Assembly: GCA_017447265.1 (NCBI GenBank)
Contig: JAFSOA010000019.1
Coordinates: forward strand, 1 to 59,959
DNA: 59,959 bases
Reading direction: 5' to 3'
Source: Bacteroidales bacterium
GTDB taxonomy: Bacteria > Bacteroidota > Bacteroidia > Bacteroidales > UBA932
The notes beneath the pieces were generated by a model. It saw only the letters and a list, made by a program, of their open reading frames with translations. It ran no database searches and was not told the DNA's origin. The translations under genes and the position numbers were made by a program. Positions 1 to 59,959 of this stretch are shown here, piece by piece. Each line of letters begins with the position of its first letter. Within the stretch, counting starts at the first letter, position 1.

Positions 1-2
1 TG

Positions 3-328
3 GCGGACGGTCAGATCGTCGGAAGCATTTCCGTGGAGAGAATGGCCGATGAGAACCGAGCAGCCGGGTCGATTGGCTATATGATCCTGACGCCGTTCTG
101 GTCCCAGGGCATCGGTACGGAGGCCGTGCGGAAGATCTGCGGGATGGCTTTCCAAGAGATGGCGCTTGAGCGCATCATCGGAGAGGTGTTCCCGGAGAAC
201 CTGGCATCGGCCCGTGTATTGGAAAAAAAAATGGCTTTCAGCTAGAAAGAACGAAGATTGGCGGAGTTGTAAAGGATGGGAAGGCTATGGATGTAAAGAT
301 TTTTGTCCACTTTGGACGCAAGATTTGA
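3..328 (+). pseudogene. GNAT-family N-acetyltransferase, 5'-truncated and frameshifted
   Basis: The product would transfer an acetyl group from acetyl-CoA to an amine, as RimJ/RimL-like GNAT proteins do. The open frame runs in from before the window and shows the acetyl-CoA fold features SIGYMILTPFWSQGIGTEA and ENLASARVLEK. It stops at 243-245 just after a run of nine A (223-231). Reading one base back after that run gives the family's usual ending, with EKNGFQLERT and then about 25 more residues to a TGA at 326-328. One missing A in the genome or assembly, or -1 slippage on the A run, would explain this. The true gene therefore ends at 328, not 245. Which explanation holds cannot be decided from the sequence. 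Confidence 0.75.
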
Positions 329-350
329 GGGAGTCCAGAGTTATATTGGT

Positions 351-1322
351 ATGAGAATGAATTCTAAAAGAATAATATGCATTGCGACGCTTGTCGCAAT
401 GCTGAGCGGTTGTAACGGCATTGATAATCCTGAAGGAGACCTGAAAGACGTCAAACTGGAAGATTGGCCGATGACAGACTGTTCAACAAGCACTAGTCCC
501 GTTCGGGATCTGGTCGCTTATAAGCTGCTTGGAGTGCCCTATAAATGGGAGAGGGCTTGGCATAGTGATGCGACATATTTCATTCAGCCAGACTTCTCCA
601 GAACGAGTTCATCATTCTCCCACAATGATTACCTGAGCAAGAACTTCTGCAGCGGCACGCACGGTGCCTATGTCAATCTAATAGAGGGAAAGAATGATGT
701 CATCATCGCGAGCAGGGATGTTTCGCGAAATGAGGCTTCATTGGCCAAAGGATTGGGTGTAGAGATTGAAACAGCCCCTCTGGCAATCGATGCACTGGTA
801 TTTATCGTCCATCCCGAGAATAAGGTGAAGAACCTGTCAGTAGAGCAGATTCAAAGAATCTATTCGGGAGAGATTACCAATTGGAAAGAAGTAGGAGGAG
901 TTGACCATGCCATCACACCCTATATTAGGAATGCTGATTCTGGCAGCCAAGAAAAGATGGAGACCATGGTAATGGCCGGACTGACTATGGTCGAAGGCCT
1001 GCCAGAAACCATCGGAGGAGTGATGCTTTCCCCATACTGGTCTATAGAGCAGGATGAGTTCGGGATAGGCTACACGCCATTCTTTTATTGTACGGCCATG
1101 GTCCGCGATTTAATGAGAGTTGATATGATTTCCATCGACGGCGTAGCGCCCAGCAAGGAATCGTTAAGGAGCAACAAGTATCCTTTTGTGTCAAGCATTT
1201 ACGCTGCGGTCCGCAAGACGGAAGACCATGAGAGTATGGCATACCAGCTATATCAATTCCTCTTTACCAAAAAGGGTGCGGATATGATTGATGAGAGCGG
1301 GTATATAGCGATACGGAAGTAA
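351..1322 (+). CDS. PstS-like substrate-binding lipoprotein
   Basis: Predicted periplasmic, lipid-anchored solute-binding protein of the phosphate-binding (PstS/PBP) fold, 323 residues. ATG 351 is preferred over the upstream in-frame start at 303 because it begins a signal peptide directly: basic MRMNSKR, a hydrophobic stretch and the lipobox LSGC. The stretch EQIQRIYSGEITNWKEVGG near mid-protein is a hallmark of PstS-type proteins, and ADSGSQEKM matches the Ser-rich ligand loop that follows. No pstC, pstA or pstB lies nearby, so the ligand and partner are unknown. It could be a phosphate sensor or scavenger rather than a transporter subunit. The gene looks richer in A+T than the mnmE region that follows. 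Confidence 0.8.
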   Translation: MRMNSKRIICIATLVAMLSGCNGIDNPEGDLKDVKLEDWPMTDCSTSTSPVRDLVAYKLLGVPYKWERAWHSDATYFIQPDFSRTSSSFSHNDYLSKNFCSGTHGAYVNLIEGKNDVIIASRDVSRNEASLAKGLGVEIETAPLAIDALVFIVHPENKVKNLSVEQIQRIYSGEITNWKEVGGVDHAITPYIRNADSGSQEKMETMVMAGLTMVEGLPETIGGVMLSPYWSIEQDEFGIGYTPFFYCTAMVRDLMRVDMISIDGVAPSKESLRSNKYPFVSSIYAAVRKTEDHESMAYQLYQFLFTKKGADMIDESGYIAIRK

Positions 1323-1344
1323 GAAAGATCATAATTCAATAGAA

Positions 1345-1377
1345 CTGCCGTCATCTTAGATTGAGATGGCGGCAGTC
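1345..1377 (+). terminator. Rho-independent-type terminator after the PstS-like gene
   Basis: A 13-bp stem (1345-1357 with 1365-1377, one G-T wobble) and a 7-nt loop sit 22 bp after the stop codon. The stem is followed by CCTTTATATAG. It separates the PstS-like gene from the convergent mnmE. Confidence 0.75.
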
Positions 1378-1487
1378 CTTTATATAGCGATTTGAATCAC
1401 GAATAGGGTATTATCTCTCCAGTTTCGCAATGACCCCTAAAGTTGCAGAACTTAGCAAATCGATGATATTCAATTAGTTAAATAAGA

Positions 1488-2891
1488 TTATTTTCCGATG
1501 CAGAAGTGTTCGAAAATGTTTCCAAGTATCTCATTATTAGACACTTCGCCGACGATGCTGCCGAGGTGGTAGAGGCACTCGCGGAGGTCTTGTGCGACGA
1601 GATCGGAGGGGAGGGCGGTGCAGAGGCCGTCGCGGACGCGGTCGAAGGCGGCGGCGGCGCACTGGAGAGCTTCCAGGTGGCGGGTGTTGGTTACCAGCGT
1701 GGTCTCGGAGGCGGTGTCGAGATTCTGCCAGGACGCCGCCAGGGCATGGCGCAGTTCCTCCAGGCCGGCACCGGACTTGGCGGAGATGACGAATACCTGT
1801 CGTCCGGGCGCGTTGAGCAGGGGCGTGAGTGCTTCCTGCGCAGCCCTGGCGGCGTCCGTCCGGACCTTGTCCGCCTTGTTGAGCAGGAAAACCAGCTGCT
1901 GCTCGTCCGTCACGCGTCCGGCGATGTCCCGGGCGCTGGCCAGCAAGTCGGGCAGGGGAGCGCCGAGGTCGAGCGTGGCGAGCACGAGCTGGGCGGCCGC
2001 GAGCTTCTCGTAGGCCCGCTCGATGCCGATGCGCTCGATGGTATCGCTGCTTTCGCGCAGGCCGGCGGTATCGATGAAACGGAAGAGCACGCCGTCGAGG
2101 TTGCAGGTCTCTTCGATGGTGTCGCGCGTAGTGCCGGCGATGTCGGAAACAATGGCCCGGTTCTCGCCGAGCAGCGCGTTGAGCAGGGTGCTCTTACCAG
2201 AATTTGTGTTGCCAACAATTGCCACTGGAACACCGTTTTTAATGGCGTTACCTAAACGAAAACTTTCGATGAGTTTCCGGCAGTGGGCGAGGACCTTTTC
2301 AACCAGTTCGCGCAACTGCGTGCGGTCGGCGAATTCGACTTCCTCGTCACTGAAATCCAGCTCCAGTTCCAGAAGCGAAGCCAGGTGCAGGAGCTCACTG
2401 CGCATGCCGGCGAGTTCTTCGCTGAAGCCGCCCTTGAGCTGCTTCAGGGCGATGCGGTGCGCCGCAGCGGTCTGAGCCGCAATCAGGTCGGCCACGGCCT
2501 CGGCCTGGGAGAGGTCCATCTTGCCATGGAGGAAGGCCCGTTGCGTAAATTCGCCGGGAGCGGCCATTTTCACGCCGTTTTCGAGCAGGCGGGCCAGAAT
2601 GCGGGATACGATGTAGCCGGAGCCGTGACAAGCGATTTCAACGGCATTTTCGCCCGTATAGGAGTGGGGAGCCCGGAATACGGAGACCAGTACCTCGTCG
2701 ATCAGGCTGCCGTCGGCTTCCCGGATGCTGCCGAAATGCAGCGAATAGCCCTTGGCCTGGGCCAGGGACGTTTTTCCGCGGAAGATGTGGTCCGCGCAGT
2801 CCAGGGCTTTGGGCCCGCTCACCCGAATCACGGCCACTGCACCGCCGGGCGCCGTGGAGGGGGCGGCAATCGTATTTTCAAAATGATCCAT
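1488..2891 (-). CDS. mnmE: tRNA uridine-5-carboxymethylaminomethyl modification GTPase MnmE
   Basis: With MnmG it modifies the wobble uridine (position 34) of certain tRNAs. The 467-residue length is typical. The N-terminal folate-binding domain starts with TIAAPSTAPGGAVAVIRVSG. The GTPase domain has the P-loop GNTNSGKST at about 227-235, DTAGLRE at about 274, and NKAD further on. The protein ends in the family's C-terminal CIGK, which carries the essential cysteine. The gene is divergent from cstA with only 38 bp between the two start codons. A -7-like box, TAATTTTG, ends four bases before its ATG, so the message may be leaderless. Confidence 0.97.
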   Translation of the reverse strand: MDHFENTIAAPSTAPGGAVAVIRVSGPKALDCADHIFRGKTSLAQAKGYSLHFGSIREADGSLIDEVLVSVFRAPHSYTGENAVEIACHGSGYIVSRILARLLENGVKMAAPGEFTQRAFLHGKMDLSQAEAVADLIAAQTAAAHRIALKQLKGGFSEELAGMRSELLHLASLLELELDFSDEEVEFADRTQLRELVEKVLAHCRKLIESFRLGNAIKNGVPVAIVGNTNSGKSTLLNALLGENRAIVSDIAGTTRDTIEETCNLDGVLFRFIDTAGLRESSDTIERIGIERAYEKLAAAQLVLATLDLGAPLPDLLASARDIAGRVTDEQQLVFLLNKADKVRTDAARAAQEALTPLLNAPGRQVFVISAKSGAGLEELRHALAASWQNLDTASETTLVTNTRHLEALQCAAAAFDRVRDGLCTALPSDLVAQDLRECLYHLGSIVGEVSNNEILGNIFEHFCIGK

Positions 2892-2895
2892 TGCA

Positions 2896-2903
2896 CAAAA
2901 TTA
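2896..2903 (-). promoter_or_regulatory. -7-like box of mnmE
   Basis: TAATTTTG on the minus strand fits the Bacteroidetes TAnnTTTG box and ends 4 nt before the mnmE ATG. No good TTTG was found 19-21 bp upstream, so the call rests on the -7 box and its position. Confidence 0.45.
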
Positions 2904-2916
2904 CAGAAAAAACCAC

Positions 2917-2924
2917 TAAATTTG
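2917..2924 (+). promoter_or_regulatory. -7-like box of cstA
   Basis: TAAATTTG ends five bases before the preferred cstA ATG at 2930. A TTG lies at 2891-2893, about 23 bp upstream and so slightly far for a -33 box. The start site would fall at or next to the ATG. Confidence 0.45.
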
Positions 2925-2929
2925 TATTC

Positions 2930-4411
2930 ATGATTTCCTTCATCCTCGCCCTGGCGGCCCTGGTGGCCGGCTATATTTTCTACGGCCGTTTCGTAGAACG
3001 GGTGTTCGGAGCTGACGACCGGCCGACGCCCGCCATTTCGAAAGCCGACGGAGTGGACTACATTGTCCTGCCGTCGTGGAAGATTTTTATGATTCAGTTC
3101 CTGAACATTGCAGGCACCGGTCCGATCTTCGGCGCGATCATGGGCGCCAAATTCGGGCCTTCGGCCTATCTATGGATCGTTTTCGGCTGCATTTTCGCCG
3201 GTGCGGTGCATGACTACATGTCCGGAATGCTTTCGTCGCGCCATGGCGGCGCGAACCTGCCCGACCTGGTCGGCACCTATCTGGGCAAGAGTACCAAGAC
3301 AGTGATGCTCTTCTTTTCGATTCTGCTGCTGATGATGGTGGGCGCCGTCTTCGTGTTCAGCCCGGCCAAGATCCTGGGCAACATCTGGGAGCCGGCCTTC
3401 TCTGTGGAGCATTTCGGCCCCTACAGCTTCTGGATCACGGTTGTCTTCATCTACTATATCATCGCGACGTTGCTGCCGGTCGACAAGATCATCGGCCGCA
3501 TCTACCCGGTATTTGCCATTGCACTGATTTTCATGGCGGTCGCCCTGATGGTCGTGCTCTTTATGAAGTTCCCGGATATTCCGGAGGTCTGGGAGGGGCT
3601 GAAAGATACGCCCGGCGGCGCACTGACGAAGAATCCGATTTTCCCCTGTCTGTTCATCTCGATTGCCTGCGGGGCCATCAGCGGCTTTCATGCGACGCAG
3701 AGCCCGCTCATGGCGCGCTGCATCAAATCTGAGAAGATGGGCCGGCCCATTTTCTACGGGGCGATGATCACGGAAGGGGCGGTCGCCCTGATCTGGGCCA
3801 CGGTGGCGAGCTATTTCTTCTATGGAAAACCGGAACCGGCCTATCAGCTGATTCCGGGTGGTGTGGACGCCATCAATGACGCGCCTTCCATTGTGCATCT
3901 GGTCTGCAACGACTGGCTGGGTGTCTTTGGCGGCATCCTGGCTATATTGGGCGTGGTTGCTGCGCCGATCACCAGCGGCGATACGGCGCTCCGCAGTGCG
4001 CGCCTGATCATCGCCGATTTTCTGAAACTGGAACAGAAGCAGGTCCGCAAGCGCCTGTATATCTGCATTCCGTTGTTCGCTGCGGTCTTCGCGCTGTTGA
4101 TCTGGCAGATGAATGACCATACCGGCTTCGAGAAGCTCTGGAGCTGGTTCGGCTGGTCGAACCAGGCGCTGTCGGTATTTACCCTCTGGACCGTAACGGT
4201 CTATCTGGTCCGGGAGAAGAAGCTTTTCTGGATTACGCTGGTTCCGGCCTTGTTCATGACCTGGGTCTGCACCACGTTTTTCTTCTTCTCGCCCAACTCC
4301 CTCGGTCTCAGCCTGCCGGTTTCGTATGCCATCGGCTTTGCCGCCGTCCTGACAGCCATCGGCTGGTTCTCCGTGTGGTATAAAAAGAACTGTCGTACGA
4401 CGATCCGCTAG
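2930..4411 (+). CDS. cstA: Carbon starvation protein CstA-family transporter
   Basis: Multi-spanning inner-membrane carrier of the CstA family, whose members import pyruvate or peptides. At 493 residues it is the short form, against about 700 for E. coli CstA. ATG 2930 is chosen because the first hydrophobic helix begins there; an upstream in-frame start at 2891 would overlap the mnmE start and the -7 box. Typical segments include the N-terminal YGRFVERVFGADD and PSWKIFMIQFLNIAGTGPI, then SGFHATQSPLMARC in the middle. Its stop shares the palindrome CTAG with the stop of the convergent GIN-domain gene. Confidence 0.9.
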   Translation: MISFILALAALVAGYIFYGRFVERVFGADDRPTPAISKADGVDYIVLPSWKIFMIQFLNIAGTGPIFGAIMGAKFGPSAYLWIVFGCIFAGAVHDYMSGMLSSRHGGANLPDLVGTYLGKSTKTVMLFFSILLLMMVGAVFVFSPAKILGNIWEPAFSVEHFGPYSFWITVVFIYYIIATLLPVDKIIGRIYPVFAIALIFMAVALMVVLFMKFPDIPEVWEGLKDTPGGALTKNPIFPCLFISIACGAISGFHATQSPLMARCIKSEKMGRPIFYGAMITEGAVALIWATVASYFFYGKPEPAYQLIPGGVDAINDAPSIVHLVCNDWLGVFGGILAILGVVAAPITSGDTALRSARLIIADFLKLEQKQVRKRLYICIPLFAAVFALLIWQMNDHTGFEKLWSWFGWSNQALSVFTLWTVTVYLVREKKLFWITLVPALFMTWVCTTFFFFSPNSLGLSLPVSYAIGFAAVLTAIGWFSVWYKKNCRTTIR

Positions 4412-5319
4412 CGCTCGAAAGAGAGCTTGGAGCCGCGGCTTTGCTCACCGGTGACGCTGGCGCCCAGGTTACGGACGCGGAGCGTCGAGGCGCCGGAGAG
4501 TTCATAATGCAGTTTTTCCGTGACGGTCAGCTTGGCTTTGGACGCGCCGGAAAGCTCTGCGTAGGCGCTGGCCGTTTCGCCAGTCGATTCGAAGTGGCAG
4601 GCACCGGACAGATCGAGTTTCAGGATGCCGGTCTGGCCATTCATTTTCGCGCCCGACGAGCCGCTCAGGCCGATGTCGGCGTTCTCAATGTCGCCTTCGA
4701 TTATGCAGTGGGATGCACCTGAGCAGTCGATCCGGGCTTTGCCCGTATTACCGGTCAGATTGAGATGAGAGGCGCCCGAGATGCCGATCTTCATCGACGG
4801 GAAGTTAGCATCCAGCGTAGCCCGGGAAGCGCCGCTGAGTTCGAGATGGAGAGCTCCCTTGCCCGTGACGGTCATGGACAGGAGCCGGCTGGCGCCGCTC
4901 AGGTCGATGGTCATGACCTCGTTGACCAATTCCTGCCGGCCTTCGGCCTGCAGGCGGGAGGCTCCTGAGAGTGACAGCGCGAGGAGCTTCGGCATCCGGA
5001 CCGTTGCCTGAAGCGGGTTTTTCAGGTCGCTCAGTTTGCGCTGTACGTCGCGGGGGAGTTTGTCCAGTCCGATCTTGACTTTGTCGCCGAGACGGTTGAC
5101 CTTGAGGTACGGCTGGATAAAGTCAGGGACGGAAATGTCCACGGACCAGGTGTCGGCGAAGGCAAAATCCACATGGAAGGCATTGGAGACGGACAGTTCC
5201 GTAAAATCCTTGAAGTCGTAATGATGGGTATACGGGTTCTTGACGGCGTTTTCGCCGGCATGGGCAAAGGAAAGCGTGGCAGCAAGGGCCAACAGCAGGA
5301 AAAGTGTCTTTTTCATCAT
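4408..5319 (-). CDS. Exported head-GIN-domain protein (DUF2807)
   Basis: 303 residues with a cleavable signal peptide (MMKKTLFLLLALAATLSFAH). The body is a repetitive beta-strand protein: SGAS-type motifs (LSGASRL, LSGASRA, ISGASHL, CSGASHC, LSGSSGA, LSGACHF, LSGASKA, LSGASTL) recur about every 20 residues, giving some nine turns, as in the autotransporter-like head-GIN fold. The molecular role of the family is not known. The gene lies 16 bp after a small membrane protein and an ECF sigma factor, which suggests an envelope-stress or surface-sensing operon in which this protein is the exported member (inference). Confidence 0.85.
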   Translation of the reverse strand: MMKKTLFLLLALAATLSFAHAGENAVKNPYTHHYDFKDFTELSVSNAFHVDFAFADTWSVDISVPDFIQPYLKVNRLGDKVKIGLDKLPRDVQRKLSDLKNPLQATVRMPKLLALSLSGASRLQAEGRQELVNEVMTIDLSGASRLLSMTVTGKGALHLELSGASRATLDANFPSMKIGISGASHLNLTGNTGKARIDCSGASHCIIEGDIENADIGLSGSSGAKMNGQTGILKLDLSGACHFESTGETASAYAELSGASKAKLTVTEKLHYELSGASTLRVRNLGASVTGEQSRGSKLSFER

Positions 5320-5335
5320 CGTATTGTTTTTACTT

Positions 5336-5779
5336 TTAAATATTCCAGTCTTGTTGGAGGCGTTCGGCTCCGTCGAGCAGGTCTCCGTAATATCTTTTCA
5401 GCACCCGCACTTTCTCGCGCCTCGACATCTCTTCCGGAAGCTGGTCGAAGAGGGGAATGGTCTCGTTCGTCAGGGCGGTAAGGGCGGCTTCCCAGTCGCC
5501 GGCTTCCGTCGCACCGCTGGTGCCCAGCTGCTCATAGTAGGCGCCGACTTTGTCGAGATACGCACAGTATACGGCTTCCGGGGTGTGCGCTCCGAGGAAA
5601 TGGCGGTTCCCTGCCGGAATCAGGACGAAAGCGAGGATAGCGGCGGCGGCAGCCGTGGCCAGTGCGCTCCAGCGGAGCACGTTTTGTCTGCGTTGCGGAC
5701 GGGTGGCGGCGTCCAGCTTCGCCAGGAAACGGGTTTCGTGTCCGGCGGGGATTTCGTAACGGTCAAATCTTGTGTCCAT
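5336..5779 (-). CDS. Single-pass membrane protein, probable anti-sigma partner
   Basis: 147 residues: a cytoplasmic N-terminus (FDRYEIPAGHETRFLAKLD), one transmembrane helix at about 37-58, and a C-terminal extracytoplasmic helical region. The N-terminal pattern, a short stretch reading HExRF-xxKL ahead of a TM helix, is common in small Bacteroidetes proteins encoded just after ECF sigma factors. The gene overlaps the sigma gene by 17 bp. No zinc-binding HxxxCxxC motif is seen, so it is not a classical ZAS anti-sigma factor. The role in restraining the sigma factor is inferred from position only. Confidence 0.55.
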   Translation of the reverse strand: MDTRFDRYEIPAGHETRFLAKLDAATRPQRRQNVLRWSALATAAAAAILAFVLIPAGNRHFLGAHTPEAVYCAYLDKVGAYYEQLGTSGATEAGDWEAALTALTNETIPLFDQLPEEMSRREKVRVLKRYYGDLLDGAERLQQDWNI

Positions 5780-6269
5780 CTTCTTCGAGTATCTTGATGA
5801 GGCGCTGCTTTCCGCGCAGGAAATGCGAGCGCAGGGTGTTCGGGTTCAGGCCGGTATAGCCGGCGATTTCGTCGTAGTCAAGGCCTTCGACCAGGACGAG
5901 CGTCACAACGAGGCGGGCGGGATCGGTGAGCCGCTGCAGGGCGGCGAGGATGCGCGCAGCGGAGACTTCTGCCGGAATCTCCGGTACATCAGGACAGTCA
6001 GCTGCCGCTTCGCGGGCGTATTCTTCCAGAAAAAGGCTTTCACGCCGGCGTTGCCGCAGGCGGTCGATGGAGGCCCGGATACAGGTGCGCGCGAGCCAGG
6101 CGGATACCTGGGCTTCCTGCATGGGACGCCAGGGCATGGTCACGAATTTGAGAATCGTATCCTGCATCACTTCCTCCGCGTCTTCCGCATTGAGGAGGAT
6201 GCGGTAGCTCATGTTGTAGAGCCGCCGGCTGTGCGCCTGATAAAACGATGTGGTCTCCTTTCGTGTCAT
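5763..6269 (-). CDS. ECF RNA polymerase sigma factor
   Basis: Directs RNA polymerase to a small regulon, usually in response to an envelope signal. ATG 6269 (MTRKETTSF) gives 168 residues, normal for the family; the frame stays open further upstream to 6329 without family similarity. Region 2 is visible as FYQAHSRRLYNMSYRILLNAEDAEEVMQDTI. Region 4 is the helix-turn-helix LDYDEIAGYTGLNPNTLRSHFLRGKQRL. It heads an operon with the membrane protein and the GIN-domain protein. A TGCAACA-N14-CCG arrangement upstream on the minus strand could be an ECF-type autoregulated promoter, but this is weak. Confidence 0.92.
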   Translation of the reverse strand: MTRKETTSFYQAHSRRLYNMSYRILLNAEDAEEVMQDTILKFVTMPWRPMQEAQVSAWLARTCIRASIDRLRQRRRESLFLEEYAREAAADCPDVPEIPAEVSAARILAALQRLTDPARLVVTLVLVEGLDYDEIAGYTGLNPNTLRSHFLRGKQRLIKILEEDGHKI

Positions 6270-6359
6270 GCTGTCTTTAAAACGGATGACAAACGCCGTT
6301 GTTGCAGTTTTCCCGGAAAAAAATACCAACGGGGAAAGGATCCGTCATCCCGTCCGGGG

Positions 6360-8141
6360 TTATATCGGGTATAACAGGTTGACAACGAGAAGGTTGGCAA
6401 TCAGGATGATGACGTTCATCGGCAGGCCGATCTTCAGGAAGTCGGTGAAACGGTAGCCGCCCGGTCCGTAAACCAGCAGGTGGGTGGGGGAGCCGATGGG
6501 CGTAGCGAAACTCGAGGAAACCGCGATCATCAGCGAGATCAGGAACGGCATGGGATCGCAGCCCATGGACACGGCCGACTGGTACACGATCGGATAGAAG
6601 ATCGCGCCCGCCGCCGTGTTGGAGACGAACTCCGTGACGAAGGTGGCCGTCAGGCACATCATCGACATCACCAGATAGGGTTCGCTGCCGCAGAAGTTCA
6701 TGACGCCTTGGGCCAGAATGGTGGCGAGTCCCGTCTTCTCGATGGCCTTGCCGATGACGACGCTGCCGGCGAACACCATCAGGATGCCCCAGTCGACGGA
6801 TCGGCCCGCCTGGGCAGGCGTGCAGCAGCGGAACACCATCATCGCGATCGCCGCGACGATCGCGCTCTGTACCAGCGACAGGACCTTGAGCGACGACAGC
6901 AGGATCATTCCAACCAGGATGAGCGAAGAGACCAGGGTCTTATGGCTGTATTGCGGAACCGTGTCGGAAGGATCGACGAACGCCAGGCCCTTGATGTCCG
7001 GATCCACACTTCCCGGAACACATTCCATCAGCAGCAGGTCGGCCACCCGCAGGCGGGTGTCGCGCGGACTCTGGTTGATTCGCTCGCCCATACGCGCGAT
7101 GGCAATCACGGTCAGGTGGTTGTCCCGCTCGAACGTGGTCGCTGAAACCTTCTTGCGCAGCAGGTCGCAACCGGGCAGGACGTAAGCCGTCCGCAAGGTG
7201 CGTTGCCTGTCCAGTTCGTTCATGCGAAACACCGGATGGTCCGCATTCACCAGCCCGGCGCGCTTCTTCAATGACAGGATGTTCTCGATGTTGCCCGCAT
7301 AGACCAGCCTGTCGCCGCCCATCAGCGGCTCGTCGGGGCGCACGGGAGAGATGATTTCCCGGTCGAAGCGCACTACTTCAATCAGGGTGGCGCCTTCCGG
7401 ATGGATCAGCCCCGCTTCAAACATCGTTTTGCCGATGCGTTTATGGTCGGCCGGAACCAGAAGTTCGACCGTATATTCGTTCGTATTGCCGAAGGCATCT
7501 TCCGGGCTCTTCCGGTCGGGCAGGAGACGCCGCATCGCCAGGACCGACAGGATGCCCACGACCAGACAGGCGAGGCCCGGAATCGTCGTGGAGAAGAATC
7601 CCATGCTGACCCCCGTGTCCTGCGCATACATGCCCGAGATGAGGAGGTTCGGCGGTGTACCGATGATCGTGCAGATGCCGCCCAGTCCTGAAGCGTAACT
7701 CAGCGGAATCAAGAGTTTGGAAGGGGTCGTGCCGAGCTTGCCGGCCCATTTTTTCACGACCTGCACGAAGAGCGCCACGACGGTCGTGTTGCTGAGCACG
7801 GCGCTGAGCGCCGCCACGGAGGCCATCATGCGCACGATGGCCCTGGGATAGGAACGGGGCGTGCCGAGATAATGCTGCATGATCCAGTGCAGCACGCCTG
7901 TATGCTTCAGGCCCGCGACGACGACGAAAAGGACGCCGACCACGACGACGGATGAGGAGGAGAAGCCGGAAAAGGACTCCGCCTCGGTAAGCACGCCGGA
8001 CAGCAGCAGGATGGCGATGGCCCCGAGGAAGGCGATATCTTCCTGCAGCCGTGTAAACAACAAGACAAGGAACAGGGAGATGACCGTGACGACCGTAATC
8101 CAGGCAGGGAGGCTCAGCCCCAGGAAAATGACGTTATCCAT
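6360..8141 (-). CDS. SLC13-family permease with two RCK_C (TrkA-C) domains
   Basis: Inner-membrane carrier of the divalent anion:Na+ symporter superfamily; the substrate could be sulfate, a dicarboxylate or another anion. 593 residues. Two transmembrane halves, 1-about 210 and about 400-593, flank a soluble insert holding two TrkA-C-like domains (from NEYTVELLVPADHKRIGKT to about residue 390). Family signatures are visible: SYASGLGGICTIIGTPPNLL in the first half and ATPIGSPTHLLVYGPGGYRF in the second. It lies 12 bp after a paralogue without the RCK_C insert, and both follow rlmD. Confidence 0.88.
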   Translation of the reverse strand: MDNVIFLGLSLPAWITVVTVISLFLVLLFTRLQEDIAFLGAIAILLLSGVLTEAESFSGFSSSSVVVVGVLFVVVAGLKHTGVLHWIMQHYLGTPRSYPRAIVRMMASVAALSAVLSNTTVVALFVQVVKKWAGKLGTTPSKLLIPLSYASGLGGICTIIGTPPNLLISGMYAQDTGVSMGFFSTTIPGLACLVVGILSVLAMRRLLPDRKSPEDAFGNTNEYTVELLVPADHKRIGKTMFEAGLIHPEGATLIEVVRFDREIISPVRPDEPLMGGDRLVYAGNIENILSLKKRAGLVNADHPVFRMNELDRQRTLRTAYVLPGCDLLRKKVSATTFERDNHLTVIAIARMGERINQSPRDTRLRVADLLLMECVPGSVDPDIKGLAFVDPSDTVPQYSHKTLVSSLILVGMILLSSLKVLSLVQSAIVAAIAMMVFRCCTPAQAGRSVDWGILMVFAGSVVIGKAIEKTGLATILAQGVMNFCGSEPYLVMSMMCLTATFVTEFVSNTAAGAIFYPIVYQSAVSMGCDPMPFLISLMIAVSSSFATPIGSPTHLLVYGPGGYRFTDFLKIGLPMNVIILIANLLVVNLLYPI

Positions 8142-8153
8142 GTTGTACGATGA

Positions 8154-9431
8154 CTAATGAATAGGGTATACCAGATTGACAATGAGGATATTGGCTGCCA
8201 GGATGATGAGATTCATGGGGATGCCGATCTTCATGAAGTCCGAGAATTTGTATCCGCCCGGACCGTAGACCAGCAGATGGGTGGTCGAGCCGATGGGCGT
8301 GGCGAAACTCGAGGAAACGGCGATCATCAGCGAGATGAGGAAAGGCATGGGGTCGCAGCCCATCGCCGTGGCTGCATGATAGACGATGGGGAAGAAGATG
8401 GCGCCGGCGGCGGTATTCGAAATGAATTCCGTGACGAAAGTGGCCGTAAGGCTCATCATGATCATCACCAGCAGCGGCTTGCCGCCACAGAGGTTCATGA
8501 CGCCATTGGCCAGTGCTTCGGCGATGCCCGTCTTCTGGATGGCCGTGCCGATGACGACGCTGCCAGCAAAGATCATCAGGACGCTCCAGTCGATGGACTT
8601 CATGGCCTGGGTCGGCGAGCAGCAGCGGAAGACCAGCATCGCCGCTGCCGCCACGACCGCACTCGACAGCAAGCTCATCACATTGAGAGAGGACAGGAGA
8701 ATCATGCCCAGCATGATGAGGGCGGATACGACGGTCTTCCAGTTGATTTGCGGCTGATTCTCCGGCGTGGCGGCCTTTTCGTCACCGTCCTCCCGGCTTT
8801 CCCGGACGGGCAGGAGGCGGCGCATCGCCAGGGTGGCGAGGACCCCGACCACGAGACAGAAGATGCCGGGAATCGTCGGGGCGAAGAAGCCGATATGCTG
8901 CCCGCAATTCTGGGCGTAGAGACCGGCAATGATCATGTTGGGCGGTGTGCCGATGATGGTGCAGATGCCACCCATGCCCGCCGCGTAGCTGAGGGGAATC
9001 AGCAGTTTGGACGGGGCGGTGCCCAGTTTCTTCGCCCAGTTTTTGACGACCTGGACGAACAGCGCCACGACGGTCGTGTTGCTGAGAATCGTGCTCAACG
9101 CCGCCACGGGCGCCATCAGCCGTACGATGGCGGCTGGATAGCTTTTCGGCGTGCCCAGGAAATACTGCATGATCCAGCGGATCACGCCGGTATTGATCAG
9201 ACCGGCTACAACGATGAAGAGGACGCCGACCAGCACGACGGAGTCGGAAGAAAAGCCGGCCAGGTCTTCCTTCTGGTCGAGAATGCCGCTCAGGCCGAGA
9301 ACCGCCATTGCCCCCAGGAAAGCGACATCTTCCCGAAGCTTGGTGCACAGGAGGACGACAAACAGGGTGACAATCGTGGCGATGGTGATCCAGGCCGGCA
9401 GGCTCAAGCCCCAAAAAACGATGTTGTTCAT
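8154..9431 (-). CDS. SLC13-family permease, short paralogue without RCK_C domains
   Basis: 425 residues, a close paralogue of the neighbouring 593-residue permease. The two match along both membrane halves (for example GGICTIIGTPPNMI and ATPIGSTTHLLVYGPGGYKF). Between the halves the paired TrkA-C domains are replaced by a short polar linker beginning EDGDEKAATPENQPQ. The pair therefore looks like a tandem duplication with gain or loss of the regulatory insert. The two could differ in gating by cytoplasmic ligands or could form a mixed dimer (inference). It starts 8 bp after rlmD and is probably co-transcribed. Confidence 0.87.
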   Translation of the reverse strand: MNNIVFWGLSLPAWITIATIVTLFVVLLCTKLREDVAFLGAMAVLGLSGILDQKEDLAGFSSDSVVLVGVLFIVVAGLINTGVIRWIMQYFLGTPKSYPAAIVRLMAPVAALSTILSNTTVVALFVQVVKNWAKKLGTAPSKLLIPLSYAAGMGGICTIIGTPPNMIIAGLYAQNCGQHIGFFAPTIPGIFCLVVGVLATLAMRRLLPVRESREDGDEKAATPENQPQINWKTVVSALIMLGMILLSSLNVMSLLSSAVVAAAAMLVFRCCSPTQAMKSIDWSVLMIFAGSVVIGTAIQKTGIAEALANGVMNLCGGKPLLVMIMMSLTATFVTEFISNTAAGAIFFPIVYHAATAMGCDPMPFLISLMIAVSSSFATPIGSTTHLLVYGPGGYKFSDFMKIGIPMNLIILAANILIVNLVYPIH

Positions 9432-9439
9432 AGTTATCG

Positions 9440-10876
9440 CTAAAGTTCTTTTCGGATCAGGGATACAACGTTTTCCACGTGTGTGGTATGCGGGAACATG
9501 TCGACGGGCTGCACGTGCACGATGTCATAGTGCGGCGCGAAGACGGCCAGGTCGCGGGCCTGCGTGGCCGGGTTGCAGCTCACGTAGACCATGCGTTGCG
9601 GGGCGCAGGCCAGCAGCACCTGCGCCACATCGGGATGAATGCCCGCACGCGGCGGATCGAGCACCACGATGTCGGGCTGACCCTGTGCTGCGATGAAGCC
9701 CGCGTTGAGCACGTCTTTCATGTCGCCGGCAAAAAAAGCTGTGTTTTCAATGAGATTGTCGCGGGCATTGACCCGGGCATCCTCGATGGCTTCGGGTACG
9801 TACTCGATGCCGACGACCTTCCGCGCCAGCGCGGACAGGAAGAGGGCGATGGTGCCGGTTCCCGTGTAGAGGTCGTAGATGACGGGTTTTTCGCCCGCCG
9901 GGATGCCTTCCCGCACGAAGTCGCGCACCACGGAGTAGAGGCGGCAGGCCTGCGCGGAGTTGGTCTGGTAGAACGACTTGGGGCCGATCTTGAAGCGAAG
10001 GCTTTCCATCTGCTCGTAGATGGCCTCTGCGCCGCTGTACAAGGTGCAGGGAAGGTCGCCGAAGGTGTCGTTGGCCTTGGGATTGATCACATAATAGAGC
10101 GACGTGATGGCGGGGAAGCGGGTGCGGATGGCTTCCAGCAGCGCTTCGCGGGCCGGCCGGGCCGCTTCGCCTTGCGCTTCGCCGCCGAAGCAGACCACCA
10201 GCATCACCTCGCCGGTCGAGCTGGTACGGACCGTCAGTGTGCGCAGGAAGCCGTGGTTTTCGCGCAAATCGTAGAAGCTGAGTCCGTGGTCGATAGCGTA
10301 TTGCTTGACAAACAGCCGGATGGCGTTGGAGGGCTCGCGTTGCAGGTGGCATTCAGCGATGTCGAGCACTTTGTCGAAAAAGCCGCTCACGTGGAAGCCC
10401 AGTCCCAGGCGCTCCACTTCGCCAAGCGTGCTCCAGTCTTCGCCGGGGAGCAGCCAGCGGCGGTTGGAGAAGGTGAACTCCAACTTGTTGCGATAGTGGT
10501 CCGTGTGTTCGGAGCCCAGGATGGGGGAGACCTCGGGCAACTGCAGGTGGCCGATGCGGCTGAGCTGGTCTACGACCTGCTGCTGCTTGAAGGCCGTCTG
10601 CATGGCATATGGAAGCGTCTGCCAGGTGCAGCCGCCACAGGTGCCGAAATGGGCGCAGAAAGGGGAGAGGCGGTGGGGGGAAGGGGACTTCATCCGAACG
10701 ATGAATCCCTGGGAGTAGCCGCTGCGCACTTTGTTGATCTGCACGTCGACTACGTCGCCGGGGATGCCCTGTTTCACAAATACCACTTTGCCGTCGACAT
10801 GGGCGAGCCCGTTGCCTTCCGCAGCGGTCGCTTCAACGGTAATGTCCTCCAGAAAAGGTTTCTTCTTACGGGCCAT
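9440..10876 (-). CDS. rlmD: 23S rRNA (uracil-5-)-methyltransferase RlmD/RumA family
   Basis: SAM-dependent m5U methyltransferase; the best-known members modify U1939 of 23S rRNA. ATG 10876 (MARKKKPF) gives 478 residues, normal for the family; the open frame extends further upstream but would run through both divergent promoters. An N-terminal TRAM-like domain (FLEDITVEATAAEGNGLAHV) is followed by the 4Fe-4S cysteines in CAHFGTCGGCTW. The catalytic end has DPPRAGIHPDV and YVSCNPATQARDL, the latter with the nucleophilic cysteine. RlmD and RlmC/TrmA-like proteins are hard to tell apart, so the target base is less certain than the chemistry. Confidence 0.88.
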   Translation of the reverse strand: MARKKKPFLEDITVEATAAEGNGLAHVDGKVVFVKQGIPGDVVDVQINKVRSGYSQGFIVRMKSPSPHRLSPFCAHFGTCGGCTWQTLPYAMQTAFKQQQVVDQLSRIGHLQLPEVSPILGSEHTDHYRNKLEFTFSNRRWLLPGEDWSTLGEVERLGLGFHVSGFFDKVLDIAECHLQREPSNAIRLFVKQYAIDHGLSFYDLRENHGFLRTLTVRTSSTGEVMLVVCFGGEAQGEAARPAREALLEAIRTRFPAITSLYYVINPKANDTFGDLPCTLYSGAEAIYEQMESLRFKIGPKSFYQTNSAQACRLYSVVRDFVREGIPAGEKPVIYDLYTGTGTIALFLSALARKVVGIEYVPEAIEDARVNARDNLIENTAFFAGDMKDVLNAGFIAAQGQPDIVVLDPPRAGIHPDVAQVLLACAPQRMVYVSCNPATQARDLAVFAPHYDIVHVQPVDMFPHTTHVENVVSLIRKEL

Positions 10877-10896
10877 TTCGATCTTGAAAATTTTAA

Positions 10897-10904
10897 CAAA
10901 GATA
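10897..10904 (-). promoter_or_regulatory. -7 box of rlmD operon
   Basis: TATCTTTG on the minus strand, 20 nt ahead of the rlmD ATG. It is a perfect match to the Bacteroidetes -7 consensus and lies back to back with the box for the divergent gene. Confidence 0.6.
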
Positions 10905-10918
10905 CAGAAACTATTTCG

Positions 10919-10926
10919 TATATTTG
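10919..10926 (+). promoter_or_regulatory. -7 box of the carboxypeptidase-regulatory-like gene
   Basis: TATATTTG fits TAnnTTTG and ends 20 nt before the ATG at 10947. No clear -33 TTTG was found. Confidence 0.5.
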
Positions 10927-10946
10927 AACGAATAATCACGCTTGTC

Positions 10947-12218
10947 ATGAAACGGACTGTTACTTTCATCCTATCCCTTTTTCTGCTGCTGCCGCTGGCC
11001 CGTGCGCAGGAAGAGGCTTCGTTTATGCAGCTCGTGGGCAAGGTGCTTGACGGAGCGACCGGGAAGCCCCTCCACTATGCTTCGGTCAATCTCTCCGGCA
11101 CAAATGTGTCCAATGTAACCAATACAGAAGGTCTGTTCACGCTCAAGATCAGCGAATCGACGCCGCTGACCCTGCTGGTGACGGTCAGTCATCTGGGCTA
11201 TGCCACAGCCACCTTCCAAGTCGCTGATTTTCAGAGGTATAATATGGATAAACCGCTGGAAATCAGGCTAGTCCCCGTGTCCTTAACCCTTTCTCCGGCC
11301 CTGATCCGGGCGCAGGACCCGCTGCAGCTCATGCGGGCGGCCCTGTTCCGCATCAAGGACAACTATCCCGCGGACCATGTGGGAATGACGGCTTTTTACC
11401 GCGAGATGGTCCGAAAGGGAAATACCAAGTATCTTACTATGAATGAGGCTGTTATCGATATCGACAAGGCCCCGTACACCGGCTTCCAGAATGACCGCGT
11501 GGGTATCTACAAAGGCCGTGGAAGCCAGAACTACGATTCGTCGGATACGCTGTTCATCAAGTACCAGGGCGGCGTGACGACCATCCTCGAGATCGACCAG
11601 GCCAAAAACCCGTTCGCGAATGTCTATCTCGCTGATATTGAGAAGTATTATGATTTCTCCATGGACGGTGTCGAATACTTGGACGAGCGGATGTTCTATG
11701 TGGTTTCCTTCAACCAGAAGCCGTATCTCGACCAGATCCTGATGCGTGGCCGGGCCTTCCTCGACAGCGAAAGCCTCGCGTTCGGCCGGGTGGAACTCAA
11801 CATGAACGTGGAGGGCCGGGAAGACGCCGTGAACATCTTCATCCTGAAAAAACCGGCGGATACGCGCTTTGAAGTCGAGAACGCCTCGTACATCATCAAC
11901 TACAAGCCGGCACAGGATGGGAAGTGGTATTACGATTATGCCCGCATGGAGATGAAATTCGCGACGCGGAAGAGGCGGTCGCTGTTCCGTCATCACTATA
12001 CGGTGATGTCCGAGATCGCCGTGACCGACCATCTGCCGGCGCCGCGGAAAATCGAAGGCGAAGCCCGCATGCGTTTCCGCGACCAGCTCACGGAAAAAGT
12101 ATCGGCGTTCACCGACGCGAATTTCTGGGAAGGCTACAACGTCATAGAACCGGACGCGCAGATTGAAGCGATCATCCGCAAGATTGTCCGGCAGCTCAAA
12201 AAACACAATCTCGAGTAG
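10947..12218 (+). CDS. Exported carboxypeptidase-regulatory-like domain protein
   Basis: 423 residues. ATG 10947 is chosen because it begins a clean signal peptide (MKRTVTFILSLFLLLPLARA) just after a -7 box; the frame is open upstream only by chance. After the signal comes a CarboxypepD_reg-like Ig-type domain, LVGKVLDGATGKPLHYASVNLSGT with TNTEGLFTLKI, of the kind found at the N-terminus of TonB-dependent receptors. The rest (about 110-423) resembles the uncharacterised beta-rich tail of Bacteroidetes proteins with this head, with no catalytic motif visible. It is probably periplasmic or outer-membrane associated. It has no operon partner other than possibly rarA, 38 bp downstream. Confidence 0.75.
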   Translation: MKRTVTFILSLFLLLPLARAQEEASFMQLVGKVLDGATGKPLHYASVNLSGTNVSNVTNTEGLFTLKISESTPLTLLVTVSHLGYATATFQVADFQRYNMDKPLEIRLVPVSLTLSPALIRAQDPLQLMRAALFRIKDNYPADHVGMTAFYREMVRKGNTKYLTMNEAVIDIDKAPYTGFQNDRVGIYKGRGSQNYDSSDTLFIKYQGGVTTILEIDQAKNPFANVYLADIEKYYDFSMDGVEYLDERMFYVVSFNQKPYLDQILMRGRAFLDSESLAFGRVELNMNVEGREDAVNIFILKKPADTRFEVENASYIINYKPAQDGKWYYDYARMEMKFATRKRRSLFRHHYTVMSEIAVTDHLPAPRKIEGEARMRFRDQLTEKVSAFTDANFWEGYNVIEPDAQIEAIIRKIVRQLKKHNLE

Positions 12219-12256
12219 TTTCCGGCCCGCTGCCCGGTTTTTACACAATTTATATT

Positions 12257-13552
12257 ATGTTAAGTGAAGTTCCGATGATACCCCTGCCCGAACGGTTGAG
12301 ACCGAGAACCCTCGATCAATACGTCGGTCAGGAACATCTGGTCGGCCCGGGCGCCGTCCTGCGGAAAATGATTGAAACCGGGAATATTTCTTCGTTCATT
12401 CTCTGGGGTCCTCCGGGCGTCGGTAAAACTACGCTGGCCCGGATCATCGCCAACCAGTTGCAGCGCGAATTCTTTACGCTCAGCGCCATCAGTTCGGGCG
12501 TCAAGGATGTACGTGAAGTCATCGACAAGGCCAAATCCGGACGGATGTTCGCCACGGCGGGCGCTCCTATCCTATTTATTGACGAGATCCACCGTTTCAA
12601 CAAGGCGCAGCAGGACGCGCTGCTGGGTGCCGTGGAAAGCGGCCTGATCGTGCTGATCGGCGCCACGACCGAGAATCCCTCGTTCGAGGTGATCACGCCC
12701 CTGCTGTCCCGCTGCCAGGTCTATGTGCTTAAAAGTCTGGAAGTTAAAGACTTAGACGTGCTGCTGAAACGGGCGCTGACGGAAGATGTCTACCTGAAGG
12801 AACGCTCCATCGAGGTCAAGGAAAAAGAAGCCCTGTTCCGCTTCAGCGGCGGCGACGGACGCAAGTTGCTGAATATCATCGACATCATCGTCCAGTCCTT
12901 CCCCGCTGACTCCCCTATTATCATTGATAATCAGGTTGTTACGGATCGTCTGCAGGAAAATATCGCGCTCTACGACAAGAACGGCGAGCAGCACTACGAC
13001 ATCATCTCCGCCTTTATCAAGAGCATTCGTGGCAGCGATCCCAACGGCGCCATCTACTGGATGGCCCGCATGCTGGCGGGCGGCGAAGATCCCCTGTTTA
13101 TTGCGCGCCGCATGCTCATCCTGGCCTCTGAAGACGTGGGCCTGGCCAACCCCAACGCGGCCCTGCTGGCGGAGGCCTGCTTCAACGCCGTCCATCAGAT
13201 CGGCATGCCCGAAGCCCGCATCATCCTGGCCGAGACCTGCATCTATCTGGCCTCTTCGCCCAAGAGCAATGCTTCGTATCTCGCTATCGACGAGGCACTT
13301 GCAATGGTCAACAGCACCAACGACGCCCCGCCGGTCCCCCTGCACCTGCGCAACGCCCCTACCCAATTGATGAAAGAACTAGGTTATCATAAAAACTACA
13401 AATACGCCCACGACTACGACGGCAATTTCGTGGACCAGGAATTCCTCCCCGACGCCCTCCGCGGCCACAAATTCTACGAACCAGGCAACAACGCCCGCGA
13501 ATCGGAGATCCGCAGGCGTTTGCAATCACTTTGGAAGAAATATGGGTACTGA
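12257..13552 (+). CDS. rarA: Replication-associated recombination protein A (RarA/MgsA), AAA+ ATPase
   Basis: Clamp-loader-like ATPase acting at stalled replication forks. 431 residues, standard length. Conserved segments: LPERLRPRTLDQYVGQEHL at the N-terminus, Walker A GPPGVGKTT, Walker B LFIDEIHRFNKAQQDALL, sensor GATTENPSFEV, and the C-terminal MgsA tetramerisation region (EDVGLANPNA, ELGYHKNYKYAHDY). ATG 12257 or the in-frame ATG 12275 could be used; the second fits the family start better. It converges on the acyltransferase gene with 6 bp between stops. Confidence 0.96.
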   Translation: MLSEVPMIPLPERLRPRTLDQYVGQEHLVGPGAVLRKMIETGNISSFILWGPPGVGKTTLARIIANQLQREFFTLSAISSGVKDVREVIDKAKSGRMFATAGAPILFIDEIHRFNKAQQDALLGAVESGLIVLIGATTENPSFEVITPLLSRCQVYVLKSLEVKDLDVLLKRALTEDVYLKERSIEVKEKEALFRFSGGDGRKLLNIIDIIVQSFPADSPIIIDNQVVTDRLQENIALYDKNGEQHYDIISAFIKSIRGSDPNGAIYWMARMLAGGEDPLFIARRMLILASEDVGLANPNAALLAEACFNAVHQIGMPEARIILAETCIYLASSPKSNASYLAIDEALAMVNSTNDAPPVPLHLRNAPTQLMKELGYHKNYKYAHDYDGNFVDQEFLPDALRGHKFYEPGNNARESEIRRRLQSLWKKYGY

Positions 13553-13558
13553 GACCCT

Positions 13559-14425
13559 CTACCAGGAATTCTTGTACCCGACTCCGTATTCCGAGGTGTA
13601 ATAGTCGATTCTTTCGTTTTGGTTGAAAACCGGCGGGTAGATATTCTCCTTGGGATCGATTCCCGCCAGGCGGCAAACGGCTTCGTGTACCCGGATGGTA
13701 AGTTGTTCCCTGCCTTTCCGGGCGTGAACGTTCGGATCAGGCCAGATGGGCTCACCGATGTTGATCGTGAGGCTGGCCGGGCTGTTGAAGATCTTTTTCC
13801 GGATAAAACCATTCTTCCGATAGGAGAAAGCGATGGGCAGGATAGGCTTCTGCGTAGCGTAGCTGAAGCGGGCCGCGCCGTCCTTGAAGGGACGTATGGG
13901 CTGATAGAACTCCCACATGCTTCCTTCCGAGTAAACATGCAGCCAATTCCCCTTTTTCAAATAATCAACGACGGAGAAATACATGGCCTCCATGGCCGCC
14001 GGATCCTCCGCGGGGACGGGAATTCCGCCAGACATCCGGATGAATATTCTGTTGCCGCCCATCAGATTCCTGTTCCAGACAAGCACTTTCAGAGAAGGTT
14101 CCCTCAGGGCGAGCATCAAGGCCGGACAATCCCACATATGCACGTGGTTGGAGACCGTGATGGCTCCGTCTTCAAGCTCTTTCCGGTATTTTTTCAGATT
14201 CTCCCTGCCCTTGATCCGCAGATTCATCCGAATGGCAGTGATTGGAAACATGACCAGTGCCAATAAGATATCGAACCAGAACCGTTTGAACTTGAAGGAG
14301 CGGGATTCGTCTATAAAGTTGTAATGCTCGTCGAAGTCAAAATGTCTCCGCTCTTCGACTTTCAAATAATGCTGATCGGTTATCCGGGGATACGGATAAC
14401 CGCCGGTTTGGGGATCAAAGGGCAT
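13559..14425 (-). CDS. PlsC-like 1-acylglycerol-phosphate acyltransferase family protein
   Basis: Membrane-associated acyltransferase of the LPLAT family, 288 residues. ATG 14425 (MPFDPQTGG) is used because it lies 2 bp after the potD stop; the longer open frame overlaps potD. The catalytic motif appears as NHVHMWD (HX4D), followed by RMSGGIPVPAEDP and the YSEGSMWEF segment equivalent to the family's EGT/EGS box. An N-terminal TM-like stretch (FWFDILLALVMFPITAI) precedes the domain. As the last gene of the polyamine operon it may be carried along by position only. The lipid acceptor is unknown. Confidence 0.85.
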   Translation of the reverse strand: MPFDPQTGGYPYPRITDQHYLKVEERRHFDFDEHYNFIDESRSFKFKRFWFDILLALVMFPITAIRMNLRIKGRENLKKYRKELEDGAITVSNHVHMWDCPALMLALREPSLKVLVWNRNLMGGNRIFIRMSGGIPVPAEDPAAMEAMYFSVVDYLKKGNWLHVYSEGSMWEFYQPIRPFKDGAARFSYATQKPILPIAFSYRKNGFIRKKIFNSPASLTINIGEPIWPDPNVHARKGREQLTIRVHEAVCRLAGIDPKENIYPPVFNQNERIDYYTSEYGVGYKNSW

Positions 14426-14427
14426 GC

Positions 14428-15720
14428 TTACTTGCGGGTCGCTTTCCGGCGGCGCTTCTTGCTCCGGTTGTTGAAGATGACCGCGACAATGATGGCCACA
14501 ACCGCCAGCGCGATGATCACATAGGTCATGCTGCTGGCATTGTCGCCCTTGACGCGCGACCACATGGCGAGCAGTTTTTCCGTGTCCTTTCCCCAGTCGT
14601 GCTCCAGCGCGCAGCGGTCGATGACGGCCTTGTCAGGATAGAGCACCGGGTCGACGCGGACGCTGTCGGCATCAGGACCGAAGAAATACGTCAGGTCGAT
14701 GGGCTCCAGCGATTCGTCGATCTGCGATTCCAGCACTTCGAAAGCGCCGTTCGCCGATACGTAGCCGGTCTCATCCATGTTCCGGATGGCGATGTCCGGA
14801 CGGCACATGAAATCGATGAAATAGGTAGCGGCCTTGATGTTCTTCGCATACTTGGGGATCACCCAGCCGTCGAACCAGACGGTGCTTCCCTCCTCGGGAA
14901 CGATATAATCGAGCGAAACGCCCACTTCGGCGGCTTCCTCGATGGCCCAGACCGCGTCACCGCTCCAGTTGAGCGAGATGACGCCGCGTTCCTTGGTCAT
15001 CTGGTCCTTGCCGAAATCGGCCTCCCAGCCCAGGACACCGTCCTTCACCTGTTTCAGGTAAGCCTCGACAGCGGCGATGGACGCATCGGAAGAATCGTGC
15101 ATCAGTTCTTCAAGCGTCACGGTTCCTTCCTTCAACTCCTTCTGTTTGAGATAGATAAGTACGGGTCCGTAGACGTCGCGCGGCGCGTCCTTGATGAGAA
15201 TCTGGCCGGCGAACTTGGGGTTTCGGATCACGTCCCAGGTACCGGCTTCCTCCGGCGTCACCTTGTCGGTATTGAAGATGATGCCGGTGGTGCCCCACAT
15301 GTAGGCCACGGAATAATCGTTGGCGTCGATCGCGGGGTTGATGCTGCGGAAGACACCTTTGATGTACGGCGACTTGTTGAGTTCGATATAGTTGATGGAA
15401 TCCGGGATGGAAGCGAAATCCAGCGGCAGCAACAGTCCGTCGTTGAGCATGCGTTCGATGATGTAATCCGACGGGCAGACCACGTCGTAGTCCTCGTGAC
15501 CTTTCTCGATCTTCGAGAGCATGGTCTCGTTTACGTCGAAGGTCTGGTACACCACTTTGATGTCCTCACCAGTCTGGACTTTGTACCACGCTTCGAATTC
15601 GGGAAGCACGGACTCATCGATGTAATCGGACCAGTTGTACACTTTCAGGATCTGGTCACGGTCGGAACTGCACGAAAACAGCACTGCGGAGAGTGCCGCC
15701 AGAATCAGGAGTTTCTTCAT
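14428..15720 (-). CDS. potD: Spermidine/putrescine-binding protein PotD with C-terminal membrane anchor
   Basis: Extracytoplasmic polyamine-binding protein that feeds PotABC. 430 residues, longer than the roughly 350 of E. coli PotD. The signal peptide ends in the lipobox LFSC. KVYNWSDYIDESVLPEFE and the C-terminal WFDGWVIPKYAKN are family signatures. Unusually, residues from about 400 form a hydrophobic helix (YVIIALAVVAIIVAVIF) followed by the strongly basic tail NNRSKKRRRKATRK, so the mature protein would have both a lipid anchor and a transmembrane anchor. It overlaps potC by 4 bp. Confidence 0.92.
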   Translation of the reverse strand: MKKLLILAALSAVLFSCSSDRDQILKVYNWSDYIDESVLPEFEAWYKVQTGEDIKVVYQTFDVNETMLSKIEKGHEDYDVVCPSDYIIERMLNDGLLLPLDFASIPDSINYIELNKSPYIKGVFRSINPAIDANDYSVAYMWGTTGIIFNTDKVTPEEAGTWDVIRNPKFAGQILIKDAPRDVYGPVLIYLKQKELKEGTVTLEELMHDSSDASIAAVEAYLKQVKDGVLGWEADFGKDQMTKERGVISLNWSGDAVWAIEEAAEVGVSLDYIVPEEGSTVWFDGWVIPKYAKNIKAATYFIDFMCRPDIAIRNMDETGYVSANGAFEVLESQIDESLEPIDLTYFFGPDADSVRVDPVLYPDKAVIDRCALEHDWGKDTEKLLAMWSRVKGDNASSMTYVIIALAVVAIIVAVIFNNRSKKRRRKATRK

Positions 15721-16529
15721 TTTTTCAAGTTATCGTTTTGTTGTTTGGATTGACGGATGTTGATCACGAGCAGCACCACCAGGATGATCAGGAAGATGAT
15801 GCTCATCAGCGGCTTGAGCTCGGGCGTCAGGCCGCCTTTGCGGGCGTCGGCGTAGATGTAGGTGGAGAGGGTGTCCAGGCCGATGGTGCCGCGGGTGAAG
15901 AAGGTCACGGCGAAATCGTCCAGGCTCATCGTGAAAGAAAGGATGAAGCCGGAGATCATGCCGGGCCGCAGCGCCGGGACCAGCACCTTGCGCAGGGCCT
16001 GTGCCGGCGTCGCGCCCAGGTCGAGCGCGGCTTCATAGATGTTGGGGTTCATCTGCCGCAGCTTCGGCATGACGTTGAGCACGACATACGGCGTGCAGAA
16101 GGTGATGTGCGCGAGGATAACGGTCAGGTAGCCCTGGGAGATGCCCAGGAAGACGAAGAGCAGGAATAGCGACACACCCGTGATGATGTCGGGGTTGATC
16201 ATCGGGATGTTGTTCAGGAACGTCATCGTCTGCTTTTTCCGGCCGTGCAGATGGAAAATGCCGATGGCGGCGACCGTACCCAGAACGGTGGCGACGATGG
16301 AGGCGGCGAGCGCGATGAGCAGGGTATTGATCACGGCGGACTGCAATCCCGTCGCATTCTGCATCGAGCCAGTGAACAGGTTGGCGTACAACTGCGTGGA
16401 GAAACCCGTCCAGTTGCCCAGCGACTTGGCTTCTGTGAACGAGAAGACGACAATGAAGGCGATCGGTGCATAGAGCACGATCAGCACGAGCCACAGATAG
16501 GCTTTGGCGATTACTTTTTTCGCATTCAT
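15717..16529 (-). CDS. potC: Spermidine/putrescine ABC transporter permease PotC
   Basis: One of two inner-membrane subunits forming the polyamine channel, 270 residues with six predicted helices. The binding-protein-dependent permease (EAA-type) loop is AALDLGATPAQALRKVLVPALRPG, which contacts the ATPase PotA. The N-terminus AKAYLWLVLIVLYAPIAFIVVFSF is typical of PotC. The start overlaps the potB stop by one base and the end overlaps potD by 4 bp, so translational coupling is likely. Confidence 0.94.
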   Translation of the reverse strand: MNAKKVIAKAYLWLVLIVLYAPIAFIVVFSFTEAKSLGNWTGFSTQLYANLFTGSMQNATGLQSAVINTLLIALAASIVATVLGTVAAIGIFHLHGRKKQTMTFLNNIPMINPDIITGVSLFLLFVFLGISQGYLTVILAHITFCTPYVVLNVMPKLRQMNPNIYEAALDLGATPAQALRKVLVPALRPGMISGFILSFTMSLDDFAVTFFTRGTIGLDTLSTYIYADARKGGLTPELKPLMSIIFLIILVVLLVINIRQSKQQNDNLKK

Positions 16530-17302
16530 CAGATCAGTCCTCCGCTGGTTTCTTCGGCCTCCTGGTCACCCTGCAGCAGGGTGGTCAGGCCAATGATGAT
16601 GAGCATGATGAGCGACAGCGCAGCACCGTAGTTCCACATCGAGTTGTTGATGTTCTCCTGGATGATCGTACCGAAAAGTTTGATCTTGTTGTTGGTCAGG
16701 AACTCGGAGATGGCAAAGGTCGAAACCGTCGGCATGAAGACCATCATCACGCCGCTCCAGACACCCGGCATCGACAGCGGCAGGGTGACCTTGCGGAATA
16801 CCTGCCCCGGCGTAGCGCCCAGATCCTGGGCCGCTTCCGAGTAGGATTTGTCCATCTTCTTGAGCTGGTTGTAGATGGGATAGATCATGAACGGCAGATA
16901 GTCATAGCACATGCCGAAAAGGAGTGTTCCCTTCCCCAGCTGCACGCCTGCCATGGTGAAGAGTTCGGCCGTGGCCAGGGTCCGCATCAGGGCGTTGATC
17001 CACATCGGCAGGATGAAGAGCACCACGGTCACGGCGCTCCGGTTGAGCTTGTTGTCCGCCAGAATGTAGGCGGCCGGATATCCGATCGCGATGCAGAGCA
17101 GCGTATTCTCGATGGCCACCTCAATGGAGAGCGCGAACGTGCCCAGCGCATCCTTGTCGGTGAAGAACTTCGTGACGTTGTTGAGCGTGAAATGGCCGGA
17201 GCTGTCCTGCAGCGCATAGAACAGGATCATCACCAGCGGCAGCACCACGAAGAGCACCAGGAAGATGAAGTACGGCAGAGCCCAGCTTGAGCGTTTATTC
17301 AT
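16529..17302 (-). CDS. potB: Spermidine/putrescine ABC transporter permease PotB
   Basis: Partner permease of PotC, 257 residues. The EAA-type loop is visible as [24 protein letters not shown]. The N-terminal helix [24 protein letters not shown] and the C-terminal [18 protein letters not shown] are typical of PotB. It overlaps potA by 8 bp and touches potC, so the four pot genes form one tightly packed unit in the usual order A-B-C-D. Confidence 0.94.
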
Positions 17303-18692
17303 TTCCTGCAGCCGGTTTGGACAGTTGAATATCTTTCGGAAGGATCTTGATGCCCACGAAGTCGCCCTTGTCCCAGATGTCGTTGGTGTCCACCCAGATG
17401 TTCTCGCCGCACTCGGTCTTGACGGTCAGGTGGTAGTGGTTGCCCATGTACAGGATGAAGACCACGTGCCCGGTGGTGTCGGCCTCGTCTTCATGGTCGA
17501 GCAGTTCCACCTTTTCGAAACGGATGGTAGCCGTCACCTCGTCGCCCTCCGCGAAGCCGGCGGTGTCGCAGGCAAACTCGGCGCCGAGAAATTCCACTTT
17601 CCCCTCCCCTGTCACCTTGCCGGCGTAGGTGTTGGCCAGGCGTTCCTTCTTCATCACCTGGATGTCGTCCGGGTCGATGTAGAGCATGACTTCCGTGCCC
17701 ACTTCGTAGGGATCGTAGTCCTGGATCATGAGCTCGTAGCCCGTGTCGGTGTCGACCCACATCTCGTAATGCACGCCTTTGAAGGTGCAGGAATTGACCT
17801 TGGCCGTGAACTGGCACTTGGCTGGATCGGTGGTGAAATAGATGTCCTCGGGGCGGACCACCACGTCGACTTTCTCGTTGTCGGCGAAGCCTTCGTCCAC
17901 GCAGTCGAATTCGTGCTTGATGAAGGCCACGCGCCGGTCACGGAGCATCTTGCCCTTGAGGATATTGCTTTCGCCGATGAAATCGGCCACGAAGGCGTTC
18001 ACCGGTTCGTTGTAGATGTCGGTCGGGGTGCCGATCTGCTGGATCTTGCCTTCGTTCATCACGACGATCGTGTCGGAGAGCGTCAGGGCCTCCTCCTGGT
18101 CGTGCGTCACGTAGATAAAGGTGATGCCCAGCTTCTTGTGCATCTCCTTGAGCTCGATCTGCATGTCTTTGCGCATCTTCAGGTCGAGGGCCGCCAGCGG
18201 CTCGTCGAGGAGCAGCACGCGCGGCTGGTTGATCAGGGCGCGGGCAATGGCCACACGCTGCTGCTGGCCGCCGGAGAGCGACTCCACATCGCGGTCTTCG
18301 TAGTCCGACATGCTCACGAGCTTCAGCACCTTTTTTACGCGCTTCTCGATCTCCGCCTCCGGCACCTTCTGCAGCTTCAGACCGAAGGCCACGTTGTCGT
18401 ACACGTCGAGGTGCGGGAAGAGTGCATAGCGCTGGAACACCGTGTTGAGCTTGCGCTGGTACGGCGGAATGTCGTTGATGACCTTTCCCTCCATGGTGAC
18501 GGTACCCTCGTCGGGCTTGCCGAAGCCGGCGATCAGGCGCAGCGTCGTGGTTTTGCCGCAGCCGGAGGGACCGAGGAAAGTCACGAATTCGCCCCGCTTG
18601 ATCGAAAGAGAGATGTCATCGAGGACCTTCTTGTCGCCGAACGACTTGGAAATGTGGTCCAGGCTGATGATGATGTCGTTCTTCTCGGTCAT
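17295..18692 (-). CDS. potA: Spermidine/putrescine ABC transporter ATP-binding protein PotA
   Basis: Cytoplasmic ATPase that powers PotBC. 465 residues, longer than E. coli PotA (378). Visible motifs: Walker [17 protein letters not shown] signature [15 protein letters not shown], Walker [19 protein letters not shown], and H-loop [14 protein letters not shown]. The extra length lies in the C-terminal half (about 240-465), where TOBE-like beta segments seem to be present more than once. It begins 3 bp after the barrel-protein gene, so it shares that transcript. Confidence 0.95.
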
Positions 18693-18695
18693 CTA

Positions 18696-19685
18696 TCAGA
18701 AGAGCTTGAGGTTCAATGCGTAGGTGATGCCGGCCGAGCATTCGACGGCATTATGGAAGCTGTCGTAGTTACACAGGGCGTGGATGCGCAGGACTTTGCT
18801 GTCGCGGAGCGGATACCAGTAAGCGCCTACACCGCCGAAAAGAAACTTGCCAGCGGGCAGCCAGTCCGTGTTGCAGTCATCGAAGCCGCACTTGGCAAAC
18901 AAGGTGAACTTGTCGCTGAGGGCCGCATCCACCTTGGCGGTAACGCCGAAATAGTCAGCAGCGATATAGCCGTCTCCCGTGACGGCCACGTTATCGGAGA
19001 CGTCGAACCTGACGCCGAAGGCACCCATCCAGCCGATGGAATTATGGCCGAAGGAGCCCATCACCGTCACGCGGTCCGCCTCGTGCGAAGCGAAGAGGTT
19101 GTAGGCATAGTCACCCAGGTTCTTGCTGCCGAAGGGCCTGACCATCGTCTGGTCGGAGGTCATCTGCAGCAGCAGGGTCGTGCTTTCGTCGCTGCTGGTC
19201 CAGCCGAGGCTGCCGCCCCACTGGTACACCTGGTAGTTGTTCCAGAGCACCGAGTTCAGCTGCCAGTGCGCGTCAAAGTCGTAGGCGTCGGTCTCGAAGG
19301 TCCCGAAATGAATGTAGTCCTTGCCCAGGGTCAGCGAGAAATTGCCGAGATGCAGCGATACGTTGGCCCACGTCACCCAGTTGTTCTCATCCGCCCGCCA
19401 GGTATTCCGGTAAAGGTCCTTCACGTTATCAAAAGAGTCCGTATAGGCGAACCAGCGGTTGGCGAAGGAGAACGAGAAATAATTGCCCAGGTTCCCGTCG
19501 AAGACGGTGTACAGCGCGGTTTCTCCCAGGTCGAAGGACCACTCCTTGCTCGGGATCGTGTACATGGGTTCTGCGTTGAGCCGGGGTACAATCATCAACG
19601 TGCCCTCCGACTGTGCTTTTACATCTTGTGCATTGAATGCACACGAAAGCAGAAGGAAGGCAAACAAAACAAACAATCTTTTCAT
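18696..19685 (-). CDS. Putative outer-membrane beta-barrel protein upstream of potABCD
   Basis: 329 residues with a signal peptide (MKRLFVLFAFLLLSCAFNA). The mature part is rich in alternating aromatic and polar strands (FSFSFANRWFAYTD, LHLGNFSLTLGKDYIHFG) and ends in YALNLKLF, a terminal phenylalanine as in outer-membrane barrels. No family name is recognised with confidence. It lies 3 bp before potA and is probably co-transcribed, which suggests a pore or receptor bringing polyamines across the outer membrane (inference). LSC in the signal could be a lipobox, but the barrel pattern makes plain export more likely. Confidence 0.65.
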   Translation of the reverse strand: MKRLFVLFAFLLLSCAFNAQDVKAQSEGTLMIVPRLNAEPMYTIPSKEWSFDLGETALYTVFDGNLGNYFSFSFANRWFAYTDSFDNVKDLYRNTWRADENNWVTWANVSLHLGNFSLTLGKDYIHFGTFETDAYDFDAHWQLNSVLWNNYQVYQWGGSLGWTSSDESTTLLLQMTSDQTMVRPFGSKNLGDYAYNLFASHEADRVTVMGSFGHNSIGWMGAFGVRFDVSDNVAVTGDGYIAADYFGVTAKVDAALSDKFTLFAKCGFDDCNTDWLPAGKFLFGGVGAYWYPLRDSKVLRIHALCNYDSFHNAVECSAGITYALNLKLF

Positions 19686-19710
19686 TTCGAGTATTTGTAT
19701 TATTTGAGGG

Positions 19711-19806
19711 TTAGCGGACTCCCAACGGCACGAGGCCGCAACCCGTCAGCGAGGCGAGCGGGTCGAAGGTGATAGAATAGCCGTTGGAAAAGAGAAAATT
19801 CTTCAT
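19711..19806 (-). CDS. Candidate 31-residue leader ORF of the porin-pot operon
   Basis: A short ORF opening with MKNFLFSNGY and ending LTGCGLVPLGVR lies 25 bp before the barrel-protein gene. It begins 17 nt after a consensus -7 box (19824-19831), so it would be the first ORF on the pot transcript. It has no recognisable domain. Short upstream ORFs control polyamine genes in other organisms (for example speFL before speF in enterobacteria), so a leader-peptide role is possible. It could also be a chance ORF. Confidence 0.4.
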   Translation of the reverse strand: MKNFLFSNGYSITFDPLASLTGCGLVPLGVR

Positions 19807-19823
19807 AGTCCGGTTTAATGGCG

Positions 19824-19831
19824 CAAAGATA
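19824..19831 (-). promoter_or_regulatory. -7 box of the porin-pot operon
   Basis: TATCTTTG on the minus strand, a perfect TAnnTTTG match, upstream of the leader ORF and the barrel gene. Confidence 0.6.
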
Positions 19832-19842
19832 GAAAAATAAAG

Positions 19843-19850
19843 TAACTTTG
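19843..19850 (+). promoter_or_regulatory. -7 box of the atoE-type gene
   Basis: TAACTTTG, consensus, 19 nt before the ATG at 19870 and divergent from the pot operon promoter. Confidence 0.55.
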
Positions 19851-19869
19851 TACACCAATTCTTCGCGCA

Positions 19870-21219
19870 ATGTTCCAGAAAATCATCCGCGGCAGCGTCA
19901 AGCTCGTGCAACGCTATCTCCCTGAGCCATTTATTTTCGCCGTCATCCTCACCGTCCTGGCCTTTCTCATCGCCATGCCGGTGTGCCGCCAGACGCCGCT
20001 CGAAGTGGTCGAACACTGGGGCGGCGGCGTGTGGTCGCTGCTGGCCTTCGCCATGCAGATGGCGCTCGTGCTGGTGTGCGGTTCCACCCTGGCGGCAGCC
20101 CCCGCGGTGAAGAAAGGCATCAGCGCCCTGGCTTCCCTCCCCAGGACGCCGGGCGGCGCCATTGCGCTGGTAACGGGTGTCTCGGCGGTCGCCTGCTGGC
20201 TCAACTGGGGCTTCGGCCTGATCGTCGGCGCGGTGTTCGCCCGGGAAATCGCCCGCAAGCTGCGCGGCGTGGACTACCGCCTGCTCATCGCCTCGGCCTA
20301 CAGCGGTTTCGTCGTCTGGCACGCGGGCATATCAGGCTCCATTCCGCTGACCATGGCCACGCCGGGAAACGGGCTGGAAGAGATCACCCGCGGCGCGCTC
20401 ACCAACCCCGTACCCATCTCGCAGACCATCCTCGATCCGCACAACCTCGTCATGGTGGCCCTGGTCATCATGGCGCTGGTGCTGGTCAACACGCTCATGC
20501 ACCCCAAGGGCAACCAGGTGCTGATGGTCGATCCCCTGCTGCTGCAGGACGAGCCCGTGAAGACGAAGGAAACGCCCGAAACGCCTGCTGAAAAGATGGA
20601 AAACAGCCGCGTCCTGAGCGGAATCATCTCCCTGCTGGGTCTCTCCTACGTGGTCATCAAGCTCTTCTTCCGGGGCGGCTCGCTCGACCTGAACACCGTG
20701 ATCCTGATCTTTCTGTTCCTGGGCGTCATCCTGCACAAGACGCCGCAGGCTTATGTAGGTGCGTTCACGAAAGCGGCCTCGGGGGCTTCGGGCATCATCC
20801 TGCAGTTCCCCTTTTACGCGGGCATCATGGGCATCATCATGGGCGTGGGACACTCCGGCATCTGCCTGGGTACGGTGATCAGTGATGCGTGCATCCGCAT
20901 CTCGACACCGACCTCCTACCCGCTTTTCACTTTCCTCTGCGCGGCCATCCTGAACATGTTCGTACCTTCGGGCGGCGGTCACTGGGCCATCCAGGCCCCC
21001 ATCATGTTCACGGCGGGCGCCGACCTGGGTGTGGATCCGGGCTTGACGGGCATGGCCATCGCCTGGGGCGATGCGTGGACGAATCTCATCCAGCCCTTCT
21101 GGGCCATCCCCGCCCTTGCCATTGCCAAGCTCAACGCCAAGGACATTATGGGCTACTGCCTGATCGACCTCTTCGTCTCCGGCGCCATCATCTGTACTGG
21201 ATTGCTAGTCTGGGCATAA
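19870..21219 (+). CDS. atoE: Short-chain fatty acid transporter, AtoE family
   Basis: Inner-membrane carrier for short-chain fatty acids such as butyrate or acetoacetate, 449 residues and strongly hydrophobic. The start VQRYLPEPFIFAVILTVL and the motif VPSGGGHWAIQAPIMF near the C-terminus are characteristic of this family, as are LNWGFGLIVGAVFAREIARK and SCFA-carrier-type SGSIPLTMATPGN. No acetoacetyl-CoA transferase genes accompany it. In a gut bacterium it could export or import fermentation acids. It is single and convergent with the ligase gene, separated by a structured inverted repeat. Confidence 0.9.
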   Translation: MFQKIIRGSVKLVQRYLPEPFIFAVILTVLAFLIAMPVCRQTPLEVVEHWGGGVWSLLAFAMQMALVLVCGSTLAAAPAVKKGISALASLPRTPGGAIALVTGVSAVACWLNWGFGLIVGAVFAREIARKLRGVDYRLLIASAYSGFVVWHAGISGSIPLTMATPGNGLEEITRGALTNPVPISQTILDPHNLVMVALVIMALVLVNTLMHPKGNQVLMVDPLLLQDEPVKTKETPETPAEKMENSRVLSGIISLLGLSYVVIKLFFRGGSLDLNTVILIFLFLGVILHKTPQAYVGAFTKAASGASGIILQFPFYAGIMGIIMGVGHSGICLGTVISDACIRISTPTSYPLFTFLCAAILNMFVPSGGGHWAIQAPIMFTAGADLGVDPGLTGMAIAWGDAWTNLIQPFWAIPALAIAKLNAKDIMGYCLIDLFVSGAIICTGLLVWA

Positions 21220-21316
21220 AGATAGCTTTGCCCGCTTCGCTCTGGTGTTCGTCTTGCTCCCGAAAAAAGGTCGCTTCGCCGGACACCACCCGCTACGCTT
21301 TGCAAAGCTATCTTTA
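21217..21316. repeat. Structured intergenic element, family B copy 1
   Basis: Perfect 15-bp outer arms (21217-21231 and 21302-21316) enclose GCTCTGG, an inner stem (TGGTGTTCG 21243-21251 with CGGACACCA 21280-21288) and an apical A-rich loop, followed by CCACCCGC. Related copies are at 32875-32953 and 43869-43948. It separates the convergent atoE and ligase genes and may also end transcription. Confidence 0.8.
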
Positions 21317-21327
21317 AGAGAATCCGG

Positions 21328-22824
21328 CTAGTTGCGCGCGACCTTCATGCTGCCGGTGCGCTTGAAATCCTCCTTGCGCACGGTCACTTTCGCAATGCGG
21401 TGCGTCGAAGGCAGCGTCGCATTGATCTTCTCGACCAGCGCCGTCATGTAGGCTTCCACCTCTTCCCAGGACTTTCCGTCAAACGCCGGCATCTGCGGCA
21501 GGATCTCGATGCCGATGACTTTTTCACCGTTCATCTCAACCTCTTTCACCATCGCGTCGCGGACGCAGGCGTCGGCATAGAAGGGCTCCTCGAGTGACTC
21601 AGGGCTCACGTTCTCGCCGTTCGGCAGGATGATCAGATTCTTGATGCGGCCCACGATGTAGAGGAAACCCTCCTCGTCTTCGCGCACCAGGTCACCCGTG
21701 CGGAGCCAGCCGTCTTCACCGAAAGCCGCTTTCGTGTTCTCCGGATCCTTGTAATAGCCGGAGAAGGTATTGTCTCCCTTCGTCCAGAGCTCGCCGTCAA
21801 CAATCCTGTATTCCTGGTCGGGATAGACGCGGCCGATGGAGGTGGGTTTCTCCACGGCGTCCGCGTTGGCGGAAGTCAGGTTCGCGCCTTCCGTCAGGCC
21901 GTAGCCGAAGCAGAATTCGACGCCCAGTTTCGTGAAGATCTCCACGAGGCGCGGCGGCACATTGGCGGCACCCGAGATGATCTGGCGAAGCTGGCCGCCG
22001 AGGAACTGCGGGCCGTACATCTTGCACAAGCCGGCCAGGATGTCGCAGATACCCGGCACGATGACCAGGATGGTCGGCTTGATGACGGGCAGTTTGCCGA
22101 TGGTGGCCTTCATGTCCTCGCAGGTATGCATGAGGTTGCCGGTATAGAAGCAGCCCATGGTGCCGGCGATCAGGCCGAACACGTGACTGAGCGGCAGCAG
22201 CGCGATGTAGCGGTGCACGCCGATGACCCTGCCGGGCTTGAAGATGGCGTTGAAACTGCCGCGCATCAGGGCGCGGTGGCTCAGCACGGCGCCCTTCGGG
22301 GCGCCCGTGGTGCCGCCGGTGAAGAAGATGGCGGCGGGGCTCTCCTTGTCGACCCTGGCAGCAGGGATTCCCTTGTCGGCGATGCTCGATGCCGGAACGA
22401 CCTTCACGCCCTGCAGTTTCGTGCACAGCGGCGCAAATTCGTCGCGCACGAAGAGGGCGGAGATGTCGAACTTCATGCAGCAGCCGATGACGGCCTGCTC
22501 CGGCAGGGCGGACGGGAACATCATGGCCACATAGCCGGCGCTGGTGATGGCCAGGAAGAGCTCGATGGCGTCCTGGCTGTTGCGGTCGAAGACGGCGATG
22601 TGCGCGCCTTTCTGCAGGCCGAGCTCCTCGATGAAGGCGCGGCGGCGGGCGATGCGCTCACACATCTCTTGATAGGTGTACGTCCGGGTCAGGTCGGAAA
22701 GAGCCGGCATATCGGCATATTCGGCGGCGATCCAGTCGACGAATTCGGAAACGGTCGGGATATAACGGAGACGCTGCATGTCTTCAGCAGCGACCATATT
22801 ATAGAAATAGTCGTGTCGGTTCAT
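21328..22824 (-). CDS. AMP-forming acyl-CoA synthetase / acyl-ACP ligase family protein
   Basis: Adenylate-forming enzyme that activates a carboxylic acid as acyl-AMP and passes it to CoA or a carrier-protein thiol. 498 residues. Core motifs: FFTGGTTGAPKGAVLSHRA (P-loop), FGYGLTEGANLTSAN, TGDLVREDEEGFLYIVGRIKN, and the catalytic lysine in the terminal GSMKVARN. The gene lies 27 bp after a dedicated acyl carrier protein, suggesting that it loads that carrier rather than CoA (inference). The acid is unknown. Confidence 0.85.
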   Translation of the reverse strand: MNRHDYFYNMVAAEDMQRLRYIPTVSEFVDWIAAEYADMPALSDLTRTYTYQEMCERIARRRAFIEELGLQKGAHIAVFDRNSQDAIELFLAITSAGYVAMMFPSALPEQAVIGCCMKFDISALFVRDEFAPLCTKLQGVKVVPASSIADKGIPAARVDKESPAAIFFTGGTTGAPKGAVLSHRALMRGSFNAIFKPGRVIGVHRYIALLPLSHVFGLIAGTMGCFYTGNLMHTCEDMKATIGKLPVIKPTILVIVPGICDILAGLCKMYGPQFLGGQLRQIISGAANVPPRLVEIFTKLGVEFCFGYGLTEGANLTSANADAVEKPTSIGRVYPDQEYRIVDGELWTKGDNTFSGYYKDPENTKAAFGEDGWLRTGDLVREDEEGFLYIVGRIKNLIILPNGENVSPESLEEPFYADACVRDAMVKEVEMNGEKVIGIEILPQMPAFDGKSWEEVEAYMTALVEKINATLPSTHRIAKVTVRKEDFKRTGSMKVARN

Positions 22825-22851
22825 GGGAAAAGGGTGTTAAATGGATTAAAC

Positions 22852-23091
22852 TTAATTGGCAGCTTTTAGAATGTAGTCGCAGACATCGCCGACGGTTTCG
22901 AACTTGACGTCGGAAGCAAAGCGCATGTTGAACTTGTTTTCCGCCGCCAGCGAAAGCAGCAGCATCGAGAGAGAGTCGATGCCCAGGTCGGTGAGCAACT
23001 TGCTGTCAAAACTGATGTTGGACGGATCGAGTTTGGGCTTGACGCTGGCAAGGATTTCCTTGAGCCCCTCGAAGACAGTTTCTTTGGTCAT
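22852..23091 (-). CDS. Acyl carrier protein (stand-alone)
   Basis: 79 residues with four helices and the phosphopantetheine attachment serine in LGIDSLSMLLL. It differs from housekeeping AcpP in its less acidic helix II (LAAENKFNMRF). Paired with the AMP-forming ligase, it could serve a small lipid or secondary-metabolite pathway. No ketosynthase or other partner enzymes lie in the window, so the pathway cannot be named. Confidence 0.9.
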   Translation of the reverse strand: MTKETVFEGLKEILASVKPKLDPSNISFDSKLLTDLGIDSLSMLLLSLAAENKFNMRFASDVKFETVGDVCDYILKAAN

Positions 23092-23137
23092 GGTTGGTTC
23101 TGGTCATATTAATCAAACAAAAATAGTGTTTTTTTGT

Positions 23138-23145
23138 TATTTTTG
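23138..23145 (+). promoter_or_regulatory. -7 box of the hemerythrin-LuxR gene
   Basis: TATTTTTG, consensus, 22 nt before the ATG at 23168 and divergent from the ACP-ligase operon. Confidence 0.55.
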
Positions 23146-23167
23146 CAAAACGCAGCGATGTGACGGA

Positions 23168-24031
23168 ATGGTGAGATTCAACCGGAAAATGAAAATGGCG
23201 GAGCTGGTGGAGTGCGATTTCCACCTGCTGACCCTCTGCACCCGCCTGGGTCTTGACCGGAGTTTCGGCGAGCAGACCGTCGAGACGCTGTGCCGGAGCT
23301 GCGATGTGGACACAGATACTTTCCTGCTGCTCTGCGAAGTATATTCCGATCCCCTTTTCCGCCCCGCGCTCAGCCAGCTGCGCAACTGCCGCGTCGAAGA
23401 CGTGCTCGCGTACCTGCACCGCTCGCACGACTATTACATCGAAGAGGCGCTGCCCCGCCTGAGCGAAGGCATCGAAGCGTTGACGCAGCCCTGCACCGAG
23501 GCGCAGAAACAGGTCATCCGCCGTTTCCTGGCCGATTTCCGCCGGGAGCTGGAGCACCATTTCGCTTCTGAGGAGCAGCAGTGCGTCTTCCCCAACCACA
23601 CGCAGATCCACGAGACCCTCTCCGACGTCAAGAACCTCATCCTGAAGTCCCTGCCCGATGCGTGCGACCCGCGCCGGCGCCGCGAGATCCTGATGGCCAT
23701 CTACACGCTCCAGCACGACATCGACCGGCACACCTGCATCGAAGATGAAGTGCTTGCGCCGCTGGTGCGCCTGCAGACCGCACCGCGCAGCGTGGCCCTG
23801 GCGTGGGAAGAGCCGGAACGCGAGGAACTCTCGGGGCGTGAGAAAGAAATCCTGGTGAGCGTGGCCCAGGGTCTGCTCAATAAAGAAATCGCCGACAAGC
23901 ACCACATTTCCATCAACACGGTCATCACGCACCGCAAGAACATCACGCGCAAGACCGGCATCAAGACGGTCGCCGGCCTGACGGCCTACGCCATCCTGAA
24001 CAACCTCGTCGACATCAACTCAATCGAGTAA
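23168..24031 (+). CDS. Hemerythrin-like / LuxR-type HTH one-component regulator
   Basis: 287 residues; ATG 23168 is preferred (a second ATG is at 23189), and the open frame further upstream belongs to the promoter region. Residues about 80-200 show hemerythrin/HHE ligands in the RIC/YtfE pattern: HRSH (84-87), EHHFASEE (119-126) and QHDIDRHTCIEDE (172-184). Residues about 220-280 are a LuxR/GerE helix-turn-helix: LSGREKEILVSVAQGLLNKEI, then INTVITHRKNI. A di-iron centre fused to a DNA-binding domain suggests sensing of oxygen, nitric oxide or redox state (inference). It faces the ACP-ligase genes and may control them. Confidence 0.82.
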   Translation: MVRFNRKMKMAELVECDFHLLTLCTRLGLDRSFGEQTVETLCRSCDVDTDTFLLLCEVYSDPLFRPALSQLRNCRVEDVLAYLHRSHDYYIEEALPRLSEGIEALTQPCTEAQKQVIRRFLADFRRELEHHFASEEQQCVFPNHTQIHETLSDVKNLILKSLPDACDPRRRREILMAIYTLQHDIDRHTCIEDEVLAPLVRLQTAPRSVALAWEEPEREELSGREKEILVSVAQGLLNKEIADKHHISINTVITHRKNITRKTGIKTVAGLTAYAILNNLVDINSIE

Positions 24032-24063
24032 AGAGGAGGAATGTGAACGGATGATGACTCCCG

Positions 24064-24146
24064 CGCCATCAGGCGCTAGCGGAGGCCGTTGCGATAGCCT
24101 TCGTAATAGCAGGCCGGAGCGGCGGGGTTCGGGGCAGAGCCCCGTC
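24064..24146. repeat. Interspersed structured repeat, family C copy 1
   Basis: About 83 bp matching 37207-37289 at roughly five of six positions, including CGCCATCAGGCG, TAATAGCAGGCCG and GCGGCGGGGTTCGGGGCAG. It can fold as GCCT/AGGC and GGGGC/GCCCC hairpins. It sits between the convergent regulator and PrsW genes. Confidence 0.75.
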
Positions 24147-25143
24147 AAACAAGACTTGACATCGCCCACTGGTTGACCTGACTTCGGTCCACGATGGGCT
24201 CCAGTGCCGCTACCGCCGTGGGGCCGATGCGCTTCCGCAGGACCATCATCTCGCTCAGGCGTGCCCGGTTTTCCGGGTCGCGCACCGGCTCGATGCCGGC
24301 TTCCTTCAAGATCAGATTGCTGCGGGCTGCAATCGAAAGTTCCAGGTAGTTCTGTACGTAGCAGTACATGTCGAAGAAATCTTCGGGCTCAAAGCGCTCT
24401 TTCAGCGTGAGCAGGTACTCCCCTGCCCGCGTGCCGGCGAACTCGCCGCGCTTGAGGGCGCCCAGCAGGATTATCTCGTTGTTGATGCCCTCGTCGAGCC
24501 ATTCGTGCACGAACTTGCTGTTTTTCTTGAAGAGCGAGCGCTTGCTCACGACGTAGTACGCCACCAGCAAGGCCGTCAGGATGAGCGGATCGATGGGCTC
24601 GAGCGCGTGCACGTAGTGAACGACGATGGTGACGGCGTAACTGATGACGGTGCCCAGGATCTTGGCGCGCTGACTGTGGCCGAACTTGCCCTGATTGACC
24701 ATCATGAGCGCCATGGCCAGCAGTGAGGTGCAACCGATGTGCATCACCGCGGCCTCAAAGCCCAGGAAGATCGTATGCCAGCCGTTCACGGCACCTTCGG
24801 CCAGCAGGTGATGAAGATGAAAACAGTTCGACATCAGGCCGAAGCCGGCACCGATGGCCGAACCGTAGATGGTGGCATCTCCCAGCAGTCCCACCTTGTG
24901 CCGGGCGATCAACAGATAGAGGAGCGCACCTTTGCACAGTTCTTCGACAATAGAGATCATCAGCTTGTTCTGGCCGATCGCCGGGATGCGGCAGATCAGC
25001 CAGGACAGCAGAAATATCAGCATGCCGCTGACGATGCTGGAAACCAGTGTGGACCATTTGGTCAGTTTGAACGAGTCCATCACCAGGAGATAGACGATGA
25101 ACAGGCCGAGCGGGACTGCTGTAAGGAGATAGTACCAGAGCAT
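24145..25143 (-). CDS. PrsW-family intramembrane metalloprotease
   Basis: 332 residues: about eight membrane helices in the first 210, then a soluble helical tail. Motifs of the PrsW/CAAX-like glutamic metalloproteases are present: EELCK (the EExxK box), FGLMSNCFHLHH and, two helices on, AVMHIGCTSLLAMAL with the third ligand histidine. PrsW in Bacillus cleaves an anti-sigma factor. No sigma gene adjoins this one, so the substrate is unknown. The soluble C-terminal half (residues 215-332) is an extension not needed for catalysis. The start overlaps the upp stop by one base. Confidence 0.8.
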   Translation of the reverse strand: MLWYYLLTAVPLGLFIVYLLVMDSFKLTKWSTLVSSIVSGMLIFLLSWLICRIPAIGQNKLMISIVEELCKGALLYLLIARHKVGLLGDATIYGSAIGAGFGLMSNCFHLHHLLAEGAVNGWHTIFLGFEAAVMHIGCTSLLAMALMMVNQGKFGHSQRAKILGTVISYAVTIVVHYVHALEPIDPLILTALLVAYYVVSKRSLFKKNSKFVHEWLDEGINNEIILLGALKRGEFAGTRAGEYLLTLKERFEPEDFFDMYCYVQNYLELSIAARSNLILKEAGIEPVRDPENRARLSEMMVLRKRIGPTAVAALEPIVDRSQVNQWAMSSLV

Positions 25144-25775
25144 TATTTCGTACCAAAAATACGGTCGCCGGCATCGCCGAGGCCCGGGAGGATGTAAGCG
25201 TCACTGTTGAGTTCTTCGTCGAGGGCTGCCGTGTAGATATCCACGTCGGGGTGATCCTTCTGCAGTTTCTTGACCCCCTCGGGTGCAGCCACCAGGCACA
25301 TCAGGCGCAGCTGGGTGCAACCATAGTTTTTCTTGAGCATCGTGAGCGCGTCGGAAGAGCTGCCGCCGGTGGCGAGCATCGGGTCGGTGACGATCACCAG
25401 GCGGTGGCAGATGTCGGACGGCATCTTGCAATAGTAAGAGACCGGCAGATGCGTCGTCTCGTCGCGGTACAGGCCGATATGGCCCACCTTGGCGACGGGC
25501 AGCAGCGTCAGCAGGCCGTCCACCATCCCGAGTCCTGCACGCAGGATCGGGACGATGGCGAGCTTCTTGCCGGAGATGACGCGCGCGGTCGTCTTGCACA
25601 TGGGCGTTTCAATCTCGACGGGTTCGAGCGGGAGGTCGCGGGTGACCTCATAGCCCATCAGCAGCGAGATTTCGGTCAGGAGCTGGCGGAAATCTTTCGC
25701 GCCGGTACGGATGTCACGCATGATCGAGAGCTTGTGCTGGATCATGGGGTGGTCAATGATATGAAGCTGGCTCAT
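25143..25775 (-). CDS. upp: Uracil phosphoribosyltransferase
   Basis: Pyrimidine salvage: uracil plus PRPP gives UMP and pyrophosphate. 210 residues, standard length. Motifs: [20 protein letters not shown], and the PRPP-binding loop [16 protein letters not shown], ending in a C-terminal uracil-binding [13 protein letters not shown]. It is coupled to the PrsW gene and lies 12 bp after the M16 peptidase gene, so all three may share a transcript. Confidence 0.96.
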
Positions 25776-25787
25776 GATCTATACGTT

Positions 25788-28607
25788 CTATTTGGTTTCA
25801 CCGTACATGATGACGAGGGTCTGGTTGCCCTGGGCGAGCAGGTCGCGCACGGCTTTGGCCACATCCTGGGCCGTGATGGAATCCAGGACTTTTTCGTAAT
25901 CGGTCATCTGGTCGACGCCGTAGCGCAGGTAGCCGGTGAGGACCCCGTTGTAGTAGGCGTTTTCACGCAGGTTCTCCTGGTATTTCTTGTGCATGTAGTC
26001 TTTCACCTTGGCGAGATTGGCCTCGGAAGGACCGTTCTGGGCGAAGTCGGCGAGCAGCTCCTCGATGCGCTTGTTCAGGCGGGCATAATCTTCAGGGCTG
26101 GTCTGGTAGACAATCTGCAGGTATGCCTGGGTCTCCGGCACGTAGGAGTAGTTGTAACCGCCTCCCGTGCTCACGCCGTAGGTGCCGCCTTCCTTCTCGC
26201 GGATCTCTTCGGTGTAGATGATGTCCAGGATCTGGTTGGCGATGTCCATGGTCAGGTCGTTGCGGAGGTTGTAGACGCCATCGGCGGTTTCCATGTAGAC
26301 CACCACGGCCATCGGCACTTCCATATCCTTGGGGAAGATCACGTCGTTGTGGCCCTGGGCGAAGCGCAAGCCGAGCGAGCGGGCCTTTTCGGGCTTGCCC
26401 TTGGACGGCAGCGAAGCGATGTACTGCTCCACCATCGGCAGCATCGTAGCCTCGTCGAAGGCACCGGTGATGATGAAGGTGAAGTCGGCGGCATTGGCGA
26501 AGCGCTCGCGGCCGATCTGCATGATGCGGTCGTAGTCCACGTTGTCGACGTCGGCGGCTTTCATGCGGCCGGGAAGCGGATTGCCGTTATAGAGGGCCTT
26601 GGTGAGCGAATCCTGCAGGGCCGTCATCGGCTGGGCCTCCTGGTTCTTGAGCTGGGCGCGCGTCTTGTTCTGCCACGACTTGAAGGCGTCGTAGTCGGTG
26701 CGCTGGGCCGTGAAATAGAGGTGAACCAGCTGCATCATGGTCTCGAAGTCCTTCGGCGTGGAATTGGCGCGGATGGCCTCTTCGTAGCTGCCGATGACCG
26801 GTCTGACGGACACCTGCTTGCCGGCCAGCGCCTTGGTGAGTTCCGTGGCGCTGAAGTTGCCCACGCCGCCCTCGGTGATCAGGTCGAGGTTCTTGAGATT
26901 GAGCGCCTCGTCGAGAGAGTACTGCGACATGCCGCCTTCGCTGAAGGCACGGAGCAGGATCTGGTCCTTGTTGAAATCGGTGGTCTTCACATAGACGACG
27001 GCACCGTTCGAGAGCGTGTACTTGGTATAGCCGAACTGGGCGGGCTGGGTCTTCTTGACCTTGCCGGGCGTCGGCAGGACGGCCATCAGCGGTTCGTCGG
27101 AGACCTTGTCCTCATACGGCGCGATGGTCTCGGCGGCCACACTGGCGAGCAGCTGTTTCATTTCGGCTTCCGTCGGATAGACCACGCCTTCCTTCTCGGG
27201 GAGCATGCAGGCCACCACGATGTTCTTGCCTTCTTCCACCATCTGGCCGAAGACCTGGTTGATTACCTCGACCGGGATGTTCGGGGCCAGCTGCTGTGCG
27301 AGAGCGAATTCGTTCTCGACGCCCATGATCGGCTCGCGGTCGATGAAGTGGCGCACGTACTCCGTGCAGTACGAAGCGCTGCTCTTCTTCTCGCGGGCGT
27401 TGTAGCGCGATTCGACCTGGCTCAGGTATTCGCTGCGGGCGCGCTCATATTCACTGGCGGTAAAGCCGTTGCGTTTGGCACGCAGGATCTCGCGCCATAC
27501 GGTGGAGACAGCGTCGGACAGTTTGTCTTCACTGCAGGCAAGATAACCCATGAAGCTCTTCTTGGTCTTGGCGATGAAGAAGTCCTCGTCCGCACCGAAC
27601 TGGGCCATCATGAACGGCGGCTCGGGCAGCTGGGTGAATTCCTGCAGGCGCTCGTTGAGCATCAGGTCGGCCATACCCATGGCGTACTGGTAGATCAGGT
27701 AGTTCATGTCGCCCTTCATCTCGTTGGGGTAAGCCTCGTGCTTCCAGAAGATGAAGCTCAGGGCCGACGGGAACTCCTTGTCGGATGCCATGGCGACGAT
27801 GGTCTCGTCGTTGTCTTCGACCGGCACGTAGTAGCGCTCGGCGGGGTTCTCGGGTTTGGCGATGGTGCCGAAGATGTCCTTGATCTTGGCTTCCACGGCG
27901 TCCACGTCGATGTCACCGACCACCACGATGCCCTGCTGGTCGGGGCGATACCATTTTTCATAATAGTCGCGGAGCACCTGGTACGGGAAGTTGTCGACGA
28001 CTTCCATCAGGCCGATCGGCATGCGCTCGGCGTATTTGTTGCCCGGATAGATGACAGGGAGGATCTTTTCGTACAGACGCATCTGCGCGTTCTGGCGGCT
28101 GCGCCACTCTTCGTGGATCACGCCGCGCTCGCCGTCGATGTCCTCCGGAGTGAGCAGCAGGCCGTCCGCCCAGTCGTGGAGGATCCACAGGCAGGAGTCG
28201 ATGGCCTCGGGCACCTTGGCCACGGGGACGTTGTCTATATTATATACGGTCTCGTCGATGCTGGTATAGGCATTCAGGTCGGCGCCGAACTTCACACCGA
28301 TGCTCTCGCAGTACTTGACCACGCCGTTGCCGGCGAAATGCTCCGTGCCGTTGAAGCACATGTGCTCGAGGAAGTGCGCCAGGCCGCGCTGCGACTCGTC
28401 TTCCAGGATGGAACCCACTTTCTGGGCGATGTAGAAGTTGGCCTGTCCTTTCGGCTCCTCGTTGTGCCGGATGTAATAGGTCAATCCGTTTTCAAGCTGG
28501 CCGATGCGCACCTGCGGGTCGACCGGAATCGCCGGCATCTGCTGGGCAGATACAAAAATGCCCGCGCCAAAGGCGAAGGCAGCGATCAGGGAAAAGATTC
28601 TTTTCAT
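25788..28607 (-). CDS. Exported M16-family (insulinase/pitrilysin-like) zinc peptidase
   Basis: 939 residues. ATG 28607 starts a signal peptide (MKRIFSLIAAFAFGAGIFVSA); the open frame upstream runs into recQ. The inverted zinc motif HFLEH followed by MCFNGTEHF marks the active N-terminal M16 domain. Further M16/M16C domains fill the rest, as in tandem pitrilysin-type peptidases, and the second half lacks the HxxEH. It is likely periplasmic and degrades peptides. A full TTTG-N20-TACCTTTG promoter lies in the 3' end of recQ. Confidence 0.93.
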   Translation of the reverse strand: MKRIFSLIAAFAFGAGIFVSAQQMPAIPVDPQVRIGQLENGLTYYIRHNEEPKGQANFYIAQKVGSILEDESQRGLAHFLEHMCFNGTEHFAGNGVVKYCESIGVKFGADLNAYTSIDETVYNIDNVPVAKVPEAIDSCLWILHDWADGLLLTPEDIDGERGVIHEEWRSRQNAQMRLYEKILPVIYPGNKYAERMPIGLMEVVDNFPYQVLRDYYEKWYRPDQQGIVVVGDIDVDAVEAKIKDIFGTIAKPENPAERYYVPVEDNDETIVAMASDKEFPSALSFIFWKHEAYPNEMKGDMNYLIYQYAMGMADLMLNERLQEFTQLPEPPFMMAQFGADEDFFIAKTKKSFMGYLACSEDKLSDAVSTVWREILRAKRNGFTASEYERARSEYLSQVESRYNAREKKSSASYCTEYVRHFIDREPIMGVENEFALAQQLAPNIPVEVINQVFGQMVEEGKNIVVACMLPEKEGVVYPTEAEMKQLLASVAAETIAPYEDKVSDEPLMAVLPTPGKVKKTQPAQFGYTKYTLSNGAVVYVKTTDFNKDQILLRAFSEGGMSQYSLDEALNLKNLDLITEGGVGNFSATELTKALAGKQVSVRPVIGSYEEAIRANSTPKDFETMMQLVHLYFTAQRTDYDAFKSWQNKTRAQLKNQEAQPMTALQDSLTKALYNGNPLPGRMKAADVDNVDYDRIMQIGRERFANAADFTFIITGAFDEATMLPMVEQYIASLPSKGKPEKARSLGLRFAQGHNDVIFPKDMEVPMAVVVYMETADGVYNLRNDLTMDIANQILDIIYTEEIREKEGGTYGVSTGGGYNYSYVPETQAYLQIVYQTSPEDYARLNKRIEELLADFAQNGPSEANLAKVKDYMHKKYQENLRENAYYNGVLTGYLRYGVDQMTDYEKVLDSITAQDVAKAVRDLLAQGNQTLVIMYGETK

Positions 28608-28643
28608 TGAGGTATCGTATTGTTTGGAATCAATATCGAAGCC

Positions 28644-28675
28644 CAAAGGTAAGTCATTCTCTTGGATTTTGCAAA
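28644..28675 (-). promoter_or_regulatory. Promoter of the M16 peptidase gene (-33/-7)
   Basis: On the minus strand TTTG (28672-28675), exactly 20 bp, then TACCTTTG (28644-28651). It lies partly within the last codons of recQ, giving the peptidase gene its own start point. Confidence 0.75.
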
Positions 28676-30357
28676 CGGCAGACATCGCATTTTCCGCACG
28701 GTTTTTCAACAGTCTGGCCGAAATAGCGGTACATCTGCATGCAGCGGCACTCGCTGTCGTTCTCAACCAGGCCGACAAAGGCGTCGAGGCGGGCGGTCCG
28801 CCGGCTGACGCGGTCGTCCCAGTCCTGCTGGGGCAGGCGGAGGTTCTTGGGAACCAGGCGTTCCGTATGGAGGGTGAGCATCGGTGCGTTGATGGCGGGG
28901 ATGAACTTGAGGACCTGCCGGCGTGCGAGTTCGCGGAGTTTCTCCTCGGCCACGGCGGGTGCGTAACGGCCGGTCCTGGCGATTTTGTCGAGGTCGACGG
29001 GCACGTATTCGGTGAACAGGCCGGTGTACATGCGCAGCAGAAGCTTCAAGAAACGGTCGGTGTCGGCGCTGCCCAGCTGGATGCGGTAGAGCTCGTCGCG
29101 GCTCACGGTGAACTGGATCTTCGCCGGGATCTGCAGCGTCTCGCTGAGGGTCCAGTACCCGGCGGTCTCCAGATACTTGACGGCGTACCAGGCGGTGCTG
29201 GCGGGCACGTGGAAGCGGCGCGCGAACTGCTCAACCTCGAATTTCACGCAGGCGTCCTTCCCTTCCTCATAGGCGAAACCCAGGTAGCTGCACACCTGCT
29301 GGTAGATCTCGCGGATGGTGTCGAGCGGCGGGAACGAGCTGCGGAGAGTCTGGCGCAGGCGGGCGACGTCGCTGCGGTTCCACAGCAGCACGGCGAAGGC
29401 GTTGCGCCCGTCGCGCCCGGCCCGGCCGGCTTCCTGGTAATAGCCCTCGAGGGTGTCGGGCATGTCATAGTGGCAGACCAGGCGCACGTCGGGCTTGTCG
29501 ATGCCCATGCCGAAAGCGTTGGTCGAGACGATGAGGCGGGTCTCCCCTGCCTTCCAGGCTTCCTGCACGCGGCTGCGGGCCTCATGCGGCATGCCGGCAT
29601 GATAGGCTTCGGCGGCCATGCCGCGGCTGCGCAGGAAAGCGGCGATGTCTTCGGCGCTTTTGCGGCGCGCCACGTAGACGATGCCGCTGCCCTCCACGCT
29701 TTCACACACTTTCAGCAGCTGGCCCATCTTGTCGTCGGTCTTGCGGAAGATGTACGAGAGGTTCGGGCGGGCGAAGTCGCCGGTGAGCAGGTTCTCCTGG
29801 CGGAAGCCCAGCTTCTCCATGATGTCTTTGGCCACGACGGGCGTGGCGGTAGCGGTCAGGGCGATGACCGGCACCTGCGGGCCGATGAGCTGGCGCATGG
29901 CCGCGATCTCCAGGTAGTCGGGTCGGAAATCGTAGCCCCACTGGGAGATGCAGTGCGCCTCGTCGACCACCAGGAAGTTGACGTGCATGCGCTGGAGGCG
30001 CGTCTGGAACAGCGGCGTGCGGAGCCGCTCGGGCGAGACATAGAGGAACTTGTAGTCGCCGTAGACGGCGTTGTCGAGCGTGATGTCGATCTCCCGGTAG
30101 GTCATGCCGGAATAGACGGCCAGGGCCGGGATGCCGCGGTCGCGCAGATGCTGGACCTGGTCTTTCATCAGGGCGATCAGCGGCGAGACGACCAGGCAGA
30201 GGCCGTTCTGCATCAGGGCCGGCACCTGGAAGCAGATGCTCTTCCCCCCGCCGGTCGGCAGGATCGCCAGCACGTCCCTCCCCGCCAGCGCTTCCGTGAT
30301 AATCTCGGCCTGCATGGGCCGGAAGCGCTCGTATCCCCAATGCCGCTGCAGTGTCAT
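28654..30357 (-). CDS. recQ: ATP-dependent DNA helicase RecQ (short form)
   Basis: 3'-5' DNA helicase in recombination and repair. ATG 30357 (MTLQRHWGY) is chosen; 30363 is equally possible. About 567 residues. Motifs: FRPMQAEII (motif 0), LPTGGGKSICFQ (I), DEAHCISQWGYDFRPDY (II), ALTATATP (III), QEAGRAGRDGR (VI). The RecQ zinc cysteines appear only at the very end (CRCMQMYRYFG...CGKCDVC) after a winged-helix region. The HRDC domain is absent, as in many Bacteroidetes short RecQ proteins. Divergent from pckA. Confidence 0.94.
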   Translation of the reverse strand: MTLQRHWGYERFRPMQAEIITEALAGRDVLAILPTGGGKSICFQVPALMQNGLCLVVSPLIALMKDQVQHLRDRGIPALAVYSGMTYREIDITLDNAVYGDYKFLYVSPERLRTPLFQTRLQRMHVNFLVVDEAHCISQWGYDFRPDYLEIAAMRQLIGPQVPVIALTATATPVVAKDIMEKLGFRQENLLTGDFARPNLSYIFRKTDDKMGQLLKVCESVEGSGIVYVARRKSAEDIAAFLRSRGMAAEAYHAGMPHEARSRVQEAWKAGETRLIVSTNAFGMGIDKPDVRLVCHYDMPDTLEGYYQEAGRAGRDGRNAFAVLLWNRSDVARLRQTLRSSFPPLDTIREIYQQVCSYLGFAYEEGKDACVKFEVEQFARRFHVPASTAWYAVKYLETAGYWTLSETLQIPAKIQFTVSRDELYRIQLGSADTDRFLKLLLRMYTGLFTEYVPVDLDKIARTGRYAPAVAEEKLRELARRQVLKFIPAINAPMLTLHTERLVPKNLRLPQQDWDDRVSRRTARLDAFVGLVENDSECRCMQMYRYFGQTVEKPCGKCDVCRLQNPRE

Positions 30358-30396
30358 TAACATCCTAGCACAATTTTTGCATAACTTACGCGTCAC

Positions 30397-30404
30397 CAAA
30401 ATTA
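30397..30404 (-). promoter_or_regulatory. -7 box of recQ
   Basis: TAATTTTG on the minus strand, about 40 nt before the ATG at 30357. Confidence 0.45.
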
Positions 30405-30431
30405 GTGATTTTTTGTTTGAATAAAAAAGAA

Positions 30432-30439
30432 TATCTTTG
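30432..30439 (+). promoter_or_regulatory. -7 box of pckA
   Basis: TATCTTTG in an AT-rich stretch with TTTG copies at 30412-30415 and 30416-30419. The leader to the ATG at 30478 is about 35 nt. Confidence 0.6.
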
Positions 30440-30477
30440 CGACATCAAATTCGTCTATTGTTTAATTCATTTATACT

Positions 30478-32097
<1,620 letters not shown>

Positions 32098-32100
32098 GCC

Positions 32101-32688
32101 GTGGGCGACATCCGACTCCCTGAAGCACAGCGCAGCGGCGGTATGCCGCTGCGCGATGCTATACAGGCACGCCGTTCCGTGCGCACCTTCAGTCGGCGCC
32201 GCTTCCGCCTCGACGATCCCGCTGACCTGCAGCTCCTTTCCGACCTGCTCTGGGCCGCCTGGGGCTTCATCACCGACAAGCGCCGGGCCGCGCCCTCCTC
32301 ACACAACCGTCAGGAGACCGACGTCTATGTGCTGCTTCCCGAAGGCGCCTACCGCTATGACGCCGCCGCCAACCGGCTCCTGCAGCTAAGCGCCGAAGAC
32401 CTCCGCGCTGCCTCCGGCGCCCAGGACTACGTCGGCACCGCCGCCGCGGAACTGGCCTTCGTCGCCCGCACCGAGGCTGTCACCGGCAAGACGCCCCGCG
32501 GCGTCGTCGAAACAATCTACGTCGACACGGGCTTCATCTCCCAGAACATCTACCTGTTCTGCGCCTCCGAAGGCCTGGCCACCGTCGTCCGCGCAATGGT
32601 TCCCAAAGACAGCCTTGCCGCCCGTCTCTGCCTCTCTCCTACGCAGGAAATCACCCTGGTGCAGACCGTCGGTTGGAAAGCTGAATAA
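32101..32688 (+). CDS. Nitroreductase-family FMN oxidoreductase
   Basis: FMN-dependent NAD(P)H oxidoreductase of the nitroreductase/SagB type, up to 195 residues. The FMN-binding start is AIQARRSVRTFSRRRF, then WAAWGFITDKRRAAPSSHNRQ and ETIYVDTGFISQNIYLFCASEGLATVVR. The start is uncertain: GTG 32101 lies 3 bp after pckA, while ATG 32143 begins the conserved domain directly. Co-transcription with pckA is likely. The substrate is unknown. Confidence 0.85.
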   Translation: MGDIRLPEAQRSGGMPLRDAIQARRSVRTFSRRRFRLDDPADLQLLSDLLWAAWGFITDKRRAAPSSHNRQETDVYVLLPEGAYRYDAAANRLLQLSAEDLRAASGAQDYVGTAAAELAFVARTEAVTGKTPRGVVETIYVDTGFISQNIYLFCASEGLATVVRAMVPKDSLAARLCLSPTQEITLVQTVGWKAE

Positions 32689-32714
32689 TAATGACTATCT
32701 TTGAAAGATAAATG

Positions 32715-32860
32715 AATCGCAATGCTTGCAGGTATAGCCTCAAAAACCTACGCGCTTCGCGCTATCCCTCCCAAAGCCAAGGCTTTGGGCCCCTCCCGTT
32801 CACAGAGCCACGGGCGGCTATGGGTTTTTGACGCTATACCTGACGCGCATTATTGCGATT
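32715..32860 (+). repeat. Structured intergenic element, family A copy 2
   Basis: Long imperfect arms: AATCGCAAT (32715-32723) with its complement at 32852-32860, and 32729-32748 with 32823-32842 (20 bp, one mismatch). They enclose a GCGCTTCGCGC hairpin and two tandem hairpins, CCCAAAGCC/GGCTTTGGG (32770-32789) and CCCG/CGGG (32795-32814), joined by CCCCT. Copies are at 40299-40384 and, inverted, 43955-44095. Confidence 0.75.
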
Positions 32861-32874
32861 GATTTTTCAGACAT

Positions 32875-32953
32875 GAAGCGTAGCTGAGCGGGTGGTATTC
32901 GGCGCAGCGACTTTTTTTTGGAGCGAGACGAATACCAGAGCGAAGCGGAGCGA
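32875..32953 (-). repeat. Structured intergenic element, family B copy 3
   Basis: On the minus strand GCTCTGG and the stem TGGTATTCG / CGAATACCA (plus positions 32929-32937 with 32893-32901), with an apical TC/TC internal loop and an A8 loop, followed by CCACCCGCT. It directly follows family A copy 2 and ends about 20 bp before the kinase gene. Nothing else is seen in this 285-bp gap. Confidence 0.75.
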
Positions 32954-32973
32954 TATTGAACGGATATAATACA

Positions 32974-34389
32974 ATGGATCCAGTAAAAGCCTTATTCGAA
33001 CAGTACACCGGACAGCCCGTGCGCCAGATGGACGAACTCCCTTCGTCCGGCAGCAACCGCCGCTACTTCCGCATCACCGGCAACGACACCACCCTGATCG
33101 GCGCCCGCGGTACCTCCGTGCCCGAAAACATCGCCTTCTGGAAGATGGCCGAGCACTTCCTCGCACAAGGACTCAACGTCCCCCGCGTCCTGGCCCACAG
33201 CCGTGACTTCTCCTGCTACCTGCAGGAAGACCTGGGCGACGACACCCTCTTCAGCCTGGTGGCGGAGGGCCGGGAAAAAGGCAGCTATTCGCCAGCCGAG
33301 AAAGCGCTGATCTTCAAAGCCATCCGGGCCTTGCCCAAAATTCAGTTCGAAGGAGCGAAAGGTCTTGACTTTTCGGTCTGCTTCCCCCAGCCCGCGTTCG
33401 ACGAACGCATGATCTCGTTCGACCAGAACTATTTCAAATACTGCTTCCTCAAGGCCACCGGCCTCGAATTCAGCGAGATCGAGCTTGACAAGGATTTCCG
33501 CACCATGTCCGACGTGCTCATGCGGAGCATGTCCGACACCTTCCTCTACCGCGACTTCCAGGCGCGCAATGTGATGATCCGCTACGGCGAGCCCTACTTC
33601 ATCGACTTTCAGGGCGGCCGCAAGGGTCCCGTCTACTACGACGTGGCTTCCTTCATCTGGCAGGCCAAGGCCGCGTATTCCGAAGACTTCAAGATGGAGC
33701 TCATCGACGCCTACCTGGACGCCCTGAAGCCCTATATGCCCATCAGCAAAGCCGACTTCATGCGCACGCTGCGCCACTTCGTCCTCTTCCGGACCCTGCA
33801 GGTGCTGGGCGCCTACGGCTTCCGCGGTTACTTCGAGAAGAAACCGCACTTCCTGCAGAGCGTGCCCTACGCCATGGAGAACCTGCGCCGGCTGCTCAAG
33901 GAGCCTTTCGAAGAATATCCCTACCTGAACAAACTGCTGGGTGACCTGACTTCCCTGAAGGAGTTCTCCGACATGAACGTGGAGCGCGGCCTCGAAGTGG
34001 ACATCTTCAGCTTCGCCTACAAGAAAGGCATCCCCAACGACGCCAGCGGCAACGGCGGCGGCTACGTGTTCGACTGCCGCGGCCTGGAGAATCCGGGCAA
34101 GTACGAGCACTACAAGCACTTTACGGGCATGGATCCCGAAGTCATCAAGTTCATGGAAGACGACGGCGGCGTCCTGACCTTCCTGGACCATGCCTACGCG
34201 CTGGTGGACGCGCACGTGCAGCGCTTCATCGAACGCAAGTTCACGCACCTGATGGTGAGTTTCGGCTGCACCGGCGGCCAGCACCGCTCCGTCTACTGTG
34301 CCGAGCACCTGGCCGAGCACCTGGCGGCCAAATTCAGCATCCGCGTGCGCATCACGCACCGCGAACTCGAGATTGAGAAGGAACTCTGA
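32974..34389 (+). CDS. AmgK-like aminosugar kinase fused to a RapZ C-terminal domain
   Basis: 471 residues from ATG 32974; an in-frame TTG at 32956 is possible. Residues about 1-325 are an APH-type kinase (SSGSNRRYFRITG; catalytic FLYRDFQARNVMI; metal-binding FIDFQGGRKGPVYYD), as in AmgK, which phosphorylates MurNAc and GlcNAc at the anomeric position. Residues about 336-471 match the RapZ C-terminal domain: IFSFAYKKGIP, FDCRGLENPG, FGCTGGQHRSVYCAEHLA. The RapZ N-terminal P-loop domain is absent. The next gene, 4 bp on, is murU-like, the partner in the AmgK-MurU wall-sugar salvage route. In E. coli the RapZ C-terminal domain senses glucosamine-6-phosphate, so an allosteric role is possible (inference). 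Confidence 0.82.
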   Translation: MDPVKALFEQYTGQPVRQMDELPSSGSNRRYFRITGNDTTLIGARGTSVPENIAFWKMAEHFLAQGLNVPRVLAHSRDFSCYLQEDLGDDTLFSLVAEGREKGSYSPAEKALIFKAIRALPKIQFEGAKGLDFSVCFPQPAFDERMISFDQNYFKYCFLKATGLEFSEIELDKDFRTMSDVLMRSMSDTFLYRDFQARNVMIRYGEPYFIDFQGGRKGPVYYDVASFIWQAKAAYSEDFKMELIDAYLDALKPYMPISKADFMRTLRHFVLFRTLQVLGAYGFRGYFEKKPHFLQSVPYAMENLRRLLKEPFEEYPYLNKLLGDLTSLKEFSDMNVERGLEVDIFSFAYKKGIPNDASGNGGGYVFDCRGLENPGKYEHYKHFTGMDPEVIKFMEDDGGVLTFLDHAYALVDAHVQRFIERKFTHLMVSFGCTGGQHRSVYCAEHLAEHLAAKFSIRVRITHRELEIEKEL

Positions 34390-34393
34390 GCCG

Positions 34394-35119
34394 ATGAAAG
34401 CCCTTGTCTTTGCCGCCGGCCTCGGCACACGCCTCAAACCCCTGACCGACACCATGCCCAAAGCCCTGGTGCCCGTGGGCGGCGAACCCTTGCTTGCACA
34501 TGTGATGCACAAGCTGCTGGCCGCGGGCTATGACGACATCGTCATCAACGTGCACCATTTCGCCGACATGATCCGCGACTATGTGGCCGCACAGGACTGC
34601 TTCGGCGTGAAGGTCTCCTTTTCCGACGAGACCGACCTGCTGCGCGAGACGGGCGGCGGTATCCGCCACGCGGCGCCCCTGCTGGAAAGCGGCGCGCCTT
34701 TCCTGGTCCACAATGTGGACATCCTCTCCAACCTGGACCTGGCCTGGTTCCGGGCGCAGCACCGTGCCGGCGACCTGGCCACCATCCTCGTGAGCGACCG
34801 CCCCACGCAGCGCTATTTCCTCTTCGACGAAGACGGGCTGCTCGTGGGCTGGACGAACATCGCAACGGGCGAAGTGCGCAGTCCCTACCCGGGCATCGAC
34901 CCGGACTGCTGCACGCGCCTGGCCTTCTCGGGCATCCACTACATCGACCCGGCCATCTTCCCGCTGATGCGCGACTGGCCGGAGAAATTTTCGATCGTCG
35001 ACTTTTACCTTTCGGTCTGCCGCACGCATGCCGTGCGCGCCGCCGTCATGCCGGGCCTCGTGCTCCATGACGTGGGCAAGCTCTCCGAACTGCAACTTCC
35101 GCTGGACATTCAAATTTAG
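34394..35119 (+). CDS. murU: MurU-like nucleotidyltransferase (MurNAc-1-phosphate uridylyltransferase)
   Basis: Would convert MurNAc-1-phosphate and UTP to UDP-MurNAc, bypassing early peptidoglycan precursor synthesis. 241 residues. The nucleotidyltransferase loop is FAAGLGTRLKPLTDTMPKALV. Metal and sugar contacts fit LVHNVDILSNLD and FSGIHYIDPAIFPLM. ATG 34394 is 4 bp after the kinase stop; the longer open frame overlaps the kinase. The gene context with an AmgK-like kinase supports MurU over other sugar-1-phosphate nucleotidyltransferases. Confidence 0.8.
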   Translation: MKALVFAAGLGTRLKPLTDTMPKALVPVGGEPLLAHVMHKLLAAGYDDIVINVHHFADMIRDYVAAQDCFGVKVSFSDETDLLRETGGGIRHAAPLLESGAPFLVHNVDILSNLDLAWFRAQHRAGDLATILVSDRPTQRYFLFDEDGLLVGWTNIATGEVRSPYPGIDPDCCTRLAFSGIHYIDPAIFPLMRDWPEKFSIVDFYLSVCRTHAVRAAVMPGLVLHDVGKLSELQLPLDIQI

Positions 35120-35125
35120 CATACT

Positions 35126-37168
35126 ATGCTCAATATCTCCTATTGCTCTGACAAATATCAGTATACGATGGGCAAGTCCTTCTACGAGAACGGTATGAAG
35201 GACAAAATCGCCGTCTTCAACCTGTTCTTCCGCAAGGCGCCCGACAACAACAACTGGGCGGTGGTCAGCGGCACGCGCGAAGCGATGCAGATGATCGCGG
35301 GCCTCGGCAGCGAAGACATCGGCTTCTTCGAGCAGTTCCTGCCGGGCGAAGAATACCGCGAATTCCGCGAGTACCTGGCACACATGAAGTTCACGGGCCA
35401 GGTCTATGCCATGAAGGAAGGTGAGATCGCTTTCCCGAAGGAACCGATCATCACGGTCGTCGGCCCGATCATCGAGGCGCAGGTGCTCGAGACGCCCCTG
35501 CTCTGCATCATGAACCACCAGATGGCCATCGCCACGAAGGCTTCGCGTGTCACGCGCGCCGCCTCGCACCCGGTCAGCGAATTCGGCTCCCGCCGCGCCC
35601 ACGGCCCCTGGGCGGCGCAGTACGGCGCCAAGGCAGCCCTCATCGGCGGCTGCGCCAGTTCTTCGAACATCCTCGCCGGCGTGGAATTCGGCTTTCCCTC
35701 CAGCGGCACGATGGCGCACAGCTACACCACTTCGTTCGGCTGCTCCATCGAGGGCGAGTACAAGGCTTTCGACACCTACATCAAAACGCACATGGGTGAG
35801 GGCCTCATCCTGCTCATCGACACCTTCGACACGCTGAAATGCGGCATCAAGAACGCCATCAAGGCCTTCAAGGCCAACGGCATCGACGACAGCTACCCGC
35901 AGGGTTACGGCGTCCGCCTCGACAGCGGCGACCTCGCCTACCTTTCCGTGAAGTGCCGCGAGGCGCTTGACGCGGCGGGCCTGAAGAACTGCAAGATTTT
36001 CGCGACCAACTCGCTCGACGAATACATTATCTCCGACCTGGAGAAGCAGGGCGCGGCCATCGACAGTTACGGCGTGGGCGACGCCATCGCCACGAGCAAG
36101 CACAATCCGTGTTTCGGCAATGTCTACAAGCTCGTGCAGGTGGACGACGAGCCCATCCTCAAGCGCAGCGAAGACAAGGCGAAGCTCATCAATCCGGGCT
36201 TCCAGGTGACGTACCGCATCATCCAGGACGGCAAGTTCAAGGCCGATGTCACCTGCCTGCGCGGCGACTCTTTCGCGAAGATCATCGAGAACGGCGAGGA
36301 ACTGCACATCGTGGACGAGGCCGACGAGACGAAGTACACCACCTTCCCGGCCGGTTCCTACACCTGCAAGAAGCTTCAGGAACTCGCCTTCGACAACGGG
36401 ACCATCTTCGAAGATGCCCGCACCATCTACGAGAAACGCGACTACTACAAGTCCAACCTCGCTTCGTTCAACGACACGCAGACACGTATCATCAATCCGC
36501 ACTACTACAAGGTGGATATTTCCGACGATCTCTACGACCTGAAGATGCGGCTCATCAACCGGCTTATCCGGCAGATCAACAAGATGCAGGAAGAAGAGTC
36601 GGGCGCGCCCAAAAATTACACGCACGTAGTGGTCGACATGCTCTACGACTTCATCGACGGCTCGCTGGCCTGCGCGAATGCGGAGAATGCGGTAGCCGAG
36701 AGCGTGCGCGTGATCAACCGCTACCCGACCGACCAGGTGCTCTACGTCCTGGACCATCATCCTGTGAACCACTGCTCGTTCAAGTCGCAGGGCGGTCCCT
36801 GGCCCGCACACTGCGTGATGCAGACCCATGGCGGTGATATCCACGAGGCCTTCTACAAAGACGTGACGCTGCCCGAGCATCGTCCGTCCAAGAAAAACAT
36901 GTTCTTCAAGGGGCTCAACCCCAAGAAAGAGCAATATTCCGGTTATGAAAGCCACAACGCCGAAGGCATCGAGCTCAGCACCGTACTGACGCCGAACGTT
37001 CTGGTCAGCGGCATCGCTACGGAATACTGTATCCGCGAGACCTGCTACGACCTGGTCAAATCGGGCCACACGGTCTTCGTCCAGGAAGCCGCCCTCGGCT
37101 ACATCGACAAAGAAGGACATGAGCGCACGCTCAACGAACTGGCCAGAATTGGCGTGAAGATTGTATAA
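35126..37168 (+). CDS. Nicotinate phosphoribosyltransferase-nicotinamidase fusion
   Basis: 680 residues, two enzymes of NAD salvage in one chain. Residues 1-about 490 are a PncB-type nicotinate phosphoribosyltransferase (SYCSDKYQYTMGKSFYENG, SEFGSRRAHGPWAAQ, VRLDSGDLAYLS). Residues about 493-680 are a nicotinamidase of the isochorismatase fold: VDMLYDFIDGSLA with the catalytic aspartate, metal ligands in YVLDHHPVNH, the lysine in FFKGLNPKKEQYSG, and the nucleophilic cysteine in GIATEYCIRETC. The fused protein could turn nicotinamide into nicotinate mononucleotide in two steps. It begins 6 bp after murU. Confidence 0.9.
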   Translation: MLNISYCSDKYQYTMGKSFYENGMKDKIAVFNLFFRKAPDNNNWAVVSGTREAMQMIAGLGSEDIGFFEQFLPGEEYREFREYLAHMKFTGQVYAMKEGEIAFPKEPIITVVGPIIEAQVLETPLLCIMNHQMAIATKASRVTRAASHPVSEFGSRRAHGPWAAQYGAKAALIGGCASSSNILAGVEFGFPSSGTMAHSYTTSFGCSIEGEYKAFDTYIKTHMGEGLILLIDTFDTLKCGIKNAIKAFKANGIDDSYPQGYGVRLDSGDLAYLSVKCREALDAAGLKNCKIFATNSLDEYIISDLEKQGAAIDSYGVGDAIATSKHNPCFGNVYKLVQVDDEPILKRSEDKAKLINPGFQVTYRIIQDGKFKADVTCLRGDSFAKIIENGEELHIVDEADETKYTTFPAGSYTCKKLQELAFDNGTIFEDARTIYEKRDYYKSNLASFNDTQTRIINPHYYKVDISDDLYDLKMRLINRLIRQINKMQEEESGAPKNYTHVVVDMLYDFIDGSLACANAENAVAESVRVINRYPTDQVLYVLDHHPVNHCSFKSQGGPWPAHCVMQTHGGDIHEAFYKDVTLPEHRPSKKNMFFKGLNPKKEQYSGYESHNAEGIELSTVLTPNVLVSGIATEYCIRETCYDLVKSGHTVFVQEAALGYIDKEGHERTLNELARIGVKIV

Positions 37169-37206
37169 TGGTTTTCTCCAAGATGTATTCCTTCTATAAT
37201 CATAAT

Positions 37207-37289
37207 CGCCATCAGGCGATAGCGAAGGCCATAGCGAAAGCCTGTGTAATAGCAGGCCGAAGCGGCGGGGTTCGGGGCAGCGCCCCGGT
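37207..37289. repeat. Interspersed structured repeat, family C copy 2
   Basis: Matches 24064-24146. It lies between the NAD-salvage gene and the porin gene and is read through in the open frame before the porin signal peptide. It holds GCCT/AGGC and GGGGC/GCCCC hairpins. Confidence 0.75.
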
Positions 37290-37299
37290 AACTCCTGCC

Positions 37300-39630
37300 A
37301 TGGGCGGCCACGTTCGCAAAAGGAATGCATCTATCCGAAAACCTTTACTCATTCTCATCGCTTTATTCCTTCTCATACCTGTCGCTTCCGGACATAATCG
37401 CAGCCGGTATTTCCGTCAGCTGCAGGATTCGATTTTCCAGAAGCTGGATTCATTGGCGGTCAGGGACAGTCTGGCGGCCGCGGCTGCGGATACGGTACCG
37501 GCGCCCGATTCAGCGACCCTGGCCCGCATGGCGGATTCCATCCGCCTGAAGGCCGTCTACGACTCGCTGGACTATATCTTCTGGCACGAGATCGACACCG
37601 CCACCCTGCCCCAGTTCGACACGCTCACCCGGGCCTATTTCGACTCCATTTCGCGCTACCTGCCCGATACGAGCGACATCAAGCGGGCCATGCGCCGCAT
37701 CCGGAAGGAAGAGCGCGACAGTCTCCGCGCCGCCAAGCCGCGCGTCCTGGAGACCTACGTCGTCCCCGACTCGCTGTACTACCGCCGCCTGCTCGTCTGG
37801 ACTTCCGACAAGCGTTTCAACGAATACCACGAGAGTCATCTCGACACGACGGCCAACAGCAATTTCTACGAGGCGCCGATGATGAAGAAGGACATCGACG
37901 GCACCTACCTCGGCCCTCCCGGCTCCGCGGCGCTCTACCACAACTGGTTCAAGCGCGAGGAAGCTGTCGACGCGCCGATGTTCACTCCGTATATCGGCGA
38001 CGCCAATACCGACGAGACGGTCCAGCAGTTCAACACCAAGATGCCCTACACCGAGCTGGGTTTCTGGGGTACGCCGCTGGCCGCCAAGAACCTCGAAGAG
38101 CAGAACCTTTGGCTGCGCTCCACGCAGAACATCACGCCGCAGTTCAACTTCACGCTCGCCTACCGGCGCCTGGGTTCCCGCGGCATGCTCACCAACGAGA
38201 ACACCAATCACCGCAACACCTTCATCCTGGGCAACTACATGGGCAAGCGCTACTTCGCGAACTTTGGCCATATCCGCCAGCGTGTCGAGCGCCAGGAGAA
38301 CGGCGGTGTCCAGGATTCCTTCTGGATCCGGGATACGTCCGTGGAGTCCAAGTCCATCTCGGTCAACCTGACCAGCGCGAACAACCTCTACAAGCGCCGC
38401 AGCACGTTCATCCACCAGACGCTCGCCGTCCCGCTCAACTTCTTCCGCAAGGACCGCGACTCGCTCTCGCTGGGTGAAGGCACCATGGCCCACATCGGCC
38501 ACAGCGGCGAATACACTACCTACAGCAAGCTCTACACCGACGAAATCGGCTCGGGCGACTCCTACGGGCGCAACTTCTACTTCAACCAGTTCAACATCGA
38601 CGAGAACCGTTCGTCCGACGAGCTGGCGGTGCGCAACCTGGAGAACCGCTTTTTCATCAAGCTGCAGCCCTATGCGCCCGACGCCCTGCTGGCCAAGGTC
38701 AACGCCGGCATCGGCTACCAGCTCCTGTCGACCTACGCCTTCAAGCCCACCGACTACCTGACGGGCAAGAAATGGGACACGCAGCACAATTTCTATGTCT
38801 ACGGCGGTTTGTCGGGGCAGCTCAAGAAATACATTGCCTGGAACGCCGACGCGGACTATTATTTCGCGGGCGCCCGCATGTTCGATTTCAACGTCGACGC
38901 AAAGCTCCGCGTGTCGTTCTACCCGCTTGCGGAGGGCATCCATATCATGGCCAAGTTCCATACCGGCCTCAAGACGCCGCATCCCTTCGAGCAGCAGATC
39001 TTCCTGAACCACCACAAGTGGGACAATGATTTCTCGAAGGTATCCACGACCAAGGTCGAGGCGCAGCTGGAGATTCCGAAGTGGCGGCTCGACGCGCAGT
39101 TCGGCTATGCGCTGGTGGCCAACATGTTGTACTACGATACGCTGGCGGTGATCCGGCAGTACGACAAGCCGGTGAGCGTGATGAGCGCCTACCTGCGCAA
39201 GGATTTCACGGTATGGCGCCTGCACTTCGACAACCAGGTGCTCTTCCAGCTCACGTCGGCGCCCGACGATGTCCTGCCGCTGCCGAAGCTGTCGCTCAAT
39301 CTGCGCTGGTATTTCGACATCGATGTCGTGCGCAACGTGATGAACTTGCAGCTCGGTGTCAACGCCATCGCGAACACGCTCTGGTATGCGCCGACCTACA
39401 GTCCGGACCTGGGCCAGTTCTACGCGCAGAAGCGCGAACTGATCGGCAACTTCCCCTACATGGATATCTTCGCCAACATCCAGTGGCACAGGGCCTGTAT
39501 CTTCGTGAAGTTCACAAATGCATTCTATGAGTGGCCGGAGCCGGGCTATTTCTCCGCCTACCACTACATCCGTCCCAAGCGGACTTTCAAGTTCGGCATT
39601 CTCTGGCCGTTCCCGTTCCCTATTCAATAG
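37300..39630 (+). CDS. Putative porin (Porin_10-type outer-membrane protein)
   Basis: 776 residues from ATG 37300, just ahead of the signal peptide (RKPLLILIALFLLIPVASG). The frame is open back to 37168, but that part is the family C repeat and encodes a low-complexity peptide, so it is unlikely to be translated. After a polar periplasmic segment (about 30-200) come many amphipathic strands, including FTLAYRRLGSRG, NFYVYGGLSGQLKKYIAW and YFAGARMFDFNVDAKLRVSFYP, ending in IRPKRTFKFGILWPFPFPIQ. This layout fits the Bacteroidetes putative-porin family. The transported substrate is unknown. Confidence 0.8.
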   Translation: MGGHVRKRNASIRKPLLILIALFLLIPVASGHNRSRYFRQLQDSIFQKLDSLAVRDSLAAAAADTVPAPDSATLARMADSIRLKAVYDSLDYIFWHEIDTATLPQFDTLTRAYFDSISRYLPDTSDIKRAMRRIRKEERDSLRAAKPRVLETYVVPDSLYYRRLLVWTSDKRFNEYHESHLDTTANSNFYEAPMMKKDIDGTYLGPPGSAALYHNWFKREEAVDAPMFTPYIGDANTDETVQQFNTKMPYTELGFWGTPLAAKNLEEQNLWLRSTQNITPQFNFTLAYRRLGSRGMLTNENTNHRNTFILGNYMGKRYFANFGHIRQRVERQENGGVQDSFWIRDTSVESKSISVNLTSANNLYKRRSTFIHQTLAVPLNFFRKDRDSLSLGEGTMAHIGHSGEYTTYSKLYTDEIGSGDSYGRNFYFNQFNIDENRSSDELAVRNLENRFFIKLQPYAPDALLAKVNAGIGYQLLSTYAFKPTDYLTGKKWDTQHNFYVYGGLSGQLKKYIAWNADADYYFAGARMFDFNVDAKLRVSFYPLAEGIHIMAKFHTGLKTPHPFEQQIFLNHHKWDNDFSKVSTTKVEAQLEIPKWRLDAQFGYALVANMLYYDTLAVIRQYDKPVSVMSAYLRKDFTVWRLHFDNQVLFQLTSAPDDVLPLPKLSLNLRWYFDIDVVRNVMNLQLGVNAIANTLWYAPTYSPDLGQFYAQKRELIGNFPYMDIFANIQWHRACIFVKFTNAFYEWPEPGYFSAYHYIRPKRTFKFGILWPFPFPIQ

Positions 39631-39638
39631 TTCCCGGC

Positions 39639-40274
39639 ATGGATTCGCGTTGGTTCAGGATCATTGTGTGCGTTCTTGTGCTCGTTCTGCTGCAAAGCTT
39701 GTCCGGCTATGAGCACCGGCCCCGGCATTGTGACGAGGGTATCTGCCCGGCGGCTTCCCTGCCCTGGCTGACGCAGCACAATGCGAAGGAGCGGCGCTTG
39801 TCGCGCTATGATTTCCTGCTGAAGAAATATGCGCAGCACATCGATATGGACTGGCGGCTGCTGGCGTCCATTGTCTACCACGAATCCAAGTTCGATGAGC
39901 GGGCGCTTTCGCCGCAGGGTGCCAAGGGGCTCATGCAGTTGATGGATGTTGCGGCGCTGCATTTCGGGGAGCCGGAGGCGGATCTGTTCGATCCGGAGAC
40001 GAGCATCCGGCTGGGGACGATGTTGCTGGAGGATCTGCTGGAACAGTTTGCCCGGGAAGGGGTTGATCCGTCGGATGTCCTGCGTTTTGCGCTGGCGTCC
40101 TACAATGTCGGGGGCGGATCGCTGGCACGGCGGCGGGCGGTGGCCGACTCGCTGGGGCTCGACCGGAACGTCTGGGCCGATGTAGCCCATGTTTTCGATC
40201 TGGACGATCATTCGACGCCGGCGTACATTGCTGCTGTCGAGGCGACGTACGAGCGTTACTGCGCTCGCTATTAA
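39639..40274 (+). CDS. Lytic transglycosylase (SLT/MltF-like)
   Basis: Cleaves the MurNAc-GlcNAc bond of peptidoglycan to leave 1,6-anhydro-MurNAc. 211 residues; ATG 39639 begins a signal peptide or anchor (WFRIIVCVLVLVLLQSLSG). The catalytic glutamate is in YHESKFDERALSPQGAKGLMQLM, and the second family motif is FALASYNVGGG. It follows the porin by 8 bp. The enzyme makes sugars of the kind salvaged by the AmgK/MurU pair encoded about 5 kb upstream, though anhydro-sugars need prior conversion. Confidence 0.92.
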   Translation: MDSRWFRIIVCVLVLVLLQSLSGYEHRPRHCDEGICPAASLPWLTQHNAKERRLSRYDFLLKKYAQHIDMDWRLLASIVYHESKFDERALSPQGAKGLMQLMDVAALHFGEPEADLFDPETSIRLGTMLLEDLLEQFAREGVDPSDVLRFALASYNVGGGSLARRRAVADSLGLDRNVWADVAHVFDLDDHSTPAYIAAVEATYERYCARY

Positions 40275-40298
40275 AACGATCGCTCGTGAGCTGGTTCG

Positions 40299-40384
40299 CA
40301 GGGTATGCCTTGCTCAACCACCCTCCCACTACGTGGGCCCCTCCCACTGGGGCGTGGGCGCCATGTCTCGCAAGGCATACCCTG
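40299..40384. repeat. Structured intergenic element, family A copy 1
   Basis: Perfect 15-bp arms (40299-40313, 40370-40384) enclose CCCTCCC and two tandem hairpins, CCCAC/GTGGG at 40325-40337 and at 40343-40358, joined by CCCCT. It sits between convergent genes. Confidence 0.8.
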
Positions 40385-40429
40385 TCTCACTGATCGCACA
40401 CTTCGCTTTCAAATTAGCATACAGTAAGC

Positions 40430-41662
40430 CTATTCCACGCGCATGGTGCGGTCGGGTGAGATGCGGGAGATGAAGCGGGTGGAGAGGGAAATGAGGAGCA
40501 TCAGCAGGGCGGCGGCGGAAAGGTTGAGCAGCAGGAGCTGGCCGATGGACAGGTGGATCGGGACGGAGCTGACGAAGTAGCTGCCGGGGTCCAGTTTGAT
40601 CAGTTTCGTGTAGTGCTGGACCAGGCAGACGGCAATGCCTGCGACATTTCCCCAAAGCATACCCTTGGCCACCAGGTTCCAGGCGCGCAGCAGGAACACC
40701 TTCCCCACTTCGCGCGAGGTCATGCCCAGGGCTTTCAGCAGGCCGATGGTCGAGATTTTTTCGAAGAGGATGATCAGCAGGGCCGAGATCATGTTGAAGC
40801 CGGCGACGACGACCATCAGCGCCAGGATCATCAGCACATTGAAATCCAGCAGGGCCAGCCAGTCGAAAAGATGGCCGTAGAGTTTCTTCACATGGGTGAC
40901 GAAGAGCGCGGTATCCTCTTCGTCTGCATACGCGAAAATGACTTCTTCCACGCGGTCAGTCATGCGCTCGATCGACGCGCCGGGTTTCAGGCGGATTTCG
41001 ATCGAAGAGACTTCGTCTCCGGCCCAGCCGTTCAGGCGCTGGACGTGCCGGCGGTCTGCCAGCGCCATGCGGGCGTCGATTTCCTCCAGGCCGGCTTCAT
41101 AGAGTCCGCAGAGTTTGAATTTCCGCACTTTCACCTCGTCGCCGATGAAATAGGCCACGACGTCGTCGCCCACGTTGAAGCCCAGTTTCTGTGCGGTCGG
41201 GCGCGACAGCAGGATGTCGTTGGAGATGCGTCCGTGGTAGTCGGGCAAGTCGCCTTCGACGAGGCAGTCGCGAAAGAAATCCAGGTTATAGAGGGAGTCT
41301 ACGCCTTTGAAATAGAGGCCGTCGATGTCGGTTTCGGTCTTGATCAGGCCGGAGCGCCAGGCGACGCCGGAAAGGCTGGTCACGCCGGGTTCCTTCTCGA
41401 GGCGTTCGCGGTAGGACAGGTTTTCCTGGAAGGGGTACAGTTCATTGATGGGGGCTTGTCCGGGCTGTACCAGGAGGACCGAGCCCATGAAGCCGGTGAC
41501 GCGGCTGCGGATTTCTTGTTTGAAGCCTGCGACCACGGCGATGGCGACGATCATGATGGCGACGCTCAGGCCGACCGAGATCCACGCGATGGTGTTGCTC
41601 GTCCGGCTCCAGCGTTCGCCGCCTTTCGCCAGCTTCGTTGCTATAAATCGTCCGGCACTCAT
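40430..41662 (-). CDS. LolC/LolE-type ABC transporter permease (FtsX-like)
   Basis: Inner-membrane permease, 410 residues, of the lipoprotein-release or MacB-like class. One N-terminal helix (SNTIAWISVGLSVAIMIVAIAVVAGF) is followed by a large periplasmic MacB_PCD domain (GFKQEIRSRVTGFMG to about 250) and three C-terminal helices with an FtsX signature (FEKISTIGLLKALGMTSREV). No ATPase (LolD) gene is adjacent. It overlaps galM by 4 bp, which couples it to the galactose genes without an obvious functional link. Confidence 0.88.
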   Translation of the reverse strand: MSAGRFIATKLAKGGERWSRTSNTIAWISVGLSVAIMIVAIAVVAGFKQEIRSRVTGFMGSVLLVQPGQAPINELYPFQENLSYRERLEKEPGVTSLSGVAWRSGLIKTETDIDGLYFKGVDSLYNLDFFRDCLVEGDLPDYHGRISNDILLSRPTAQKLGFNVGDDVVAYFIGDEVKVRKFKLCGLYEAGLEEIDARMALADRRHVQRLNGWAGDEVSSIEIRLKPGASIERMTDRVEEVIFAYADEEDTALFVTHVKKLYGHLFDWLALLDFNVLMILALMVVVAGFNMISALLIILFEKISTIGLLKALGMTSREVGKVFLLRAWNLVAKGMLWGNVAGIAVCLVQHYTKLIKLDPGSYFVSSVPIHLSIGQLLLLNLSAAALLMLLISLSTRFISRISPDRTMRVE

Positions 41663-42678
41663 TCAAAGGCGAAGACAATCGTAGTCTCATACACCTCGCC
41701 GGGTTTGAGCGTTTCGAAGGGGAAGTCCGGGCGGTTGGGCGAGTCGGGGAAATACTGGCATTCAAGGGCGACGCCGTCATAGTCATGGTACGCCTTGCCG
41801 CTCTTCGACAGCGGGCAGCCTTCCAGCCAGTTTCCGGTATAGACCTGGATGCCGGGGGCATCGGTGCTGACGGTCAGCCGGCGGCCGGTCGTGGCCTCGG
41901 AGAGCCGTGCCACGGGGCGCACCATTCCTTTCTGCCAGTCGTCCACCACGAAGCAGTTGTCGTAGCCCTTGCCATAGTTCAAGGCCGGAAAATCGGCCTT
42001 CAGGCCGCGTCCAATGGGCTTGGCCGTGGTGAAATCCATCGGCGTGCCCTGCACCGGGGCCGGTGCGCCCTGCGGGGTGAGAGCCTCGTCGGTCGGCAGG
42101 TAACGAGAGGCGAAGAGCTTGAGTTCATGGTCGGTCACGTCGCCGGCATCCTCGCCTTTGAGGTTGAAATAGGCGTGGTTCGTCAGGTTGACGACGGTCT
42201 CCTGGTCGGCCGTGGCGGACAGGTGCAGCGTGAGCCTGTGGTCGTCGCTCCAGGTATAGCGGGCCTCTACGTGGAGATGGCCGGGGTAGCCGGCATCGCC
42301 GTCCGGGCTGTCGAGCGAGAAGATCACGCCGTCGCGGATTTCTTCGGCCTGCCAGATGCGGTTGGCGAAGCTCTGTTCGCCGGGTCCGCCGTGCAGGTGG
42401 TTCGGGCCGTTGTTGACGGCCAGTTCATAGGTCCTGCCGCCCAGGGTAAAGCGGCCGTTCGCGATGCGGTTGGCGAAACGTCCGGGTACCTTGCCCATGT
42501 AAGGGCCGTCATTCTCATAATCTTCCGGATTGTGGTAGCCCAGCACCACGTCGGCCATGCGTCCGTCCTTGTCGGGCACCACCACCGACACGATGCCGGC
42601 GCCCAGGTTCGACAGGATCACTTCAGAGCCGTCCGCATTGACGATGCTGAACAGCCGGATGTCGTCGGAATTCACCAT
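41659..42678 (-). CDS. galM: Aldose 1-epimerase (galactose mutarotase)
   Basis: Interconverts alpha and beta anomers of galactose, supplying the form used by galactokinase. 339 residues. Motifs: NLGAGIVSVVVPDKDG, PYMGKVPGRFANRIANG, NNGPNHLHGG, NLTNHAYFNL, and the glutamate base in YDGVALECQYFPDSPN. It is 5 bp after galK. Confidence 0.96.
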   Translation of the reverse strand: MVNSDDIRLFSIVNADGSEVILSNLGAGIVSVVVPDKDGRMADVVLGYHNPEDYENDGPYMGKVPGRFANRIANGRFTLGGRTYELAVNNGPNHLHGGPGEQSFANRIWQAEEIRDGVIFSLDSPDGDAGYPGHLHVEARYTWSDDHRLTLHLSATADQETVVNLTNHAYFNLKGEDAGDVTDHELKLFASRYLPTDEALTPQGAPAPVQGTPMDFTTAKPIGRGLKADFPALNYGKGYDNCFVVDDWQKGMVRPVARLSEATTGRRLTVSTDAPGIQVYTGNWLEGCPLSKSGKAYHDYDGVALECQYFPDSPNRPDFPFETLKPGEVYETTIVFAFE

Positions 42679-42683
42679 GGCTG

Positions 42684-43838
42684 TCAGATTTCGCGGGCGC
42701 CGTCGGAGATTTCCACTTCGATCACGCGCGGCTCCTTGTCGAATTTCACCTGATAGCGTTCTTTCACGTCTTCCACATAGGAAGTCACGCCTTCTTTCCT
42801 GACCAGGGCGATGACGCAGCCGCCGAAGCCGCCGCCCATCATGCGGGCGCCCAGCACTTCCTTGTGCTCCCGGGCGATGTCGACGATGAAGTCGAGCTCG
42901 GCGCAGCTCACGCCGTATTCCTGGCTCAGGCCGTCGTGGGTGGCGTAGATCTGCCGGCCCACTTCCTCGAAGTCACCTTTCTCCATGGCGGCGCAGGCGG
43001 CCATCAGGCGCTTGTTTTCGTTGATCACAAAGGCGCAGCGGCGGTATGCGACCGGATCGATCTCGCTGCGGTGCGCTTCCAGTTCTTCGATCGACACGTC
43101 GCGCAGGAGTTGCACGTCGGGGAGATACTTCTTGATGACGGCGACGCCTTCTTCGCACTGGGCACGGCGCACATTATATTCCGAAGAGGCAAGCGAGTGT
43201 TTGACCATCGTGTCGATGAGCACGATCTCGATGCCCTTGGGCTTGAAGGGCACCAGGTCGAACATCAGGCTGCGGCAGTCGAGGCGCACGACGTGGCCTT
43301 TCTGGCCGAAGATGGAGGCGAACTGGTCCATGATACCGCAGCGGACGCCGATATAGTGATGTTCGGTCATCTGGCCGATCTTGGCCAGTTCCTGTTTGGT
43401 GAACTTCAGGTCGTAGATGGCATTCAGGGCCGTGCCGACGCACGATTCCAGGGCTGCGGAGGAGGACATGCCGGCGCCCAGGGGCACATCGCCGCCGAAG
43501 ATGGCGTTGAAGCCGCCGATCGTGGCGCCACGCTGGCGCATTTCTTCGATGACGCCGTAGAAGTACGAGGCCCACTGTTCTTTGGGCTGGGGGCCGCCGA
43601 TGCGGAAGAAGAGGTGTGCGTCTTCGTGGTCGATGGAGACCAGGTTGACGATGTCGGTGCCGTTGGGCCGGATGGCCATGCTGATGGCTTTGTCGACGGC
43701 GCCGGGCAGTACGAAGCCGCCGTTATAGTCGGTGTGTTCGCCGATGATGTTGATGCGGCCCGGGGCTGCGAAAAAGCGCGGTTCTCCTTCGCCGAAATAT
43801 TTTGCGAAGTCTTCTTTGAGGAGTTGTTTGTCTATCAT
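42684..43838 (-). CDS. galK: Galactokinase
   Basis: First committed Leloir step: galactose plus ATP gives galactose-1-phosphate. 384 residues. GHMP motifs: GRINIIGEHTDYNGGFVLPG with the galactokinase signature, GGDVPLGAGMSSSAALE (ATP loop), and ARMMGGGFGGCVIALV near the C-terminus. galT and galE are not in the window. Confidence 0.97.
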   Translation of the reverse strand: MIDKQLLKEDFAKYFGEGEPRFFAAPGRINIIGEHTDYNGGFVLPGAVDKAISMAIRPNGTDIVNLVSIDHEDAHLFFRIGGPQPKEQWASYFYGVIEEMRQRGATIGGFNAIFGGDVPLGAGMSSSAALESCVGTALNAIYDLKFTKQELAKIGQMTEHHYIGVRCGIMDQFASIFGQKGHVVRLDCRSLMFDLVPFKPKGIEIVLIDTMVKHSLASSEYNVRRAQCEEGVAVIKKYLPDVQLLRDVSIEELEAHRSEIDPVAYRRCAFVINENKRLMAACAAMEKGDFEEVGRQIYATHDGLSQEYGVSCAELDFIVDIAREHKEVLGARMMGGGFGGCVIALVRKEGVTSYVEDVKERYQVKFDKEPRVIEVEISDGAREI

Positions 43839-43868
43839 TTTATTATTATTAATTGTTATTCTCGTCTA

Positions 43869-43948
43869 TCGCTCCGCAGAGCTCTGGTTTTCGTCCCGCT
43901 CGCAGAAAAATGCTCGCGGCTCCGAAAAACCACCCGCTCTGCCACGCT
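43869..43948 (+). repeat. Structured intergenic element, family B copy 2
   Basis: GCAGAGC/GCTCTGC arms (43876-43882, 43936-43942), the stem TGGTTTTCG (43885-43893) with CGAAAAACCA (43923-43932, one bulged base), and an apical CCGC-TC-GCA / TGC-TC-GCGG stem with a GAAAAA loop, then CCACCCGC. Confidence 0.75.
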
Positions 43949-43954
43949 TAATAA

Positions 43955-44095
43955 GGCTTCTTCATATGCGCGGGTGGTATTTGATTCGAGGACCCTAAGC
44001 ACCCGCGCTTGATAGCGGGAGGGGCCCATGCACAGCATGGGAGGGAGACGCGAAGCGTCGGTCCGAGAATCAAATGCCAGAGCGCAGAAGAAGCC
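43955..44095 (-). repeat. Structured intergenic element, family A copy 3 (inverted)
   Basis: Arms GGCTTCTTC (43955-43963) with GAAGAAGCC (44087-44095), and a 13-bp arm 43975-43987 with 44067-44079 (one wobble). Inside, read on the minus strand: GACGCTTCGCGTC hairpin, CCCTCCC, CCCATGC/GCATGGG, CCCCT, CCCGC/GCGGG. Together with family B copy 2 it fills the 261-bp gap between galK and the GH2 gene. Confidence 0.75.
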
Positions 44096-44099
44096 GCTT

Positions 44100-46562
44100 T
44101 CATTTCGTTTTTATCTTTATTGTTGATGATTGCAATCCTTCGGAAGTGGCTGTGAGGGTAATGGTTCCCTTATGATGGGAAGATTGGACGATGGCGGTGA
44201 GCTGGCCGCTGAAAGCGGGCATGGTCGTGGACTGGAACGGCACCAGGCAGGTGGCGTCGCCGTTGGCGGCGGCGCGGAAGGTGCCGGCGCCCCTGACGGC
44301 GAAACTGACGTCAGGACCGGCTGTCGGACAGAGGTTTCCGTCGGCATCGACGATGCGGACGGTGACATAGGCCAGGTCGAGGCCGTCGGCATCCAGCACC
44401 GTCCGGTCGGCCGACAGTTCGATGGCGGCGGGCTCGCCGGCCGTGCGAACCGCTTCGCGCTGCTGCTCTTTTCCGGCGGCATCGTATGCCACCACCTCGA
44501 TCACGCCGGGCTCATACACCACGTCGGGCCACATCAGGCGGTAGCGCGGCATCGTCGCGGCACTGTTCTCCTCGTTGTTGATGCCCGAATTAGCCGTTTT
44601 AAACGATTCGAAACGTTTCACGCCCTGCGAGACCCCGTTCACAAAGAGTTCCGCCATGGGCCAGCTGGTGTAGCACATCACAGGCACCTTCTCCCCTTCC
44701 CGTCCCGGCCAGGTCCAGTGCGGCAGCAGGTGCAGCGTCGGATCGTCTTTCCGCCACTGCGCGCGATAGAGCCAATAGCGGTCCTTGGGCAGCGAGGCCA
44801 GATCGAAGATGCCGAAATACGAGCTATGGCTCGGCCAGGCATCCACGTCGTACGGCGTGGGCTCGCCGAGGTAATCGAAACCCGTCCAGACGAACTGCCC
44901 GATGGTCCATTCGTAGTCGTCCATCATCGCGAAATCAATGTCGGGAACATTGGACCACCAGCAGTATTCCACATCATAGGCGGAACTCTGGTTGTCGGGA
45001 TAGACGGCGCCGCTCTTCAACGCGGCCGGCTGCTTGTACACGCCGCGGGAGCTCACGGTTGAAGCGGTCTCCGAGCCCAGAAGCAGTTTTTGAGGTAACA
45101 AGTCGTATGCTTCTGTGTATCTGTATGTTCTATAATTGAATCCTACGATGTCGAGCAGCTGCGCGAAACCATTGCGGACCACGCAGTCGGCCCGGTCCAT
45201 GCCGGCCGTCACCAGGCGCGTCGGGTCTTCCCGGTGACAGATATCCTGCAGGAAGGCCGCCACTTTGAAGCCCTCGTCGGCGCACTGGGTCGGCACCTCG
45301 TTGCCGATGCCCCACATGATCACGGAGGGGTTGTTGCGGAAGTGCCGGATCATGTTGACCATATCTTTTTCCGCCCACGCGTCGAAGAACCTGTGATAGC
45401 CGTTCTCGCACTTGGCGATGTCCCACTCGTCGAAGGCCTCGACCATCATCATGAAGCCCATCTCGTCGCAGAGTTCCACGAGTTCGGGCGCGGGCATGTT
45501 GTGCGAGGTGCGGATGGCGTCGCAGCCCATTTCTTTCAGCAGGGTCAGCTGGTGGCGCAGGGCGGCCTTATTGACGGCGGCGCCGAGCGGGCCAAGGTCG
45601 TGGTGGTTGCACACGCCCTGGATCTTGCGCCGCTGGCCGTTGAGATAGAAGCCCTTGTCGGGAACCAGCGAGAGGGTGCGGATGCCGAAGCGGGTCTCGT
45701 ACTGGTCCAGCACGGTCTCGTTATCCGCGTCCAGCAGCCGGGTCTCGGCGCGGTAGAGGACGGGATGTTCCGGCGACCAGGTCTGCGGGACGGGGATGCG
45801 CATCTTCTGCGTCATCGTGCTGTCTGCCTGTTGGTTCAGTCCGACGCAATAGCTTCCGTCGGGTCCCCAGATGGTTGTAGCCACCCACATGCCTTCCCGG
45901 AATCCCGCTATCTGGAGTTCCAGCTCCACCGCCGCCTCTTCGGCCGTCAGTTCTGTCGTCCGGATGCACGTGCCCCAAACGGGGATATGGGTTTTGTTGG
46001 TCTTGATCAGGTGCACGTTGCGGTAGAGGCCGGCGCCGGGGTACCAGCGCGAGCTGTTGGGCAGGTTTTCGAGGCTGACTTCCAGCAGGTTGTCCTGGCC
46101 GTCGGGGTTCATGAACGCTGTCACGTCGGCGTGGAAGGCGTTGTAGCCGTAGGGCCATTCGGTCACGTGCCGGCCGTTGACGCGCACCTGCGCCTGGCTC
46201 ATGGCGCCGTCGAAGAGCAGGGTCACGGCGTGTTCTCCGGGCTTGAAGTCCGCCACGTCAAAGCGGGTGCGGTACCAGCCTTTCCCCATGTACGGCAGGC
46301 CGCCGGTGCGGCCGGTATGTTCGGTGACGCTGGTTTCGAAGTTCTGGGTCACTTGCACGGCCTGGAGGTCGTTATTGCGGTCGAAGGGGCCTTCGATGGC
46401 CCAGTCGTGCGGCACGGTCACCTGCGTCCATGTCTGGCCGTCGCGGCTGAATTCCCATTGCGTCAGCAGGGTTTCCTGCCGCGGCGACGCCGGCTGCTGC
46501 TGTTGCCGGCACGAAACCAACAATAGCAAGGCAATGATAAGTATACTATTGAATCGATTCAT
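44100..46562 (-). CDS. GH2-family beta-galactosidase lipoprotein
   Basis: 820 residues; lipobox LVSC after a short signal, then RQQQQPAS with no acidic run, so a periplasm-facing anchor is likely. Order: sugar-binding jelly roll (WEFSRDGQTWTQVTVPHDWAIEGPF), Ig-like domain, TIM barrel with acid/base glutamate in WGIGNEVPTQ and probable nucleophile in LLGSETAST, then C-terminal Ig-like domains. GH2 covers several activities, but the company of GH53, galK and galM points to beta-galactosidase acting on galacto-oligosaccharides. It overlaps the GH53 gene by 4 bp. Confidence 0.9.
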   Translation of the reverse strand: MNRFNSILIIALLLLVSCRQQQQPASPRQETLLTQWEFSRDGQTWTQVTVPHDWAIEGPFDRNNDLQAVQVTQNFETSVTEHTGRTGGLPYMGKGWYRTRFDVADFKPGEHAVTLLFDGAMSQAQVRVNGRHVTEWPYGYNAFHADVTAFMNPDGQDNLLEVSLENLPNSSRWYPGAGLYRNVHLIKTNKTHIPVWGTCIRTTELTAEEAAVELELQIAGFREGMWVATTIWGPDGSYCVGLNQQADSTMTQKMRIPVPQTWSPEHPVLYRAETRLLDADNETVLDQYETRFGIRTLSLVPDKGFYLNGQRRKIQGVCNHHDLGPLGAAVNKAALRHQLTLLKEMGCDAIRTSHNMPAPELVELCDEMGFMMMVEAFDEWDIAKCENGYHRFFDAWAEKDMVNMIRHFRNNPSVIMWGIGNEVPTQCADEGFKVAAFLQDICHREDPTRLVTAGMDRADCVVRNGFAQLLDIVGFNYRTYRYTEAYDLLPQKLLLGSETASTVSSRGVYKQPAALKSGAVYPDNQSSAYDVEYCWWSNVPDIDFAMMDDYEWTIGQFVWTGFDYLGEPTPYDVDAWPSHSSYFGIFDLASLPKDRYWLYRAQWRKDDPTLHLLPHWTWPGREGEKVPVMCYTSWPMAELFVNGVSQGVKRFESFKTANSGINNEENSAATMPRYRLMWPDVVYEPGVIEVVAYDAAGKEQQREAVRTAGEPAAIELSADRTVLDADGLDLAYVTVRIVDADGNLCPTAGPDVSFAVRGAGTFRAAANGDATCLVPFQSTTMPAFSGQLTAIVQSSHHKGTITLTATSEGLQSSTIKIKTK

Positions 46563-47587
46563 TCTTTAAATGCATCCAATGCCACCGTCGGTTTTCCGTT
46601 GTTGTCGAAAGCGGCTTTCGAATAATGGCTCCAGGAGTGGTAGCCTTCCGGTTCCCAGTACAAAACGCCCGTGCAATGACTCTGCTCCGTGTTTTTCGCC
46701 CGGCCGATCAGGTCTTTCAGGAACGAACGGCAAGTCTCGGCTTCCGTCCATTCCATCCCCACCTCGCAGATGATCGTTTCTTTCTGATACTGCGAGTAGA
46801 GCGTCTGTATATTGTTCAGGATCTGGTCGTTATAGCTCTGCCAATTGGTCTTTTCGGGATAGAGCGACAGGCCGATCAGGTCGTATTTCGCGCCATGAAT
46901 CTGGAAATTGCGGAAGAACCATTGCAAAGTTTCCCATTTCCAGCCGTTGTCGACGTGCACCATGATTTTCGCATTGGGGAAAACGTTCCTGGCGGCGGCG
47001 TAGCCGGCGTTGTGCAGCTGCACATAGTTTTCAAAGCCGGCATCGGTGTAATTCTGCCCGTCGGGCCAGAGCATGCCGCCCGTGGTCTCGTTGCCGATCT
47101 GGATCCATTCCGGCGCGACGCCGGCCAGACGCAGCGCCATCAGCACGTCGTTCGTGTGGCTGGCGACCGCCGCTTTCAATTCGTCCAGCGCCAGGCCCTT
47201 CCAGGCCTCCGGCTTGTTCTGTTTGCCGGGATCCGCCCAGGAGTCGCTGTAGTGGAAGTCAATCATGATGCGCATGCCCAGTGCCTGGGCCCGGAGCGCC
47301 TTGGCCACCACGTCGTCTTTCCCGCACCAACCGTCCGCGGGATTGACCCACACGCGCAAGCGGATGGCATTCATGCCCAGGCTCTTGAGTAGGGCCATGC
47401 ACTCGGTCTGTTTCCCGGACGCGTCGTAGAAGCGGCAGCCCTCCTTCTCCATCTGGGTCACCCAGCTCACGTCGGCGCCTTTAGCAAACGTGCTTGCGGG
47501 CGTGGGCCCGGGTTCGGGTTCTGGCTTTTCACAACTGCCCGCCGTCAGGGCAACAATCAGAAAGCATGCGGCAAGGATTCGTTTCAT
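46559..47587 (-). CDS. GH53 arabinogalactan endo-beta-1,4-galactanase lipoprotein
   Basis: Cuts beta-1,4-galactan side chains of pectin into galacto-oligosaccharides. 342 residues. The signal ends in AGSC and is followed by EKPEPEPGP, an acidic run right after the cysteine that resembles the Bacteroidetes lipoprotein export signal and suggests a surface location. Catalytic glutamates: E167 in IQIGNETTGG (acid/base) and E275 in TIICEVGMEWTE (nucleophile). Other family blocks: FAKGADVSWVTQMEKEGCRF, IDFHYSDSWADPGKQ. It is the first gene of the galactan operon. Confidence 0.95.
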   Translation of the reverse strand: MKRILAACFLIVALTAGSCEKPEPEPGPTPASTFAKGADVSWVTQMEKEGCRFYDASGKQTECMALLKSLGMNAIRLRVWVNPADGWCGKDDVVAKALRAQALGMRIMIDFHYSDSWADPGKQNKPEAWKGLALDELKAAVASHTNDVLMALRLAGVAPEWIQIGNETTGGMLWPDGQNYTDAGFENYVQLHNAGYAAARNVFPNAKIMVHVDNGWKWETLQWFFRNFQIHGAKYDLIGLSLYPEKTNWQSYNDQILNNIQTLYSQYQKETIICEVGMEWTEAETCRSFLKDLIGRAKNTEQSHCTGVLYWEPEGYHSWSHYSKAAFDNNGKPTVALDAFKE

Positions 47588-47638
47588 AGGCGTTGTCTTT
47601 AAGACGATAAAGATACGGAATATTTACGATTATTTTAC

Positions 47639-47646
47639 TATCTTTG
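47639..47646 (+). promoter_or_regulatory. -7 box of tRNA-Gly
   Basis: TATCTTTG ends 10 nt before the tRNA 5' end, which fits a very short leader. Confidence 0.6.
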
Positions 47647-47656
47647 CAATCCCGTT

Positions 47657-47729
47657 GCGGTAGTAGCTCAGTTGGTAGAGCGTTGGCTTCCCAAGCCGAA
47701 GGTCGCGGGTTCGAGACCCGTCTACCGCT
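47657..47729 (+). tRNA. tRNA-Gly (anticodon CCC)
   Basis: 73 nt cloverleaf: acceptor GCGGTAG/CTACCGC, D-arm GCTC/GAGC, anticodon stem TTGGC/GCCGA with loop TTCCCAA (anticodon CCC), T-arm CGGGTTCGAGACCCG, discriminator T. No encoded CCA. Confidence 0.95.
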
Positions 47730-47735
47730 CTCGCT

Positions 47736-47762
47736 AAATGAGTCGCCTTTGGCGACTCATTT
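47736..47762. terminator. Bidirectional terminator between tRNA-Gly and the AlaX-type gene
   Basis: Perfect 12-bp stem AAATGAGTCGCC / GGCGACTCATTT with a TTT loop. The stop codon of the minus-strand gene (47757-47759) lies inside the stem. Confidence 0.8.
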
Positions 47763-48227
47763 TGCTTCATTTACTCTCCAGCGGACACGCCAGCGGCCGT
47801 CGGCAAAATCATGGCTGAGGATTTCGAAGCGGCCGATCTCCGATGTATTCTTCACATGTGCCCCGGCACAGGCGCAAGCGTCGTAATCGCCGACCCGGAC
47901 GATGCGCAGCGTCTCGGACACATGTTCCGGCAACTTGCTCAGGTCCACGTATTTCGAGGCTTCTTCATGCGACATGTAAGAGATCGTGACCGCCAGATGC
48001 CGGCCGATCACGTCGTTGACCGTGCGGACGATCTCGTCGATCTGTTCCGGCGTCGGAGCGGCCTCCAGCAGGTAGTCACATTTCGATTTCTTGCGCTCGA
48101 TATGCGCATTGCGCGAGCGCGGGCAGCCGAACAGGCGCACCATCGTGGCATTCAGGATATGCTCGCAGGTGTGCATCGGAGGGTACTCCTCCTTGTTGTG
48201 TGCATTGATGACAGGGGTTTCTTCCAT
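47757..48227 (-). CDS. AlaX-type alanyl/threonyl-tRNA editing domain protein
   Basis: 156 residues, a free-standing second-additional-domain (SAD) editing protein. The zinc ligands of the family are visible as HTCEH (HxxxH) near the N-terminus and CAGAH (CxxxH) near residue 120. Such proteins deacylate mischarged tRNA, usually Ser- or Gly-tRNA(Ala). It lacks the glycine-rich N-terminal part of longer AlaX forms. It sits between two tRNA genes with its own -7 box seven bases from the ATG. Confidence 0.85.
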   Translation of the reverse strand: MEETPVINAHNKEEYPPMHTCEHILNATMVRLFGCPRSRNAHIERKKSKCDYLLEAAPTPEQIDEIVRTVNDVIGRHLAVTISYMSHEEASKYVDLSKLPEHVSETLRIVRVGDYDACACAGAHVKNTSEIGRFEILSHDFADGRWRVRWRVNEAK

Positions 48228-48234
48228 AACTTTA

Positions 48235-48242
48235 CAAAATTA
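48235..48242 (-). promoter_or_regulatory. -7-like box of the AlaX-type gene
   Basis: TAATTTTG on the minus strand ends 7 nt before the ATG at 48227, so the leader would be a few bases or none. Confidence 0.45.
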
Positions 48243-48275
48243 GCGAAAAATGTGCGGAGATTCAGAAAAAATTTG

Positions 48276-48283
48276 CATCTTTG
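48276..48283 (+). promoter_or_regulatory. -7-like box of tRNA-Val
   Basis: CATCTTTG (one base off TAnnTTTG) 16 nt before the tRNA. Confidence 0.45.
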
Positions 48284-48299
48284 CAATCCCAATCGATGA

Positions 48300-48374
48300 A
48301 GGGGCGTAGCTCAGCTGGTTTAGAGCGCTTCAGTCACATTGAAGAGGTCATCGGTTCGAATCCGATCGTCCCTA
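48300..48374 (+). tRNA. tRNA-Val (anticodon CAC)
   Basis: 75 nt: acceptor AGGGGCG/CGTCCCT (one G-T pair), D-arm GCTC/GAGC, anticodon stem CTTCA/TGAAG with loop GTCACAT (anticodon CAC), T-arm ATCGGTTCGAATCCGAT, discriminator A. A G at position 32 is unusual. No encoded CCA. Confidence 0.85.
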
Positions 48375-48420
48375 CACAAAAAACCTCGGCCTTCATGGTC
48401 GAGGTTTTTTGTGTAGGGAC
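48368..48420 (+). terminator. Terminator hairpin overlapping the tRNA-Val acceptor arm
   Basis: Perfect 21-bp inverted repeat (48368-48388 with 48400-48420). The left arm begins with GTCCCTA, the 3' strand of the acceptor stem. The stem contains an A6/T6 block, so it could work in both directions. Confidence 0.8.
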
Positions 48421-48540
48421 GAGAAGGCTTCGCCTTCTCTTTTCTACTGGGGGCACAGCCCCCAGACCCCTCGCGCCTTCGCGCGATAGTATGCTTTCAT
48501 TCAGTGATGATGATCCGTATCGTTAAGCCGCGTAGCGGCT
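48421..48540. repeat. Cluster of small tandem hairpins
   Basis: Perfect hairpins in a row: GAGAAGGC/GCCTTCTC (48421-48439, followed by TTTTC), CTGGGGGC/GCCCCCAG (48447-48465), a short CGCG/CGCG, and AGCCGC/GCGGCT near 48528-48540. No ORF of note. Confidence 0.6.
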
Positions 48541-48606
48541 GAATCCGATCACATACCTTGTAGCCGCCAGCCCTCATATTTTTTTAAAAGAATACGCAAA
48601 AATCCG

Positions 48607-48614
48607 TATTTTTG
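48607..48614 (+). promoter_or_regulatory. -7 box of the transaldolase-family gene
   Basis: TATTTTTG, consensus, 22 nt before the ATG at 48637. Confidence 0.55.
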
Positions 48615-48636
48615 CAGGTACGAAAAATCCATCACC

Positions 48637-49290
48637 ATGAAATTCTTCCTCGACACGGCCAATGTGGATGACATCCGCAAAGCCAATGACATGGGCGTCA
48701 TCTGCGGCGTCACCACCAACCCCTCCCTCATCGCCAAAGAAGGCCGCGACTTCAAGCAGGTCGTCGCCGAAATCGCCTCCATCGTCGACGGGCCCATCAG
48801 CGGCGAGGTGAAAGCCACGACCACCGATGCCGAAGGCATGATCCGCGAAGGCCGTGAGATCGCCAGGATCCACAAGAACATGGTGGTCAAGATCCCGATG
48901 ACCGTCGAGGGCCTCAAAGCCTGCCATGCCCTGGCCGCCGAAGACATCAAAGTCAACATGACGCTGATTTTCACGGCCAACCAGGCCCTGCTGGCCGCCC
49001 GCTCCGGCGCCGCCTTCGTCAGCCCCTTTGTCGGTCGCCTCGACGACATCAGCGTCCGCGGCACCGACCTGATCTCCGAAGTCGCCCAGATCTTCAACAC
49101 CCACGGCATCCAGACCGAAATCATCGCCGCCAGCATCCGCCACCCCATGCACGTCACGGAGTGCGCCCTCGCCGGCGCCGACATCGCCACCGTCCCCTAC
49201 AAAGTCATCGAACAGATGACCAAGCACCCGCTCACCGACCAGGGCATCGAGAAATTCCGCAAAGACTACGAAGCGGTGTTCGGGAAATAG
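48637..49290 (+). CDS. Transaldolase / fructose-6-phosphate aldolase family protein
   Basis: 217 residues, the short (TalC/FsaA) transaldolase class. Signatures: [29 protein letters not shown], and the Schiff-base lysine in MVVKIPMT, with [11 protein letters not shown] later. Members act either as transaldolase in the pentose phosphate pathway or as fructose-6-phosphate aldolase; the two cannot be separated from sequence by eye. Strong codon bias suggests high expression. Confidence 0.93.
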
Positions 49291-49315
49291 CCCGTTTGCA
49301 CGCAGCGTCATCGCT

Positions 49316-49846
49316 ATGGAATTCTATGTAAGCGACCTGATCGCCACGCCGCCCGAACAATTCGAGACGCCGCTGCAACAGCTTGTCTATGAAACTTTTG
49401 CATCGACGGGCATCCCCTTCGAACGTGTAGATACCGATCCCGGCCTCACCATGGAGGATTGCGCGCACATCAGCGCCCGCATCGGGGTGGACATCGTGAA
49501 GACCATCTTCCTGTGCAACCGCCAGCAGACGGAGTTCTACCTCTATGTCACTTCGCACGACAAGCCGTTCGTGACGCGGGAGTTCTGCAGCGCGCTGGAG
49601 ATTCCGCGGGTGTCCTTCGCTTCCGCCGACCAGTTGTGGGAACGCACGGGGGTGCGGGTGGGCGCTACGACCATCCTCAGCGGCGTCTGGCCTGCCTGTG
49701 CCGGCGTGCACCTGGTCATGGACGCTTCTCTTGCCGCATCCGAGTGGTTCGCCTGCACCGACGGCACCCCCACCTGCTTCGTAAAACTCCGCACGCGCGA
49801 CCTGTTGGAGCGGTATCTCCACGGCCTGGAGGTCCGACTGATATGA
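49316..49846 (+). CDS. YbaK/ProX-type prolyl-tRNA editing domain protein
   Basis: Free-standing aminoacyl-tRNA deacylase domain (PrdX/ProXp group), 176 residues. Members clear Ala- or Cys-tRNA(Pro). Family features: YETFASTGIPFERVDTDPGLTMEDC at the N-terminus, the lysine in VDIVKTIFLCNRQQ, and VRVGATTILSGVWPA with the conserved glycine-rich loop. The stop overlaps the start of the alkylation-repair gene (ATGA). Confidence 0.88.
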   Translation: MEFYVSDLIATPPEQFETPLQQLVYETFASTGIPFERVDTDPGLTMEDCAHISARIGVDIVKTIFLCNRQQTEFYLYVTSHDKPFVTREFCSALEIPRVSFASADQLWERTGVRVGATTILSGVWPACAGVHLVMDASLAASEWFACTDGTPTCFVKLRTRDLLERYLHGLEVRLI

Positions 49847-50841
49847 AAGCGGCGGGGGACGCATCGGCCGGTCCGACGCGGAATAGTCTCCTGCAGACGA
49901 TGCTGGATCACGCCGACCCGTCGCAGGTTGCCGGCCTATCGCGCTTTTTCAAGACGGGTCCGGGGCAGTACGGCGAAGGCGACAAGTTCCTGGGCATCAA
50001 GGTGCCTGTGACGCGCGAGGTGGTTCGCGGCTGCTGGAAGGAGATGCTGCCGGCGGACTGGCAGGAGCGGGCTTCTCGAAGCGAAACGCCTTTCCCGGAG
50101 CTGGAGGAATGCATCCGTTCGGAGTATCACGAAGTGCGCCTGGCGGCTTTATTGACGCTGGTGGAGATCTTCAAGCACGCGAAGAGATCCTTCGTCGCTT
50201 CCGCTCCTCAGGATGACAGGACTTGTCATTCTGAGCGGCTTTCTTGTCATTCTGAGCGAAGCGAAGAATCTATCCAACATAAGTGCGTCGATTTCTATCT
50301 GGCACACACCGCCTTCATCAACAACTGGGACCTGGTGGACCTCTCCTGCTATCCCCTGCTGGGCGAGTGGCTGCTGGACAAAGACCGCAGCCTGCTTTAC
50401 GACCTGGCCCGCAACGGCCGTACCCTCTGGGAGCAGCGCATCGGCATCGTCAGCACCATGACCTTCATCCGCCATGGCCAACTCGACGACACCTTTGCCA
50501 TCGCCGACATCCTCCTCCATCACCCCCACGACCTCATCCATAAAGCGGTCGGCTGGCTCCTGCGTGAAGCCGGCAAGAAGGACAAAGCGGCCCTGGAGGC
50601 GTATCTAAACGGACGGAGATCCTTCGTCGCTAACGCTCCTCAGGATGACAATTGTCATTCTGAGCAACCTTCCTGTCATTCTGAGCGTACTTCCTGTCAT
50701 TCTGAGCAACCTTCCTGTCATTCTGAGCGTAGCGAAGAATCTCATCGTTATTTGCAAATGCCCCGCACCATGCTCCGCTACGCCATCGAAAAATTCCCGG
50801 AGGCGGACCGGCAACTTTATCTGACCGGTCATGCCCATTGA
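49843..50841 (+). CDS. AlkD-like DNA alkylation repair protein with two repeat insertions
   Basis: HEAT-like repeat DNA glycosylase family (AlkD), 332 residues against roughly 230 for the family. ATG 49843 overlaps the previous stop. The family core is intact in pieces: FFKTGPGQYGEGDKFLGI, then AFINNWDLVDLSCYPLLG and MPRTMLRYAIEKFPE. Two blocks do not belong to the family: residues about 115-143 and 259-300, both ending CHSERSEES, encoded by palindromic repeats at 50185-50271 and 50617-50742. Both fall between helices and keep the frame, so the protein may still fold. Confidence 0.88.
   Translation: MKAAGDASAGPTRNSLLQTMLDHADPSQVAGLSRFFKTGPGQYGEGDKFLGIKVPVTREVVRGCWKEMLPADWQERASRSETPFPELEECIRSEYHEVRLAALLTLVEIFKHAKRSFVASAPQDDRTCHSERLSCHSERSEESIQHKCVDFYLAHTAFINNWDLVDLSCYPLLGEWLLDKDRSLLYDLARNGRTLWEQRIGIVSTMTFIRHGQLDDTFAIADILLHHPHDLIHKAVGWLLREAGKKDKAALEAYLNGRRSFVANAPQDDNCHSEQPSCHSERTSCHSEQPSCHSERSEESHRYLQMPRTMLRYAIEKFPEADRQLYLTGHAH
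50185..50271. repeat. Protein-coding palindromic repeat, copy 1
   Basis: 87 bp (29 codons) with termini AGATCCTTCG and CGAAGAATCT and inner CTCAGGATGACA / TGTCATTCTGAG. It contains two TGTCATTCTGAGC units and lies inside the alkylation-repair gene. Confidence 0.9.
50617..50742. repeat. Protein-coding palindromic repeat, copy 2
   Basis: 126 bp (42 codons), same termini as copy 1. It has four TGTCATTCTGAGC units spaced 21 bp, alternating CAACCTTCC and CGTACTTCC spacers. It lies inside the alkylation-repair gene. Confidence 0.9.
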
Positions 50842-51499
50842 GAAACATCCGTTCGAGCCGTTCTCGCCGGAGGGTGCAAGAATCCTGTTCCTGGGGAGTT
50901 TTCCGCCGCAGGAGCACCGCTGGTGCATGCCGTTCTACTACCCGAACTGGATCAACGATTTCTGGCGGATCATGGGACAGATCCACTTCGGAAATAAGGA
51001 CCACTTCTGCATCCCCGCCGAAAAGCGCTTTGACGAAGCAGCCATCCGAGGCTTCTGCACAGACCAGGGCCTGGCCTTCTACGACACGGCCTGCGAAGTG
51101 CGCCGCCTCAAGGGCAATGCCTCCGACGCATCCCTGGAGGTCGTCACGCCCACCGACATCCCCGCCCTGCTCGCCCGGATTCCGGATTGCCACACGCTGG
51201 TCACCACGGGCCAGAAGGCCACCGAGGTCATCGCCGGATCATTTGGCTGCGTCGTTCCACCCGTCGGTGGTTATATCGACATTAGATCCTTCGTCGCTTA
51301 CGCTCCTCAGGATGACAACTGTCATTCTGAGCGTACTTCCTGTCATTCTGAGCAACCTTCCTGTCATTCTGAGCGTACTTCCTGTCATTCTGAGCGAAGC
51401 GAAGAATCTATTCGCTTCTACCGCATGCCCTCCACATCCCGCGCCTATCCGCTGCCGCTGGAGAAAAAAGCCGAAGCCTACCGCAAACTCTTTAAATAA
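50831..51499 (+). CDS. Uracil-DNA-glycosylase-family protein with one repeat insertion
   Basis: 222 residues, Mug/UDG-like fold: ILFLGSFPPQEHRWCMPFYYP at the N-terminus, LAFYDTACEVRRLKGNASD, and the C-terminal MPSTSRAYPLPLEKKAEAYR. Residues about 152-193, just ahead of MPSTSRAYP, are the CHSERSEES-type repeat product (51284-51409) and not part of the family. The gene overlaps the alkylation-repair gene by 11 bp, so the two repair proteins are probably co-expressed. Substrate specificity is uncertain. Confidence 0.82.
   Translation: MPIEKHPFEPFSPEGARILFLGSFPPQEHRWCMPFYYPNWINDFWRIMGQIHFGNKDHFCIPAEKRFDEAAIRGFCTDQGLAFYDTACEVRRLKGNASDASLEVVTPTDIPALLARIPDCHTLVTTGQKATEVIAGSFGCVVPPVGGYIDIRSFVAYAPQDDNCHSERTSCHSEQPSCHSERTSCHSERSEESIRFYRMPSTSRAYPLPLEKKAEAYRKLFK
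51284..51409. repeat. Protein-coding palindromic repeat, copy 3
   Basis: 126 bp (42 codons), termini AGATCCTTCG and CGAAGAATCT, four TGTCATTCTGAGC units at 21-bp spacing. It lies inside the glycosylase gene. Confidence 0.9.
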
Positions 51500-51506
51500 C
51501 ACCCAT

Positions 51507-51956
51507 ATGCTCAAAATCGGAGACCCCATGCCCCACTTCGAAGTGGTGGACCAGGACGGACAAACCGTTACGTCCGAGGACTTTATCGGCCGCGGCCGCA
51601 AGACTATTATTTACTTTTACCCCAAGGACAACACCTCCGGCTGCACCGCCGAAGCCTGCTCCTTCCGCGACAACTATGCCGAGTTGACGGCCGCCGGCTA
51701 CAACGTGGTGGGCGTCAGCAAGGATTCCGCTGCTTCCCACTCCCGCTTCCAGGCCAAGTTTGAGCTGCCGTTCCGCCTCCTCTCCGACCCTTCCACTGAA
51801 ATGCTCCAAGCCTTCGGCGCCTGGGGAGAGAAGAAGATGTACGGCAAAACGGTCCTCGGTACCCTCCGCCGCACCTTCATTTTCTCCGAGGATGGTCACC
51901 TCGAGCGCATCATCGAGAAAGTCGACACCAAGAACGCAGCCGGGCAGATCCTGTAG
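51507..51956 (+). CDS. bcp: Thioredoxin-dependent thiol peroxidase, Bcp/PrxQ family
   Basis: Reduces hydroperoxides with electrons from thioredoxin. 149 residues, standard. The peroxidatic and resolving cysteines are in NTSGCTAEACSFRDNY (five apart), preceded by IIYFYPKD. ATG 51507 lies 7 bp after the glycosylase stop; the open frame upstream is a shadow of that gene. Confidence 0.95.
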   Translation: MLKIGDPMPHFEVVDQDGQTVTSEDFIGRGRKTIIYFYPKDNTSGCTAEACSFRDNYAELTAAGYNVVGVSKDSAASHSRFQAKFELPFRLLSDPSTEMLQAFGAWGEKKMYGKTVLGTLRRTFIFSEDGHLERIIEKVDTKNAAGQIL

Positions 51957-51971
51957 GCTACGGTTCCGATT

Positions 51972-53660
51972 CTACTCCACGACGCGCACCAGGCGGACGG
52001 CGTAACCGCTATAGCGCGTACTATTGACTTGCGATAAACTCGATGGCGTGATAGCGATATTGGTAGCCGTATTGCCTGCAATGTTGCTGTTAGACCAATA
52101 ATAACATCCAACGGAACCAGTCATAAAAACCGTAGTTTGATAGCGCGACCCCGCCGCAGGAAGGAACACGCAGCCGGCATTCTCCATCAGCATCCAGCCT
52201 TCCATGGATACGGTGGCGGTGTAGTTGGAAACGGCATTGAAGGTGCCTGCCGTAAAGCCTGTGCCACTGGGGTGTGTATAGGTGTCGGGGAAGAGGATGA
52301 GTCCTTTGTAGGTGCCGCCAAGTGTCGCCATGGTATAGCGGGCTCCCGCACTCAAACTGTTAGTTACGCTGCGATCCTCGCTGAAAAGGTACATCCACTC
52401 ATTGGCAGTCAGCGTGCGCCACGTGTCGGCGGCATAACTGCCAATGACATTGTGTCCCCAGTCGTGCATCAACGCCTCGCCTGACACATTGCCATAGTCG
52501 GAGTCTGTAGCACTGTTGTTGATGCCGTAGCAGTCGTTGGGTGACGATGCACCGTTCCAGCCGAAGAGATCGACTCGCAGGTAACTTCCGGAGAGGGTCA
52601 TCGGCCCTGTAATCAGTTTGTTACCAGCGGCGTCGCCAACATACATCCACTGGTGGGGCTGGAAGTACCATTCCCAATTGGAGCTTCCCTTATAGGCATA
52701 GAGGTTGCCCTTGGAGAAATACACCTGCTGGGTGTTGCTCACAGAGAACGCCGCCTCCTGGAACTTCAGTGCCTGGCGGGTGATGTTATACACCTTGTCC
52801 GCGAGTGCCTTGCTACCCAGATAGACATTGCGGTCGTCCGTATAGTCCTCGGTGAGGAAGTTCAGGACGTGGTATTTCTCTGCCTTCACGCACACACTGT
52901 AACAAGCAAAGCTGGCTTTGCCCTCGGCATCGGAGGTGATGGTGCCTAAATCGTTCCCGTGCGCATCGAGGGCATTCTCGAAAGAAGTCGAGCGGATATG
53001 GGACACAGCATAAGTGGTGTTGGGCTTCAATCCGCTGATGGTGCAGTTGAAGATGGGGGCGCAGTATTCGTCAGACGAATATCCCGACAAATCCACGCTG
53101 AGCGGGAAACTCTTGGTGCCGCTATTGTAAGTGCCCTGCACACACAGCATCGTTGTCATCAGATCGTTCACTGTGGAGGCCACTCGGCTGCTGTATTCAC
53201 CCCATTTATCGGCACCGACAGTAAAGCCGACGGCATCCTTGTGTACCAAGGTTCCATAGGCAACCGTACACTCGCCCAGCGGGTCGTCGGTGACGAATGT
53301 ATGGGAAGAGGCGTCATACCTGTCCTCGGAACTGTTATAGACATAGACGCTCAGGGCGCCGCTGAAGGAGGCGGTGGTGGCCCCCTCGGCAGGCGTGCCC
53401 ACCATATCCAGATAGCCCGCCACAATCTTTTGTGGGTCTGTACCCGTTATCCTTCCCCAAACATACAGCCGGTCGCCCGTAGTGAAACTAAGCGTACGCG
53501 TGCCGGCCTCCGTCACCACGGCACTGCGGGTCTGGGGCTCTCCCATATTGGCGCCCACGGTAATATGCACCGTCTTCGGCGCCTCGTCCATCAATAAAAC
53601 CTCCTGAGAACAGGCCGTGGCCAATACGAAGGCCAGGCACAGCATCATCTTGCTTTTCAT
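51972..53660 (-). CDS. Lipoprotein with fimbrillin-like head and FISUMP-type C-terminus
   Basis: 562 residues from ATG 53660 (MKSKMMLCLAFVLATAC lipobox). The N-terminal half (ITVGANMGEPQTRSAV, FTTGDRLYVWG, ATASFSGALSVYVYN) resembles fimbrillin/Mfa-like proteins. From about residue 315 comes a FISUMP-like domain: FSKGNLYAYKGSSNWEWYF, TANEWMYLFSEDR, FLPAAGSRY, CYYWSNSNI and the terminal GYAVRLVRVVE. Probably cell-surface exposed; function unknown. A 42-residue protein is encoded 1 bp upstream. Confidence 0.78.
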   Translation of the reverse strand: MKSKMMLCLAFVLATACSQEVLLMDEAPKTVHITVGANMGEPQTRSAVVTEAGTRTLSFTTGDRLYVWGRITGTDPQKIVAGYLDMVGTPAEGATTASFSGALSVYVYNSSEDRYDASSHTFVTDDPLGECTVAYGTLVHKDAVGFTVGADKWGEYSSRVASTVNDLMTTMLCVQGTYNSGTKSFPLSVDLSGYSSDEYCAPIFNCTISGLKPNTTYAVSHIRSTSFENALDAHGNDLGTITSDAEGKASFACYSVCVKAEKYHVLNFLTEDYTDDRNVYLGSKALADKVYNITRQALKFQEAAFSVSNTQQVYFSKGNLYAYKGSSNWEWYFQPHQWMYVGDAAGNKLITGPMTLSGSYLRVDLFGWNGASSPNDCYGINNSATDSDYGNVSGEALMHDWGHNVIGSYAADTWRTLTANEWMYLFSEDRSVTNSLSAGARYTMATLGGTYKGLILFPDTYTHPSGTGFTAGTFNAVSNYTATVSMEGWMLMENAGCVFLPAAGSRYQTTVFMTGSVGCYYWSNSNIAGNTATNIAITPSSLSQVNSTRYSGYAVRLVRVVE

Positions 53661-53661
53661 C

Positions 53662-53790
53662 TTACCAGTCCTCCTGTCCATATTGAACGTTCATCGATGT
53701 GTTTGTACTCGGAGTGCTGGTGCACACGACACCCTCCACCATCAGCTCCACCACATATACCGTGGGGGCACAATAATGCTTCTTTTTCAT
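53662..53790 (-). CDS. Small 42-residue protein ahead of the FISUMP lipoprotein
   Basis: Starts MKKKHYCAPTVYVVELMVEG and ends QYGQEDW. Very short ORFs that open MKKKxYxxP(T/S) and carry a hydrophobic centre are common in Bacteroidales just before fimbrillin-like or FISUMP surface lipoproteins. It is 1 bp from the next start, so translation is probably coupled. No signal peptide or domain is recognised. Confidence 0.6.
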   Translation of the reverse strand: MKKKHYCAPTVYVVELMVEGVVCTSTPSTNTSMNVQYGQEDW

Positions 53791-53819
53791 ATCTTGGTTT
53801 TGCACAAAGGAACAAAAAA

Positions 53820-53838
53820 GCGCCCGTGGGAAGGGCGC
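53820..53838 (-). terminator. Rho-independent terminator after the AraC-type gene
   Basis: On the minus strand GCGCCC / GGGCGC with a 7-nt loop followed by T6G. It ends the AraC-type transcript before the small-protein/FISUMP pair. Confidence 0.8.
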
Positions 53839-53878
53839 AAAACGGAAAAAGGGCTGTCACAAAAAGGAAAAACCGCGT

Positions 53879-54943
53879 CTAGAGGGACTCGGCATAGGCC
53901 GACGGGCTCACCCCCATCACTTCCTTGAAGTTCCGGACGGCTGTCTGGCGGGAACGGTAGCCCGCCCAGAAGTAGAGGTCCTGCAAGCTCTGGTTGGGGC
54001 GGCGGCGCAGCTCTTCGGCAATGAACCCCACCCGCCGGGCATTGATATACTCGGCGCAGGTGGTGTGCGCGTTATCGGCAAACGCCCGCTGCAGATAGAT
54101 TTTGTTGCTGCCCACCAGGCGGCAGAGGCGCTCAACCGAAAGTTCCGGATCCCGCCACACCTCGTTCCGGTCCATCTCAAAGAGGATGCGGCGCCAAAGG
54201 TCGGAGGAAGGAGCCGGCGCCTGTGGTATGGCCGCGTCATCGTCGAGTCTGTCGGTTTGGTCGGCTTTCGGCAGCAGCCTCACCGCCAGCTCGAAATAGG
54301 TATAATGGACAAAGAAGAGGCCCACATACACCTGATGCGCCAGGTGCAGGGGCATCCAAAGCGTCAGCTGATAGCCAAAGTAGAGCACCGCCATCAGCGA
54401 CACGGCCGCCACATAGCGCCGCACCCAGCGGCTGTCGGCACTAGACTCCCGCCAGTTGAACGGAAGCCACTGCAGCAGAATGAGATAGACAATGATGACA
54501 CCCACCGTGAGGAGGCGCCACCAGACGTTGAACTCGGCCAGGTATGTGAAGATTTCTCCGGCATTGGAGAGCACCCGGAAGGGAATCTGCAGCAGATAAG
54601 GCGGAGCCAGGATGGCCCAGGGAAGAAAGAAAAGCAACACCCGCCACAAAGTGAACCACTGCGGACGCATCACCATCACGGGGTAGAAAAAGAAGAGAAT
54701 CATGCACAGCAAGCCCGCGATGCAATGCGCCGGTGAGAGGATTTCCGTGTAAAGGCACGCATCCGGATGGCCGATATAGGCAAAATACTTCCCCACCGAC
54801 CAAACAACGCAGGAAAAGCACACCACCGCCAGCACCGCCCGCGAACGGTCTTTCGTCTGCCTCCGCCGCGCCCACAGCAAGATGCTGCAAGCCAGACAGA
54901 GCGTCAGCTCCACGGTAGTGGCTATGAGAGCGTACTGGAACAC
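53879..54943 (-). CDS. Membrane-anchored AraC-family transcriptional regulator
   Basis: 354 residues. About six to seven hydrophobic helices fill residues 1-225 (for example ATTVELTLCLACSILLWA and VLLFFLPWAILAPPYLL). The C-terminal ~110 residues are an AraC-type double helix-turn-helix: ELSVERLCRLVGSNKIYLQRAF and DLYFWAGYRSRQTAVRNFKEV. Such proteins are thought to sense a ligand at the membrane and bind DNA directly. The FISUMP lipoprotein pair next to it on the same strand is a plausible target (inference). Confidence 0.88.
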   Translation of the reverse strand: MFQYALIATTVELTLCLACSILLWARRRQTKDRSRAVLAVVCFSCVVWSVGKYFAYIGHPDACLYTEILSPAHCIAGLLCMILFFFYPVMVMRPQWFTLWRVLLFFLPWAILAPPYLLQIPFRVLSNAGEIFTYLAEFNVWWRLLTVGVIIVYLILLQWLPFNWRESSADSRWVRRYVAAVSLMAVLYFGYQLTLWMPLHLAHQVYVGLFFVHYTYFELAVRLLPKADQTDRLDDDAAIPQAPAPSSDLWRRILFEMDRNEVWRDPELSVERLCRLVGSNKIYLQRAFADNAHTTCAEYINARRVGFIAEELRRRPNQSLQDLYFWAGYRSRQTAVRNFKEVMGVSPSAYAESL

Positions 54944-55027
54944 CCTGCCAAGTTACAGAATTCCGCGAACTTCAGCAAATGCCGCCTGTACACTTTTCTG
55001 ACTCACGAACGCTATTTTGACGTCGAT

Positions 55028-55064
55028 AAACGTTTTAAACGGATATAAACGTTTAAAAACGTTT
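55028..55064. promoter_or_regulatory. Helically phased AAACGTTT operator array
   Basis: Palindromes AAACGTTT at 55028-55035, 55047-55054 and 55057-55064, plus a half site AAACGG at 55037-55042. Starts are spaced 9, 10 and 10 bp. The array lies in the 171-bp gap between the AraC-type gene and the gene at 55115. Confidence 0.6.
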
Positions 55065-55114
55065 ACCCTATTGCTATTTCCACATTTCCGGCGGACCTTT
55101 GCCCCAAAAGAGCC

Positions 55115-55507
55115 ATGGCCCGTTCACGGAAACAATACCGCCTCGTCCCCGGCCAACACCCGGGTTACTTCCATCTTCCAGACGGAAGCGCAACGGTATA
55201 CCTCAATCCCGTTGAACGCACGCTCTACACGCTCTTCCTAAAACACCCCGAAGGCATCCTTGCCAATGCCCTCCCCTTATACAGGCAAGATCTCCGCACG
55301 CTCTATTCGCACGAATCTGTTTATGATAACAAACGCCTGATGGAAGACACAATGGCCTCCCTTTGCGACGAATCCCATACCGTCTTCTACAGCACGGTCT
55401 CCCGCATCAAAAAGAAATTCATCACCGCCCTCGGCACCCGCAAGGCCGCCCCCTATCTCATCAAACGCGACAAAACCGGCCTGTACAAAACCCGCGCGAC
55501 GCTATAG
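55115..55507 (+). CDS. Hypothetical basic protein, possible winged-helix DNA-binding
   Basis: 130 residues, strongly basic. The C-terminal part (YDNKRLMEDTMASLCDESHTVFYSTVSRIKKKFITALGTRKAAPYLIKRD) resembles a response-regulator-type winged helix in outline: helices, then a terminal hairpin ending YLIKRDKTGLYKT. The N-terminal half is unrecognised. The phased operator array lies 51 bp upstream and may be its own. Its stop and that of the convergent phosphoesterase share the palindrome CTATAG. Confidence 0.6.
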   Translation: MARSRKQYRLVPGQHPGYFHLPDGSATVYLNPVERTLYTLFLKHPEGILANALPLYRQDLRTLYSHESVYDNKRLMEDTMASLCDESHTVFYSTVSRIKKKFITALGTRKAAPYLIKRDKTGLYKTRATL

Positions 55508-56272
55508 AACCTCGATTATCGCATCTTTCACATAATCCTTTTGCTCTCCGTAGCAAACATAGCCCAACTGGTTACACAGCAATACGGTATCCCCTATCTT
55601 TGTTCCTGATCCACCAGCGTAATGTGTATGACCATAGATCCAATAGCCTACGCCTGAAGTCTCTATAAACGCGTCCAGGTCCACCTGGAAGGCCGAGTTC
55701 AACGCCCCGCCGGGACATCCATTGAACACTTGCCGCATTGTCGGGCAATGGTGCGTCACGACCACTTTATGAGCTGCCGTTGATGCCGCCAACGCTCCCG
55801 AAAGCCACTCCATACACTGCCCGTGAAGCCCGTCCACATCATTCGCAAAGAAGCTTTTCCCATTTAGACGGCAATATCGATAATCGTTCATCCCCTGCTG
55901 CACCGTCCACAGCCGCGTCGGATCAATCTTCGTCCAAAGCGTCGTGAGAAACAGCTCAGTATCTCCTAATACGATGCTCCGGTTGTTCAAGTAGCGCACA
56001 TTCGGTCGTACCTCTAACTCATAATCGCCCATCGTCCGGCCAATATCAAATCCGCCATAGAACTCATGGTTTCCCGGCACGACAAAAGTCTCCCGAAAGT
56101 GCTCCGCACACCAGTCCCAAAACGGCCGCTTCCACATCTTCCGGTCCGCCAGGTACGAAACATCCCCCGCCAGCACCAGCACATCGCCAACCGGCTCGAT
56201 GCCGCCGTGCTCAATGAAACTCTTATTCTCTGCAAACTCCAGATGCAGATCCGATGCGTATTGTATCTTCAT
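55502..56272 (-). CDS. Calcineurin-like metallophosphoesterase
   Basis: 256 residues. Binuclear-metal motifs in order: YASDLHLEF (DxH), LVLAGDVSYLAD (GDxxD-like), VVPGNHEFYGG (GNHE), VVTHHCPTM (H), and YWIYGHTHYA (GHxH). The substrate could be a nucleotide, phospholipid or phosphoprotein. It lies 4 bp after the large unknown gene and is probably co-transcribed with it. Confidence 0.92.
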   Translation of the reverse strand: MKIQYASDLHLEFAENKSFIEHGGIEPVGDVLVLAGDVSYLADRKMWKRPFWDWCAEHFRETFVVPGNHEFYGGFDIGRTMGDYELEVRPNVRYLNNRSIVLGDTELFLTTLWTKIDPTRLWTVQQGMNDYRYCRLNGKSFFANDVDGLHGQCMEWLSGALAASTAAHKVVVTHHCPTMRQVFNGCPGGALNSAFQVDLDAFIETSGVGYWIYGHTHYAGGSGTKIGDTVLLCNQLGYVCYGEQKDYVKDAIIEVL

Positions 56273-56276
56273 AGTC

Positions 56277-57917
56277 TTATTCCTTTATCTCCTTCGCAAA
56301 CATCCTCAGCACTGCCAGCATGGCCTCATTGGCCGGCATAAACCCCTCATCTCTTATCTGGATCTTCTCATCCCCCTTTTTCCAGCCATACAGATAGATG
56401 TGCTGATGGTCACTATAGTCACCAATCCCCACACCTACCCCGTACTTTTCCTCCAGCCGCTCCAATATCTTACACACCGTCATCGGTTCGGAAACCTCAT
56501 CCCGGATGGGGTCATACGCCGAATCCTCCAGCGGAACAACCTCATCCAGCGCCACCTGCACCTCCGGATCCCATTCTGCCAGCGACACAATCTCATCATA
56601 CTGTTCCCGCGTAATCTCGTCTCCGTTCCCCAAGTAGCACTCGTACGGCAAGTCAAACACGCTTCCTTCTTCGTGATGATTCAGGTAGTCGTGAAAGGTG
56701 TGGGGCGTCAGCTTCACATAGTCCTTGGCCTCCAGAATATCCAGCATCTTCTGCGCATTGTACAGCAGCAGCGGTGCACCAGCCTCGTATAGTGCCAGCG
56801 CAATCTCGCAGCCGGCATCCACCCAGGCCGAGTAACTCACGCCAAAGCTAATCAGCCAGCGTCCGGGCGTATAATAATCCACGGCATGCACATCGACGCG
56901 CGACAGCCCCAGTTCCCCATAATGGTCGAAGGCCATCTCCTTGAACGCCTCCTCGCTGTCGAAATCCGTCTCGTCGGTAATCTCACTGTGCCGGCCGAGC
57001 TGGTATCGACGATAGAACTCGATGTCCGACAGGGAAGATGCCTCAGCTAAGTACTCGGCATACTCCTCTCGCTCCCTTCTACTCCGACGCATCAAATGCC
57101 GGAAATGCTCCTTGTAAGCCATATACGCCACCCGGAAATACTTGGCATAGATCCGGATGCTCATGTGGGGCAAGGGCTCCCGATAACAAGCCGGCAAAGT
57201 CACATTCTCCGTTGACACCCCCGGTTTCTCCAGCTTATTGCCCACCCATCTGGGCTCCGTCATCCGATAAATCTTCTCATTCTCGATGCACTCCTTCAGC
57301 ATCTTGATGACCTTCTTCACATTCCTGGGCCTGCGCCTTTGCCACGGCACTATCCGGTCCAAGTCCTTACGGGCAATCCTTCCCGTCCGCTGCCGCTTAG
57401 GCAGATGCTCATCCACATAGCGGTTGTACGCCTCCACGTCAGCCGCAATCACCGGCACCTTCTCCCGCAGGAACTCCGCCAGCGGCTCCAGCAGCCACTC
57501 CATATCCTCCTTCCAGGCGTGCTTGTCGTCATCGTCGTGAATCTGGCACCACCAATGGTCATTCTCCACCATATGCAAATACGTGTGACCTTTGTACCGG
57601 GACACGGACAGGTGATACCACTGCGACGCCATCGGATAGTTCGCCTTCCACTCCTTCAGATAGTCCGCGCGCGTGTTGATGTCCTCGTCCCAGCACTTCA
57701 TATCCCGGAACGACGCCCAGTCCGACGGCTTCCCCCTTGGCACCTCAATCCACAGCGAATGCCGATAATCGTCCCCCGAAGGTGCAAACACATTCAACAG
57801 TTCACGCATTTCAAACAGCAACTCCCGCGAACGCCCGTTCACGCAAGTCCCGTTCAGATTCTGATTCCCATGCCCTGCCCGCTCCATCAGCGGCACAGTC
57901 AGTTTAACCCTTTTCAT
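56277..57917 (-). CDS. Hypothetical protein, 546 residues
   Basis: Not recognised. ATG 57917 (MKRVKLTVPLMERAGHGNQN) has a strong AAGGAGG-type ribosome site and a full promoter, so it is preferred over the open frame starting at 58022. The protein is soluble and charged, with a basic middle (KRQRTGRIARKDLDRIVPWQRRR to about 240) and an acidic C-terminal half; tryptophan and tyrosine are frequent. No catalytic motif stands out. Co-transcribed with a metallophosphoesterase and divergent from a cluster of small unknown genes. Confidence 0.75.
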   Translation of the reverse strand: MKRVKLTVPLMERAGHGNQNLNGTCVNGRSRELLFEMRELLNVFAPSGDDYRHSLWIEVPRGKPSDWASFRDMKCWDEDINTRADYLKEWKANYPMASQWYHLSVSRYKGHTYLHMVENDHWWCQIHDDDDKHAWKEDMEWLLEPLAEFLREKVPVIAADVEAYNRYVDEHLPKRQRTGRIARKDLDRIVPWQRRRPRNVKKVIKMLKECIENEKIYRMTEPRWVGNKLEKPGVSTENVTLPACYREPLPHMSIRIYAKYFRVAYMAYKEHFRHLMRRSRREREEYAEYLAEASSLSDIEFYRRYQLGRHSEITDETDFDSEEAFKEMAFDHYGELGLSRVDVHAVDYYTPGRWLISFGVSYSAWVDAGCEIALALYEAGAPLLLYNAQKMLDILEAKDYVKLTPHTFHDYLNHHEEGSVFDLPYECYLGNGDEITREQYDEIVSLAEWDPEVQVALDEVVPLEDSAYDPIRDEVSEPMTVCKILERLEEKYGVGVGIGDYSDHQHIYLYGWKKGDEKIQIRDEGFMPANEAMLAVLRMFAKEIKE

Positions 57918-57933
57918 ACGTCCTCCTTTTTCG

Positions 57934-57965
57934 CAAAGGTACGCCCGCTGAAGGCCTCCTGCAAA
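57934..57965 (-). promoter_or_regulatory. Promoter of the 546-residue gene (-33/-7)
   Basis: Minus strand TTTG (57962-57965), exactly 20 bp, TACCTTTG (57934-57941). The -33 box is the end of the palindrome at 57962-57990. Confidence 0.8.
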
Positions 57966-57990
57966 TCTTTGCAAGGTTTGCAAAGATTTG
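57962..57990. promoter_or_regulatory. Perfect palindrome spanning two divergent -33 boxes
   Basis: Arms CAAATCTTTGCAA and TTGCAAAGATTTG (13 bp each) with a 3-bp centre GGT. Its two ends supply the TTTG boxes of both divergent promoters. Confidence 0.8.
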
Positions 57991-58018
57991 GAAACCGCCT
58001 CACACAACCCTATTTTTG
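57987..58018 (+). promoter_or_regulatory. Promoter of the small-gene cluster (-33/-7)
   Basis: TTTG (57987-57990), exactly 20 bp, TATTTTTG (58011-58018), 16 nt before the ATG at 58035. Confidence 0.8.
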
Positions 58019-58034
58019 TCAAAAATAAACGACT

Positions 58035-58382
58035 ATGTTACCTACCCGAGAACAATTCAAAGAGTTTATGGCATACGTGCAGAATGCACAGAAGAAAGAA
58101 GACAAAGTGAATGATGCCTTTGAGCTCATTTGGGACGATGACCAGGCGCAACACGTCCCGTTCTATATCTCTCCCTGGTGGAAAGTGGTCAGATATGCTT
58201 TCTGCCTCTTGTTCAACCTGGAATTTAATAAACTGGGAATCGATGATGTACTGGAATGGTGGCTGGAAGAGGCCCCCAAAGGCGAGGCAAAATACTGGAT
58301 TGACAAGAAAGAATACAACGTCAGTGACATCGACGCCTTCTACGACTACCTGGTAGACTTGGCAAAAGAACCTCAACCGTAG
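58035..58382 (+). CDS. Hypothetical protein, 115 residues
   Basis: Not recognised. Acidic, helical and rich in tryptophan and phenylalanine (PFYISPWWKVVRYAFCLLFNLEFN, DDVLEWWLEE). No signal peptide. First gene of a compact unknown cluster with a consensus promoter. Confidence 0.7.
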   Translation: MLPTREQFKEFMAYVQNAQKKEDKVNDAFELIWDDDQAQHVPFYISPWWKVVRYAFCLLFNLEFNKLGIDDVLEWWLEEAPKGEAKYWIDKKEYNVSDIDAFYDYLVDLAKEPQP

Positions 58383-58387
58383 TAGTT

Positions 58388-58753
58388 ATGGAAGAGGAAC
58401 AGAAAGACAATCAGGCAATAGACAATCTGGTAGATCATTTGAAGCCGCTCGTGGAGCATATGAAACACATCCACGACATGGCCGTCGTCGCATATACCCC
58501 ATTGGTCGATGACCTATGCAACCGCAAAGCGACACAAAACGAAGAAGAGTGGATGCTAGACTGGCTACTAATGTACGCTGGCGACGACCGGATGTTACAG
58601 CTTTACAAACGCGTTTGCCGGGCATACTGGCAGGTGTATCCCGACTCCATTGCTTTCTACATCATGGAGTATCGAAAGGAGTATGACCCGGAAAGCCTGA
58701 TTGGGACAAAGTATGAATACCTCCTACATGAGAACAAATATGATGAAGAATGA
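58388..58753 (+). CDS. Hypothetical protein, 121 residues
   Basis: Not recognised. Helical and acidic (NLVDHLKPLVEHMKHIHDMA, EEWMLDWLLMYAGDDRMLQLYKRVCRAYWQVYP). 5 bp after the previous gene; the stop overlaps the next start (ATGA). Confidence 0.7.
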   Translation: MEEEQKDNQAIDNLVDHLKPLVEHMKHIHDMAVVAYTPLVDDLCNRKATQNEEEWMLDWLLMYAGDDRMLQLYKRVCRAYWQVYPDSIAFYIMEYRKEYDPESLIGTKYEYLLHENKYDEE

Positions 58754-59031
58754 GAACGATGAAAGAGAATCTAATTGACAAGTTCCACGAAGCAGACATG
58801 CTCTACTTCGTACTTGGTTCCCTCATAAGTACCGATTCCCTGATAGATTTCGAAGCTTGTCACAAAGCCTTGGACTGTCTGGAGAATTTCAAACGGGATT
58901 TTGAGACTTCAACGCTAAAGGATGATCCTAAACTCAAGTCTTTCCTGAACAATGCTGAGAGCATCATCAAGCGAGACATGCAGTATTTCAAAGAAAAAGC
59001 AACAAACCAATTACGAGACAAATCATTATGA
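58750..59031 (+). CDS. Hypothetical protein, 93 residues
   Basis: Not recognised. Helical and charged. ATG 58750 or 58759 could be used. Overlaps its neighbours by 4 bp on both sides, which indicates a translationally coupled operon. Confidence 0.65.
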   Translation: MRTMKENLIDKFHEADMLYFVLGSLISTDSLIDFEACHKALDCLENFKRDFETSTLKDDPKLKSFLNNAESIIKRDMQYFKEKATNQLRDKSL

Positions 59032-59426
59032 GCGGAGGAGCATTTGACTACCAACAATACCACATCGAAGAAATTGCCGACGAAATTGAGCAAGAGATTA
59101 TAAAGGCGGGACGAGAAATTCCACAAGAGATATGGACAAAAAATCACTGGTACGCAAGTTCGTTTGACAATTCGGACAGGACATATCCCACCTATGAGCG
59201 AAAGACCATCGATATCATGAAACGAGCTGTATATGTGTTGCGGATGGCATACATTTACGCGAAACGCGTAGACTGGATGCTCTCTGGTGACGATAGCGAA
59301 GAATCTCTAGCCAAGCGCTTGGACGAAGAACTGCGGTCACTCAAGGCCAAGTACCCCGGCGGCAAGTTTACCTTCAAAGAGAAGGACGTTTACTTTGATA
59401 AGGAGTGTGAGCGGTTTATGCTATAA
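59028..59426 (+). CDS. Hypothetical protein, 132 residues (MSGGAFDY type)
   Basis: Opens MSGGAFDYQQYHIEEIADEI, a start seen in a widespread group of small uncharacterised proteins of Bacteroidetes and phages. Helical throughout, then KYPGGKFTFKEKDVYFDKE. Last member of the four-gene cluster. It is followed by 206 bp without a gene, holding a GGCC-AAA-GGCC hairpin (59546-59560) and the next promoter. Confidence 0.72.
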   Translation: MSGGAFDYQQYHIEEIADEIEQEIIKAGREIPQEIWTKNHWYASSFDNSDRTYPTYERKTIDIMKRAVYVLRMAYIYAKRVDWMLSGDDSEESLAKRLDEELRSLKAKYPGGKFTFKEKDVYFDKECERFML

Positions 59427-59568
59427 GATGATTGCGGCGAAGGTGCCCAGGGACTGGAGCCAAGCTGGCGTGACCAATCGGGAACGCGATCTTGACCGCT
59501 TTCCATATGGACGGGAAGGGTGCGCAAACTACCGGGGGATTAATTCGGCCAAAGGCCGACCGCATTTA

Positions 59569-59600
59569 TTTGCTCTTCTGCCAAGAAGTTTCTATCTTTG
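59569..59600 (+). promoter_or_regulatory. Promoter of the DUF4160/DUF2442 pair (-33/-7)
   Basis: TTTG (59569-59572), exactly 20 bp, TATCTTTG (59593-59600), 32 nt before the ATG at 59633. Confidence 0.8.
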
Positions 59601-59632
59601 CATCAGTCAGGGCACAAGTCCTGCGGAAAACG

Positions 59633-59890
59633 ATGCCTGAGATTAGTTCATTTTACGGAATCATCATCTCGATGTTCTTCAGCGACCACAACCCGCCGCA
59701 CTTCCATGTGAAGTACCAGGGGTATGAAGCCACGATAGACATCGCGACGGGAACCGTGAAGGGGCAACTTCCTCGCCGGGCCCTCAATATGGTTTACGAG
59801 TGGCTGGACCAGCACAAAGACGAACTGATGGCCAACTGGGAGAAGATGGAGAGATCCCAGCCGTTTGACAAAATTAAGCCTTTGGAGTAA
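59633..59890 (+). CDS. DUF4160 domain protein
   Basis: 85 residues, full length for the family: MPEISSFYGIIISMFFSDHN, PPHFHVKYQGYEATIDI and RALNMVYEWLDQHKDEL. ATG 59633 follows a perfect promoter; the longer open frame runs back through it. The family is uncharacterised and is very often followed by a DUF2442 gene, as here. A toxin-antitoxin-like role has been suggested by that pairing, but it is not shown by the sequence. Confidence 0.88.
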   Translation: MPEISSFYGIIISMFFSDHNPPHFHVKYQGYEATIDIATGTVKGQLPRRALNMVYEWLDQHKDELMANWEKMERSQPFDKIKPLE

Positions 59891-59894
59891 ACGA

Positions 59895-59959
59895 ATGAAT
59901 ATAGAATTCTTACACGTCACCGCCGCCGAGTATATCTCCGGCTACCTGCTGAAGCTCAC
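59895..59959 (+). CDS. DUF2442-like protein, N-terminal fragment
   Basis: Only 21 residues before the window ends, opening MNIEFLHVTAAEYISGYLL. Position 4 bp after a DUF4160 gene suggests a DUF2442 protein. Confidence 0.6.
   Translation, partial: MNIEFLHVTAAEYISGYLLKL

Follow-up and report, generated by a model that had tools for sequence, protein, structure and literature searches.

Three copies of one palindromic, hairpin-forming repeat, of a type usually located between genes, lie in frame within two overlapping, probable DNA-repair genes of a probable Bacteroidales genome; the repeat is dispersed through that genome, and in relatives the same AlkD loops are occupied by different repeats. 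We conclude that non-autonomous REPs have very probably colonized insertion-tolerant loops repeatedly, presumably being translated as part of the host proteins and remaining mostly neutral. The window (the whole 59,959-nt stretch that was analysed) contains the following features:

49843..50841 (+), host gene 1, predicted DNA alkylation repair enzyme of the AlkD kind (PF08713), 332 aa, containing elements 1 and 2
50831..51499 (+), host gene 2, UDG-superfamily-like DNA glycosylase, 222 aa, containing element 3
50185..50271 (+), element 1, 87 bp (RSFVASAPQDDRTCHSERLSCHSERSEES), site 1, AlkD residues 115–143; absent or replaced in orthologs
50617..50742 (+), element 2, 126 bp (RSFVANAPQDDNCHSEQPSCHSERTSCHSEQPSCHSERSEES), site 2, AlkD residues 259–300; another REP is present here in orthologs G023:C29 and G026
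51284..51409 (+), element 3, 126 bp (RSFVAYAPQDDNCHSERTSCHSEQPSCHSERTSCHSERSEES), site 3, glycosylase-like residues 152–193
50246..50271 (element 1), 50717–50742 and 51384–51409 (+), terminal REP unit GTCAT-(17-nt hairpin, GNA loop)-ATCT; two covarying pairs
50185..50218, 50617–50650 and 51284–51317 (−), inverted left unit (TGTCATCCTGAGG...AAGGATCT on the − strand), which makes each element a head-to-head dimer
50653..50736 (+), four TGTCATTCTGAGC starts with a 21-bp period in element 2; likewise in element 3 (51320–51403)
50224–50265 (+), two TGTCATTCTGAGC starts with a 21-bp period in element 1

A first-pass annotation had described three palindromic repeats with termini AGATCCTTCG...CGAAGAATCT, all multiples of three in length and each adding a peptide that ends in CHSERSEES, in two overlapping genes. 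Its coordinates, termini, lengths and peptide ending all hold, and the two genes share 11 bp, with two elements in the AlkD-type gene and one in the UDG-superfamily-like gene. Exact TGTCATTCTGAGC units recur at the 21-bp period two, four and four times in elements 1, 2 and 3. When up to two mismatches are allowed, all 13 matches in the window fall inside the three elements, compared with 1.41 expected from shuffles. Elements 2 and 3, which have the spacers AACCTTCC and GTACTTCC between their TGTCATTCTGAGC units in common, are identical at 114 of 126 bases, whereas their 30-base flanks match at only 9 (left) and 15 (right) positions; this comparison indicates that they are copies of one another, that is, that copying took place between genes. 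The control for the inverted left unit was a single Markov realization. The reading frame used is stop-free in all three elements, each of which has two of its three forward frames open. The predicted insert–host junction peptides include SFVASAPQDDR (preceded by the AlkD residues KR) and TSCHSEQPSCHSER.

As single-stranded DNA, elements 1, 2 and 3 fold better than shuffled sequences (z = −4.0, −2.2 and −3.3); the isolated 27-nt end unit shows no such advantage (z = −0.11). Ten variants of the hairpin vary at just two of their stem pairs, each of which changes on both sides; this number of two-sided changes was reached by 107 of 500 shuffles. Of the hairpin cells, 97% are paired (2 of 70 are not) compared with 20–54% under slid pairings; the structure scored was itself derived from folding one of the same sequences. 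Columns 4–24 and 5–23 are invariant A–T and T–A pairs in these variants, bases that the search pattern fixed while allowing two mismatches overall.

Both host genes probably encode DNA-repair proteins. The Pfam match of the first to PF08713 (E = 2.9 × 10−47) spans both inserts, and its product matches the profiles of the Bacillus cereus AlkD structures 3jx7 and 5cl4 and was aligned to 3jx7. Residues W162, D166 and R199, which we take to be W109, D113 and R148 of AlkD with their presumed catalytic roles, are invariant across 32 aligned sequences. With a DNA_alkylation domain and the W, D and R active-site residues, the protein is by sequence a member of the AlkD family. The second gene matches TIGR04274 (DNA-deoxyinosine glycosylase; E = 7.2 × 10−10), although its 39.2 bits lie below the curated cut-off of 80, and we therefore name it only as UDG-superfamily-like; it also has a weak match to PF03167 (E = 0.05, 14.1 bits against a cut-off of 24.3) and a profile match to PDB 2l3f (E = 3.3 × 10−5). 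Purifying selection acts on both genes outside the inserts. With the inserts excluded, dN/dS for the two host genes covers the ranges 0.095–0.132 and 0.082–0.149 (0.08–0.15 overall, and about 0.1 in both). Along the source genome's own branch, 14 nonsynonymous and 18 synonymous changes fall in the glycosylase-like gene, a point against the main reading even though the nonsynonymous ones are not in excess.

The window-type unit (two mismatches or fewer) has 27 copies in the source genome and 0–8 in each of the other 39 congeners; many of the other copies in the source genome are single units, whereas the three window elements are dimers. A second REP type, likewise built as GTCAT-N17-ATCT, is present 16 times in the source genome and is found in 21 of the 40 congeners, with up to 93 copies. 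In the alignment with homologues that the first-pass annotation had proposed as a check, orthologs of other families lack the blocks, which fall where AlkD alignments show gaps, so that the inserts probably sit in loops of the host proteins. In congener orthologs the same AlkD loop contains a different REP type in seven cases and an unrelated palindrome in two (G006 and G001). This third palindrome was considered and rejected as a dispersed repeat, as it has one match per genome in only 2 of the 40 congeners.

A strict hairpin scan of 34 AlkD open reading frames found 12 units, 11 of them at site 1 or 2, which make up 16.6% of the scanned sequence; this rule misses the REP type of the window itself, and the sites were not located in L105 and L108. 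The twelfth unit lies in G063, in which the AlkD gene is deleted and frameshifted with the REP at the break, at site 1. A frameshift in the same block of a close relative, which the first-pass annotation had named as refuting its reading, is thus present in one congener, but the other congeneric open reading frames with filled loops, as read, are open through their inserts. Loop size rises with REP load: all 12 REP-rich congeners have an enlarged site 1, compared with 1 of 11 that are REP-poor. This comparison covers 23 of the 26 AlkD-bearing congeners (site 1 was not located in G024, G035 and G063), uses the longest loop per genome, ignores kinship and has thresholds (10 copies, 14 residues) that were chosen post hoc.

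Among 12 AlkD orthologs from named metagenome-assembled genomes (MAGs), five have REPs in these loops. The 19 named genomes searched were all picked by Bacteroidetes labels, so the AlkD similarity is merely consistent with a Bacteroidales origin. In a tree that includes these orthologs, two groups with support (0.81 and 0.84) each contain REP-filled as well as empty loops. This tree and a first one of the congeners, for which loop states were assigned by eye, disagree in branching, which leaves the number of REP gains uncertain.

The repeat is widespread. Paired 13-base cores are present in genomes whose titles span more than ten phyla, in tandem arrays with many periods from 17 to 45 bp. The suggestion of the first-pass annotation that a 21-bp period keeps the frame was right in that the period is real and that 10 of 10 arrays inside Pfam-confirmed genes have periods divisible by three; we rejected period 21 as a general coding signature, because the periods of only 63 of 147 arrays overall are so divisible. 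Of 58 copies examined in MAG RUG11406 (72 in total, with eight places not fetched), at least nine lie in frame inside ordinary, Pfam-validated genes: AroC, Fmt, MetRS (counted both here (L356) and among the ten arrays (L136)), TruA, NRPS, prephenate dehydratase, CitG, MnmA and DsbD. For AroC, the second half of the gene was confirmed as well. Four alternative-frame open reading frames of spanning copies were left out of this Pfam scan. At non-spanning copies, none of seven informative flank pairs has the same family on both sides, as split genes would; 19 pairs exist, of which 10 were scanned and 3 of these are domain-free on one side and uninformative. The repeat is not tied to one reading frame, as the CHSERSEES, VILSEAKNL, RFFASLRMT and EILRFAQND frames all occur in long spanning open reading frames. 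Coding copies in RUG11406 do not have more tandem units than non-spanning copies (9 versus 38; Mann–Whitney P = 0.90), and repair genes, absent from the nine validated hosts, are unsupported as a special target there.

We find that the window elements are, on sequence grounds, REP elements of the form GTCAT-[hairpin]-ATCT that are close to the CGTC/TGTC-tagged superfamily, which includes neisserial dRS3 and the Rickettsia elements RPE-4 and RPE-6 (Di Nocera, De Gregorio and Rocco 2013, PMC3733652). Shared features include the terminal tag (TGTC precedes the hairpin in all three window elements, and CGTC or TGTC is found in most units in relatives), a stem that starts with AT (which in the window type meets a complementary AT at the first two positions), a short tail and occurrence in Bacteroidetes. 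Members of the superfamily are mostly head-to-head dimers, the form of the three window elements, and are described as having no dedicated transposase. The superfamily has a stem of 8–9 bp and a loop of 4–5 nt, whereas the window type has 5 bp, a 2-nt mismatch per side, 2 bp and a 3-nt loop, and we therefore call it related to the superfamily rather than a strict member; a congeneric type, GTCATGCCCGG-CTTGA-CCGGGCATCT, has the stem and loop of the superfamily. The superfamily tail is mostly CCA, but units here end in ATCT with no CCA. Grouped elements are described as rare outside Neisseriae and Wolbachia, whereas the window type often forms tandem arrays.

The parallel with Rickettsia palindromic elements (RPEs) drawn by the first-pass annotation goes beyond analogy, since RPE-4 and RPE-6 are themselves placed in this superfamily (PMC3733652). 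RPEs are palindromic repeats of 105–146 bp with a 12-bp terminal inverted repeat, in frame in conserved proteins in 19 reading frames, and an RPE-bearing guanylate kinase is reported to be translated and to work as an enzyme with altered substrate affinity (Ogata et al. 2000, 2002, cited in PMC2229807). The in-frame copies in conserved proteins are alike, here by sequence alone; the unit here measures 26–27 bp, has internal units of 21 bp and is found across many phyla. REPs also lie in frame between conserved motifs of RAYT (tnpAREP) genes of subclass 2.4, which is plentiful in Bacteroidetes and Cyanobacteria, although those REPs are GT[AG]G-tagged and sit in the transposase gene itself (PMC6006769). 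The first-pass annotation regarded coding copies as unusual: three in frame are a striking case, but the kind is already known, as PMC3733652 reports intragenic REPs, many of them in replication and repair genes, and different REPs at about one site in recB of two Xanthomonas species. Neither AlkD as a host nor one REP type giving way to another at a single loop appears in the available passages of that account. New here are the sharing of loops by different REP types, the selection on the host genes, the wide spread with periods divisible by three in genes and the in-frame copies of RUG11406. A literature search with the repeat and peptide sequences found no paper, and for coding palindromes in Bacteroidetes nothing was found beyond the accessible parts of PMC3733652 and PMC6006769.

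The inserts may instead be adaptive, tuning two repair enzymes, for example through a reversible mutator state set by the number of 21-bp units, which would account for repair genes being hit and loops staying filled. Both hosts look like repair genes; Di Nocera et al. noted the same bias and speculated on mutator effects (PMC3733652). Further repair genes are hit (a MutL linker (L186) and possibly UvrB (L396, on one side only)), and loops are still enlarged in many congeners. Against this, several relatives have short AlkD loops, and neither the validated hosts nor the unit numbers of RUG11406 fit; we consider it unlikely. A role of the hairpins as RNA or DNA elements, with the peptide as a by-product, is slightly less probable still: intergenic REPs are credited with transcript stability, translational pausing and gyrase-site roles (PMC3733652), and all three elements fold as single strands, but unlike palindromes fill the same site, which means that no particular sequence is kept.

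That the inserts lie in decaying genes has the broken G063 copy in its favour, as well as an AlkD match (E = 10−20) in only 26 of 40 congeners, many of whose genomes are incomplete. Pseudogenes, a concern of the first-pass annotation, are nevertheless highly improbable given the low dN/dS of both genes, their intact frames, the retained W162, D166 and R199 and the own-branch changes. Least credible is an origin of the repeats in place, by slippage in hypervariable low-complexity loops; long non-REP loops do exist (Ser-rich repeats in G014, site 2 of G036 and site 1 of G010), but copies of the unit with like ends are scattered across the genome, and the whole 126-bp dimer-array is common to two unrelated genes.

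Repeated colonization of tolerant loops by REPs thus remains the best explanation as a whole. Units would be copied by an enzyme, probably as single-stranded hairpins, and would land mostly between genes; inside genes they would persist only at insertion-tolerant sites and only with a length and phase that leave the reading frame open. Two AlkD loops and one glycosylase loop would have tolerated such dimers, presumably as flexible translated insertions of 29–42 residues, with arrays growing by duplication of the 21-bp unit and with tolerance rather than benefit keeping them. The same AlkD loops are repeatedly filled by other palindromes in relatives, which marks them as lasting acceptor sites. 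A link to RAYTs was sought at six Y1-transposase-like (PF01797-like) genes, two of which score under the cut-off, and no REP unit lies within up to about 1.5 kb on either side in this draft genome (78.7% complete). More tentatively, the AlkD loops may be long-lived docking sites. One REP type would replace another there, flush at each end (A[AG]AGA...ATCT is kept while the hairpin changes), so that REPs would act as protein-coding cassettes that can be exchanged, either entering resident REPs or taking their place, through a common single-stranded DNA mechanism in many related species; we hold this to be possible, but doubtful.

These results add Bacteroidetes MAGs to Rickettsia and the scattered REP cases in which palindromic repeats code for protein, and here the repeats lie in frame in conserved enzymes. 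Peptides such as CHSERSEES, RFFASLRMT and ILRFAQND in predicted proteins can be translated repeats rather than family signatures. The refilled loops form a natural series (short, remnant, single, dimer and array) in which to measure what selfish inserts do to an enzyme.

Re-reading the sequence bore out the positions, lengths, ends and encoded peptides that the first-pass annotation gave for three palindromic blocks lying in frame in two neighbouring genes, together with their 21-bp internal period.

Host genes and elements in the window
49843-50841 (+), host gene 1, AlkD-type, with elements 1 and 2 at sites 1 and 2
50185-50271, element 1, 87 bp
50617-50742, element 2, 126 bp
50831-51499 (+), host gene 2, glycosylase-like, with element 3 at site 3
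51284-51409, element 3, 126 bp

Each block consists of an inverted left unit followed by right-unit starts (two, four and four) at that period, the final start being a complete right unit. With up to two mismatches, the 13-mer TGTCATTCTGAGC has 13 matches in the window, all within the blocks (1.41 expected); 10 of its 20 exact copies in the 2.13-Mb draft genome are in the window. Elements 2 and 3 are identical at 114 of 126 bases, with 30-base flanks alike at 9 of 30 positions on the left and 15 of 30 on the right; the whole dimer-array was therefore copied between the two genes. An MP[RS]T motif lies five codons past the ends of both elements (window 50743-50772 and 51410-51439) in genes that are otherwise unlike, a shared spacing that is probably coincidental.

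The match of host gene 1 to the AlkD family (PF08713, E 2.9e-47) spans both inserts, and host gene 2 may belong to the uracil-DNA-glycosylase superfamily, in which sequence places it weakly. Outside the inserts, five comparisons put dN/dS at 0.095-0.132 for the AlkD gene and three put it at 0.082-0.149 for the glycosylase-like gene; these values are rough because several dS approach or exceed 1. Without constraint, we estimate that a roughly threefold nonsynonymous excess would be expected, and changes on the own-genome branch fall below this in both genes (18 synonymous and 9 nonsynonymous in AlkD, 18 and 14 in the glycosylase-like gene). Three putative AlkD active-site residues, which we take to be the counterparts of AlkD W109, D113 and R148, are invariant across 32 sequences, and both AlkD inserts align at gaps relative to B. 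cereus AlkD that presumably represent inter-helix turns. The AlkD gene of the congener G063 met the opposite fate: its frame is broken, with a deletion at the repetitive extragenic palindromic (REP) element. The own genome has another copy of the glycosylase-like gene (L072, G000:C11:32054-32506), 72% identical and free of the REP insert.

The repeat has REP anatomy. Its right unit reads GTCAT-TCTGAGC-GNA-GCGAAGA-ATCT, with some variation; the GCGAAGC core is known to form a very stable DNA mini-hairpin. The own genome has ten distinct variants, and five positions differ among them: one is the middle base of the loop, and the other four make up two stem pairs, each changing on both sides (T-A, C-G and G-C; G-C and A-T). 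Across these variants 97% of cells are paired, versus 20-54% with the partners slid. The covariation score was reached in 4 of 500 shuffles and the count of pairs changed on both sides in 107 of 500; the right unit alone folds no better than shuffles. This window-type unit (GTCAT, 17-nt hairpin, ATCT) has 27 copies in the own genome and 0-8 in each of the other 39 congeners. A second unit shares this frame but has a CCGG-rich stem (CCGG type), for example GTCAT-GCCCGGCTTGACCGGGC-ATCT; it is present 16 times in the own genome and is found in 21 of 40 congeners, with up to 93 copies. A generic GTCAT-hairpin-ATC scan of 457 kb of the own genome, including the window, gave 30 matches versus 6 in a single Markov control. 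At L020 (G000:C15, about 207652-207703), a REP end is followed by a 17-bp tandem run (TAGCGAAGCGAAGAATC).

In orthologues from other families, the loops where the inserts sit are short. Among congeners, the same loops hold different repeats.

Repeats in the loops of congeneric orthologues (G, genome; C, contig)
AlkD site 1, window-type unit: own genome
AlkD site 1, CCGG-type units: G007, G036, G023:C29, G026, G028, G032, G034:C6
AlkD site 1, unrelated long palindrome with one compensatory difference: G006, G001
AlkD site 2, CCGG dimers: G023:C29, G026
AlkD site 2, single, slightly damaged CCGG unit: G023:C33
Site 3 (glycosylase-like), REP-like remnants: G023:C33, G032; elsewhere, loops short or unrelated

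At site 1, the own gene shares the left flank A[AG]AGA with six of the seven CCGG-type orthologues (the exception is G034:C6) and the right edge ATCT with five of the seven (G028 has ATCC, and G032 an inverted unit only). The long palindrome, GATA[T/G]TTCGTTG...CAACGAA[A/C]TATC (L080 in G001, L078 in G006), has one match per genome. When 34 AlkD ORFs were scanned with a strict hairpin rule, 12 units emerged: 11 at sites 1 and 2, and one in the interrupted AlkD gene of G063, whose break lies at site 1. Scanning 20 glycosylase-like ORFs in this way yielded no unit. All 12 REP-rich congeners have an enlarged site 1, versus 1 of 11 REP-poor ones (p 1e-5, with post hoc thresholds and phylogeny uncorrected). 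In the AlkD of G014 (L086), long Ser/Pro/Thr-rich repeats with no REP sequence occupy the loops at sites 1 and 2.

We also searched for the AlkD protein in 19 named MAGs with Bacteroidetes labels, picked for carrying arrays of the window-type unit. Of the twelve orthologues examined, five have REPs in the same loops, six have short loops and one has a non-REP extension.

REP-bearing AlkD orthologues from named MAGs
RUG11406: inverted window-type unit at site 1, CCGG array at site 2
RGIG7900 and RGIG7808: CCGG at site 1
hRUG909: window type at site 2 and also at site 1 (contig end)
RUG387: three window-like units at site 2

These five are 0.80-0.82 identical to the congeneric proteins, which suggests that some of the MAGs may be congeners of the window genus. 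In a tree of 32 AlkD sequences with insert columns taken out, every site-1 loop filled by a REP or palindrome belonged to a single 16-member clade (support 0.92) that also included three short loops and two remnants. Adding the 12 named orthologues altered the branching and split the filled loops between two groups, with support of 0.81 and 0.84, both of which also include short loops. In both trees the window AlkD groups with G023:C33, which retains a CCGG remnant at site 1, and G007, which has a CCGG dimer. Either old insertions have been replaced by other repeats or the spot has been hit repeatedly.

Coding copies extend to other genes. We located 72 repeat copies in RUG11406 and examined 58 distinct copies or clusters, 20 of which have 50 or more codons of an ORF on either side. 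Nine were validated inside genes (AroC, Fmt, MetRS, TruA, an NRPS linker, prephenate dehydratase, CitG, MnmA and a DsbD linker); in AroC, profile positions 1-247 precede the insert and 250-327 follow it. Six more have one-sided support, and five are upstream, domain-less or unscanned. No split gene was found at non-spanning copies in the 10 flank pairs scanned of 19 candidates, seven having unlike families on the two sides and three no family on one side. The chorismate synthase ORF of L334 (RUG11406, G068:C3, 1540-2715) has a very long insert, rich in Cys and His, that ends with the repeat (CHKDDPHHECCHGEHEEGHHCHH...CHSERSEES) and is possibly an accidental metal-binding segment.

Named genomes scanned for pairs of 13-base cores separated by 2-32 bases contain at least 119 such stretches. 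Titles among the matches listed include Bacteroidia, Lachnospiraceae and other Clostridia, Dehalococcoidia, Nitrospirae, Nitrospinota, Parcubacteria, Deltaproteobacteria, Terriglobia, Eremiobacterota, Pelagibacterales, Ignavibacteria, Actinomycetota, Scalindua, Poribacteria, Omnitrophica and the isolate Calothrix PCC 7103; some MAG labels may be wrong through contamination. Among the matches listed, 21 of 147 arrays have 60 or more ORF codons on each side, with a period divisible by three in 18. For ten arrays in nine proteins, Pfam domains lie on both sides or span the array. The proteins are KsgA, MetRS (the gene already counted for RUG11406), MnmE, superoxide dismutase (two arrays), MutL, a glycosyltransferase, a propeller sensor, a TPR/GT41 protein and a dihydroorotate dehydrogenase electron-transfer subunit (one side just below cut-off). 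All ten have a period that is a multiple of three, versus 53 of the 137 others among these matches (Fisher p 1.3e-4; p 0.006 by our own formula allowing for open-frame bias). The three spanning arrays with other periods in this set lie before the first domain (two) or in a domain-less ORF (one). The Fe/Mn superoxide dismutase of L181 (RUG13086, ORF 3217-4008 (-), 264 residues) has two repeat arrays between its two Pfam domains (residues 6-53 and 163-259). In the own genome, one further copy occupies the linker of a GH9-polysaccharide deacetylase protein, and another lies in a MacB-like gene with Pfam support only to the right of the copy.

PMC3733652 defines CGTC-tagged REPs in five phyla, including Bacteroidetes, with dRS3, RPE-4 and RPE-6 as members, and describes REPs inside genes, many of them genes for replication and repair, as well as two recB genes with different REPs at about the same site. 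The Rickettsia elements to which the blocks had been likened are reviewed in PMC2229807 as occurring in 19 reading frames, with an RPE-bearing guanylate kinase that is active. The phenomenon is therefore of a known kind. The window unit departs from the strict CGTC-tagged definition in stem, loop and tail. In the literature searched, we found neither different repeats in the same AlkD loops across species nor such a repeat load in ordinary genes of a Bacteroidia MAG.

None of the six PF01797-like genes of the own genome (L039-L044; open frames of 309-337 aa, two below the Pfam cut-off) has the repeat nearby, and no enzyme was tied to it. Copying may proceed via a single-stranded hairpin, by analogy with what PMC6006769 proposes for RAYT-REP systems. 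Arrays would grow by 21-bp duplication, and survival would be confined to tolerant loops and in-frame positions, survival in frame being helped because four of the six frames of either unit type are free of stops.
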